Origin: Bacteroidaceae bacterium
GTDB lineage: Bacteria; Bacteroidota; Bacteroidia; Bacteroidales; Bacteroidaceae
Assembly: GCA_017622815.1 (NCBI GenBank)
Contig: JAGAQH010000006.1
Location: forward strand, 1-39,359
DNA: 39,359 nucleotides
Direction of reading: 5' to 3'
In this document: positions 1-39,359 of the stretch, piece after piece
Position numbering within the stretch: position 1 is the first letter of the stretch
Layout of the letters: the number at the start of each line of letters is the position of its first letter
Made by a program: the position numbers and the translations under genes
The notes under the pieces: model-generated
Databases searched by the model: none
Told to the model about the DNA's origin: nothing
Seen by the model: the letters and a program-made list of their open reading frames with translations, nothing else

Positions 1-1603
1 CGGGATGAGCCTTCTCTATCTCGTCGAAGAGTACCACACTATAAGGCTTGCGGCGTACTGCCTCGGTGAGTTGTCCGCCCTCGTCATAGCCCACATATCC
101 CGGAGGAGCACCTATGAGGCGAGTTACGGAGAACTTCTCCTGATACTCGGACATGTCTATGCGTGTCATCATCTGCTCGTCGTCGAAGAGATATTCCGCC
201 AGGGCACGGGCCAGTTCCGTCTTACCCACGCCCGTAGTGCCGAGGAAGATGAACGAACCTATGGGGCGCTTGGGGTCCTGAAGACCTGCACGGCTGCGGC
301 GCACGGCATCGCTGACGGCCTGTATGGCGGCATCCTGACCGATGACACGATGGTGGAGTTCGTCCTCGAGGTTCAGGAGTTTGTCGCGCTCGCTGGTCTT
401 CATGCGGTTCACGGGGATGCCTGTCCAACGGCTTACCACATCGGCGATGTCGTCGGCCGTAACCTCCTCGCGGAGCAGTTTGGATGCGCCAAGTGAGGCG
501 GTACTCTCCTTCAACTGTCTGTCAAGTTCGGGCAACTGGCTGTAGCGTATCTCCGCCACACGGGCATAGTCGCCCTCGCGTTCGCGTTGTTCCGCCTCCT
601 GTTTCAGGGACTGTTGCTTATCCTTGATTGTCTGTATGCGCTCTGCCTGGCTCTTCTCCTCCTGCCATTGCTGGCGCATGGCGGTTTCCTCCTTCTTCAG
701 GGAGTCAATCTCGCGGGTAAGTTCCTCCAGTTTGGACTTGTCCTTCTCGCGCTTGATGGCCTCGCGCTCGATTTCCAACTGGCCAAGGCGGCGTGAAAGT
801 TCGTCCAGTTGCTCGGGCACGGAGTCGCGCTCCATGCGCAGACGTGCGGCTGCCTCGTCCATCAGGTCAATGGCCTTGTCGGGCAGGAAACGCTCGGTGA
901 TGTAGCGGTGTGAAAGGCTTACGGCAGCAATGATGGCATCGTCCTGGATGCGCACACGGTGGTGTTGTTCGTAGCGCTCCTTCAAGCCACGCAGGATACT
1001 TATGCTTGAAGGCACGTCCGGTTCGTCCACGCTGACCGTCTGGAAACGGCGCTCCAGAGCCTTGTCCTTCTCGAAATACTTCTGGTACTCGTCCAGGGTG
1101 GTGGCGCCGATGCTACGGAGTTCGCCACGTGCCAGGGCAGGCTTCAGTATGTTGGCGGCATCCATGGCGCCCTGTGTCTGTCCGGCACCCACGAGGGTGT
1201 GTATCTCGTCTATGAATAGGATTATCTCGCCCTGGCTCTGTGTCACATCGGAGATGACACCCTTCAGGCGTTCCTCGAACTCGCCCTGATACTTGGCACC
1301 TGCAATGAGCGCGCCCATGTCCAGAGAATATATCTGTTTGCCCTTGAGGTTTTCGGGCACGTCACCTCTGAGGATACGATGTGCAAGTCCCTCCACTATG
1401 GCCGTCTTACCCGTACCGGGTTCGCCGATTAGTATGGGGTTGTTCTTTGTGCGGCGGCTGAGTATCTGCAGCACACGACGTATTTCCTCGTCTCGACCAA
1501 TCACGGGATCGAGTTTGCCGTTCTTGGCATCCTCTACCAGGTTGCGGGCGAAGCGGTCGAGGGCTTTCTCCTGGTTTTGCTGATTGTTCATGTTGTTCTG
1601 CAT
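1..1603 (-). CDS. clpB: ClpB-type AAA+ disaggregase, C-terminus outside window, lacking the N-terminal domain
   Basis: ATP-dependent protein disaggregase that works with DnaK. The visible 534 codons contain NBD1 with Walker A GEPGTGKT (residues 60-67) and Walker B ILFIDEIH, a long charged coiled-coil M domain (roughly residues 250-385, which separates ClpB from ClpA/ClpC), and NBD2 with Walker A GTTGVGKT near residue 455. The window ends inside the NBD2 Walker B ([12 protein letters not shown]). Family members normally carry about 145-160 residues of N-domain before NBD1. Here the protein starts [18 protein letters not shown] and goes straight into NBD1. A TGA in the same frame at 1622-1624, seven codons upstream of the ATG at 1603, excludes a longer product, and the 85 bp up to the next gene has no room for the domain. 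A second in-frame ATG lies at 1591. No clear TAnnTTTG promoter was found upstream, so it may be read from the reductase cluster or from a divergent heat-shock promoter. Confidence 0.96.
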
Positions 1604-1688
1604 AATTGTAAGTATTAAAGTTCACCGAAGAATCGGCAAGGATTATGCAAAACCTTGTAAATCAGTCAAAATGTCGGTAAAGAGGACT

Positions 1689-2552
1689 TTATGTCAGTGA
1701 TTTGGCCTCGTCGGTAAGGTAGGGCATGACGATTTGTTCCGTACGTTGCCATAGTTCCAGCATCTGGGGGTGTTCGGTGTACTTCTTGCCCAGGCTGACG
1801 ATACGGCGCGTACGGTTGAACGTGCCCGTCTGGCCCTCCACGTCCTCGGACAGGAGCAGGTTGATGGCCGTGTCCGCCCCCTGGAGCGGAGTGCGGATGA
1901 CGGGACGGAAGATGAGGTCAGTGATGGGGTCGAAGAACATCTGCATGCGTATGATGCCGGTGTCCACTATGCCAGGGTCTACGGCATTCACGGTGATGCC
2001 CAGTTTCTTGATACGCTTGGCAAGTTCAAACGTGAAAAGTGTTATGGCCAGTTTGCTGTTGCTATAAGGCCATATGCGCATGAAGCACCCTTTGCACCCC
2101 TTCTCGAAGAAGTGGGGGAAGTTGAGCCGTCCCAAGGGATGCACGCACGAAGCCATGTTGACGATACGTGCCCCTTCCGGCATAAGTGGGAGGAGCAGGC
2201 GGGTCAGCAGGAAAGGACCTACGTAGTTCACACTGATGGTACGTTCCAGTCCGTCCACGGTGAAGTGTTGTCCTGTTTCCAGCGTGCCGGCATTGTTCAT
2301 CAGGCGGTCAACGCGCCCGAAGCGCTCCTTTATGGTGTCGGCAAAGTTGCGTACGCTTTGCAGGTTGGCCAGGTCGATGCCCATGACCTCTATGTTGTCG
2401 TTGCCCGTTTCCTTCTTCAGTTTTTCGCACTTCTCCTGTGCCTTCTTCGGGCAGTAGCATGCCATGATGGTATGGTATCCGGCCTGTGCCATGGCACGGG
2501 TTTCCTCCATGCCCATATCTCCGTCGGCACCGGTAATTATTGCTATCTTCAT
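1689..2552 (-). CDS. Short-chain dehydrogenase/reductase, candidate 3-beta-hydroxysteroid dehydrogenase
   Basis: NAD(P)-dependent oxidoreductase of 287 residues, of the retinol-dehydrogenase-like classical SDR type. Seen: nucleotide-binding segment TGADGDMG (residues 7-14), NNAG (86-89), Asn109, Ser135 and the catalytic YxxxK as YSNSK (Tyr163, Lys167), followed by DPG (192-194). The glycine motif is unusual: the position that is normally the second glycine of TGxxxGxG is Asp12. The ATG at 2552 gives a normal SDR N-terminus; a longer frame to 2615 would only translate the GC-rich intergenic repeat. It lies downstream of an old-yellow-enzyme gene and a steroid 5-alpha-reductase homologue on the same strand. 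In gut Bacteroidota that set is known to reduce 3-oxo bile acids, with the SDR acting as 3-beta-HSDH. The steroid assignment rests on context; the SDR assignment rests on sequence. Confidence 0.9.
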   Translation of the reverse strand: MKIAIITGADGDMGMEETRAMAQAGYHTIMACYCPKKAQEKCEKLKKETGNDNIEVMGIDLANLQSVRNFADTIKERFGRVDRLMNNAGTLETGQHFTVDGLERTISVNYVGPFLLTRLLLPLMPEGARIVNMASCVHPLGRLNFPHFFEKGCKGCFMRIWPYSNSKLAITLFTFELAKRIKKLGITVNAVDPGIVDTGIIRMQMFFDPITDLIFRPVIRTPLQGADTAINLLLSEDVEGQTGTFNRTRRIVSLGKKYTEHPQMLELWQRTEQIVMPYLTDEAKSLT

Positions 2553-2819
2553 AGGTTTATTGTATGGGACCCCACCCCATACCCTCCCGCAAGGGGAGGG
2601 AGTAGTATCAACCAACTCGTGACCACATCCCCCAGTACATCATATTCCCCTCCCTTGTGGCGAATGGAGTCCTTGGAGGATTGACTGAATGTCAATCTGT
2701 GCTCCATGAGGGGAGCTATCCCCATTGCGACGCGAGGACTGGGCAAGGGGGAGGGTCTAATCCCTTGTGGGAGGGCTGGGGTGGGGTCTGCTGTTTTGGT
2801 GGGGTCTGTTGGTTTGGGT
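2553..2819. repeat. GC-rich inverted intergenic repeats
   Basis: The 267-bp gap between the SDR and flavoprotein genes is built from short GC-rich blocks. A segment at 2567-2595 (GACCCCACCCCA...CCCTCCC...CAAGGGG) reappears in inverted orientation at 2762-2788 (CCCTTGTGGGAGGGC...GGGGTGGGGTC) with only a few differences. Further partial copies of the CCTCCC/CTTGTGG blocks lie between them (about 2645-2675 and 2735-2760). It reads open in several frames, but the products are low-complexity Pro/Gly strings with no family. I see no gene and no clear promoter here. It looks like a dispersed, non-autonomous palindromic repeat. Confidence 0.65.
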
Positions 2820-4055
2820 CTATTTATTCTGTTCTCTCTCTATTCTCTCTATCTCCTTCTGCAGGGACATGGGCAGAGGTTCCTCCAGATGCTTGTGGCA
2901 AGCCATGTCCAGGGTGTACATACGGCCAATGCAATAGTTGCTGTGCCCGCATCCGCAACGGTGATGAGGATCGTCTTTCAGACGGTTCACGAAGTCAGGT
3001 TCGTTAAGCAGGCTTCTGGCCATCTGCACCGCCTCGAAACCATGGGAGAGCACCTCGTTTATCTTGTCGCCTGCCACCAGACCGCCAACGTAGATGAACT
3101 TCATGTCGGGCAGGGCCTGGCGGAACTTCAGTGCGTCCTCCAGGAAGAAAGCCTCCTCGTAGGGCACGGTGGGCACCATCATCTTGCCGCAGGCACGCAC
3201 GCCGTATTTCAGCCACCACTTGTCCATGTAGTGTGTCATTGTCTTAATTGGCATTTCGCCACGCATCACGTACATGGGAGTGGCGCTTACCAGACCTCCG
3301 CTCAGCACTATGGCATGCACGCCCAGTTCCTGCAGGCGCTTGGCTATCTGCAGACTCTCGTCCAGGGTGGTGCCTGGATGCTTGAGACCGTCGCGCATGT
3401 TCATTTTCACTATCACGGCCATGTCGTCCTTGGCAGCCTTCATTACCTCCTCTATGCACATGGTCATGAAGCGCATGCGGTTTTCCAGCGAACCGCCGTA
3501 CTCGTCCTTGCGGTGATTGAAGTAGGTGTTCAGGAACTGGTCGATGAGGTAGCCATGTCCGCAATGTATCTCCACGCTATCGAAACCGGCTTCGCGAGCC
3601 AGGTTTACGGCGTTGCCGAACTGTTTGGCCAGCATGGGGAGTTCCTCCTTGCGGAGGCCTCGCACCAGGGTGGGGGAGTAGAGGTTGAACCCCGTGCATG
3701 CACCCACGGGGATGCATCCGCAGATGTCCTTGTGGCTCATGTTGCCGCAATGGCCCAGTTGGATGCCGGCGGCGGCACCTTCGCTATGTATGCCGTCGGT
3801 CAGTCGGCGAAGTCCGGGGATAATCTCGGGGCGCATGACCAACTGGCGGTCGAAACTAAGTCCGCTCTCTGTAACGGCGGCGTATGCCACGGTGGTCATC
3901 CCCACACCGCCACGCGCCACGCTGGTGTGGTAGTCGTAGAGTTGCTGGCTGGGTTCGTGCCCTGGGCACATGCTCTCGAAGGCCGCACTACGGATGGTGC
4001 GGTTCCTGAGGGTGAGGGGACCTATTTGTGCTTGTTCGAAGATTTTGTTTTGCAT
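2820..4055 (-). CDS. Old-yellow-enzyme family NADH:flavin oxidoreductase, candidate 5-beta-reductase
   Basis: FMN-dependent ene-reductase of 411 residues: a single TIM-barrel OYE domain without the C-terminal FAD/NAD domain of 2,4-dienoyl-CoA reductases. Seen: QLGH (residues 99-102), HGYLIDQFL (167-175) and the family signature running into YGGSLENR (186-193). A C-terminal cluster, Cys367, Cys369, Cys375 and Cys386 (C-x-C-x5-C-x10-C), sits where Fe-S members of the family bind a 4Fe-4S cluster, but the spacing differs from the usual C-x2-C-x3-C-x11/12-C. The gene lies between a 5-alpha-reductase homologue and an SDR, all leftward. This matches the Bacteroidota cluster in which a flavoprotein of this family (BaiCD-like) acts as 5BR on 3-oxo-delta4 or saturated 3-oxo bile acids. 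Substrate is inferred from context only; a general enone reductase is the alternative. Confidence 0.9.
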   Translation of the reverse strand: MQNKIFEQAQIGPLTLRNRTIRSAAFESMCPGHEPSQQLYDYHTSVARGGVGMTTVAYAAVTESGLSFDRQLVMRPEIIPGLRRLTDGIHSEGAAAGIQLGHCGNMSHKDICGCIPVGACTGFNLYSPTLVRGLRKEELPMLAKQFGNAVNLAREAGFDSVEIHCGHGYLIDQFLNTYFNHRKDEYGGSLENRMRFMTMCIEEVMKAAKDDMAVIVKMNMRDGLKHPGTTLDESLQIAKRLQELGVHAIVLSGGLVSATPMYVMRGEMPIKTMTHYMDKWWLKYGVRACGKMMVPTVPYEEAFFLEDALKFRQALPDMKFIYVGGLVAGDKINEVLSHGFEAVQMARSLLNEPDFVNRLKDDPHHRCGCGHSNYCIGRMYTLDMACHKHLEEPLPMSLQKEIERIEREQNK

Positions 4056-4183
4056 AGTTGAGGGGTTTTAGGGGGCTAGGAAGTTCTAGGAGGACCTAGG
4101 ATGTCCTAGGAAAGCCTAGGGGGTTAGAGGGAGTTTCCGTTTTCACCTTTCCGTTTTCACCTTTCCGTTTTTCGTTTTCCGTT
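4056..4183. repeat. Two simple-repeat tracts: 10-bp tandem CTAGG array and TTTCCGTTTTCACC repeats
   Basis: Positions 4076-4125 hold five consecutive units of exactly 10 bp, each CTAGG followed by five variable bases (starts at 4076, 4086, 4096, 4106, 4116). Directly after it (about 4136-4185) is a second tract of repeated TTTCCGTTTTCACC units. The latter motif, or its complement GGTGAAAACGGAAA, recurs at 9131-9155, 9303-9325, inside the gene at 9335 and at 18021-18046. No coding potential is apparent. Confidence 0.8.
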
Positions 4184-4945
4184 TCAATAAATAAAGGGTA
4201 TTATGCGCTTGCGCTTGCCTACTTGCTCGTTGCCGAATTCGGCACGGTATTTCTGGTTTATGGCATGGGCACGGGGCACGAGGTTTGCCGCCGTCCACCA
4301 CACGAACATCCATGCGGCAGGGTTGCACAGGAGGATGGCAAATCCCGTCCACTCGAGCAGTTCGCCCAGATAGTTGGCACTGGTCACATAGTCGAACATG
4401 CCTCCCTTGGGCAGATAGTGGTTGGTGTCGCCAGGCTTGCGCAGGTTGCGTATGGTGTGGTCAGCCTTCATGTGGGTGTACATTCCCAGGAAGAAGAGCA
4501 CAATGCCCACCCAGAAGTACCAGTGCTGGGCATAGTGGCAGAGGTCGGTGTAGGTGTCCTTGGGGAAGAGCACTATGCTTGCGCAAAGCAGGGAACTGTT
4601 CATGGTATTGAACCCTGCACCCATGGCAATGATGGCCAGGGGCATGCGGCTCTTGCCCTTCAGCAGGGAGGGGAAGATGAAACTACGGTACACATAGTGC
4701 AGGGCGTAGAGTCCCATGAAGAGAAGTTGCAGACGGTTGGGCGTGAACATCACGTTTGCCACTATGATGGGCACGAGGGCGGGAGCCTCCATCAGTACCC
4801 AACCAATCTTGTTGTCTATACTATATCCCCATCTGTTGGTGCGGAACTTGCCATAGCCGGCATCCACGAAGTACAGGGCTATGAACACGAACAGGCCCAT
4901 GACGGCCATTATCCATAAGATTAGGTGGTATGTGCTTATGTCCAT
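4184..4945 (-). CDS. Steroid 5-alpha-reductase family membrane protein (5AR-like)
   Basis: Integral membrane NADPH-dependent reductase of 253 residues with about six hydrophobic segments. It aligns along its length with eukaryotic SRD5A enzymes as I know them. Glu53 (LMEAPALVP) matches the catalytic Glu57 region of SRD5A2, and Tyr84 (HYVYRSFIFP) matches Tyr91 in HYFHRTFVYS. The NADPH-binding C-terminal half shows HTIRNLRKPGD (163-173), GGMFDYVTSANYLGELLEW (181-199) and the closing RKRIIPFIY. It reduces a delta4 double bond to the 5-alpha configuration in 3-oxo steroids. It is the first gene of the leftward reductase set, with an exact -7 element 30 bp upstream. In Bacteroidota such 5AR genes sit beside an OYE (5BR) and an SDR (3-beta-HSDH) and make allo- and isoallo-bile acids. 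Family identity is strong; the substrate remains an inference. Confidence 0.93.
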   Translation of the reverse strand: MDISTYHLILWIMAVMGLFVFIALYFVDAGYGKFRTNRWGYSIDNKIGWVLMEAPALVPIIVANVMFTPNRLQLLFMGLYALHYVYRSFIFPSLLKGKSRMPLAIIAMGAGFNTMNSSLLCASIVLFPKDTYTDLCHYAQHWYFWVGIVLFFLGMYTHMKADHTIRNLRKPGDTNHYLPKGGMFDYVTSANYLGELLEWTGFAILLCNPAAWMFVWWTAANLVPRAHAINQKYRAEFGNEQVGKRKRIIPFIY

Positions 4946-4974
4946 TCGGTTTCTTCTTATATGTTAATATGGCA

Positions 4975-4982
4975 CAAAGTTA
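4975..4982 (-). promoter_or_regulatory. Bacteroidota -7 element for the reductase cluster
   Basis: On the minus strand the bases read TAACTTTG, an exact match to TAnnTTTG, about 30 bp before the ATG of the 5-alpha-reductase gene. A matching -33 box is not evident. Its position suggests a short leader and transcription of the three reductases from here. Confidence 0.6.
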
Positions 4983-5127
4983 GCCTTTTTTACTTAATCC
5001 CATGAGATTTTACTGAAATAAATGGGGTGTTGTTCCAAAAAGAAATATATTGTGCGACGTATGTGGACAGTTGGACAGGCGCCTATCCTCATTTGTAATG
5101 AAATTACGGACGGGCAATGCCTCCGCC

Positions 5128-5158
5128 TTGTGTGGAAAGAAAATTAAGTGTATCTTTG
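5128..5158 (+). promoter_or_regulatory. Bacteroidota promoter for the calycin/HmuY operon
   Basis: TTG at 5128-5130, a 20-bp spacer, then TATCTTTG at 5151-5158 (exact TAnnTTTG). It lies 50 bp upstream of the ATG at 5209 and is oriented into the lipoprotein/TonB receptor operon, back to back with the leftward promoter at 4975. I did not recognise a Fur-like operator around it. Confidence 0.7.
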
Positions 5159-5208
5159 CAAAGGAATAGTCAGGGGGCTATGGCTCCCACGAGTTTATAT
5201 ATATAATA

Positions 5209-5742
5209 ATGTATAAAGGCCGTACCATATTCAACCTGTTTTGGGCATTGTGCCTCGGCATGGTTCTGGTGTCCTGCACTCAGGACAATGTGCACATGCC
5301 CGAGGCAGATACGGGCACGGAAACCTGGGAGACATACACCCAGGAGTTCCCGGGCAGGCTTTCCACCACCGTGCCTGTCGTTCAGGAACATCTCCAGGGA
5401 CCTGTTGAAAAGGACATGACCGTAAGGCTGAAGGACTTCCACATAGGGCACTCCGGCCATGTGACCCTCACCACCGAGGCCTTTGATGTTGACGACCCGT
5501 TTGTTTCCAACCTCTTGGGCAAGGACATCAGGATTGGCGCCATGGAAATCCCGCAGGTGGAGTATGCCGCCTATCCCTCGGGAGGAGGTCATCTGAAGAA
5601 GGACGCTTTCGACATCCAGGCAGGAGAGTACCGCACCCGCGGTTCGCTCTTCGGGGAGATAACCAAGGACGGCGCCCTGACCCTGACCCTGACCTACCGC
5701 CCCGGTACAATGCCGTTTGACATAGTGAGCGAGTTCAAGTAA
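5209..5742 (+). CDS. Calycin-like lipoprotein, first of two related copies
   Basis: Exported lipoprotein of 177 residues with signal peptide MYKGRTIFNLFWALCLGMVLVSC; the lipobox VLVSC places the lipidated Cys at 23. The mature part is beta-rich and ends TLTYRPGTMPFDIVSEF, closely like the end of the next gene (FKYGSMPFGLKQEY), so the two are probably paralogues. This pattern resembles the Bacteroidota calycin-like beta-barrel domain (PF13944), a family without an assigned reaction. It is the first gene after the promoter at 5128-5158 and shares an operon with a HmuY-like lipoprotein and a HmuR-like TonB receptor. An envelope role in heme/porphyrin capture is plausible but not shown by sequence. 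The family assignment is moderate; the lipoprotein call is firm. Confidence 0.8.
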   Translation: MYKGRTIFNLFWALCLGMVLVSCTQDNVHMPEADTGTETWETYTQEFPGRLSTTVPVVQEHLQGPVEKDMTVRLKDFHIGHSGHVTLTTEAFDVDDPFVSNLLGKDIRIGAMEIPQVEYAAYPSGGGHLKKDAFDIQAGEYRTRGSLFGEITKDGALTLTLTYRPGTMPFDIVSEFK

Positions 5743-5776
5743 AATATACGTCGATAAACCAAAAGAAAACGCGCCC

Positions 5777-5842
5777 CGTTGCGAGGGGCATCGCTCCACG
5801 TTGTGAAGGCCATCGCTTTACGTTGCGAGGGGCATCGTTCCA
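5777..5842 (+). repeat. Three tandem 22-bp repeats between the two calycin-like genes
   Basis: Three contiguous units of exactly 22 bp (5777-5798, 5799-5820, 5821-5842), each starting CGTTG and containing GGCATCG or GGCCATCG. Units 1 and 3 differ by one base; unit 2 is more diverged. The 145-bp gap otherwise holds only an AT-rich leader before the ATG at 5888. No clear terminator or promoter was seen. Confidence 0.85.
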
Positions 5843-5887
5843 CGGAGCACATAAACAAACATTCAATAATAATAACAATAAACCAAA

Positions 5888-6370
5888 ATGAAGAAACTTT
5901 TCCTATCATGCATCGCTCTCCTGAGCATAGTGCTGTTCTGTGCATGCGGTTCTGAGGACGGAGCCTCAGCCAAGGCAGAGGGCACATACATGACCCTGCG
6001 CGAAACCAACATGGTGAACCTTCCTCCCACCATACCCTTCACCCCTGTTAAGGACCGTGTGACGGTGAAGGTTAAGGCCGTGACAGACGATATGGTAGAT
6101 GTGACCATTCCGTCTATGACCTACAAATTCAATGGCACAGACATGGTTATCCCCGTATTCACCATCCACAACCTCCCCGTGCTGGATGCCGGCAAGGAGG
6201 GTGTGATCATCCCCATACACGATTTCAAGGAGAAGGTGGACAACAAGGATGTCATTGGCAAGATTGAGGTAGAGATAGAGCCCGACGGCGAGTTCGATAT
6301 GGACCTGACCTTCAAGTACGGCAGCATGCCGTTCGGCTTGAAGCAGGAGTACGAAAGCCTCCGCGACTAA
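5888..6370 (+). CDS. Calycin-like lipoprotein, second copy
   Basis: Lipoprotein of 160 residues: signal MKKLFLSCIALLSIVLFCAC with lipobox FCAC (Cys20), then a mature beta-rich domain. The segment IPVFTIHNLPV followed by the strand pair IGKIEVEIEPDGEFDMDLTF and the ending KYGSMPF fit the calycin-like barrel family (PF13944) of Bacteroidota. It resembles the C-terminal half of the preceding gene. Its stop codon abuts the ATG of the HmuY-like gene at 6371 with no intervening base, indicating translational coupling. The function is unknown; the operon suggests an accessory surface protein of a heme-type uptake system. Confidence 0.82.
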   Translation: MKKLFLSCIALLSIVLFCACGSEDGASAKAEGTYMTLRETNMVNLPPTIPFTPVKDRVTVKVKAVTDDMVDVTIPSMTYKFNGTDMVIPVFTIHNLPVLDAGKEGVIIPIHDFKEKVDNKDVIGKIEVEIEPDGEFDMDLTFKYGSMPFGLKQEYESLRD

Positions 6371-7126
6371 ATGCCTGTCTTGAGACACATACACCGGAAT
6401 ACCCTTGCACTCTGCCTGGCATCCCTTGTGCTGGCAGGGTGCAATGGCATATTTGATGGCATCTATGACGAGCCGGTGCGTGATGAGGCCTTGCAACTGG
6501 GTTTCAACCCTGCGGCAGAAGAGGGCAGGTACACCCTCGTTATGGATGCACGCAACTATGACGAGTGGATATACATGGACCTGCACCGCCTCACGCTGGA
6601 GAAGTACGACATACCCACCACCCTGACGGGAGAGTGGGACGGCAAGAGCGTGTGGGCAAGGTATAACGTGCAAGGTTCCCGCTATACCCTTCTGGAGGAA
6701 CGGCAAGTGGACACACAACCCGAACCCGAGGAATGGGACTTGGCCATACACCATTTCGACGTGCGCACCAACGGCGGTCAAGTCCTGCAAACGGGCTACA
6801 CGTCGGTGGATGACCTGCCCGAGAGTTCCGTATCCTTTGCCTCCGAAGGCTTCCGCCCCGACGAAAGGACGAGCCACCAGTGCATAGTGGACTTCTCGGG
6901 CATGTTCGACTACAACATCTGGTATCAGGCCTCGCCCGTCAATCTGGTGCTCTCGGATTGGGTAAGGATGGATTTCTCCACACCTCCGCCCAAGTACGAG
7001 GCCTCGCGCCGTGTCTACCTCCTGCGCATGCAGGACGGCACCGTGGCGGCCCTGCACATGAAGAGTTACATGAGCGAGGCAGGCACAAAGGGCATACTGA
7101 CCATCGACGTGAAATACCCATATTAA
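6371..7126 (+). CDS. HmuY-like hemophore-type lipoprotein
   Basis: Lipoprotein of 251 residues with lipobox LVLAGC (Cys24). The mature protein fits the HmuY family (PF14064): an early Trp-containing strand after a YDEWIYMDL motif, and the C-terminal pattern RRVYLLRMQDGTVAALHMK...GILTIDVKYPY, equivalent to the VY-K-DG-Y-K ... Y-Y ending of known HmuY proteins. HmuY of Porphyromonas gingivalis is a surface lipoprotein that captures heme and passes it to the receptor HmuR; related proteins in other species use different axial ligands. Heme ligands cannot be fixed from sequence alone here. It directly follows a calycin-like lipoprotein and precedes a HmuR-like TonB receptor by 32 bp, which supports the family call. 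Confidence 0.78.
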   Translation: MPVLRHIHRNTLALCLASLVLAGCNGIFDGIYDEPVRDEALQLGFNPAAEEGRYTLVMDARNYDEWIYMDLHRLTLEKYDIPTTLTGEWDGKSVWARYNVQGSRYTLLEERQVDTQPEPEEWDLAIHHFDVRTNGGQVLQTGYTSVDDLPESSVSFASEGFRPDERTSHQCIVDFSGMFDYNIWYQASPVNLVLSDWVRMDFSTPPPKYEASRRVYLLRMQDGTVAALHMKSYMSEAGTKGILTIDVKYPY

Positions 7127-7158
7127 GAGTCCCCTACCATTGGACATAATACAATGCA

Positions 7159-9129
7159 ATGCAGATGAAGCGCTTCCTAAGTACCTTTTCTCTCCTCCTG
7201 CTCCTTTGGAGTCTTTCCCCCGGCGTGTGCCGTGCAGAGACCTCAGAGGCGGATTCCGTGGCTTCCGACCATAGTATGTGGGAAGTGGTGGTGACGGCCA
7301 CCAGGACGCGCAAACTCCTGAAGGACACCCCCATACTGACTCGCGTGGTGAACCGCAAGGACATAGAAATGGCCGATGCCACCGACCTGCGCGACCTGCT
7401 CCAGCAGGAACTGCCCGGTGTGGAGTTCACCTATTCCATGAACCAGAAACTGAACATGAACATGTCTGGCTTTGCCGGGCAGAGCGTGCTGATTCTGGTG
7501 GATGGCGAACGCCTGGCAGGAGAAACCATGGAGAACGTGGACTTCAGCCGCATAGACATGAACAACGTGGAGCGCATAGAGATAGTGCGCGGTGCACAAT
7601 CCGCCCTCTATGGCGCCGGTGCTGTGGGTGGTGTGATAAACATCATCACACGAGGTGCCTCGCGCCCGTGGTCGCTGAACCTGAACGGACGTCTTGCCGA
7701 CCATCGCGAGCAACGCTATGGCGGTGTGCTGGGACTCAGCAAGGGCAGGGTAGGGAACATGCTGGATGTCCAGTACACCTCGGTGGACAACTATACGGTG
7801 TGCATGGATTATGCCGACGAGTGTCAGTTCCGAAATGTCTACGGCGGACGCACCTGGAACGTGAAGGACAAGTTCACATACCGCCCCACCGATGCGCTGC
7901 GCCTGACGGCACGTGCAGGGTACTACTTCAAGGAACTCACCACCGATGCTGACGTGTACGAGCGTTTCCGCGACTTCTCGGGCGGACTCCGTGCGGAGTG
8001 GGACATTACGGGCAAGGACCATCTGGAGGTCTCCATGTCCTACGACCAGTACGACAAATCCGACCTCCTGCGCCTCTGGGAGCGCGACGTGATGGATTAC
8101 CGCAACCTGCAGATGTCCGTGCGCACAATGTACAATCGCACGTTCCGGCAGAAGGACATCCTCACCGTGGGAGGCGACTACATGCGCGACTATCTGCACA
8201 CATACCAGTTTTCGGACGGCAAGGAACGCGTGCAATACACGGGCGACCTCTTTGCCCAGTACGATTGTTTCCTGGGCAAGCGATGGGAACTGATTGGTGC
8301 CGGAAGATGGGATTACTTCTCGGACGCCAAGGGGGCGTCCCAACTGACGGGCAAACTGGCGGCACGCTACACCTTCGATTCTTTTATCTTAAGGGCAGGC
8401 TATGCCGGCGGATTCCGTGCACCCACACTGAAGGAGAAGTATTCCTACTTCAATATGGTGGGCGACATCTACGTGAAGGGCAACGAGGCTCTGGAGGCAG
8501 AACGTTCGCACAACTTCAACCTGTCGGCCGAATACTCGTGGCAGAACTACAACTTCTCTGCCTCCGCCTCCTACAACACCATAGCCAACCGCATCACGTC
8601 CTCCGCACCCCGGCAGGGTACTATGGGCGAGTACTATGTCCAGTACATCAACCTGCCACGTGCCCGTGTCCTCGGTGTTGAACTCCTTGCACTGGGACAA
8701 TGGACCTTGCAGGGAGGGCACAAACTCAGGGCCAGGGCAAACTATGTCTACACCCGCGAGTGGGTAAGCCAGGGCGGTGCCACACCATATTGCCCTGCCC
8801 GTCCCCATTCGTTCAACCTGCGCATGGATTGGGACAAGCAATGGACCTCTTTCTACGGAACCACCCTTTCCGTCCTTGGCCGTGTGCTCTCGGCCGTGGA
8901 TTACGAGACGATACAGATGGATTATCCCTTCACTCCCCGCCAGGTGCACAATCCTGCCTACACCATCTGGAAGGTACAGTTGCAGAACCGTCTGGGCAAG
9001 GGCGTCAGGTTCAACATAGCCGTGGACAATGTCTTCAACTACTCCCCCGAGGTGTATTACTTCAACTCTCCCGTCACCTTGGGTATCAACCTCATGGCAG
9101 GCATCAGCGTGGATGTGGACAGACTTTGA
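7159..9129 (+). CDS. HmuR-like TonB-dependent outer-membrane receptor
   Basis: Outer-membrane receptor of 656 residues. Signal peptide MKRFLSTFSLLLLLWS...CRA (a second in-frame ATG at 7165 gives the more typical start), a TonB-box-like VVVTATRT, plug domain (about residues 45-155, ending VRGAQSALYGAGAVGGVINIITRG), then a 22-strand-type barrel ending in aromatic-rich strands. FRAP (419-422) followed by NEAL (442-445) corresponds to the FRAP and NPDL motifs of heme receptors such as HmuR. The length is that of heme/siderophore receptors rather than SusC. It lies downstream of a HmuY-like lipoprotein, as in the hmuYR arrangement. Heme or another porphyrin is the likely ligand (inference from motifs and context). 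Confidence 0.9.
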   Translation: MQMKRFLSTFSLLLLLWSLSPGVCRAETSEADSVASDHSMWEVVVTATRTRKLLKDTPILTRVVNRKDIEMADATDLRDLLQQELPGVEFTYSMNQKLNMNMSGFAGQSVLILVDGERLAGETMENVDFSRIDMNNVERIEIVRGAQSALYGAGAVGGVINIITRGASRPWSLNLNGRLADHREQRYGGVLGLSKGRVGNMLDVQYTSVDNYTVCMDYADECQFRNVYGGRTWNVKDKFTYRPTDALRLTARAGYYFKELTTDADVYERFRDFSGGLRAEWDITGKDHLEVSMSYDQYDKSDLLRLWERDVMDYRNLQMSVRTMYNRTFRQKDILTVGGDYMRDYLHTYQFSDGKERVQYTGDLFAQYDCFLGKRWELIGAGRWDYFSDAKGASQLTGKLAARYTFDSFILRAGYAGGFRAPTLKEKYSYFNMVGDIYVKGNEALEAERSHNFNLSAEYSWQNYNFSASASYNTIANRITSSAPRQGTMGEYYVQYINLPRARVLGVELLALGQWTLQGGHKLRARANYVYTREWVSQGGATPYCPARPHSFNLRMDWDKQWTSFYGTTLSVLGRVLSAVDYETIQMDYPFTPRQVHNPAYTIWKVQLQNRLGKGVRFNIAVDNVFNYSPEVYYFNSPVTLGINLMAGISVDVDRL

Positions 9130-9334
9130 TAAACGGAAAGGTGAAAACGGAAAACTGCGAGCATGGTAGGGACACGGCATGCCGTGTCCGAAAAACAAGA
9201 GCAAAGTGGACTCGGCATGCCGAGTCCCTACGCCCCGAACGAGAGCAACTAAGGCAATGTCAAGACAACGAACCAAAGGTCGACGTCAAGTCAAGTCGGC
9301 TTAAAACGGAAAACTGAAAGGTGGAGATTGTTCT
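9130..9334. repeat. Palindrome pair (REP/BIME-like) and CGGAAA repeats
   Basis: The gap contains two perfect 20-bp palindromes: GGACACGGCATGCCGTGTCC at 9170-9189 and GGACTCGGCATGCCGAGTCC at 9208-9227. They differ only by a swap of one base pair in the stem. The pair is bounded by GTAG on the left and CTAC on the right, so the whole unit is itself an inverted repeat. Copies of the ACGGAAAGGTGAAAACGGAAA motif flank it (9131-9155 and 9303-9325). No gene is seen in this gap. Confidence 0.85.
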
Positions 9335-9706
9335 ATGGGCAAGATAGAGAGAGAAAAGCAGACTGTGGAGGCTATGATACGCCTTTATTGCAAGGGGAAG
9401 AGGCATGGGGAAACGGAAAATGGAACCGCTCACCGCTCATCCGCTCACCTTTCCGTTTTCCCCGTTCCCCCTCTCTGCCTCCAGTGCCAGGCATTGTTGG
9501 ATTATGCCATTCTGCGCTTGGAGCATTGCCGCTTTGGCGAGGACAAGCCCAGTTGCACCAGATGCCCGGTGCATTGCTACAAACCTGACATGCGCGAGCA
9601 GATAAGGCAGGTGATGCGCTATTCCGGTCCCCGCATGCTCCTTCACGCCCCAATCCTGGCCATTGGGCACCTGTGGGACTTCCTGAGGGCGAAGGTTGGG
9701 GGGTAA
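9335..9706 (+). CDS. YgbA/NO-responsive small protein (PF11756) with an in-frame repeat insertion
   Basis: Small cysteine-rich protein of 123 residues of the nitrous-oxide-stimulated promoter family (E. coli YgbA relatives). Family hallmarks: ReKQTVEaMIRLYCK at the N-terminus, CLQCQALLDYAILRLEHC, then the highly conserved FGEDKPSCTRCPVHCYKPDMR and a closing HPILAIRHL-like segment (HAPILAIGHLWDF). Residues 26-46, coded by 9410-9472, are extra compared with the family, where RLYC is followed within a few residues by the LCxxCxxLLxYA segment. The extra DNA is the same CGGAAA/TTTCCG inverted repeat found in nearby intergenic gaps. The frame is kept. Role: E. coli ygbA responds to nitrosative stress; the biochemical function is not established. 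An Fe-S or metal role for the cysteines is possible. Confidence 0.88.
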   Translation: MGKIEREKQTVEAMIRLYCKGKRHGETENGTAHRSSAHLSVFPVPPLCLQCQALLDYAILRLEHCRFGEDKPSCTRCPVHCYKPDMREQIRQVMRYSGPRMLLHAPILAIGHLWDFLRAKVGG

Positions 9707-9707
9707 A

Positions 9708-9769
9708 GTCTTAGGGTCTTTAAAGTCCTTAGAGTCTTTAAGGTCCTTAAAGTCTTTAGCGTCATTAAA
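9708..9769 (+). repeat. 9-bp tandem repeat (GTCTTTAAA-type)
   Basis: Seven consecutive units starting with GTC, spaced 9 bp apart (first unit 8 bp): GTCTTAGG, GTCTTTAAA, GTCCTTAGA, GTCTTTAAG, GTCCTTAAA, GTCTTTAGC, GTCATTAAA. The array begins one base after the stop codon of the upstream gene and ends 13 bp before the ATG at 9783, so it fills the intergenic space. Confidence 0.85.
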
Positions 9770-9782
9770 TAAAAAAGATATT

Positions 9783-10061
9783 ATGAATCTCAGCGGATTG
9801 CTCGTGGGCCTTGCCACATTCCTGATTATAGGCCTTTTCCACCCCATCGTCATCAAGTCGGAGTATCACTTCGGCGTAGGTTGCTGGTGGGTGTTCCTGC
9901 TTGTCGGCATCGGCTTTGCCATTGCCTCGTGCCTGGTGCACGATATTGTCATTTCCACCATCCTCGGAGTTACAGCCTTCTCCTGCTTCTGGAGCATCCT
10001 GGAACTCTTTGAACAACGCGAGCGTGTCCGCAAGGGCTGGTTCCCACGGAAGGAGAAGTGA
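9783..10061 (+). CDS. DUF4491 family small membrane protein
   Basis: Membrane protein of 92 residues with three hydrophobic segments (about residues 5-20, 32-50 and 55-75) and the conserved features of the Bacteroidota DUF4491 family as I recall them: FLIIGLFHPIVIKSEYHFG near the N-terminus and ILELFEQRERVRKGWFPRK at the C-terminus. The ATG at 9783 gives the family-typical start MNLSGLLVG. A longer frame would translate the 9-bp repeat array. The function is unknown. It is preceded only by the repeat array, so it may be co-transcribed with the YgbA-type gene. Confidence 0.88.
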   Translation: MNLSGLLVGLATFLIIGLFHPIVIKSEYHFGVGCWWVFLLVGIGFAIASCLVHDIVISTILGVTAFSCFWSILELFEQRERVRKGWFPRKEK

Positions 10062-10470
10062 AGACTTGGGGGCATTAAGGTCCTTGGGGGGATTCGCGGG
10101 TGGATGATTTATGCTCTGTTTTGATCGTGGTTAGTACTTCAGTTATGTCGTGGTTCTAACCTCCCTCAGTGCCGCTGATGGGCATCGTTTTTTGTGGGCT
10201 TTTATACGCTCTGCTAACTAAATTTTGGTATCGTTTGCATGCGTGTGCGGTGTTTGTGGCGTTATTCCTTTTCGTAGGGAATAAATCCCGCGTAATGCCC
10301 TAATCACATTTTTGTATTTTGCTTTTTGAGGGGGCTTTTTTCCTCGATTTTGTTTGTTCAAAAACCCTAAATGCCATATTTTTGCACCCAGAAAAACAGA
10401 CAGGTGCTTTACGCCTTTATTCATGACAGGAGGCAGAAAGGGTATGTAACAAATACAGAGGAAAAGGCAA
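10062..10470. other. 409-bp intergenic region with a promoter near its right end
   Basis: No coding sequence supported. The left end (10062-10100) has a remnant of the GG(T/C)CCTTGGGG repeat; the middle is AT-rich without recognisable structure. The right end holds the promoter at 10353-10384 and a leader of roughly 80 bp before the receptor gene. I looked for a cobalamin, TPP or similar riboswitch in the leader and recognise none. Confidence 0.6.
10353..10384 (+). promoter_or_regulatory. Bacteroidota promoter for the seven-gene TonB/ABC cluster
   Basis: TTTG at 10353-10356, 20-bp spacer, TATTTTTG at 10377-10384 (exact TAnnTTTG). It points at the TonB receptor gene starting at 10471 and predicts an untranslated leader of about 75-80 bases. 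Confidence 0.75.
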
Positions 10471-13452
10471 ATGAACAGACGTGTATCTGCATCAATCTCC
10501 AAGGTTTTGCTTGTGGTTGGCATAATGCTGATTGCATGCGGAGAATGTTTTGCGCAGATTCATGCCGCACTTGCCGGACGGGTAACGGATTCGCGTACAA
10601 AAGAACCCTTGCCAGGGGTGATGGTGACCACTGACCAGAAAGGACTTTGGGCAATAAGCGACGAAGACGGATATTACACCATCGCCAATCTGGACTTCCC
10701 CACGGCGGTAGTTACGTTTTACCTGCTCGGATATCAGAAGCAGAGTGTCCCCGTGAAACTTGGTGAAGGCAAGAACACACGTAACGTGGCCCTGCACGAA
10801 ATGAACCTGTCGCTGGACGAGGTAGTGGTTACGGCACAGAGACGCACGGAAAGCCTGAGCAGTTCCTATGTCATTGACCGCAATACGCTGGATCATGCAC
10901 AGATAATGAACCTGAACTATGTCGCCACGCTCCTGCCCGGCGGAAAGACCGTAGGCGACCAGAACCTTGCATCCGGAGCAAAGCCGGTAGCCCTGCATGC
11001 CGGCGGTGCAAGCGAATTGGGAAATGCCTCGTTCGGCACGGCCATAGACCTGGACGGGCAACGGTTGGAAACCAATGCGTCGTTTGGCGAAATACGTGGT
11101 GTAGACCTTCGCAATATAGGGTCGTCGAACATAGAATCCGTGGAGGTGGTGGCCGGTATTCCTTCCGTGGAGTACGGCGACCTGTCCAACGGAATGGTGA
11201 AGATAAACACCCGCAAGGGACGCACTCCCTTTGTGGTGGAACTGATGGTGGAACCCAAGACCAAGTCCATAGCCCTGAGCAAGGGTTTCAATCTTGGCCG
11301 TAGGGCAGGAACGCTGAATGTCAATGCCGAGCATACGCGCTCCATTTCCAACCTGGCCTCGCCACACACGGCATATATGCGCAACAACGTGAACCTGACC
11401 TATTCCAACGCCTTCAAGGACCACATGGGGCATCCCCTCAGCCTTACCGCATCCTTGGGAGGAAACATAGGCGGATACAACTCGGAGGCCGACCCCGACG
11501 AGTTCAAGGATACATACACAAAGACGCGCGACTACATGCTCCGTGGCAACGTGAAACTCCACTGGCTCCTGGACAATCCGTGGATATCTAACCTCACCCT
11601 GCAGGCTTCCGTGTCGTATAGCGACAAGATGAACGAGACGAACTCCAACAAGAGTTCCGCTTCTACACAACCATACATCCATGCCACCGAGGCAGGGTAC
11701 CACATAGGCGAACTCTACGGGGAGAACCCCGATGCCGACATCATCCTCGGACCTACGGGTTACTGGTATGTGCGCTCCTTTACCGACTCCAAACCTCTGG
11801 CATATTCCGTAAAGGCAAAGACCGACTGGACAAGGCGTTGGGGCAAGACAATGAACACCGTCCTGTTGGGTGCGGAACTTGCCGGTAGCGGAAACCTGGG
11901 ACGAGGCCTCTATTACGAAGACATGAGCGTGGCACCCACATGGAGGGAGTACAGGTATGACGAACTGCCCTTCATGAACAACGTGGCACTCTTCCTCGAG
12001 GACAAGTTCTCCATGCCTGTGGGCAGACGCTCCTCCCTGCATCTGAGGGCAGGACTCCGCTCGGACATCACCATGATAAAGGGTTCGGAATACGGCACCG
12101 TGGCAAACGTGTCTCCGCGCATCAATGCAAAGTACGTCTTCTGGGAGAACCGTGGGAAGGGAGTAAGCGACCTGTCGGTCTTCGGAGGTTGGGGAAAGTC
12201 GGTCAAGCAACCCTCCTTTACCGTACTGTATCCAGCCCCCACGTATAGCGACAAACTGGCCTTCGCACCAGGCACCACCGCCGACGGCAGGACCTTCTAT
12301 GCCTACTATACACAACCCACCACACCCAAGTACAACCCCGACCTGAAATGGCAATACACCATACAGAACGAACTGGGAGTGGAGGCGAAGTTGTGGGGCA
12401 CGCGCGTATCGCTTTCCGCCTTCCGCAACAAGACCTTCAACCCCTACATGAGCCGAAGCGTCTACACACCTTATACATACAAACTGACCACGCAAGCCGA
12501 CATAGAGGCAGGGTGCACCATACCCACAGAGAACCGCCAGTACATGATTGACCGTCACACGGGCATCGTAACGGTGAAGGACCGTACCGGAGCCATTGCC
12601 GACCAGGTGCTGGGGTACAAGGAAAGGAACACCTACGTGAGCCAGACGGAGTACACCAACGGTTCGCCCGTGGAAAGACGCGGTTTGGACCTGATAGTGG
12701 ACTTTGCGCAGATACGCCCCATTCGCACAAGCATCCGTCTGGACGGCAACTATTACTGGTACAAGGGCCTGAACGAAACCCTAGTCGCCTCCATGGGGCA
12801 GGCATCGGCATCCATGGACGGCACGCCATACAAGTATGTGGGGTATTATGCCGGTTCGAGCACGGCCGCCAACGGTTCGCTCTCAAGGCAGATAAACGCC
12901 AACCTGACCATATCCACGCATATTCCCAAGATACGCATGATATTCTCCCTGCGCATAGAATCCTCGCTCTACACTTACGGGCAGAACCTCTCCGAGTATG
13001 CCGACGGGAGGTTGAGAGGCTACCTCCTGGAGGCGGCAGGGGACCATCACGGCACTCAGCAGGGGGGCATATACAACAAGGACTCTTATGTGGCCGTCTA
13101 CCCAGAGTACTACACCGCATGGGGCAATCCCGAAGAGAAGATACCCTTCCTGGACAAGTTCGTGTGGGCAAGGGAGAACGACAGGGAACTGTATCAGGAC
13201 CTCTGCAAACTGGTGGTGAAATCCAACACCACGTACTTCTTCAACGAGAACCGCATAACGGCCTACTATGCCGCCAACTTCAACGTGACCAAGGAACTGG
13301 GCAAATGGGCCTCCGTCACCCTGTATGCACGCAACTTCTTCTATCAGATGGGCAAGGTGAAATCCTCGCAGACGGGCCTGGAGTCGTCCCTGTTCGATAG
13401 CGGTTACATACCCAAGTTCTACTATGGCATGTCCGTGAGAATAAAACTTTAA
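10471..13452 (+). CDS. TonB-dependent receptor with N-terminal carboxypeptidase-regulatory-like domain
   Basis: Outer-membrane receptor of 993 residues. N-terminal signal (MNRRVSASISKVLLVVGIML...CFAQ), then a beta-sandwich carboxypeptidase-regulatory-like domain (about residues 30-115: GRVTDSRTKEPLPGVMV ... YYTIANL), TonB-box-like segment LDEVVVTAQRRTE, a plug domain to about residue 240 (VEVVAGIPSVEYGDLSNGMVKI), and a large barrel ending MSVRIKL with the terminal residue hydrophobic. It is longer than siderophore receptors but is not followed by a SusD gene, so it is not a classical glycan-uptake pair. The next genes are a DUF4876 lipoprotein and a DUF6850 barrel, a combination that recurs in Bacteroidota. 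The ligand is unknown. The stop overlaps a non-used upstream ATG of the next gene, consistent with an operon. Confidence 0.92.
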   Translation: MNRRVSASISKVLLVVGIMLIACGECFAQIHAALAGRVTDSRTKEPLPGVMVTTDQKGLWAISDEDGYYTIANLDFPTAVVTFYLLGYQKQSVPVKLGEGKNTRNVALHEMNLSLDEVVVTAQRRTESLSSSYVIDRNTLDHAQIMNLNYVATLLPGGKTVGDQNLASGAKPVALHAGGASELGNASFGTAIDLDGQRLETNASFGEIRGVDLRNIGSSNIESVEVVAGIPSVEYGDLSNGMVKINTRKGRTPFVVELMVEPKTKSIALSKGFNLGRRAGTLNVNAEHTRSISNLASPHTAYMRNNVNLTYSNAFKDHMGHPLSLTASLGGNIGGYNSEADPDEFKDTYTKTRDYMLRGNVKLHWLLDNPWISNLTLQASVSYSDKMNETNSNKSSASTQPYIHATEAGYHIGELYGENPDADIILGPTGYWYVRSFTDSKPLAYSVKAKTDWTRRWGKTMNTVLLGAELAGSGNLGRGLYYEDMSVAPTWREYRYDELPFMNNVALFLEDKFSMPVGRRSSLHLRAGLRSDITMIKGSEYGTVANVSPRINAKYVFWENRGKGVSDLSVFGGWGKSVKQPSFTVLYPAPTYSDKLAFAPGTTADGRTFYAYYTQPTTPKYNPDLKWQYTIQNELGVEAKLWGTRVSLSAFRNKTFNPYMSRSVYTPYTYKLTTQADIEAGCTIPTENRQYMIDRHTGIVTVKDRTGAIADQVLGYKERNTYVSQTEYTNGSPVERRGLDLIVDFAQIRPIRTSIRLDGNYYWYKGLNETLVASMGQASASMDGTPYKYVGYYAGSSTAANGSLSRQINANLTISTHIPKIRMIFSLRIESSLYTYGQNLSEYADGRLRGYLLEAAGDHHGTQQGGIYNKDSYVAVYPEYYTAWGNPEEKIPFLDKFVWARENDRELYQDLCKLVVKSNTTYFFNENRITAYYAANFNVTKELGKWASVTLYARNFFYQMGKVKSSQTGLESSLFDSGYIPKFYYGMSVRIKL

Positions 13453-13484
13453 TGTTAAATAATAATACCAAACAAACAATCATT

Positions 13485-14840
13485 ATGAAAAAGTTTCTTT
13501 CAATGATGGCCGCCGTGGCCATGCTTTTTGCCTTCACGGCATGTACCGAGGATGAGGACGATTACCGCACCTATAGCGTGGCGGTGCAGTTGCTGACACC
13601 CGATGTGGCCGACGCACCTCTGGAGGGTGTTACCGTTACGGCACGTGGACAGGTGGGAACCGAACTGGAGGCCAAAACCAATCAGGACGGCATTGCCGAG
13701 TTCATGCTCCCCGAGGACATGTACATGTTTACCGCTTCACAGAAGATTTCTGCTGACGGAACAACCTACACCGTAAACTACAAGCATCAGCAAACCGTGT
13801 CCAAGCAGGACTTCGCCTCCAATGCCACGCTGAACATCGTCATGGACCCTGTGCTGAGCAAGGGCGGACGCCAGGTAATCCTGAAGGAAATTTACGTAGG
13901 CGGTTGCCCAAAGGACGACGGCTCGGGCAATTATCAGTTTGACAAGTATGTGGTCATCTATAACAACTCTGACCAGGTGGCCGATATCAAGAACTTCTGT
14001 ATCTCCAACGCCGGCCCCTACAATGCCAATGCCGGTGCCAATAACTATGTGGACGACAAACTGGTGTATGCCGACCAGGGTTACACACCTGCACACGCAT
14101 ATCTTTTCTACATGACCAAGAACCTTGTCATGGAGCCTTATTCTTCCGCCACCATAGCACTGACTGGCGCAATCGACCATACCGCCACGTATTCCAATTC
14201 CGTGGATCTCAGCAAGGCCGACTATGTGTGCTACGACCCCGAGGACTTCTGGAACACCAGTTACCATCCCGCACCCTCGGCCGACATCCCTTCGGAGAAC
14301 TATCTGCTTGCCTCCAAGTTCTGCCTTGCCGCTCAGAACGCTACGGCATGGAGCATGGTAGGCCCCGGCATGTTCATATTCTCCACCGCCGACAACGACC
14401 CTCTGGCATACAGCCAGGATGAGGCCAACCGCTACTACATGCCCGGCAAGGAGAACAATGCCGTATATGCCGGTGCAAAGATTCCCAATGAGTGGATTTT
14501 CGATGCCGTGGACATCTGGGGAGCCGACTATGTGGGCACTTCTTTGCCCCGTTTCTCTACTGAGTTGGAGAGTGGTTACATCTACATGACCAACAAGCAG
14601 GGTTATTCCATCTACCGCAATGTCGACAAGGAGGCAACAGAGGCATTGCCCGAGAACGAGGGCAAACTTATCTACAACTATTCTCTGGGCACAACCGACT
14701 ATCAGGGTGCAGAATCCACCGACCTCAGCGGCATAGATGCCGAGGCTTCCATAGCCAACGGCGCACATATTATATTTATGGACACCAACAACTCCATGAA
14801 CGACTTCCACCAGCGTAAGGTGGCAAGCCTGAAAAGATAA
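13485..14840 (+). CDS. DUF4876 lipoprotein
   Basis: Surface/periplasmic lipoprotein of 451 residues, signal MKKFLSMMAAVAMLFAFTAC with lipobox FTAC (Cys20) followed by an acidic stretch (TEDEDD), as in surface-exported Bacteroidota lipoproteins. An N-terminal domain of about 90 residues resembles a carboxypeptidase-regulatory/Ig-type fold (PLEGVTVTARGQ ... AEFMLPEDMY). The rest fits DUF4876 (PF16215): ILKEIYVGGCPKDDGSGNYQFDKYVVIYNNSD, then an AYLFYM...PYSSATIAL region. The lamin-tail-like character of VVIYNNSDQVADIKNFCIS suggests a beta-sandwich. The ATG at 13485 is preferred; an in-frame ATG at 13452 overlaps the receptor stop and lacks a signal peptide. A role as ligand-binding partner of the adjacent TonB receptor is inferred. 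Confidence 0.88.
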   Translation: MKKFLSMMAAVAMLFAFTACTEDEDDYRTYSVAVQLLTPDVADAPLEGVTVTARGQVGTELEAKTNQDGIAEFMLPEDMYMFTASQKISADGTTYTVNYKHQQTVSKQDFASNATLNIVMDPVLSKGGRQVILKEIYVGGCPKDDGSGNYQFDKYVVIYNNSDQVADIKNFCISNAGPYNANAGANNYVDDKLVYADQGYTPAHAYLFYMTKNLVMEPYSSATIALTGAIDHTATYSNSVDLSKADYVCYDPEDFWNTSYHPAPSADIPSENYLLASKFCLAAQNATAWSMVGPGMFIFSTADNDPLAYSQDEANRYYMPGKENNAVYAGAKIPNEWIFDAVDIWGADYVGTSLPRFSTELESGYIYMTNKQGYSIYRNVDKEATEALPENEGKLIYNYSLGTTDYQGAESTDLSGIDAEASIANGAHIIFMDTNNSMNDFHQRKVASLKR

Positions 14841-14859
14841 TCCACCCCCGATAGTACGA

Positions 14860-16482
14860 ATGAGAAGAAACGTCCTCTTGCCATATCTGGTGTCTTTAGT
14901 CCTGACGGGCGGTGTTTTCCACACCGCCTTGATGGCGCAAACGGATAGTACCTTCAACTGGAACACTCTGCGCGACGTGCGCCTGGACAGGAACTGGTTC
15001 AATAGCGAGAACCCTGCCGGCCTTCATGCCTTCGGGCAGGGCACGGAATCGGAAATCGTGCTTTATGGCAAGGGGGGATATGGAGGACTGAAGGAGTATT
15101 TCCGCTCAAAGAACGAAACGGCCTTCGGGGTGGAGGCCTCTTCCATGGCAAGACTCTCCCGGCGTGTGGTGGTGGGCGGTCAGGTGGGATACCGCAACGT
15201 GTCGGCCAAGGACATTGCCGGTTCCTACTTCATTGACCCCACGCAGACACCCTTCGACCTGGTGGAGTTTACTGACGCCAATGCCGGAGACAAGACCCTG
15301 GAGGAGTTCTCCCTGCAGGGCGGGGTGGGAGTGAACCTGGCCCGATGGGTGTCGTTGGGCGCTTCGTTGGATTACAAGGCCGCCAACTACTCCAAGCGGA
15401 AGGACCTGCGCCATGTCAATTCGCTTATGGACATGGACCTCGTTTTGGGAGGCGTGTTTCATGCTGGCGGGCGTGTGGACATAGGCCTGAACTATGTGTA
15501 CCGCCGCAGGAACGAAACCCTGCTCCTGAGCACGTACGGCACACAGGACAAGACCTTCGTGTCGCTCCTGAACTACGGTGCGTTCTTCGGCAAGCAGGAA
15601 ACCTTCGGCGAGATAGGTTACACGAAGGAGAACGAGAACAAACCCCTCTTCGATGCCCGTCACGGTGCAACCCTGCAGGTGGCGTGGCGCATAGGCAATG
15701 CCGAGTGGTTCAACGAGGCGGGTTTCCATACGCGTAGCGGATATTATGGCGACCCCTCGTACTCCACGGTGGTTTATTCCACCCACCGGGGGCACGGATT
15801 CTTCTATCAGGGTCTGCTGACCTTCGCCTCGGGGAGCGATGCCCATCGCTTCGGGTTGCGGTACGGACAGGAACACGTTGCGAATACCGAGAACATATAT
15901 TCCTACAAGAACGAGGAAACGGGGCGCGACTACATAGAATACCTTGGCGAGCGCGAGGTGGGCGAGCGTACCCAAAGGTCGCTTGCCTTGGGCTACACGG
16001 GACGCTTCGGCATAAGGCACGGCCTTGCACGATGGGAGGCCTGGGCGGACGCATCCCTTGACAACCGCAACACGAGGGCATCCAACTATCCCGACTACAG
16101 AAGGCAGAACATATCCTGGTGGCGGCTGAAGGCCATGGGCACGCGCAACTTCCTCTCGGGCAGGAACTGCTATTCGCTCTCCGTTTCCGCCCTGTATGGG
16201 GGAGGTTCGGGAGAACCGTGCGCCGACGGACGGTACGGGTCGGGCACATCGGGCGAGGCCCCGACACGCACCCGCAACGACCTGCTCATGCAGGAGTGGG
16301 AATACCTTGCCGCCTCGCAGATAGGGGCAGGCATAGGCTTTACCTACTCGCGTGCCATGTGGAAGGGCAAGGTGCGCGGAAATGCGGGGCTTGCCTATGA
16401 CATGTGCAAGGCTTTTGGCACCAGGCATCTCGATGGCACAATGCGACATACCGTGTCGCTAAGGATAGGATGCAACTTCTAA
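14860..16482 (+). CDS. DUF6850 outer-membrane beta-barrel protein
   Basis: Outer-membrane protein of 540 residues with signal peptide MRRNVLLPYLVSLVLTGGVFHTALMAQ, followed by the family-typical start RDVRLDRNWFNSENPAGL, then alternating amphipathic strands with many aromatic and glycine residues to a C-terminal HTVSLRIGCNF (terminal Phe, as in barrel-assembly signals). This fits the DUF6850 family seen next to DUF4876 proteins and TonB receptors in Bacteroidota. There is no plug domain, so it is not itself a TonB receptor. Spacing from the DUF4876 gene is 19 bp. The function is unknown; a second pore or surface component of the same system is a reasonable guess. Confidence 0.85.
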   Translation: MRRNVLLPYLVSLVLTGGVFHTALMAQTDSTFNWNTLRDVRLDRNWFNSENPAGLHAFGQGTESEIVLYGKGGYGGLKEYFRSKNETAFGVEASSMARLSRRVVVGGQVGYRNVSAKDIAGSYFIDPTQTPFDLVEFTDANAGDKTLEEFSLQGGVGVNLARWVSLGASLDYKAANYSKRKDLRHVNSLMDMDLVLGGVFHAGGRVDIGLNYVYRRRNETLLLSTYGTQDKTFVSLLNYGAFFGKQETFGEIGYTKENENKPLFDARHGATLQVAWRIGNAEWFNEAGFHTRSGYYGDPSYSTVVYSTHRGHGFFYQGLLTFASGSDAHRFGLRYGQEHVANTENIYSYKNEETGRDYIEYLGEREVGERTQRSLALGYTGRFGIRHGLARWEAWADASLDNRNTRASNYPDYRRQNISWWRLKAMGTRNFLSGRNCYSLSVSALYGGGSGEPCADGRYGSGTSGEAPTRTRNDLLMQEWEYLAASQIGAGIGFTYSRAMWKGKVRGNAGLAYDMCKAFGTRHLDGTMRHTVSLRIGCNF

Positions 16483-16526
16483 TGAAAACAAAAACGAATA
16501 CTAACAAATAAAACATTACAGACAAG

Positions 16527-17105
16527 ATGAAAACAAGATTCATGATCATCATGGCCGCCATGGCCTTTGTGTTCACTTCATGTGGCAACAACAACACCGG
16601 TACAAACAATGCAGGGCAGGCACAGGAGGCACCAGCCGCCCTGGAGATTGACCAGGTGCTGGCATCTGCCGACACCCTTGCCAACCAGGAAATCACCATG
16701 GAGGGCATCTGCACCCACACCTGCAAGCATGGTGCAACAAAAATCTTCATGATGGGTAGCGACGACACGAAGACCATCCGCGTGGAGGCAGCCGGCCTTG
16801 GTTCCTTTGACCAGAAGTGCATCAACAACATCGTGCGTGTGAAGGGTATCCTTCGCGAGGAACGTGTGGACGAGGCATATCTCCAGCGCTGGGAAGCATC
16901 GGTGGCCGCCTCCACGGCCGAGCAGCATGGCGACGGCGAGGCAGGATGCGACACGGAGAAGGCTGCACGTGGCGAGACGGGTAACACCGTGGAGGAGCGC
17001 ATTGCCGACTTCCGCCAGAAGATTGCCGCACGCAAGGAGGCCACTGGCAAGGACTATCTCTCCTTCTACTTCGTGGAGGCATTGGCTTATGAGGTTGTCG
17101 AGTAG
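16527..17105 (+). CDS. Lipoprotein with CxHxCxH motif, possible metal-binding OB-fold-like protein
   Basis: Lipoprotein of 192 residues (signal MKTRFMIIMAAMAFVFTSC, Cys19). After an Asn/Gly-rich linker the core begins ASADTLANQEITMEG and carries Cys62-x-His64-x-Cys66-x-His68 followed by GATKIFMMG, then IRVEAAG and INNIVRVKGILREERVDEAYLQRW. The strand pattern (introduction of a strand, CTHTCKHG turn, VRVKG strand) looks like a small OB-fold in the style of nucleotide- or heme-handling periplasmic proteins. A second part (about 130-190) is charged and helical with one more Cys. The CxHxCxH motif suggests a bound metal or Fe-S/heme group. It sits between the outer-membrane genes and the ABC genes, so it could carry the substrate across the periplasm. 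No named family is recognised with confidence. Confidence 0.75.
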   Translation: MKTRFMIIMAAMAFVFTSCGNNNTGTNNAGQAQEAPAALEIDQVLASADTLANQEITMEGICTHTCKHGATKIFMMGSDDTKTIRVEAAGLGSFDQKCINNIVRVKGILREERVDEAYLQRWEASVAASTAEQHGDGEAGCDTEKAARGETGNTVEERIADFRQKIAARKEATGKDYLSFYFVEALAYEVVE

Positions 17106-17138
17106 CATACGGGAGGCTGCTGTTTGCAAGATGATATT

Positions 17139-18017
17139 ATGGAAAATGTAATAGAATGTCGCAACATTACCCACTACTACGGTAAGCGACTCATATACGA
17201 GGACCTTTCCTTTGCCGTGCCACGCGGGCGCATCCTGGGCCTCTTGGGAAAGAACGGCACGGGAAAGACCACAACGATAAACATCCTGAGCGGTTTCCTG
17301 CAACCCCGTTCCGGCGAGTGTCTGATACTTGGCGAGAAGATAGGGCAGATGAACCCTCTGACGCGCCGCAAGATAAGCCTGCTCATAGAGGGGCATGTCC
17401 AGTACCAGTTCATGACCATCGAGCAGATAGAGCGCTTCTATTCCAGGTTCTATCCCAACTGGAAGCGCGAGGCATACTACGAACTGATGAGCCGCCTGAA
17501 GGTGGCGCCGCACCAGCGCATCAACCGCATGTCGTGCGGACAACGCTCGCAGGTGGCGCTCGGTCTTATCCTGGCACAGGATGCCGAGGTGCTGGTTCTG
17601 GACGACTTCTCCCTGGGACTCGATCCGGGTTATCGCCGTCTCTTCGTGGATTACATGCGCGAATATGCCAAGGCGGAGAACAAGACCGTGTTCCTTACCT
17701 CGCACATCATCCAGGACATGGAGCGCCTCATAGACGATTGCATCATCATGGATTACGGCAAGATACTGGTGCAGATGCCCGTGGAGGAACTGCTGGGCAA
17801 GTTCCGCCGCTACACCACACAGGTGGAAGCGGATTTCAAACTGAAGGACACCGAAGGCATATACAATCCCTCCGTAATCCGCTCCTCCATGGAACTCTTC
17901 TCCATGTTGCCCGAGGAGGAGGTGAAGGCAAGGCTTGCTGCCCAGGGGGTAGGGAACCTCAGTGTGGAAAGGGTAGGGCTGGAGGATGCCTTTATCGGAT
18001 TGACAGGTAAATACTAA
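17139..18017 (+). CDS. ABC transporter ATP-binding protein with non-canonical Walker B
   Basis: Nucleotide-binding subunit of 292 residues of the ABC-2 type. Seen: Walker A GKNGTGKTT (residues 37-45), Q-loop region EGHVQYQFMT, signature MSCGQ (131-135, in place of LSGGQ), Walker B VLVLDDFSLGLDP (Asp155-Asp156) and switch His189 (TSHIIQD). The residue after the Walker B aspartate, normally the catalytic Glu, is Asp156, and the usual EPT/EPS turn is DFS. ATPase activity may therefore be slow. The ATG at 17139 is preferred over a TTG at 17124. It is followed by its membrane partner after a repeat array of about 80 bp. It exports or extracts an unknown substrate at the inner membrane. Confidence 0.9.
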   Translation: MENVIECRNITHYYGKRLIYEDLSFAVPRGRILGLLGKNGTGKTTTINILSGFLQPRSGECLILGEKIGQMNPLTRRKISLLIEGHVQYQFMTIEQIERFYSRFYPNWKREAYYELMSRLKVAPHQRINRMSCGQRSQVALGLILAQDAEVLVLDDFSLGLDPGYRRLFVDYMREYAKAENKTVFLTSHIIQDMERLIDDCIIMDYGKILVQMPVEELLGKFRRYTTQVEADFKLKDTEGIYNPSVIRSSMELFSMLPEEEVKARLAAQGVGNLSVERVGLEDAFIGLTGKY

Positions 18018-18020
18018 ACG

Positions 18021-18105
18021 AACGGAAAAGTGAAAACGGAAAAGTGCTCTCTGAGTACTCCGAGTATTCTGATTATTCCGATTACTCCGATTACTCCGAT
18101 TTCCG
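18021..18105 (+). repeat. CGGAAA motif plus 9-bp GATTACTCC tandem array
   Basis: Between the ATPase and permease genes: first ACGGAAAAGTGAAAACGGAAA (18021-18046 region), then six units of 9 bp starting at 18053 (GAGTACTCC, GAGTATTCT, GATTATTCC, GATTACTCC, GATTACTCC, GATTTCCG). The same 9-bp family recurs after the DUF4857 gene at 19885-19956. No promoter is apparent. Confidence 0.85.
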
Positions 18106-18123
18106 TCTACAAAACAAAAGTAT

Positions 18124-18795
18124 ATGATAAAAGCAATTTACTATAAGGAATGGATAAAGACGAGATGGTATTGCCTTCTCGCCCTTCTTCTCTCGTCAGG
18201 CTTTGCCGGCTATGCCATGATGCGCGTGGCCAGGGTGTGCTCCCTGAAGGGTGCCGACCACCTCTGGGTGGTGATGATCCAGCGCGATGCCATCTTTGTG
18301 GACATGCTCCAGTTCGTGCCCCTGTTCTTGGGACTTGCCTTTGCCGTGGTGCAGTTTGCACCGGAGATGCATCACAAGTCCTTCAAACTGACCCTGCACC
18401 TGCCCATTCGCGCCTCCAAGGCGCTGGCCTCCATGCTTGTCTTCGGCGGTGCCGTGCTGCTTGGCATCTTTGCCCTGTCGCTGCTTATCATGTGGGCATA
18501 TCTGCATACGGTCCTTGCACCCGAACTGTGGCGGCACATCATCCTCAGCACCTTGCCGTGGTATCTGGCAGGAGTGGCGGCATACCTGCTCACGTCGTGG
18601 ATAGCCCTGGAACCCACATGGAAGCGCCGTGTGCTAAATGGTGTGGTGGCCGTGCTCCTTCTGCGTATATACTTCCTGGCACCTGCACCCGAGGCCTACA
18701 ACGGGTTCCTGCCCCTGCTTGCGCTGGTTACCCTCATGTACAGCCTTCTGTCCATGTTGTCATTGTCCAACTTCAGGGACGGACGTCAGGATTAA
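18124..18795 (+). CDS. ABC-2 type transporter permease
   Basis: Inner-membrane protein of 223 residues with about six hydrophobic segments (roughly residues 15-35, 60-80, 95-120, 135-155, 165-185, 190-215). It starts MIKAIYYKEWIKTRW, the short cytoplasmic amphipathic opening typical of ABC-2 permeases, and closes with a charged tail. It is paired by position with the ATPase upstream and with a DUF4857 protein 25 bp downstream. No substrate-specific feature is visible. Confidence 0.85.
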   Translation: MIKAIYYKEWIKTRWYCLLALLLSSGFAGYAMMRVARVCSLKGADHLWVVMIQRDAIFVDMLQFVPLFLGLAFAVVQFAPEMHHKSFKLTLHLPIRASKALASMLVFGGAVLLGIFALSLLIMWAYLHTVLAPELWRHIILSTLPWYLAGVAAYLLTSWIALEPTWKRRVLNGVVAVLLLRIYFLAPAPEAYNGFLPLLALVTLMYSLLSMLSLSNFRDGRQD

Positions 18796-18820
18796 ACCCC
18801 ATTAACAACAAGAATGAACC

Positions 18821-19858
18821 ATGATAAAAGTCAGTAAAATATTCTTCGCCTGCCTCGTGGCGGTGCTCCTCGTGTGGCAGATACCTTCGCTCTACAATAC
18901 CTTTGTGGCCGAGTCCGTCTCCACGCCCTTCACCCTGTACAGTTCCGTGGCGGGCAGGTTTGCCACACTTGAGCACGACGAGGACAAGAAGATGCAATAC
19001 AGGGATGCCTCGGGCAGGGAGTACACCGAGGAGCAGTTCGACTCCATACTGCCCACTTTCTACTATCGCCAGTTGATTACGGACGGCCGTTTCCCCGACA
19101 CCATCTGCGGACGTGCCGTTACGCCGCGCGACATACAGTTGTCCAATTTCAATATGCGCATTTCGCCATTGGACCTGAACAAGCCCCGATTGGGCATTCA
19201 GCAGATGCTTGAAAGCATGTCGGGACGTGTAGACCTGGAACTCCCCGATGATGTCTTCCGCATTACGGAGTCGGGCTTGGAGTTCGTGAAGATGTCCGCC
19301 AATACCATAGACGAGGCGAAAAGCGCTTCCTTCACACGCATGATGCAGGGCAAGGGTTTCCGGTTCCCTGCCTACCGCCTCTCGGGCAATCCCACCGACC
19401 GCAAGGAGTACGACGAGGGTTATGTGATGCTGGATGCCGAAAGGAAACTTTTCCACGTGAAGCAGACGGTGGGCCGCCCCTATGTGCGTGCCATAGCGCT
19501 CCCCGAGGGCATGATTCCCGAGCACCTCTTCATCACGGAGTTTCCCTCGCGCAAGTGGCTATGCTTCATCTCCGACACCCAGGGAGCCTTCTGGGTGGTG
19601 GAGCGCGACTCTTATGCCGTACGTCTTACCGGCGTGCCCCGCTTCAATCCCGAGATGGAATCCATGCTCATCATCGGCAACATGTTTGATTGGACGGTGC
19701 GCATAAACCGTGCGGAAGAGGAAAGTTACTATGCCCTTTCCGCCCAGGACTACTCTCTGGTGGATTCCCTCGTGTATTCCACGCCCAGCCAAACCCTCCC
19801 CGGCCTCAGGTTCACATCCACAAAGGACAAGTTCGTGAAGCCAAGGTTTGTGAAGTAG
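18821..19858 (+). CDS. DUF4857 membrane-anchored protein
   Basis: Protein of 345 residues with a single N-terminal hydrophobic segment (residues 5-25, KIFFACLVAVLLVWQIPSL) that acts as a membrane anchor, and a large extracytoplasmic part. Features such as EDKKMQYRDASGREYTEEQFDSILPTFYYRQL and the later WLCFISDTQGAFWVVER match the Bacteroidota DUF4857 family (PF16149), normally encoded next to an ABC ATPase and permease. The beta-rich region from about residue 200 (VMLDAERKLFHVKQTVGRP ... GAFWVVERDSYAVRL) looks like a propeller or repeated-strand domain. It probably forms the periplasmic part of the ABC machine and links it to the outer-membrane components encoded upstream. Function unknown. 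Confidence 0.85.
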   Translation: MIKVSKIFFACLVAVLLVWQIPSLYNTFVAESVSTPFTLYSSVAGRFATLEHDEDKKMQYRDASGREYTEEQFDSILPTFYYRQLITDGRFPDTICGRAVTPRDIQLSNFNMRISPLDLNKPRLGIQQMLESMSGRVDLELPDDVFRITESGLEFVKMSANTIDEAKSASFTRMMQGKGFRFPAYRLSGNPTDRKEYDEGYVMLDAERKLFHVKQTVGRPYVRAIALPEGMIPEHLFITEFPSRKWLCFISDTQGAFWVVERDSYAVRLTGVPRFNPEMESMLIIGNMFDWTVRINRAEEESYYALSAQDYSLVDSLVYSTPSQTLPGLRFTSTKDKFVKPRFVK

Positions 19859-19884
19859 TGAATGATTTAGAGGACTCGGGGGGC

Positions 19885-19956
19885 GAGTCCTCTGAGTATT
19901 CTGAGTATTCTGAGTATTCTGATTACTTTGATTACTCTGATTACTCCGATTTCTCC
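19885..19956 (+). repeat. 8-unit 9-bp tandem array (GAGTATTCT / GATTACTCC)
   Basis: Eight contiguous 9-bp units start at 19885, 19894, 19903, 19912, 19921, 19930, 19939 and 19948; four are GAGT- types, then four GATT- types. The same unit types and the same order of types occur at 18053-18105, so the two arrays share an origin. Confidence 0.9.
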
Positions 19957-20095
19957 AGTCAATGAACCTGCGTGTCAGGGGAGAGAATTCCTCTGTGCGG
20001 CGGCGCGTATGTTGTGTGCAAGTTTCTGCTTGTTGACCTCTATGTCGGTTTCATTCCATTTTGTCCTCCCCGAGGGCACTTTTTGTCCTCCCGGG

Positions 20096-20160
20096 TGACT
20101 CGCCCTTGTCACCCTCGGTGACTCGCTCTTGTCACCCTCGGTGACTCGTCCTTGTTCTCA
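20096..20160 (+). repeat. 23-bp tandem repeats with internal dyad symmetry
   Basis: Two full 23-bp units (20096-20118 and 20119-20141) and a partial third, each TGACTCG(C/T)(C/T)CTTGTCACC followed by CTCGG. Each unit can pair GGTGAC with GTCACC around TCGCCCTTG. Upstream GTCCTCCC copies at 20063 and 20084 look like degenerate relatives. Confidence 0.8.
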
Positions 20161-20172
20161 CGACGACGTTTT

Positions 20173-20218
20173 TATATGTGTCCGGTAAACAAATAATCTC
20201 GTTTACCGGACACATATA
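20173..20218 (+). terminator. Perfect 18-bp stem-loop, probable terminator of the rightward cluster
   Basis: TATATGTGTCCGGTAAAC at 20173-20190 is exactly complementary to GTTTACCGGACACATATA at 20201-20218, with a 10-base AT-rich loop. A T run follows on the plus strand (CATTTTTAAC) and another precedes it. It could end transcription from the left cluster, but it lies more than 300 bp beyond the last gene, and the perfect symmetry also fits an operator or repeat end. Confidence 0.5.
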
Positions 20219-20258
20219 CATTTTTAACGACAGGTAGTTTGGGTTAAAAGAGAGGCCC

Positions 20259-20299
20259 TTCTTTCCTCCCTATAAAATAAGGTAAGGAAAGAAGGACCA
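20259..20299 (-). terminator. Stem-loop downstream of the DUF368 gene
   Basis: CCTTCTTTCCT and AGGAAAGAAGG form an 11-bp stem around an AT-rich loop. Read on the minus strand it lies about 60 bp after the DUF368 stop and is followed by GCCTCTCTTTT, a modest T tract, so it is a plausible intrinsic terminator for the long leftward unit. Confidence 0.55.
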
Positions 20300-20361
20300 C
20301 AAACGGGATGTGCTATATGCACAGTGTTCTACTGTACTGCTGTTTTGTCATGAGTTTGTTT

Positions 20362-21303
20362 TCATGCCTTCTTGCCGAAGGCCTTGCCCAGGAGTTCGAT
20401 ACCGGTGACAAGGAAGAAACCGATAAGGGCAAAGATAACGGCTCCAGTATAGTGCATGTCCACTTGTTCCAGTGGGATGAGGGCCAATGCCTCTTCGGGA
20501 AGGCCGGGGAACTGAGATTCCTTGATGGCTTCCATGTTGCTCCATGGCCATACTTTGACGAGGGAACCGATGATGAAACCGGCCATGACCAGAAGGGTCT
20601 GCTTGTGGAACTTGCCCAGGAGCCAGTGCAGGAACTTGGAGAATGAGATTATGCCTGTTGCGGCTCCGACTCCGAAGACTCCGATTATGGGAAGCGCCGT
20701 TGCCAAGTCGCCGGAGGTAAGTCGGGTAATGGTCTCCATTATGTACTCATATTTTCCCAGGATGAGTAGGATGAAACTGCCGGAGATACCGGGCAGAATC
20801 ATGGCACAGATGGCTATGGCTCCGCTGAGGAAGATGAACCACAGGTCGTCGGGCGTTTCAGTAGGGGAGAGTGTGCATACCGTTATGCCAAGGATAATTC
20901 CGAAGACGGTGAGCAATACGGATACTATATTCCAGCCTTTGATGCCACGCAGGATGAAGATGGATGAGGCTACGATCAGACCGAAGAAGAACGCCCATGT
21001 CTCTATAGGGTGATGTGTGAGCAGATAGAGCATTATCTTGGCCAGTGTGACTACGCTGAACAGGATACCGCAGCCTACGGCAAGCAGAAAACTTCCGTTC
21101 ACGTGCTTCCACAGTTCCTTTATCTTGCCGGAAAGGAGCAAACGTACGGCAGTTGCGTCAAAGGAGTTGATGGAGGCAACAAGTTCCTCGAATATTCCTG
21201 TCATGAAGGCAATGGTGCCTCCGCTTACTCCGGGGATGACGTCGGCGGCGCCCATGCCGGAGCCTTTGAGGGCGAGCATAAGATAGTCCTTTATTGTTCG
21301 CAT
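20362..21303 (-). CDS. DUF368 undecaprenyl-phosphate translocase family protein (PopT-like)
   Basis: Integral membrane protein of 313 residues with about eight hydrophobic segments. The start holds the DUF368 hallmark GSGMGAADVIPGVSGGTIAFMTGIFEEL (residues 14-41), and an internal repeat of it appears as CAMILPGISGSFILLILGKYE, reflecting the two-fold pseudo-symmetry of this fold. DUF368 (PopT) proteins recycle undecaprenyl phosphate across the inner membrane for cell-envelope synthesis. It is the last gene of the leftward unit, next to a glycosyltransferase, which fits a lipid-carrier role. Confidence 0.92.
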   Translation of the reverse strand: MRTIKDYLMLALKGSGMGAADVIPGVSGGTIAFMTGIFEELVASINSFDATAVRLLLSGKIKELWKHVNGSFLLAVGCGILFSVVTLAKIMLYLLTHHPIETWAFFFGLIVASSIFILRGIKGWNIVSVLLTVFGIILGITVCTLSPTETPDDLWFIFLSGAIAICAMILPGISGSFILLILGKYEYIMETITRLTSGDLATALPIIGVFGVGAATGIISFSKFLHWLLGKFHKQTLLVMAGFIIGSLVKVWPWSNMEAIKESQFPGLPEEALALIPLEQVDMHYTGAVIFALIGFFLVTGIELLGKAFGKKA

Positions 21304-21330
21304 GATGTATGTGTGATTATTGTTGATGCT

Positions 21331-22182
21331 TTAATAGTGTTTCTTGATGAATGTCCTCTTCCGTGTAAACAGCCACCGCATGCGGTCCCAAAGATCCATG
21401 ATGCCATATGGAATGGCCCCCTTGTGGATGGAGGTAAGGCAATGTGCGATGTATGAGAGGTGCCTGCCTGTACGCCTGTTGAGGTGACGGCGTGTTTCCA
21501 CGTCGAACAGACGTTTCTGCCTCCAAACGCGGGAACTTGCAATAGCGTCTTCCGTGGGATACAGTTCCTTGTCTTCCAGAAGTATGGTATTGTATCTGTT
21601 GGCGGCGTGTGATATGAAGATGTCCAGCGTGCCGGTCTTCAGCGCAAGGTGTGCGGCAGGGGAGTTGTGGGTAAGGAAAATGTCCTTGTTAAGTCCCACA
21701 ATGGCTGTTCCTGCACGGAAGAGCCTGTTGCCGAGAGCCTGTCTTAGGTGTAATTTGTTGTGCCAGGCTTCGTGGCCCGCGGTAAAATAGTCTCCCAGGC
21801 TTTTGCTTCTTGCTCTCGTGGTGGGTATCAGCATGATGTCGCAATCCGTACGCCACCTGTCTTTAATGTCTTTCAACCAGTGGGAGGAAGGTACTTCTAT
21901 GCCGGCTTTGAGAACAAGTACGCGTGATGCCCTGGCCGCCCTCATGCCCAGATGCAGTGCCAGACGTTCGCGGCTGATGTCGCGTGCGCTGGCAGGCAGG
22001 GACAGGTGCTGGAGGTGCGGATGCCGTTCCTCCAGAGATTTCAGTACGTCCAGGGTGTCATCCTCGCTGTTCATGTCCACCACCACCACTTCATACTCTG
22101 CTCCCTCTTGGGAGAGCAGGGCAGGAAGGTGGACGGAGAGTTTCTCCTGTTCCTCGTGGGCTATGATGAGCAGACTGATCAT
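21331..22182 (-). CDS. Family 2 glycosyltransferase-like protein
   Basis: Protein of 283 residues with a GT-A fold start: MISLLIIAHEEQEKL, and the UDP-sugar-binding pattern VVVDMNSEDDTLDVL (residues 34-48, equivalent to the VVDDGSxD segment). The usual second DxD is not obvious; VLVLKAGIEVP stands at the expected place with no Asp pair, so the metal site may be altered or the donor different. No transmembrane segment is evident; the C-terminal third is rich in Arg/Lys. Its first four bases overlap the end of lysA, so it is translated in the same unit. The sugar and acceptor are unknown; the DUF368 neighbour suggests envelope glycans. Confidence 0.8.
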   Translation of the reverse strand: MISLLIIAHEEQEKLSVHLPALLSQEGAEYEVVVVDMNSEDDTLDVLKSLEERHPHLQHLSLPASARDISRERLALHLGMRAARASRVLVLKAGIEVPSSHWLKDIKDRWRTDCDIMLIPTTRARSKSLGDYFTAGHEAWHNKLHLRQALGNRLFRAGTAIVGLNKDIFLTHNSPAAHLALKTGTLDIFISHAANRYNTILLEDKELYPTEDAIASSRVWRQKRLFDVETRRHLNRRTGRHLSYIAHCLTSIHKGAIPYGIMDLWDRMRWLFTRKRTFIKKHY

Positions 22183-23333
22183 AGCAAATCTTCCGAGGTG
22201 TATCCTTGAGGTAATGTACGGCAGTTGTAGCCGGAGGCCATGATTTCTCCGTATGCACCGGCAGAACGGAAGGCTATGAGATCACCGCGTTTGGTGCGAG
22301 GCATGCCGTAGTTCTTTATGAAGACATCGCTGCTTTCGCAGATGGGACCCACTACATCGTAGGTGACAAAGTCCTGGGGAGAATCCGGTGTGAGATTCTC
22401 GATATGGTGATATGCATCGTAGAGAGCCGGGCGGATAAGGTCCGTCATGCCGGCATCCACTATGCAGAAATTCTTTATCGGATTACTCTTTATATATAAT
22501 ACGCGCGCGAGAAGGGTTCCGCATTGCCCCACTATGGCGCGTCCCAGTTCGAAATGCAGTTGCTGGCCTGGGCGCAGACGCAGAATATTGCGGTAGGTGT
22601 CGAAATAGGAACGGAAGTCGGGAATGGGCGTATGATCGGGCTGCATGTAGTCGATACCCAGGCCTCCGCCCACATTGATATCGCTTACGGCGGGTATGCC
22701 GGCGGCCTCCAGACGGTTCTGTATCTCATTGATACGACGGGAGAGTGCTGCGAAGTCGTCCATGTCCAGAATCTGGCTGCCGATGTGGAAGTGCAGGCCG
22801 ATAAACTCTATTCCCTCCATTCCGTTGGCAACGGAGATGACATGCTCCATATCCTGCATGTCAATGCCAAATTTGTTTTCTGCCAGTCCTGTGGTGATGT
22901 TGGCATGTGTGTGTGCTCCCACGTTGGGATTTATGCGCAGGGCTACACGGGCCTTCTTGCCTTTGAGTATGGCCAATTGGTTAATTATTTCCAGTTCAGG
23001 TATGCTCTCCACGTTGAAGGCGAAGATTCCGGCATCCAGTCCCAACTCTATCTCCCAATCGCTTTTGCCCACTCCGGCATATACAATCTTATCGGCAGGA
23101 AAACCGGCCTGCAGAGCAACCTTTATTTCTCCTCCGCTCACGCAGTCGGCACCGAAACCCTCAGCAGCGATGATACCCAGAATCTTGGGGTTGGCACATG
23201 CCTTCACGGCATAGTGCACATGCATGTATGGGTCGGAGTTCGTACGGATCTCCTTCAATGTCTGGCGTAGAAGCTCGGTGTCGTAGTAATAGAACGGTGT
23301 ACGGAGTTTCTTGAATTCTTCTATAGGAAACAT
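22179..23333 (-). CDS. lysA: Diaminopimelate decarboxylase
   Basis: PLP-dependent fold III decarboxylase of 384 residues that converts meso-diaminopimelate to lysine and CO2, the last step of lysine synthesis. Seen: PLP lysine Lys44 in HYAVKACANP, the HFHIGSQI segment, the glycine-rich phosphate-binding INVGGGLGIDY, and the C-terminal GPICESSDVF carrying the active-site Cys/Glu. Length is typical or slightly short for Bacteroidota LysA. It lies 72 bp after lysC (aspartate kinase), with a hairpin between them, so the first and last enzymes of lysine synthesis are coupled. Confidence 0.97.
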   Translation of the reverse strand: MFPIEEFKKLRTPFYYYDTELLRQTLKEIRTNSDPYMHVHYAVKACANPKILGIIAAEGFGADCVSGGEIKVALQAGFPADKIVYAGVGKSDWEIELGLDAGIFAFNVESIPELEIINQLAILKGKKARVALRINPNVGAHTHANITTGLAENKFGIDMQDMEHVISVANGMEGIEFIGLHFHIGSQILDMDDFAALSRRINEIQNRLEAAGIPAVSDINVGGGLGIDYMQPDHTPIPDFRSYFDTYRNILRLRPGQQLHFELGRAIVGQCGTLLARVLYIKSNPIKNFCIVDAGMTDLIRPALYDAYHHIENLTPDSPQDFVTYDVVGPICESSDVFIKNYGMPRTKRGDLIAFRSAGAYGEIMASGYNCRTLPQGYTSEDLL

Positions 23334-23357
23334 GTATGTTCGTAGTTATATAGAAAG

Positions 23358-23398
23358 TTGCCGGAGGCAGGGAGCGCGCAGCCCCCTCTCTCCGGCAA
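23358..23398 (-). terminator. Hairpin between lysC and lysA
   Basis: On the minus strand, directly after the lysC stop, TTGCCGGAG pairs with CTCCGGCAA, with additional GC-rich pairing inside, and is followed by CTTTCTATA. It looks like a partial terminator or mRNA-stabilising hairpin that could reduce lysA relative to lysC expression. The U tract is weak. Confidence 0.5.
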
Positions 23399-23405
23399 GG
23401 TGTTG

Positions 23406-24719
23406 TCAAAACAAAGTCTTCTGCAAAGCCTGCAATGTGCGCTGCTTGTCCTCGGCTCTAACGAGGAAGGATATGTTGTGGTTGCTGCCTCCGTATGAAA
23501 TCATACGTACGGGAATGTCGCGCAGGGCATCGCATGCAATGCTTTCAAAACCGCAGTTGTCGGGGCGCAGGTCGCCAACAACACAGATGATGCACATGTT
23601 CTCTTCGCATGACACGGTTCCGTATTTCTTCAGTTCAGAAACAATGTCGGCAAGGTGTGATGTGTTGTCGATGGTCAGGCTCACGCCCACTTCGCTGGTG
23701 CATATCATGTCTATGCTTGTGCGGTAGGTTTCAAAGATTTCGAACACCTTGCGCAGGAACCCATAGGCAAGCAGCATACGTGAGGAGTTGATGCGGATGC
23801 AGGTGTTCCCGTCGCGTGCTGCCACGGCCTTTATCTTACCCTCGTAGAAATCGTTGTTGATGATAGTGCCGGGAGCCTCGGGAGCCATGGTGTTGAGCAG
23901 ACGTACGGGCACACCGGAGAACTTGGCTGGCTGTATGCATGTGGGGTGCAGGATCTTGGCACCGAAGTAGGCCAGTTCAGCAGCCTCGGCAAAGTGCAGT
24001 TGGCGCACAGGCTGTGTTCCTTCCACGAAGCGGGGATCGTTGTTGTGCATGCCGTCGATATCTGTCCATATCTGTATTTCGTCGGCTTGCAGGGCAGCGC
24101 CAATCAGGCATGCCGTGTAGTCCGAACCGCCACGCAGCAGGTTGTCCACCTCGCCATAGGCATTGCGGCAGATGAATCCCTGGGTGATGTATATCTGATA
24201 ACCGGCATTTTCGCTCATGTAGTGGTTGCACTTCTCTGTGATGTAGTGGAAGTCAGGCTCTGCATTTTTGTCGGTACGGATCATTTCCAGTGCAGGGAGC
24301 AGAATGGCGTTGATACCGCTTTCCAGCAGGTAGTTTGTCACCATGTTTGTGGATATGATCTCGCCTTCTGCCAGTATAACCTTCTCCTCGAAGGAGGTGA
24401 AGTGGGTCTTGGTGAAGCTGCGCAGATAGCGGAACTGCTCTTTCAGGAAGTTTCGGGTCTTCTCCTTCCACTCCTCGGTATTGTAGAGTTCTTCCACATG
24501 TCCCATATACTTGCGCTCAAGCTGGTTGATGATGGTGCTTGCGCCCTCAGGGTTTTTCTTGTAGAGGTAGTCGGAAATCTCCACCAGGGAGTTGGTGGTC
24601 CCGCTCATGGCAGAGAGCACGACAACTTTCTGTTCCCCGTCTGCAGTGAAGAGCTTGCAGACATCCTTCATTCGTTCTGGTGAGCCCACGCTGGTGCCAC
24701 CGAATTTCAGTACTTTCAT
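23406..24719 (-). CDS. lysC: Aspartate kinase
   Basis: Phosphorylates aspartate to aspartyl-phosphate, the entry step to lysine, threonine, methionine and diaminopimelate. The 437-residue protein begins MKVLKFGGTSVGSPERM (the KFGGTS kinase motif), continues with the amino-acid-kinase domain (LRGGSDYTA near residue 200, DGMHNNDPR), and has two C-terminal ACT-type regions (about 290-437, including MICTSEVGVSLTIDN), which normally bind lysine or threonine for feedback. It is a monofunctional kinase, not fused to homoserine dehydrogenase. It lies 25 bp after ftsE and upstream of lysA. Confidence 0.96.
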   Translation of the reverse strand: MKVLKFGGTSVGSPERMKDVCKLFTADGEQKVVVLSAMSGTTNSLVEISDYLYKKNPEGASTIINQLERKYMGHVEELYNTEEWKEKTRNFLKEQFRYLRSFTKTHFTSFEEKVILAEGEIISTNMVTNYLLESGINAILLPALEMIRTDKNAEPDFHYITEKCNHYMSENAGYQIYITQGFICRNAYGEVDNLLRGGSDYTACLIGAALQADEIQIWTDIDGMHNNDPRFVEGTQPVRQLHFAEAAELAYFGAKILHPTCIQPAKFSGVPVRLLNTMAPEAPGTIINNDFYEGKIKAVAARDGNTCIRINSSRMLLAYGFLRKVFEIFETYRTSIDMICTSEVGVSLTIDNTSHLADIVSELKKYGTVSCEENMCIICVVGDLRPDNCGFESIACDALRDIPVRMISYGGSNHNISFLVRAEDKQRTLQALQKTLF

Positions 24720-24744
24720 TTCAGTAGTGTATGTTTGTTGTTAT

Positions 24745-25407
24745 CTATTTCTTGGTCAGTGTCTCGTTCTCGCACACGTAGACTGTGCCTGGGAAAATCT
24801 CGGGCCATTGCAGATTGTGTGTTGAGATGACCACGGTACTGCCCGTCTGTCTGCGTACTTCGTCCAGCAGTGCCATGACCCGTTCACCGTTTTCGCCGTC
24901 CAGCTGTCCTGTCGGTTCGTCGGCCAGAATAAGTTCGGGGTGGTTCAGTATGGCGCGTGCTATGCAGATGCACTGCTTCTGTCCTCCGGAGAGTTCGTGA
25001 GGATAGCATTTGGCGGTATGAGGCAGTTCCACCCAGTTCAGTACTTCCTCAATACGTTCGTTGCGCAGGTTCTTCCGGTTCCAGTCTGTAGCACGAAGCA
25101 CGAAATCCAGATTGTCGTAGATGGTGCGGTCTGGGAGCAGGCGGAGTTCCTGATGTACGATACCTATCTGGCGGCGCAGGTATTGCAACTTGCTTCGTCC
25201 TATCTTGCGCATGTCGTGGTTCAGTACCATGGCGCGTCCGTTGTATACCGGTGTGTCGCCGTACATGCTTGACAGCAGGGTGCTTTTTCCACTTCCCACC
25301 AGTCCGGTCAGGTATATCATGTCACCGGGCTGGGCCAACAGGTTGACACCGGACAGAATGGTCCGTTTTTCGTGGCGTAGGTGTACGTCGGTGTAGTTAA
25401 TTGTCAT
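24745..25407 (-). CDS. ftsE: Cell-division ABC ATPase FtsE
   Basis: ATP-binding partner of FtsX, which acts at the divisome to control peptidoglycan hydrolases. The 220-residue protein has Walker A GLVGSGKST (about residue 35), Q-loop IGIVHQELRLLPDRTIYDNL, signature LSGGQKQ, Walker B LILADEPTGQLD and switch His in ISTHN. The ELRLLPDRTIYDNL segment and overall length fit FtsE rather than a LolD paralogue, but the two families are close. No ftsX gene is adjacent; in Bacteroidota the two genes are often apart. Confidence 0.87.
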   Translation of the reverse strand: MTINYTDVHLRHEKRTILSGVNLLAQPGDMIYLTGLVGSGKSTLLSSMYGDTPVYNGRAMVLNHDMRKIGRSKLQYLRRQIGIVHQELRLLPDRTIYDNLDFVLRATDWNRKNLRNERIEEVLNWVELPHTAKCYPHELSGGQKQCICIARAILNHPELILADEPTGQLDGENGERVMALLDEVRRQTGSTVVISTHNLQWPEIFPGTVYVCENETLTKK

Positions 25408-25473
25408 CTCGTGTATTTCTCTCTTCTGTCGTGTCTGTCACTTGAGCGTGCGATGGCTGTGTCAGGCACAATA

Positions 25474-26118
25474 TTAGTGTTTCTTCCAATTGGGGTTGTG
25501 ACGCTTCTTCAACTCCTCAGCCAGTTGTTCAATGCGCAGCCCTTTGTCTGTCATGAGCACAATGAGGTGGTACAGCATGTCGGAACCCTCGTATATCATG
25601 CGGTCGTCTGTTCCGTTCACGGCCTCTATTACCAGTTCCAGTGCTTCTTCGCCGACTTTCTGTGCCATGCGGTTAAGGCCGTCGCGGAAGAGTGAGGTAG
25701 TGTATGAACCTTCTGGCATCTGACGGTGACGCTCCTCTATGAAGTCCTGCAGTTCGCTGAGAAAGAGCAATGGGTTATCTCCCTCTGTCTTTAACATGCT
25801 GCGGACAGGTTCGTTCTTCTCTCCCCAGCATGTGTCTGTGCCGGTGTGGCATACGGGACCTGCTGGATGTACGCGAATGAGCAGAGTGTCGTTGTCACAA
25901 TCGTTCTTGATGTCCACGACATGCAGATAGTTGCCGCTTGTCTCGCCTTTTGTCCATGTGGTCTTGCGTGTGCGACTCCAGAAGGTGACCTTGCCTGTCA
26001 TTACTGTGAGGTCGTATGCCTGCTGGTTCATGTATCCGAGCATCAGCACCTGTCTGGTGTCGGCATCCTGTATGATGGCAGGAACAAGACCCTGCATTTT
26101 GTTGAAATCTATTTCCAT
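25474..26118 (-). CDS. hisIE: Bifunctional phosphoribosyl-AMP cyclohydrolase / phosphoribosyl-ATP pyrophosphatase
   Basis: Catalyses the second and third steps of histidine synthesis. The 214 residues split into an N-terminal HisI domain (about 1-115: DADTRQVLMLGYMN, FWSRTRKTTWTKGETSGN, DNDTLLIRVHPAGPVCHTGTDTC with the metal-binding cysteines) and a C-terminal HisE domain (about 118-214: MAQKVGEEALELVIEA, with the acidic pyrophosphohydrolase residues). It is the last of four clustered his genes, 30 bp after hisF. Confidence 0.97.
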   Translation of the reverse strand: MEIDFNKMQGLVPAIIQDADTRQVLMLGYMNQQAYDLTVMTGKVTFWSRTRKTTWTKGETSGNYLHVVDIKNDCDNDTLLIRVHPAGPVCHTGTDTCWGEKNEPVRSMLKTEGDNPLLFLSELQDFIEERHRQMPEGSYTTSLFRDGLNRMAQKVGEEALELVIEAVNGTDDRMIYEGSDMLYHLIVLMTDKGLRIEQLAEELKKRHNPNWKKH

Positions 26119-26148
26119 GATGTTATGGTCAGAATGGTATTTCTGTTC

Positions 26149-26904
26149 TTAAAGTCTAATAACAATGTTTTCTTTTTGCAGATATGCCTTCAGCTGCGGT
26201 ATGCCTATCTCTCCGAAGTGAAATACGCTTGCCGCCAGTGCTGCGTCGGCATGCCCCAGGGTGAAGGCGTCGCGGAAATGGTGCATCTGTCCTGCTCCAC
26301 CACTGGCAATGATGGGGATGGACAGGTTGTCGGCCAGTTGTGCGAGTGCCTCGTTGGCAAAGCCCTGCTTCACTCCGTCGTGGTCCATGGATGTGAACAG
26401 GATTTCTCCGGCACCACGTTCCTGAACCTCATGGGCCCAGTCAAAAAGCCCGAGTTCCTGACGCTGGCGTCCTCCCTTGGTGTAACAGTGCCAGCCATCG
26501 GGGTCCTGACGGGCATCAATAGCGCAGACTATTACCTGGGAACCGAAATGCCGTGCTATTTCGTCTATCAGTGAGGGGTTGTATATGGCTGCAGAATTGA
26601 TGCTGACCTTGTCTGCACCGGCATTGAGCAAGCGTTCCACATCGTGGATTTCCTGTATGCCTCCGCCCACAGTGAAGGGTATGTTTATTTCCTGTGCAAC
26701 ACGGCTTACCATTTCCGTAAACGTCTTGCGGCCCTCAAAACTGGCAGTGATGTCAAGAAAGCAGAGTTCGTCCGCACCGTTTTCGCTATATGCCTTGCCC
26801 AAGGCAACGGGATCGCCGGCAGTACGCAGATTGACGAAATTGGTTCCTTTTACGGTCATTCCGTCCTTGACATCCAGACAGGGTATGATTCTCTTTGCTA
26901 ACAT
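26149..26904 (-). CDS. hisF: Imidazole glycerol phosphate synthase cyclase subunit
   Basis: TIM-barrel cyclase of 251 residues that, with HisH, makes imidazole glycerol phosphate and AICAR from PRFAR. The catalytic Asp11 lies in [11 protein letters not shown] and the second Asp in [12 protein letters not shown]. Phosphate-binding loops TVGGGI and ASGGAGQM are present. It overlaps hisA by 7 bp, so the two are translationally coupled. Confidence 0.97.
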
Positions 26905-27608
26905 AGTTCCTTGATATCAATCTTTCCTTCGTAGTAAGCCTTGCCGAATACCACGGCAGGTATGCCGTTCTCATCCAGTTTCTGTATGTCCGCATTACAA
27001 GACACTCCGCCGGATGCAATGAGATGCAGGTGGGGATATTGCGCCATGACCTTGCGGTAGAGTTCAGTGGCCGGACCTGCCAAGGTGCCGTCCTTGCTGA
27101 TTTCGGTGCAGAGTACGTTGCGCACTCCGGCACTGACGTATTTCTCGAGGAATGGCAACAGGGCTTCTGAAGAGTCTTCCTTCCAGCCGTTAATGCTTAC
27201 CATGCCATTGCGCACGTCGGCTCCGAGAATTATCTTTTCTGCTCCGTATTTGCGAAGCCAGCCCATAAACAGTTCTGGTTCGGTTACTGCAACACTGCCT
27301 ATTGTCACCATGTGTGCGCCTGCCAGAAATGCTTTCTCTATGTCTTCCGTAGACTTGATGCCACCACCAAAATCGACAATCAGGTCGGTGGCTTGCGTAA
27401 TGGCTTTGAGTACGGCGTCATTGACTATGTGCTTGCTTTTGGCTCCGTCCAAATCAACTATGTGCAGGCGTCGGAAGCCAAGGCTCTGGAACTCCATGGC
27501 TTGGCTTACGGGGTCTTCGTTGTATATCGTCTTCTGGTCATAGTCCCCTTTGGTCAGGCGCACACATTTGCCGTCTATCAGGTCTATGGCTGGTATCAGT
27601 TCTATCAT
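26898..27608 (-). CDS. hisA: ProFAR isomerase (HisA)
   Basis: TIM-barrel isomerase of 236 residues that converts ProFAR to PRFAR in histidine synthesis. Seen: catalytic Asp9 in [19 protein letters not shown], phosphate-binding loop VDFGGGIKS and the second catalytic Asp region ([11 protein letters not shown]) followed by ASGGVS. It overlaps hisH by 4 bp and hisF by 7 bp. Confidence 0.97.
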
Positions 27609-28198
27609 AATTCCAGAAAGTTTCTCAGTATTCTTTCGCCAACGCCACCGCTCTTTTCCGGGTGAAACTGTGTGGCATAGAAGTTGTCCCTGTGTAGTGC
27701 GGCAGAGTAGGGGAGTATATAGTCGCAGGTGGCTATGGTGTAGTCTTGGTGGCAGGGAACATAATAACTGTGCACGTTGTAGATGAATTCACCGTCCTTT
27801 ATGTCTTTGAACAGGGGTGATTGTAACTTGTGTATGCTGTTCCATCCCATCTGAGGCACCTTGTCGTTGTGGTGTTCCGGCTGAAACCGGAAAACATCCA
27901 GAGGAAAGATGCCGAGACAGTCTGCGTTGCCCTCCTCGCTGTGACGGCACATGAGTTGCTGGCCAATGCAAATTCCCAATACTGGTTGGCGCAGAGCCGG
28001 TATCACCTGATCCAGACCATGCTCCTTGAGGTATGCCATGGCAGTGCTTGCTTCTCCCTGGCCAGGGAAAAGAACGCGGTCGGCCTTGGCAAGCAGTTCT
28101 GCATTGTCTGTAAGTGTAGGGGTAATGCCCAATCGTTTCAGTGCATTGATGACCGAATAGATATTGCCGGCATTATACTTTACTATGGCTACGTCCAT
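27605..28198 (-). CDS. hisH: Imidazole glycerol phosphate synthase glutamine amidotransferase subunit
   Basis: Class I glutamine amidotransferase of 197 residues that supplies ammonia to HisF. The nucleophile Cys lies in VLGICIGQQLM; His and Glu lie in QFHPEKSG near the C-terminus; the N-terminal IVKYNAGNIYSVINAL and LFPGQGEAS are typical. It is the first of hisH-hisA-hisF-hisIE; the remaining his genes (hisG, D, C, B) are not in the window. It follows an exported protein gene by 41 bp with no obvious promoter, so it is probably read from further upstream. Confidence 0.97.
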   Translation of the reverse strand: MDVAIVKYNAGNIYSVINALKRLGITPTLTDNAELLAKADRVLFPGQGEASTAMAYLKEHGLDQVIPALRQPVLGICIGQQLMCRHSEEGNADCLGIFPLDVFRFQPEHHNDKVPQMGWNSIHKLQSPLFKDIKDGEFIYNVHSYYVPCHQDYTIATCDYILPYSAALHRDNFYATQFHPEKSGGVGERILRNFLEL

Positions 28199-28239
28199 AA
28201 ATGTGTTCTTGTTGTGTTGCCTGAAGGTTTCAGATATGC

Positions 28240-28722
28240 TTATTCCTTCTTCTTGTCTTTGCTTTCTGCAAGTGCTTCAACCCAGTTGGTGTTCAGGCAA
28301 AACGGTGTGTAGCCGTTTTTGTCGGAAATGAAGGATTCAGCCTCCTTCTTGTCTACATTCTTGAATAAAGTATGGGCGGCGCTGGCCTTGCAGTAGCGCA
28401 TGACTATCTTCTTGCGTGTTTCTTCAGAAGCATTGCTGCTTTGTGACAATTCAACGAGATAATTGGTTACAAACTCGTTCAGGGCCAGGGCCTGTTCGTC
28501 CAGCCATGTGCTGCTGATGCTTCCTTCCTGTATGATGATGTTTTTACGGAAATATCGCATGGCAGTTGCCTTGAACTGTGCCACTTTCAAGTCGAAACTG
28601 TTGCTTTGAGGATTATTTATTACCTGTTCGGACTTGTCCAGAAGGTAATCGTATATCTCCTGTGCGTTAATGTTTGCCGTGGTTGCAGTCAGAAGCAACG
28701 CAATTACAAATAACTTTTTCAT
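28240..28722 (-). CDS. Small exported protein of unknown function
   Basis: Protein of 160 residues with a cleavable signal peptide (MKKLFVIALLLTATTANINAQ, cleavage after INA or AQ, no lipobox Cys). The mature part is helical, with a charged region (EETRKKIVMRYCKASAAHTLFKNVDKKEAE) and a C-terminal Lys/Glu tail. The ATG at 28722 gives this signal peptide; an upstream in-frame start at 28764 would overlap the ABC gene and bury it. I do not recognise a named family. It sits between a ModF-like ATPase gene (2 bp away) and hisH, so it is in the same operon but has no evident link to histidine synthesis. Confidence 0.8.
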   Translation of the reverse strand: MKKLFVIALLLTATTANINAQEIYDYLLDKSEQVINNPQSNSFDLKVAQFKATAMRYFRKNIIIQEGSISSTWLDEQALALNEFVTNYLVELSQSSNASEETRKKIVMRYCKASAAHTLFKNVDKKEAESFISDKNGYTPFCLNTNWVEALAESKDKKKE

Positions 28723-28724
28723 GT

Positions 28725-30224
28725 CTATAGGTTTTTCTTTAATTCCATACTGTGTGTTATACAATCGGGTAGTTCTTCCTGATAATGCGTCACCATTATC
28801 ATTGTCTTGTGAGGACGCTGGCAGAATAGCCTTATGATTTCCCTGACACGTTTCCTGTTCTTAAGGTCAAGGCCGTGAAGTGGCTCGTCAAGTATTAGCA
28901 GTTCTGGGTCTTTGACGAAGGCACGTGCCAAAAGGCAAAGCCGTTGTTCTCCGCTTGACAGTTTCAGAAAGGTCTTGTCCTGTATTTCTTCAATGCCGAA
29001 AACTTTCATCCATTGGCGGCATATCTCCCTCTGCTCAGGCCGTGGCCGGCAATAAAGGCCTATGCTGTCGGAAAGTCCGCTGGCCACTATGTCTATGGCC
29101 GGAAGGTCGCGCAGATAAGCACGGTGCATTTCTGGAGAAACATATCCGATGTGGCGTTTTATCTGCCAGATGCTCTCGCCGGTGCCACGTTTGTGTCCGA
29201 ACAGATGGATGTCGCAGGCGTAACTTTGGGGATTGTCAGCGCATACCAGCGAAAGCAGAGTACTCTTGCCTGCTCCATTCTGTCCCTGCAGAGCCCACCG
29301 CTCTCCTTCGCGGACAGTCCAATTGATGTCCTTCAGAATGGTACGTTTGCCGTAGCGTATGCTTACGTTCTGGAGTTTTAATATCTCCCCGCCGTCCTGT
29401 GGATAGAAGGGTATTTGGGAAATGTCCTTGTGGGGGAATGTCTTAATCCATTCTGCCAAGTTGTGGGAAATGGCTGTGTTGCACGTCGTGAGACCATTCA
29501 TGAATTCTTTTCTGGTCTGCTTGGGCAGAAGACGCATGTCTTTTACAGGCAGAACGTGGGTTATGAACTCGGGAATGTCGTCGTATTTGGAGATAACCAG
29601 CACGATGGTGAGAGAGGTTGTCTGCGTGAGTTTTTCGAGAAGTCCCTTAAGAAGTTCTCGTGTATTCGCATCCAGTCCGATGAAGGGGTTGTCCAGAATC
29701 AGCACGCGTGGTGCGGAAAGCAATGTGCGTGTAAGTTGGAACTTTCGTAGTTCGCCACTGGACAGTGATATGATGTACTTGTCCAGAAAGGACCGTAGCC
29801 CAAACATGTCATACAGTTCTTCCCTCAGGCCGACACGGAATTCTGGAACCTTTTCCAAGAGGCTGCCTGCCGTGGGGGTATTCTCGTCTATGTCGTGCTG
29901 GTTCCAGCGTTGCTGGTAATAGTATGTCCCGTCCTGTTCGCCATAGGAGTCGCGGAATGAAATGAAGCGCAACTGTTCACTGATAAGGCGTTTTTGTGTC
30001 GGTGTACCGGACTCGGTTCCTGTGTTGTCGAAACCATAGTACACTTCATTGCGAAGCAGGGGGTAGTGCCCGGTTATGATTTCCACCAGACGGTTTTTGC
30101 CGGCAGAGTTGTCTCCGCAGATGGCAACTTGCTCGCCTGGCAGGATTTCCAGGTTTACGGGTTCTGCCATACGCCAGTCCGGGTGGCGGGTTATGCCGTT
30201 TGTTATCTTTATTACGGGCTTCAT
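28725..30224 (-). CDS. ModF-like tandem ABC ATPase with a degenerate first domain
   Basis: Soluble protein of 499 residues with two ATPase domains, resembling E. coli ModF (PhrA) throughout, including [10 protein letters not shown] after domain 1 and the [10 protein letters not shown] region in domain 2. Domain 2 is intact: Walker [10 protein letters not shown] (314-322), signature LSSGEQR, Walker [13 protein letters not shown], switch His in MVTHY. Domain 1 is altered: Walker A reads GDNSAGKN (37-44, Asn where Ser/Thr binds Mg), Walker B is LILDNPF (Asn179 in place of the catalytic Glu), and no switch His follows (VISKY). So domain 1 probably binds but does not hydrolyse ATP. No transmembrane partner is nearby. 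It overlaps ruvC by 4 bp. Its role (molybdate-linked or DNA-repair-linked in older literature) is uncertain. Confidence 0.88.
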
Positions 30225-30820
30225 CCTATTCTTGCGTCTGTTGTTTTGAAAGTCTGTCTGTCTTTATTCTTGTTCACAAAGTCTTTCCAAGATGAGTATT
30301 TCTTGTCAGACTCTGGCCTTCCCATTTGAAGATAGTGGCAGTATGCTGCCGCCAAAGCGTCTGTGGCATCCAGGAATTTGCCCAGTTCTTCCTTGTCAAG
30401 ATGCATCATTCTCCTAAGCATGTCGGCAACCTGTTCCTTGGATGCCGTTCCTATGCCCGTAATGGCCATCTTTATCTTCATAGGGGCGTATTCTGTAATG
30501 GGAACTTGGCGCTGTATTGCTGCAGCCATGGCAACTCCTTGGGCGCGTCCAAGTTTTAGCATTGATTGTACGTTCTTACCAAAGAAGGGTGCTTCAATGG
30601 CCACTTCATCGGGAAGGTAAGAGTCGATAATGCCGGTGATGCGCTCGAAAATGTGTCCAAGTTTCAGATAATGGTCTCCGTATTTCCTTAAGTCTATGAC
30701 TCCCAGTGCCAGCATCTCTGCCTTTTTTCCTTGTACGCGGATGATGCCATAGCCCATGACGTTGGTGCCTGGGTCGATACCCAGGATTATTTTTTCTGCT
30801 TTGGTATTCGTCTGGACCAC
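30221..30820 (-). CDS. ruvC: Holliday junction resolvase RuvC
   Basis: Endonuclease of 199 residues that cuts Holliday junctions after RuvAB branch migration. The RNase H-like active site is complete: Asp16 ([13 protein letters not shown]), Glu76 ([13 protein letters not shown]), Asp151 and Asp154 ([12 protein letters not shown]). A basic C-terminal tail ([17 protein letters not shown]) extends about 20-30 residues beyond the catalytic core. It lies 30 bp after the DUF1573 gene and overlaps the ModF-like gene by 4 bp. No ruvA or ruvB is adjacent. Confidence 0.96.
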
Positions 30821-30850
30821 TTTGAACCTGCTGACTTTTGCGATACGATA

Positions 30851-31291
30851 CTAATCCTCTGTCATTTCTCCTTCTATGACCAAACGTACAATCCTGTTCT
30901 TGGCATTGGAACGAATGGTTATGGTTTTTGAAAAGCGTCCTGGTATAAGTCCGCTTCCATTGTATGTCACGTCAATCGTGCCGGATTCTCCTGGCTTTAC
31001 GGGTTCCTTGGTAAACGAGGGTACAGTGCATCCGCATGAAGCAAAGGCCTGGTTGATAATCAACGGGGCGGTGCCGACATTGGTAAACTTGAAACTATAC
31101 TTGCGTATTGGCTCGGATTCGGGGAAGGTTCCGAAATTGCAACGTAGTGTGTCGAACTGTATTTCTGCATAGTTTTCCGCCTTGCTCTTTCCGTCGGGCC
31201 TGATTTCACTTTGTACGCTTTTCTGTGATTGTGCACTTGCTCCGATGGAAAAGGCAAATGTCAGACAAATGATCAGTAATGTAATTTTCAT
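30851..31291 (-). CDS. DUF1573 exported Ig-like protein
   Basis: Secreted protein of 146 residues: signal peptide MKITLLIICLTFAFSIGASAQ, then a single DUF1573 domain (PF07610, an HYDIN/ASH-like immunoglobulin fold) with the typical IQFDTLRCNFGTFPESEPI, FKFTNVGTAPLIINQAFASCGCTVP (the conserved SCGCT motif) and a final VRLVIEGEM strand. Function unknown. It is the first gene after the -7 element at 31372-31379 and probably heads the long leftward unit down to the DUF368 gene. Confidence 0.93.
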   Translation of the reverse strand: MKITLLIICLTFAFSIGASAQSQKSVQSEIRPDGKSKAENYAEIQFDTLRCNFGTFPESEPIRKYSFKFTNVGTAPLIINQAFASCGCTVPSFTKEPVKPGESGTIDVTYNGSGLIPGRFSKTITIRSNAKNRIVRLVIEGEMTED

Positions 31292-31371
31292 GTCAGTGTA
31301 ATGTGAGTAACTGTAAATTTACCTGCTGTCTTTATGCAAACGCTACTGCAGGTATTGTTAATATTTGCGCG

Positions 31372-31379
31372 CAAAGTTA
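31372..31379 (-). promoter_or_regulatory. Bacteroidota -7 element for the ruvC/his/lys unit
   Basis: On the minus strand the sequence is TAACTTTG (exact TAnnTTTG), about 80 bp upstream of the DUF1573 start codon. A -33 TTG at the right distance is not clear. The terminator of nadE lies 67 bp beyond it, so this is the natural start of the downstream unit. Confidence 0.6.
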
Positions 31380-31445
31380 CGAAAAAAAGTCGGAATCTTA
31401 GAGAGTTGTGATGGTAAATATTTGATTCCCTAATGTTAATTGATA

Positions 31446-31485
31446 TATAAAAATGATGCCGGACTCGCCATAGGGCAGTCCGGCA
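31446..31485 (-). terminator. Intrinsic terminator downstream of nadE
   Basis: TGCCGGACT (31457-31465) pairs with AGTCCGGCA (31477-31485), 9 bp, 11-base loop. On the minus strand the stem is followed by TCATTTTTATATA, giving a T-rich tail. It sits about 75 bp after the nadE stop codon. Confidence 0.8.
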
Positions 31486-31561
31486 TGCTGTATGATTTGG
31501 AAATGTTGTGTGCTGGTGCTGATGTATAATGTTGGGGTAGTCTTTGGTTGGACTGTGTAAG

Positions 31562-33493
31562 TTATAGGCTTTCGCATTCTTTCAGCCAACTGGCAGACGA
31601 GGCATCGCTGGGCATTTGCCAATCGCCTCTTGGAGACAGTCCGCAGGTTCCCACCTTGGGCCCGTCGGGTAGACATGAGCGCTTGAACTGCTGGTTGAAG
31701 AATCGGCGGCAGAATACTGATAACCACTTCTTTATCGTGGCGTCGTCATATTGGCTGCAAGAGAAGGCATGGCGTGCCAGCATATATATTTTGCTTGGAC
31801 GGAAACCGCATCTTAAGACGTAGTAAAGGAAGAAGTCGTGCAATTCGTAGGGGCCGACCAAATCTTCTGTCTTCTGCTTGATTTCTCCGCTCTCGTGCGC
31901 AGGTATGAGTTCTGGAGAGATAGGAGTGTCAATGATATCTTTGAGGATTTCGCGTGTGGTAGTGCTTTTCTGTACTTCAGCATACCATGCCACGATATGG
32001 CGCACAAGTGTCTTGGGAACAGAGCCGTTTACGCTATACATGGACATGTGGTCGCCATTATATGTTGCCCATCCCAAAGCAAGTTCGGAGAGGTCGCCGG
32101 TTCCGATGACCATACCATTTACCTGGTTTGCGATGTCCATGAGGATTTGTGTCCTTTCTCGTGCCTGTGAGTTCTCATAGGTTACGTCATGTATTTCCGG
32201 ATTGTGCGAGATGTCCTTGAAATGTTGCAGGCATGCATCCTTGATGCTGATTTCGCGTATGGTTATTCCCAACTGCTTCATGAGGGTTATTGCATTGGTG
32301 TAAGTGCGGTCGGTTGTGCCGAAACCGGGCATGGTTACTCCAATGATGTTTTTGCGATTTAGCCCTAACAGGTCGTATGTGCCTGTGGTGACAATTAAGG
32401 CCAACGTGCTGTCAAGACCTCCGCTTATACCGATGACAACAGACTTACAATTAGTGTGTTTGAGTCTTTTTGCTAAACCAAGAGTTTGAATATTGTACAC
32501 TTCTTCGGCGCGGTTGTCCAGGGCTTCTTTGTTGTCAGGAATGAAAGGATGTGGACTATATGTCCTGCTCAGTTCAAAGGAGTGGTTTACCATCATGTCG
32601 GTATCTATGAAGACACAATCTTTAGCCAATGATATCTTTGCAGAGTCAGAGAACACGTTGTTCCTGCGACGTTCGCTTCTGATATGCTCTACATCTATTT
32701 CGGTGAATATAAATTGCGCTTCTGTGCAGAAGGGCAGGTTCTCTGCCAATATGTTGCCGTTTTCATAAATTAAGGCCTGTGCATTGAACACCAAGTCTGT
32801 ACTGCTTTCTCCGAAACCGGCACCTGCATAAACATATCCTCCTATGCATCGCGCACTTTGAGCCGCAATCTGTTTTCTCAGGAAGTCATCCTTCCCAACA
32901 AGGCTGCTCTCTGCAGAAAGATTAAGTATGATCTCCGCTCCCATCATGGCTAAATGGCTTGAGGGGGGCACAGGAGCCAAAAGGTCATGACCCATCTCTA
33001 TTCCAAAAGAACATGAAGGAGTATTGAATATAGTGTGTTGGCTAATTTCTATGAGGTCTCCACATAACCATACTTTGGCGTCCTTGATGTCATGTGTTGA
33101 TGTAAACCATCGTTTCTCTGCACATTCGTTGCAATTTGGCAGATATGTCTTGGCGACAATGCCCTGGATTTTACCTTTCTGCAATACTACAGCGCAGTTT
33201 GCCAACCCGATGTTGCATTTAACAGGCATTCCCACAACAATGATCATGTCCATGGAACGTGTAAAGTCCATGAGTTTCATTAATGCTACTTCCGCTTCGT
33301 CCAATAGGGTTTGCTGGAAGAAGAGGTCCTGGCATGTATAGCCAGTAAGGCTGAGTTCCGGTGTAACGAGTATCTCTACGCCTTGTCCTTGCGCCTTTAG
33401 TATCAGTTTTTCTATTTCTTCAACGTTATATTGTGGGTCGGCTACTCTTATTTCCGGTATGCCGGCTCCGACTCTGACGAATCCGTATTTCAT
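31562..33493 (-). CDS. nadE: NAD+ synthetase with glutaminase domain lacking the catalytic Cys
   Basis: Final step of NAD synthesis: amidation of deamido-NAD. The 643 residues comprise an N-terminal nitrilase-type glutaminase domain (about 1-280) and a C-terminal synthetase domain (about 330-643). The synthetase is intact: PP-loop GISGGLDST, GTGDLSELALGWATYNGDHMSMY, and the terminal FFNQQFKRSCLPDGPKVG and LSPRGDWQMPSDA. In the glutaminase, Glu46 (TPELSLTGY) and Lys115 (AKTYLPN) are present, but the nucleophile segment, normally E-I-C-E-D-L, reads E-M-G-H-D-L. Gly168 (codon GGT at 32990-32992) stands in for the Cys and His169 for the next Glu. Glutamine hydrolysis should therefore be lost, leaving ammonia-dependent synthesis or a separate ammonia donor. 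It is the last gene of the SPOR-ruvX-def-TPR unit. Confidence 0.95.
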   Translation of the reverse strand: MKYGFVRVGAGIPEIRVADPQYNVEEIEKLILKAQGQGVEILVTPELSLTGYTCQDLFFQQTLLDEAEVALMKLMDFTRSMDMIIVVGMPVKCNIGLANCAVVLQKGKIQGIVAKTYLPNCNECAEKRWFTSTHDIKDAKVWLCGDLIEISQHTIFNTPSCSFGIEMGHDLLAPVPPSSHLAMMGAEIILNLSAESSLVGKDDFLRKQIAAQSARCIGGYVYAGAGFGESSTDLVFNAQALIYENGNILAENLPFCTEAQFIFTEIDVEHIRSERRRNNVFSDSAKISLAKDCVFIDTDMMVNHSFELSRTYSPHPFIPDNKEALDNRAEEVYNIQTLGLAKRLKHTNCKSVVIGISGGLDSTLALIVTTGTYDLLGLNRKNIIGVTMPGFGTTDRTYTNAITLMKQLGITIREISIKDACLQHFKDISHNPEIHDVTYENSQARERTQILMDIANQVNGMVIGTGDLSELALGWATYNGDHMSMYSVNGSVPKTLVRHIVAWYAEVQKSTTTREILKDIIDTPISPELIPAHESGEIKQKTEDLVGPYELHDFFLYYVLRCGFRPSKIYMLARHAFSCSQYDDATIKKWLSVFCRRFFNQQFKRSCLPDGPKVGTCGLSPRGDWQMPSDASSASWLKECESL

Positions 33494-33540
33494 ATGTAAG
33501 TGGTTTTATGTGATGTTTGTATGGTTCGTGTTAAATGGCT

Positions 33541-35475
33541 TTATTTGCCCTTAGCTTTAGAGTATGTCTTTATGAGGTTGTATGCTTGGTACAGTCCCAT
33601 TTCTCCTGCTTGGGAGAGGTCTGCAAGCCCTTTGTCAAAGTTCCCGTCAAGGATATATGCAACTCCGCGGTTAAAGTAAGCCTCAGGCATGGTGGAGTCG
33701 CGTTTTATTGCTTCGGTATAGGCTTCTATAGCAGATCTGTAGTCTTTCAACTTTACATATATGTTGCCAATATTGTATGATGCATAAGGAAAGTCTGTCA
33801 TTGTCTTTGCACAGTATTTCCAATCTTGTAGCACCTCCATGTAGCGCAGTCGCAATTCATTGTCATTTATCGGCTGTGCTTCAACTTGGGATGTGCGAAC
33901 TTGGGCGCGGATGAAATGGTAGAGCGGGTCTGCATCTGGTATAGAGGCAATAAGGGAGTCTATGACAGACATGGAATAGTCAAAGTCCCGAACTATATAG
34001 TTGTCGAGTATCAGTTGGCAGCTTTGTCCTAACACAATGTCCTGTGCAATTCTCTCTTGATGCATAGCCATTTGTGTGCTGTCCAGTGTAAGTTCATCGC
34101 TACAAACCTGTAACGTCTGTTCTAACTTGTTTTTCCTGGAGAATTCTTCTACGCTATGGCTGTATGGGACGTAACGTCGTGTCGGATGATTCTTGGGATA
34201 GAAACCAAGTGTATACATGGGAAGGCACTTGAGTTCTGTTTGACGGTTTTGTACACGGCCACGGAATTCTGTGGAATAATTTGTGTGGTCGTTCTGTGAG
34301 TCATCAACAACTAATTTGTTGTAGTTGTCTATGTTGTTGTCGCTTTTCTTTCTGGTGGTCTTTTGTACTTTGTATGTGCCTGTCCGTACTTCAAGTTCTG
34401 CCTTAAGGACACGAAATTCGTCACGTTCTGCTCCATACGTGTCGCCTATTTTCCTTCGAATCGATGCCCTTTGGCGATAGCCAGCCCAAAACTGGGGGTA
34501 ATTGTCGATAACTCTGCTGATATCGCGTATGGCACCATGATAATCTCCGGTTTGGTCAAGGAGTATGGCTCTGTTATACAGGGCTATCATGTTGTCCGGT
34601 TCAACGGAAAGCACATAGTCGAAGTCTTCTATCGCGCGATTGTCGTCGCCAACTTGCGCACGAAGCAATCCGCGGTTATGGTGTGCGATATAATTGCTCG
34701 CATCAATGTCAATGGCCTGGTCGTAGTCGGACATGGCTCCACGGATGTTGTTTTGTTGGAAGCGAGTTAGTGCCCTGTTTATGTATAGCCCTGTGAGACG
34801 TGGTTTCTGGACTATAGCCTTGTCCAATGCTGCTTCGGCGTCTTTGTATTCCTCCCTGTTTATATACATGGATGCTTTCATGCTCCATGCATTGCCGTCG
34901 TAGTTGTTTAGCACCAATGCACTGTCCACCCATTCTTCTGCCAGGACTGTGTCTTGCTTGGCCAACGAAACCTGGGCTTTCATTGTACACTGCGATGATT
35001 CGCGTGGCCACAACAACATCATGCTGTCCAGTGCCAAATCTGCTTCTTCGTATCTTTCCAATTCCATGAGGCATAGCACCATGTTGTGCCAATTGTTTCT
35101 TTCAATCGGGTTCTGGTGTAAGGCTTCTTGGTAGTCAGATACGGCAGAGTCGTACATTTCCATGTTGATGCGACAGAGCGCGCGTAGAGTGTAATATTGG
35201 ACTGTGTATGGTCGTTTGTTTAAAGCAAGTGTACAATCTGTTTCGGCTCCGGCATAATCTTCAAGGTAGAATTTTGCAAGTCCCCTGTAAAAATATGGCT
35301 CGGCTAAATATGGTTTTGCGGAAATGACTGAATTGAAGCGCTGTATGGCCAGGATATAGTCCTCATAGTACAGTGCATTTCGTCCCATAAGCATTACTCT
35401 GTTAGTGTTTATTTGGGAGAAAATGACCGTACTATATGCTAAGAAGCAAAAAATGGATAGGACCAATCGCTTCAT
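33541..35475 (-). CDS. Exported tetratricopeptide-repeat protein
   Basis: Protein of 644 residues with signal peptide MKRLVLSIFCFLAYSTVIFS, then about ten TPR units in the first 340 residues (for example YYEDYILAIQRFNSVISAKP, EPYFYRGLAKFYLEDYAGAE, NMIALYNRAILLDQTGDYHG), a non-repeat middle region (about 345-520), and two or three more TPR units near the end (SYNIGNIYVKLKDYRSAIEA, EAYFNRGVAYILDGNFDKG). It is likely a periplasmic scaffold for protein-protein contacts; no enzyme motif is visible. It lies between def and nadE in the leftward unit (48 bp to nadE). Codon use is more AT-rich than in the left half of the window. Confidence 0.9.
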   Translation of the reverse strand: MKRLVLSIFCFLAYSTVIFSQINTNRVMLMGRNALYYEDYILAIQRFNSVISAKPYLAEPYFYRGLAKFYLEDYAGAETDCTLALNKRPYTVQYYTLRALCRINMEMYDSAVSDYQEALHQNPIERNNWHNMVLCLMELERYEEADLALDSMMLLWPRESSQCTMKAQVSLAKQDTVLAEEWVDSALVLNNYDGNAWSMKASMYINREEYKDAEAALDKAIVQKPRLTGLYINRALTRFQQNNIRGAMSDYDQAIDIDASNYIAHHNRGLLRAQVGDDNRAIEDFDYVLSVEPDNMIALYNRAILLDQTGDYHGAIRDISRVIDNYPQFWAGYRQRASIRRKIGDTYGAERDEFRVLKAELEVRTGTYKVQKTTRKKSDNNIDNYNKLVVDDSQNDHTNYSTEFRGRVQNRQTELKCLPMYTLGFYPKNHPTRRYVPYSHSVEEFSRKNKLEQTLQVCSDELTLDSTQMAMHQERIAQDIVLGQSCQLILDNYIVRDFDYSMSVIDSLIASIPDADPLYHFIRAQVRTSQVEAQPINDNELRLRYMEVLQDWKYCAKTMTDFPYASYNIGNIYVKLKDYRSAIEAYTEAIKRDSTMPEAYFNRGVAYILDGNFDKGLADLSQAGEMGLYQAYNLIKTYSKAKGK

Positions 35476-35551
35476 GACTTTTTCCTGTTGCTGTGGTTTG
35501 TTTGAGCGGATTCCTCAGTTCGGTTTCCTTCCGGATGCAAGTAGGGCGCCG

Positions 35552-36112
35552 TTACCTTTTTAACGGTTTTACTTTGTAGTCTGCTCTGAACAGCCCTTTT
35601 GCCAACTGTTTTAGTTTCGGTGTCATCAGCTGTCTGCGCAAGCCCTTGAGATGGTCCGTATAGATGATGCCGTCCAAGTGGTCAAATTCGTGCTGCATGA
35701 CGCGTGCGAGGTATCCGTCTACCCACTCGTCGTGTTCCTGGAAGTTCTCGTCTAAATACGAAATTCTGATGCGTGTCGGGCGGGTGACTTTTTCGGAAAG
35801 TCCGGGTAATGACAGGCATCCTTCCTCCATTGTTTCTGTTTCCGATTCGTCAAACTCCTCTATGTAAGGATTGATGAAGGTCCGTTTGTATCCTGCGTAT
35901 TGGGGTTCCTCTTCGCTGATGCAATCCAGGTTGATTATCGCCAGTCGTATTGGCAATCCAACTTGCGGGGCTGCCAGGCCTACACCATGGCTCCTGTCCA
36001 GCGTGTCCCACATGTCTTTGATGATTTCCTGTAAATTAGGGTAACTGGCAGTGATTTCCTCCGTTTCTTTGCGTAGTACTGGTTGCCCGTATGTATATAT
36101 GGGTAGTATCAT
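35552..36112 (-). CDS. def: Peptide deformylase
   Basis: Metalloprotease of 186 residues that removes the N-formyl group from new proteins. All three motifs are present: GVGLAAPQVG (residues 43-52), EEGCLSLPG (97-104, Cys99 metal ligand) and HEFDHLDG (141-148, His141 and His145 ligands, catalytic Glu142). It follows ruvX by 34 bp on the same strand. Confidence 0.97.
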   Translation of the reverse strand: MILPIYTYGQPVLRKETEEITASYPNLQEIIKDMWDTLDRSHGVGLAAPQVGLPIRLAIINLDCISEEEPQYAGYKRTFINPYIEEFDESETETMEEGCLSLPGLSEKVTRPTRIRISYLDENFQEHDEWVDGYLARVMQHEFDHLDGIIYTDHLKGLRRQLMTPKLKQLAKGLFRADYKVKPLKR

Positions 36113-36146
36113 GTCAATTTATATTATAGATATAGGTATATACTTG

Positions 36147-36560
36147 TTATTTCCGCCTTTCCATCCATCCTTGTAGAATAATGGTTGCGCTTATTCCATC
36201 AACCAAAGCCTTGTTCTGGCGGGCTTTTCGTCCGATGCCGCTATTCAGTATGACCTGATGTGCCATTACACTGGTATAGCGTTCATCCCACCATTCAACC
36301 GGAATGTCGGGAAAGGTGGCTTGTAGTTTTTGTACAAAGGCCTGGACGCGAGGTAAATTCTCGCTATCCAGGCCATTTGTTTGTTTGGGCAAACCAACGA
36401 CAAACCGTTCAACTGGTTCCTTGGCAACATAGTCCTGAAGGAACTTAAGCAGTGAGGGTGTTTCCACTGTTGTCAAACTGCCGGCTATTATTTGGCATGG
36501 ATCAGTTACTGCCAGACCGGTGCGGCGTTTGCCATAATCGATGCTAAGTATTCGGGCCAT
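36147..36560 (-). CDS. ruvX: RuvX/YqgF family RNase H-like nuclease
   Basis: Protein of 137 residues with the YqgF fold: ILSIDYGKRRTGLAVTD at the N-terminus (first catalytic Asp), VVGLPKQTNG, VEWWDERYTSVMA (second acidic site) and KALVDGISATIILQGWM at the C-terminus. The family is described as a Holliday-junction resolvase homologue and, in E. coli, as an essential factor in 16S rRNA maturation. It lies 3 bp after the SPOR gene and 34 bp before def. Confidence 0.95.
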   Translation of the reverse strand: MARILSIDYGKRRTGLAVTDPCQIIAGSLTTVETPSLLKFLQDYVAKEPVERFVVGLPKQTNGLDSENLPRVQAFVQKLQATFPDIPVEWWDERYTSVMAHQVILNSGIGRKARQNKALVDGISATIILQGWMERRK

Positions 36561-36563
36561 TTG

Positions 36564-37052
36564 TTATTTCTGGTACAACAGCCATGCATCCGCGTATGTT
36601 GAGCGAACTTTGTCGCGGCTCTGGGCAGCAGAAATCTTGTCGTTATGTGTGCTGATGATTACGCGGTACATGTTTGAGGGGCTTTTTACCACCTGTGCCT
36701 GGTAGCCTTGTCCTGTAAGCTTGTTCTGCAATGCTACTGCATTTGCCTGTATGCCGAAGCTTCCGACAACAACACTATATGCCTTCAGGCCGGTACCGTT
36801 GACCAATGTTACGTCTTCGCTGCGCACGGTCACATTGCTGTAGTCTGTAACGGGTGTTACTGTCTGGACGGGAGTTACGGCGATTTCCTTGTTCTCTGTT
36901 GATGCAGAGTTTACGGGAGTGATGGTTGTGGAACTGGTCTGCTGTGCCTGAGCCTTTTCGTAAGCCTTCTTGTAAGCACTTTCTCCACTCTTGCATGAGC
37001 TCATGCCAAATGCCATTATCAGGGCAAAGCCCATCAAAGCGATTTTCTTCAT
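36564..37052 (-). CDS. SPOR-domain lipoprotein
   Basis: Lipoprotein of 162 residues: signal MKKIALMGFALIMAFGMSSC (Cys20), a Ser/Thr/Gln-rich linker (about 35-85), and a C-terminal SPOR domain (about 88-162: LKAYSVVVGSFGIQANAVAL ... YRVIISTHNDKISAAQSRDKVR). SPOR domains bind peptidoglycan denuded of stem peptides at division sites. It is the first gene after the -7 element at 37103 and heads the unit SPOR-ruvX-def-TPR-nadE. Confidence 0.94.
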   Translation of the reverse strand: MKKIALMGFALIMAFGMSSCKSGESAYKKAYEKAQAQQTSSTTITPVNSASTENKEIAVTPVQTVTPVTDYSNVTVRSEDVTLVNGTGLKAYSVVVGSFGIQANAVALQNKLTGQGYQAQVVKSPSNMYRVIISTHNDKISAAQSRDKVRSTYADAWLLYQK

Positions 37053-37102
37053 AATATATTTGTTTTAATTTTATTACAGGGCGGATGTTCTGTTTTACTT
37101 CG

Positions 37103-37110
37103 CAAAGATA
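37103..37110 (-). promoter_or_regulatory. Bacteroidota -7 element for the SPOR/ruvX/def unit
   Basis: Minus-strand TATCTTTG (exact TAnnTTTG), 51 bp upstream of the SPOR lipoprotein start. A TTG occurs upstream at a spacing of about 16 bp, shorter than usual, so only the -7 part is well supported. Confidence 0.6.
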
Positions 37111-37205
37111 CAATATTTTCATGAAACAATATGCCTTAAAATGCTAATATTGCTTTCATGTGGCATAAAATTGGTTAAAAGCACAGAAAAACCTAATGTG
37201 ATTGA

Positions 37206-37235
37206 TTGTGACTTAAAATAAATTGACTATATTTG
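37206..37235 (+). promoter_or_regulatory. Bacteroidota promoter for the YtxH operon
   Basis: TTG at 37206-37208, 19-bp spacer, TATATTTG at 37228-37235. It is directed at the YtxH gene, whose ATG is at 37319, giving a leader of roughly 75-80 bases. It is divergent from the SPOR promoter about 100 bp away. Confidence 0.75.
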
Positions 37236-37318
37236 CATAAGTGAAAAGCATATAGAGCATGACGGTAGTGCCTCATGGCACAAGTCCGTAATTAAACACC
37301 AAATTAAAACTTAACATT

Positions 37319-37528
37319 ATGAAAGCCGTAAATTATTTGCTTGCCTTCATCGGTGGTGCTGCGGTAGGTGCAGCTTGTGGTATCTTGTTTGCCCCAGAGA
37401 AGGGTTCTGATACAAGAGCAATGATTGTAGAAAATCTCAAGAAGCGTGGCATCAAGCTGAGCCGTAAGGAGATGGAAGATCTTGCCAGTGACATTGCAGA
37501 GGACCTTGGTTTAGGTGCAGCAGAGTAA
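37319..37528 (+). CDS. YtxH-domain small membrane protein
   Basis: Protein of 69 residues with one N-terminal transmembrane segment (YLLAFIGGAAVGAACGILFAPEKG, residues 5-28). The GxxxGxxxGxLFAPxxG motif is typical of the YtxH/gas-vesicle-protein-like family. The rest is a charged helix (RGIKLSRKEMEDLASDIAEDL). Such proteins are often stress-induced envelope components. First gene of a four-gene rightward operon. Confidence 0.92.
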   Translation: MKAVNYLLAFIGGAAVGAACGILFAPEKGSDTRAMIVENLKKRGIKLSRKEMEDLASDIAEDLGLGAAE

Positions 37529-37575
37529 TGTTGTTCGGCAATTGGTATAGAAAATAATCCTATTGTATAAATAAG

Positions 37576-37941
37576 TTGGAAGAATTTAAGGAACTTTTCC
37601 TTCTTTTTAAGGAGTACATCCAGAAGCAAAGGGAAAATATGACTCTTGTAGCGGCAGAGAGCATGACTAAGATGCTCTTTGTCGTTGCATTGGGATTGTT
37701 ACTTTTGTTTTTAGGAGGCATAATATTATTGTTAGGCAGTATCGCTTTTGCCTTTTGGGTCAAGGAGCAGACAGGTTCTTATGTAGTCGGATTCTCATCA
37801 ACGGCCGGTGTGATATTCATCTTGGCACTCTTGGTGTGGATGATGCGTAGAAGACTGCTGTTACAGCCTATCGCACGATTGATGGTGCGTGCCTTCCTGG
37901 ATTCCGCCCAAGCTCCGGAGGATAACAGCAAAAAAGTATGA
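37576..37941 (+). CDS. Holin-superfamily III / DUF1469-like membrane protein, TTG start
   Basis: Protein of 121 residues with an N-terminal amphipathic helix (EEFKELFLLFKEYIQKQRENMTLVAAESMTKM) and two transmembrane segments (about residues 34-62 and 72-95). This matches the phage-holin-like DUF1469 family (PF07332), which is chromosomal and common in Bacteroidota, typically next to YtxH. The start codon is TTG at 37576: a stop (TAA) lies in frame at 37555-37557 and the next ATG (37638) would remove the conserved opening helix. The name does not imply phage origin. It overlaps the next gene by 4 bp. Confidence 0.88.
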   Translation: MEEFKELFLLFKEYIQKQRENMTLVAAESMTKMLFVVALGLLLLFLGGIILLLGSIAFAFWVKEQTGSYVVGFSSTAGVIFILALLVWMMRRRLLLQPIARLMVRAFLDSAQAPEDNSKKV

Positions 37942-38204
37942 CTATGACCACAGCAGAGGAAATACTAAGCCAGCAGGATGTTTTCCTGGCTTTGCAACAA
38001 AAGCGCATGTCTAAGCAGGCTGAGGTCAGTCAGATTATGCAGAAGCTGACCCAGGGCATAAACGGGGTGTTCTCGCCGATGCCACGAGCCACCAATCGGG
38101 TGGATCTTGCAATGCGTGTTGCGCGTAATGCATTCAGTATATGGCAGGGCGTAAGCCTGGGCTTGAAGATAGTACGTGGTTTCCGTGCCGCATTCAAGAA
38201 GTAA
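37938..38204 (+). CDS. Small protein of unknown function, third gene of the YtxH operon
   Basis: Basic protein of 88 residues (MTMTTAEEILSQQDVFLALQQKRMSKQAEVSQIM ...), with no signal peptide and a weakly hydrophobic C-terminal helix (FSIWQGVSLGLKIVRGFRAAFKK) that could associate with the membrane. It starts inside the last four bases of the holin-like gene (ATGA overlap), so it is translationally coupled. I do not recognise a named domain; the position after YtxH and DUF1469 suggests the third member of one envelope complex. Confidence 0.78.
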   Translation: MTMTTAEEILSQQDVFLALQQKRMSKQAEVSQIMQKLTQGINGVFSPMPRATNRVDLAMRVARNAFSIWQGVSLGLKIVRGFRAAFKK

Positions 38205-38246
38205 CTTCTCCGAAAGACTAACGCCTTAATGATATTGTACTTGTAG

Positions 38247-38441
38247 ATGAGTGATGGTAATTTCAACAGAGCCTTATTGCCTCACACCCCATATCATAGT
38301 GGTCTGATGGCTGGGAGGATGCAGATGCGCAATCGAGCCGAGGAAGTACTGAAGGATTTATTGTCAAAGCATTTTCCTGATATGCCAGCTGAGGAATATT
38401 CGGAAATCACTAAGGAATTTAAAGAAAGGACGCGCTTTTGA
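38247..38441 (+). CDS. Small protein of unknown function upstream of a terminator
   Basis: Protein of 64 residues, MSDGNFNRALLPHTPYHSGLMAGRMQMRNRAEEVLKDLLSKHFPDMPAEE..., mainly helical and charged, without signal peptide. The HTPYHSGLMAGRMQMRNRA segment looks like a conserved motif of a small Bacteroidota family, but I cannot name it. It lies 42 bp after the 88-residue gene. Its last four codons and stop form the left arm of the operon terminator, so the gene end and the transcription stop are fused, which supports it as the final gene. Confidence 0.72.
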   Translation: MSDGNFNRALLPHTPYHSGLMAGRMQMRNRAEEVLKDLLSKHFPDMPAEEYSEITKEFKERTRF

Positions 38442-38459
38442 TAATGCGCGTCCTTTCTT
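38422..38459. terminator. Strong 14-bp bidirectional terminator between convergent genes
   Basis: AAGAAAGGACGCGC (38422-38435) pairs perfectly with GCGCGTCCTTTCTT (38446-38459), loop of 10. Both arms end in A/T runs, so it can work for the YtxH operon and for the SIMPL gene, whose stop codon is at 38497. The left arm overlaps the coding end of the 64-residue gene. Confidence 0.85.
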
Positions 38460-38496
38460 GTACCTGTTCATTCTGTCGCAGCAGAGATAAGCGTAC

Positions 38497-39201
38497 TTAA
38501 TCGCGGATATAGTATTCTATAGTGGAAACAACACGTACATTTTTAATGTACGGAGTATTGTTGTCCCTGTTTGTTATGCTGAACTGGCCCTGTGTGGCAC
38601 GGCGTATTTTGCCCAGTTCGCTATCAGAGTCTTTTGCAAATTTCTCTGCGGTAGCACGGGCGTTCTTGGTGGATTCCTCCACCATTTCCGGTTTGATTTC
38701 GTTCAGGCCTGTAAATTCGTACTTGACCATGTTGTTGCCGTAGTCCTCGCTAATGAGTGCGATGCCTATCTTCATGAGTTCCGCCTGCTTCTGCATGATG
38801 TTGCGAACCAGGTCGACCTGTGTGCTGTTTACGATGATAACGCTGCTTGCAACATAGCGGTTGAGGATATTCTCCTGGCTCCAACTGTCGGCAAAGCGGT
38901 CCTTTACCTGTGGCGGATTTACCGATATCTCATTGTCGGTCAGGCCATGCTTTTTGAGGAAATCCATCACGGTTGCGTTCTTCTTCTCTATACGCTGGTA
39001 AATGTCTGCCGGATCGTTGCCCAGTTCCTTGTATATCAAAGGCCATATGACCTTGTCTGCTGGAACCTCACGTTCGGACAGGCCTTTCACCGTCACTACA
39101 CGCTCTTTGTCTGTAAAACGGTCCAGGGAATTCTTTACAAATGTCCCGAATACGACAATGGCCACAGCCAGAATCGTTGCTTCTACATAATAGTTCTTCA
39201 T
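38497..39201 (-). CDS. SIMPL-domain (DUF541) membrane-anchored protein
   Basis: Protein of 234 residues with an N-terminal transmembrane anchor (YYVEATILAVAIVVFGTFV, residues 4-22) and a periplasmic SIMPL domain (PF04402): RVVTVKGLSEREVPADKVIWPL, the DFLKKHGLTDNEISVNPPQVKD segment, and the end IKNVRVVSTIEYYI. SIMPL proteins form oligomeric assemblies in the periplasm; the bacterial role is not settled (oxidative-stress phenotypes for YggE). It is transcribed toward the terminator at 38422. No clear TAnnTTTG is found in its 5' region. Confidence 0.92.
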   Translation of the reverse strand: MKNYYVEATILAVAIVVFGTFVKNSLDRFTDKERVVTVKGLSEREVPADKVIWPLIYKELGNDPADIYQRIEKKNATVMDFLKKHGLTDNEISVNPPQVKDRFADSWSQENILNRYVASSVIIVNSTQVDLVRNIMQKQAELMKIGIALISEDYGNNMVKYEFTGLNEIKPEMVEESTKNARATAEKFAKDSDSELGKIRRATQGQFSITNRDNNTPYIKNVRVVSTIEYYIRD

Positions 39202-39359
39202 TGTGATATACCTTATTTATATCCTTAATTCCGCAACACTATAGTTTAACATTATTTATAAGTGCCTGAGCAACAAAAAGTTGCCCAGGATTTTGCCATG
39301 TCAGAATTTTCACTTACCTTAGTGTTGCGAAAAGAAGACAAGCAAAACTCTAATATGAC
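39202..39359. other. Right-edge intergenic region with inverted repeat, hairpin and outward promoter
   Basis: CGCAACACTA (39232-39241) is exactly inverted at 39320-39329 (TAGTGTTGCG), 78 bp apart. Between them is a hairpin, CCTGAGCAAC with GTTGCCCAGG around AAAAA (about 39265-39290). The second arm overlaps a promoter-like pair: TTTG at 39292-39295, 19-bp spacer, TACCTTAG at 39315-39322 (one mismatch to TAnnTTTG). An ATG at 39355 follows 32 bp later and may start a gene that lies outside the window. Confidence 0.55.
39292..39322 (+). promoter_or_regulatory. Promoter reading out of the right edge
   Basis: TTTG at 39292-39295, 19 bp, TACCTTAG at 39315-39322. The -7 part differs from TAnnTTTG at one base. 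A start codon at 39355 is at a suitable distance. The promoted gene cannot be seen. Confidence 0.55.

Follow-up and report, generated by a model that had tools for sequence, protein, structure and literature searches.

The closest described counterparts of the locus analysed here include loci of Bacteroides thetaiotaomicron and P. gingivalis. XusABC of Bacteroides thetaiotaomicron (BT_2063-2065) follows a plan of receptor, surface lipoprotein and PepSY reductase in the available portion of its description (PMC13142918). Closer in gene order is BT3625-BT3633 of the same species, a locus labelled as putative fimbrillin synthesis and transport, which in the published excerpt rose 36.7-128-fold without iron and, of three species compared, is described for B. 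thetaiotaomicron alone (PMC10434189); the published data also show it raised in a colitis column. Compared by gene order and annotation alone, BT3625-BT3633 resembles our locus apart from a fimbrillin gene and a PepSY gene, which are absent from the window (the whole 39,359-nt stretch of DNA analysed). Two of its annotations depart from prediction, BT3629 being assigned to PepSY (CxHxCxH lipoprotein expected) and BT3631 to DUF4876 (DUF6850 expected); a B. faecis locus (L122) has the same annotated order, including the extra fimbrillin gene. In P. gingivalis, the DUF4876 and receptor genes of PG1019-1022 are iron-regulated, rising 20.8-214.5-fold in the excerpted data (PMC10434189), and partial accounts also report a log2 change of -5.42 for a DUF4876 gene in a hemin comparison (PMC10470040) and changes of DUF4876-receptor genes in a regulator-mutant comparison (PMC10101095). 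Both PG1019-PG1022 and BT_1938-1939 (BT_1938 having the solved structure 4q1z) share the receptor plus DUF4876 with the window, whereas the available portions of their descriptions name no ABC-DUF4857 part. The available part of PMC11602724 names no gene of the locus, and literature searches with the family and locus names, over the text portions covered, found no paper describing its function.

The window carries seven consecutive plus-strand open reading frames at 10471-19858, separated by gaps of at most 106 bp, with the following features in and around them:

6371..7126, + strand: HmuY lipoprotein, neighbour outside the unit (PF14064, 2.4e-28)
7159..9129, + strand: second TonB receptor, heme-receptor-like, neighbour (Pfam; TIGR01785, 1.2e-39)
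10215..10232, + strand: operator-like site TAACTAAATTTTGGTATC, weak match to the palindrome (12.8 of 26.6 bits)
10353..10384, + strand: Bacteroidota-type promoter, TTTG ... TAnnTTTG, the same in L109 and L112
10471..13452, + strand: TonB-dependent receptor (gene 1), 993 aa, CarbopepD_reg_2 N-terminal domain (Pfam)
13452..14840, + strand: DUF4876 lipoprotein (gene 2), 462 aa (Pfam, 9.5e-22)
14860..16482, + strand: DUF6850 protein (gene 3), 540 aa (Pfam, 1.6e-36)
16527..17105, + strand: CxHxCxH lipoprotein (gene 4), 192 aa (alignment of relatives)
16710..16730, + strand: CxHxCxH motif, residues 62-68 (C62-T-H-T-C66-K-H68)
17106..17138, + strand: 33-bp gap, site of a PepSY_TM_like_2 gene in the nearest relatives
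17139..18017, + strand: ABC transporter ATPase (gene 5), 292 aa (Pfam ABC_tran, 2.9e-22)
18124..18795, + strand: ABC permease (gene 6), 223 aa, multi-TM
18821..19858, + strand: DUF4857 protein (gene 7), 345 aa (Pfam, 1.2e-106)
20062..20078, + strand: terminator-like stem, weak (19 such stems in the window versus 10.6 expected)

The open reading frames, Pfam matches and promoter confirm the families and upstream promoter anticipated by the original prediction, and the seven genes form one conserved unit. For gene 1, CarbopepD_reg_2, Plug and TonB barrel matches all exceed their curated cut-offs. Gene 2 belongs to DUF4876 (PF16215), both by a Pfam score above the curated cut-off and by the fold of a solved member, its AF2 model (pLDDT 88.3) matching 4q1z in Foldseek at 4.7e-20; an hmmsearch match reached 2.4e-55, and the N-domain is TTR/CnaB-like. 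Acidic residues following the lipobox Cys are a surface-export signal, and gene 2 has such residues directly after Cys31, a surface-export-like signal that is absent from the gene 4 lipoprotein. Gene 3 is a DUF6850 member (PF21012, 126.9 bits against a cut-off of 27) with a signal-peptide-like start and a C-terminal Phe, and is probably an outer-membrane barrel; a distant homologue also matches OMP_b-brl, at 3.9e-05 and under that family's cut-off. The ATPase most likely begins at ATG 17139, judging by the start in L109, rather than at TTG 17124. Gene 7 is a DUF4857 member (PF16149, 356.3 bits against 25) for which sequence searches found no solved relative; its AF2 model (pLDDT 85.6) predicts an N-terminal, TM-like helix (2-29) and a beta-rich, propeller-like domain. 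Permease HMM matches lie inside three DUF4857 proteins (3.6e-25, 7.4e-24 and 2.1e-18), natural fusions that tie DUF4857 to the ABC complex.

Among 72 open reading frames labelled as the gene 4 lipoprotein in named loci, 69 contain CxHxCxH (the exceptions lie in L174, L177 and L181), and in the alignment of relatives Cys66 is kept in 38/38 rows versus 30/38 for the full motif, which was therefore dropped as a defining feature. Some relatives have other residues at three of the four motif positions, and nothing supported the original proposal that this protein carries a metal. No convincing PDB match was found for it; distant relatives match DUF4920 (6.8e-12 in L089), which together with a weak tRNA_anti-like match is the basis for suggesting an OB-fold.

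SusD is absent among the seven proteins by Pfam, and the receptor scores 71.3 bits against a cut-off of 368.25 for the SusC-type TIGR04056, in keeping with the earlier view that this is not a polysaccharide utilization locus. No periplasmic binding protein or FecCD permease was matched by Pfam in the seven proteins; the typical parts of an iron-chelate ABC importer are thus missing, which counts against the iron-chelate reading developed below. HmuY is likewise not among the seven, occurring instead in the upstream neighbouring locus. No NosD, NosL or NosZ was matched (Pfam and NCBIfam, E 0.1; for the ATPase, the best 25 of 186 NCBIfam matches), and the CcmB permease and CcmE of cytochrome c maturation (CcmAB/CcmE) were likewise unmatched, genes 4 and 6 having no Pfam family above cut-off. 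The permease was rejected as NosFY, CcmB or FecCD, having no Pfam or PDB sequence match. A NosDFY-type ABC assembly consists of an ATPase, a small permease and a membrane-linked extracytoplasmic partner, and the window encodes the same three elements; it differs in the propeller-like domain modelled for DUF4857 and in the absence of any Nos gene among the seven. With XusABC, the window shares a TonB receptor and an adjoining lipoprotein with a surface-export-like start, and strong induction by iron starvation is an XusABC-like trait of the published matching locus. Unlike XusABC, whose XusB lipoprotein is DUF4374, it has DUF4876 and no DUF4374 match in the seven proteins, lacks the PepSY inner-membrane protein, and adds DUF6850, the CxHxCxH lipoprotein, the ABC ATPase, the permease and DUF4857. 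The HiuABC (Caulobacter) and FoxB-type systems pair a receptor with a PepSY periplasmic reductase, as do the window's relatives, but their available descriptions hold no DUF4876, ABC or DUF4857 component. The original claim that this is not a standard siderophore system has to be softened, since the receptor, surface lipoprotein and PepSY plan is that of XusABC, as far as its description extends.

We collected 80 named GTDB loci around DUF4857, of which 67 have at least 8 kb upstream and were evaluable; families were counted from all open reading frames, the gene caller having miscalled L147, L148, L155, L174 and L183. Among the evaluable loci, the ABC ATPase and permease occur in all 67, the CxHxCxH-type lipoprotein in 66, DUF4876 and the TonB receptor in 64 each, a PepSY_TM gene in 62 and DUF6850 in 58, with all eight families together in 51. 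By coordinates in 251 same-family genomes, DUF4876 lies within 7 kb on the contig at 21 of 23 DUF4857 places. The near-absence of co-occurrence that had been named as contrary evidence was thus not seen, and co-localisation in several gene orders upholds one trans-envelope system; nothing supported a repair machine. Where the DUF4876 frame was long enough to orient (63 loci), it shares the strand of DUF4857 in 49 (45 upstream, 4 downstream) and lies on the other strand in 14; the association has thus outlasted rearrangement. DUF4857 relatives are found in 234 stretches of the GTDB genome collection, many in gut Bacteroides, Phocaeicola and Alistipes. The operon is patchy, however, with DUF4857 in 0/16 of the same-genus genomes listed, which weighs against the iron-chelate reading.

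The nearest relatives have eight genes: between genes 4 and 5 they have an additional PepSY_TM gene, overlooked in the earlier reading and absent from the window. Its product is a putative ferric reductase of a short form (about 189 aa) unlike the PepSY protein of XusABC, with a PepSY_TM_like_2 match (1.9e-16) and conserved histidines; a second, unlinked lipoprotein-PepSY pair lies elsewhere in the window's genome. Identity also falls at 17.1 kb, where the gap lies, indicating recombination or a chimeric contig, and a long stretch of low identity to the genome of L109 begins there. An assembly chimera, in which the first part of the operon comes from one strain and the rest from another, is compatible with the other readings and is judged less likely than not. 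Among 1-kb window fragments with a match in the part of G641 sampled, 11/16 left of 17 kb are at least 96% identical, whereas all 18 on the right fall at 68-88%; the genome-wide median is 96% over 117 fragments, and what follows the operon in G641 lies here on a different contig (C30, 95-98% identity). However, low identity also occurs elsewhere (10/117 fragments below 85%, and 5/16 left of 17 kb at 69-90%), the right part of the locus is the sole close copy in the genome, and it has the same GC content as its counterpart in G641 (0.499 and 0.497). Also against a chimera, PepSY is absent in 5/67 evaluable loci, one PepSY-free locus, L147, being alignable with the window over the junction of lipoprotein and ABC genes. 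Two other signals were dropped: the difference in GC between the two sides of the join (0.55 and 0.493) as a mark of foreign DNA, the G641 counterpart having equal GC, and a recent between-species transfer of an hmuY-to-lipoprotein island suggested by 97% versus 83% identity, because 96% is the genome-wide median and the larger deviations are those of DUF4876 and of the sequence beyond 17.1 kb.

The Bacteroidota promoter consensus is TTG-N19-21-TAnnTTTG. In the window, TTTG lies at 10353 and TATTTTTG ends at 10384, 86 nt upstream of the receptor ATG; the consensus occurs no more than 160 nt ahead of the receptor in 26/47 upstream regions (some from near-identical relatives), whereas 200 shuffles gave 0.25 on average and never more than 2. 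In addition, a palindromic operator of the TACCTA-N4-TAGGTA type precedes both halves of the operon in many loci, including split ones. The operator matrix was trained on 15 receptor promoters, leaving out 11/26 promoter rows with a weak or different site (the window, L109, L110, L112, L113, L117, L118, L147, L169, L175 and L181); how well the training loci fit it therefore carries no weight. Matches of at least 15 bits precede 38/52 receptor units (23/37 outside the training loci) and 14/23 lipoprotein-first units, none of which were in the training set, against a background of 11 matches in 1.51 Mb; seven loci have the operator before both units, and 14/52 receptor units and 9/23 lipoprotein-first units have no match. 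The window, L109 and L112 match it weakly at best; this and the units lacking a match again count against the iron-chelate reading. Although TAACTAAATTTTGGTATC is the only match of at least 11 bits in the 39-kb window, shuffled loci gave 50 matches of at least 12 bits in 1.42 Mb, or about one per 39 kb by chance, and the site is suggestive by its place only. A further point against the iron-chelate reading is that the operator is not private to the operon, as it also precedes receptor-DUF4876 loci without DUF4857 nearby (L101, L104, L105) and other genes in L106. In favour of that reading, G641 has a 20.8-bit match before a NifU_N-like gene (Pfam just under cut-off) and a GGGtGRT gene. In P. 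vulgatus, no match of at least 16 bits occurred in the 400 kb scanned of 5.16 Mb, which shows rarity only, and no description of the palindrome was found in the literature covered.

A control region may be all that the two halves share, the ABC-DUF4857 part serving envelope assembly such as export of a surface lipoprotein or fimbrillin. An Mfa_like_1 gene in L122 and other surface-like proteins directly before the lipoprotein in L128, L163, L165 and L185 point this way, as does the labelling of the published counterpart. We nevertheless consider this very unlikely: the gene before the lipoprotein is optional (an unassigned same-strand gene stands there in 19/80 loci), and Mfa_like_1 was found in 1/5 such genes tested. 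The ABC part stands without DUF4876 in three evaluable loci, L153, L176 and L177, the last of which has a contig ending at the receptor.

The expression of the B. thetaiotaomicron locus, as excerpted (PMC10434189), narrows the metal ligand that had been predicted to iron. Our main reading, at a probability of roughly 0.5, is an iron-starvation-induced system that acquires chelated iron, the chelator most likely being a foreign siderophore, combining an Xus-like pathway with an ABC-DUF4857 module. Heme or porphyrin acquisition appears unlikely; in that case heme would be taken up by the receptor with DUF4876 and processed in the periplasm by the CxHxCxH lipoprotein and ABC-DUF4857. In its favour, both the window and G641 have HmuY and the heme-receptor-like TonB receptor (6371-9129 in the window; 136 bits against a TIGR01785 cut-off of 317) immediately upstream, L097 has a CbiX chelatase-like gene close to DUF4857, and the P. 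gingivalis DUF4876 gene responds in the excerpted hemin comparison (PMC10470040). Yet HmuY is found in the window only among 114 sequences (window plus 113 loci, many too short upstream) and may be a local neighbour, and the hemin response may be an iron response.

Acquisition of copper or another metal is very unlikely. The CxHxCxH motif and the PepSY_TM protein of relatives would fit it, as would a membrane iron-sulphur protein of NosR/NapH type that adjoins the operon in another class, with the CrtA receptor and CrpH PepSY_TM pair of Bordetella as a published precedent. Against it, the available account restricts the CrpH subfamily to species that have heme-copper oxidases. Bacteroides are not known to have such oxidases. 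The matching B. thetaiotaomicron locus is, moreover, iron-regulated in the excerpted data.

The iron-chelate reading draws on the observed gene set, its conservation and co-localisation in several orders, the shared operator and the permease-DUF4857 fusions; the missing gene for the proposed reductase counts against it, as do the two divergent annotations in BT3625-BT3633 and the response of DUF4876-receptor genes in the P. gingivalis regulator-mutant comparison (PMC10101095). DUF4876 would catch the ferric chelate at the surface, and the TonB receptor, partnered by the barrel-like DUF6850, would import it. Once in the periplasm, the iron may be reduced and freed by the short PepSY_TM b-heme protein with help from the CxHxCxH lipoprotein, a step that the unlinked lipoprotein-PepSY pair would have to supply in the window's genome. 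The ATPase, permease and DUF4857 would form one ATP-driven inner-membrane complex that works at its periplasmic face, its most likely task being to expel the emptied carrier or to force the release of iron. More tentatively, and with the balance of probability against it, these three proteins may be an ATP-driven engine of a new kind that serves iron piracy in the periplasm, in which an ABC-anchored, propeller-like domain couples cytoplasmic ATP hydrolysis to stripping of iron from a stubborn ferric chelate or expulsion of the emptied carrier, with the short PepSY reductase and a CxHxCxH relay lipoprotein as partners and the receptor and ABC halves under one palindromic operator.

On genomic evidence, the locus is a real, conserved gut-bacterial operon with one usually present gene missing here, and its strongly iron-induced published counterpart is still filed as a fimbrillin locus. 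According to the available account of XusABC, ferrous iron then crosses the inner membrane via an unknown protein (PMC13142918). Because the ABC complex keeps company with a PepSY reductase, a lipoprotein of redox-like appearance and a TonB receptor, part of this inner-membrane gap becomes testable.

The operon at 10471–19858 contains seven genes on the + strand, and the originally proposed families, in order a TonB receptor, DUF4876, DUF6850, a CxHxCxH lipoprotein, an ABC ATPase, a permease and DUF4857, were borne out by ORF prediction and family searches. None of the seven genes carries an internal stop, and dN/dS lies below 0.3 for each of them (versus loci L109, L112 and L114); comparison with the nearest relative places the ABC gene start at ATG 17139. 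A Bacteroidota-type promoter (TTTG 10353 to TTTG 10384) lies 86 nt 5′ of the receptor, and the same pattern was found in 26 of 47 receptor upstream regions, compared to a mean of 0.25 over 200 shuffles. Genes for HmuY, a heme-receptor-like TonB receptor, YgbA_NO and DUF4491 occupy the directly upstream stretch (6371–10061). A dispersed, REP-like short palindromic repeat lies at 9131–9250; positions 9125–9260 have 60 matches in the window's own genome (self included) and dozens in genomes G641 and G643.

The proposed grouping of DUF4876 and DUF4857 in one system held up: judged from coordinates in 251 same-family genomes, 21 of 23 DUF4857 places have DUF4876 no more than 7 kb away on the contig. 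DUF4857 occurs in 21 of these genomes and DUF4876 in 61. The exceptions are a 5-kb contig in a genome without a DUF4876 match (G467) and a place at a contig end (G409). A GTDB scan for DUF4857 gave 234 relatives, the best 80 of which were retained as named loci. Among the 67 whose sequence extends 8 kb or more 5′ of DUF4857, the ABC ATPase and permease are present in all, the lipoprotein in 66, receptor and DUF4876 in 64 each, the PepSY_TM gene found in relatives in 62, and DUF6850 in 58; all eight families occur together in 51. Loci drawn from the same family (17 of 22 evaluable) invariably carry receptor, DUF4876, DUF6850, ABC and permease genes, with the lipoprotein in 15/17 and PepSY in 13/17. 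Outside the class but within the phylum, 8 of 12 loci are evaluable; these retain receptor (8/8) and ABC (8/8), then DUF6850 and permease (6/8 each), DUF4876 (5/8), and lipoprotein and PepSY (3/8 each). A TonB receptor thus accompanies the ABC part at every distance sampled, and the more remote the loci, the less often the remaining parts are found. DUF4876 lies upstream of DUF4857 in 45 named loci, downstream in 4 and on the opposite strand in 14; three evaluable named loci show none (L153, L176 and L177, of which L177 is truncated at the receptor). This persistence despite variable order argues, at the level of sequence, that the operon genes form one system. DUF4857 was found in 15 of 395 genomes drawn across the phylum, and the 16 genomes listed from the window's genus all lack it; the unit is therefore patchily distributed, also inside that genus.

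Several loci depart from this arrangement. DUF4857 is fused to the permease in L096–L098, from another class, with TonB receptors among the neighbours; those of L097 also include cytochrome c-like, CbiX-like and PepSY genes. Varying sets of extras accompany other-class loci L087–L094: an ECF sigma/FecR pair, M16 and M28 peptidases, a BNR protein with a sorting tail, and a NosR/NapH-like iron–sulphur membrane protein. In Rikenella (L169, 5307–6797) a DUF4932 protein stands where most loci have DUF6850, and a gene of similar size takes that place in L174, L175, L177 and L181.

Alignment of receptor promoters revealed a palindrome over the –33 element (best form TACCTA-N4-TAGGTA), for which a weight matrix was built from 15 promoters; hits score at least 15 bits between 350 bp before and 60 bp after the called start. 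This candidate operator is present at 38 of 52 receptor units (23/37 outside the training loci) and at 14 of 23 units starting with the CxHxCxH lipoprotein, none of them in training, against a background of 11 hits in 1.51 Mb (0.003 per 410 bp). Seven loci have hits at both kinds of unit. The operator also lies 5′ of receptor–DUF4876 loci without DUF4857 nearby (L101, L104 and L105), and within the DUF5020/receptor gap of L106. The window itself has a single hit reaching 11 bits, at 10215 and thus 138 bp 5′ of the promoter; it is weak, and chance alone would supply about one of that strength per 39 kb. In G641 (contig C42; L273, about 680–2491), a 20.8-bit hit lies 66 bp 5′ of NifU_N-like and GGGtGRT genes, the NifU_N-like call scoring just under the Pfam cut-off.

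The window operon differs from its nearest relatives by the missing PepSY gene. In L109–L112 the PepSY gene start overlaps the lipoprotein gene end and the ABC gene then follows; in the window 33 bp separate the lipoprotein stop (17105) from the ABC start. The one PepSY_TM_like_2 gene of the window genome lies on another contig, adjoining a second, 86% identical lipoprotein copy:

L108, 8738–9863 (contig C37 of the window genome): unlinked CxHxCxH lipoprotein–PepSY pair

G641, the genome that contains L109, carries a 99% identical copy of this unlinked PepSY gene plus the operon copy. The loss coincides with a drop in identity. In partial samples, the window genome is ~96% identical to G641 (median over the 117 1-kb fragments that gave a hit; 10 below 85%). 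Left of 17 kb, 11 of 16 fragments are at least 96% identical and five 69–90%; to the right (17,106–39,359), all 18 scored fragments are only 68–88% identical, and the G641 sequence behind the operon is located on contig C30 of the window genome. The break and the PepSY loss may reflect either genuine recombination or a chimera in the metagenome assembly. DUF4876 shows a sharp replacement within the gene: most of its mature part (13,600–14,800) is 52–76% identical to L109 per 150 bp, between neighbouring genes mostly 95–100% identical. Such a replaced core would fit a surface protein under diversifying exchange.

A published counterpart is BT3625–BT3633 of B. thetaiotaomicron, annotated as DUF4857, hypothetical, ABC ATPase, PepSY, PepSY, fimbrillin, DUF4876, DUF4876 and receptor, and increased 36.7–128-fold without iron, with values of 14–19 in the colitis column (PMC10434189). 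That study treats it as a putative fimbrillin locus which, of the species it compares, B. thetaiotaomicron alone possesses. The B. faecis locus L122 (receptor, DUF4876, DUF6850, Mfa_like fimbrillin, CxHxCxH lipoprotein, PepSY, ABC, permease, DUF4857) agrees with these annotations in gene order at 9/9 positions, suggesting that one BT 'PepSY' is the CxHxCxH lipoprotein and one BT 'DUF4876' is DUF6850. The gene at the fimbrillin place is optional across relatives, and the core is therefore unlikely to be a fimbrial system. Searched by family and locus name, the accessible portions of the open-access literature include the genes but yielded no description of their function.

XusABC has the same plan as the operon family, with receptor, surface lipoprotein and PepSY reductase (PMC13142918), and HiuABC and, for copper, CrtA/CrpH share the receptor and PepSY plan. 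Relative to these receptor–PepSY systems, the ABC–DUF4857 part is a new element. ExsFGH is described as exporting siderophores from the periplasm, and carrier export would by analogy be a concrete guess for ABC–DUF4857. For the operon family, the sequence comparisons thus establish the gene set, its conservation, co-control and the permease fusion, and from these likenesses a ligand, a reduction step and the role of the ABC part are inferred.
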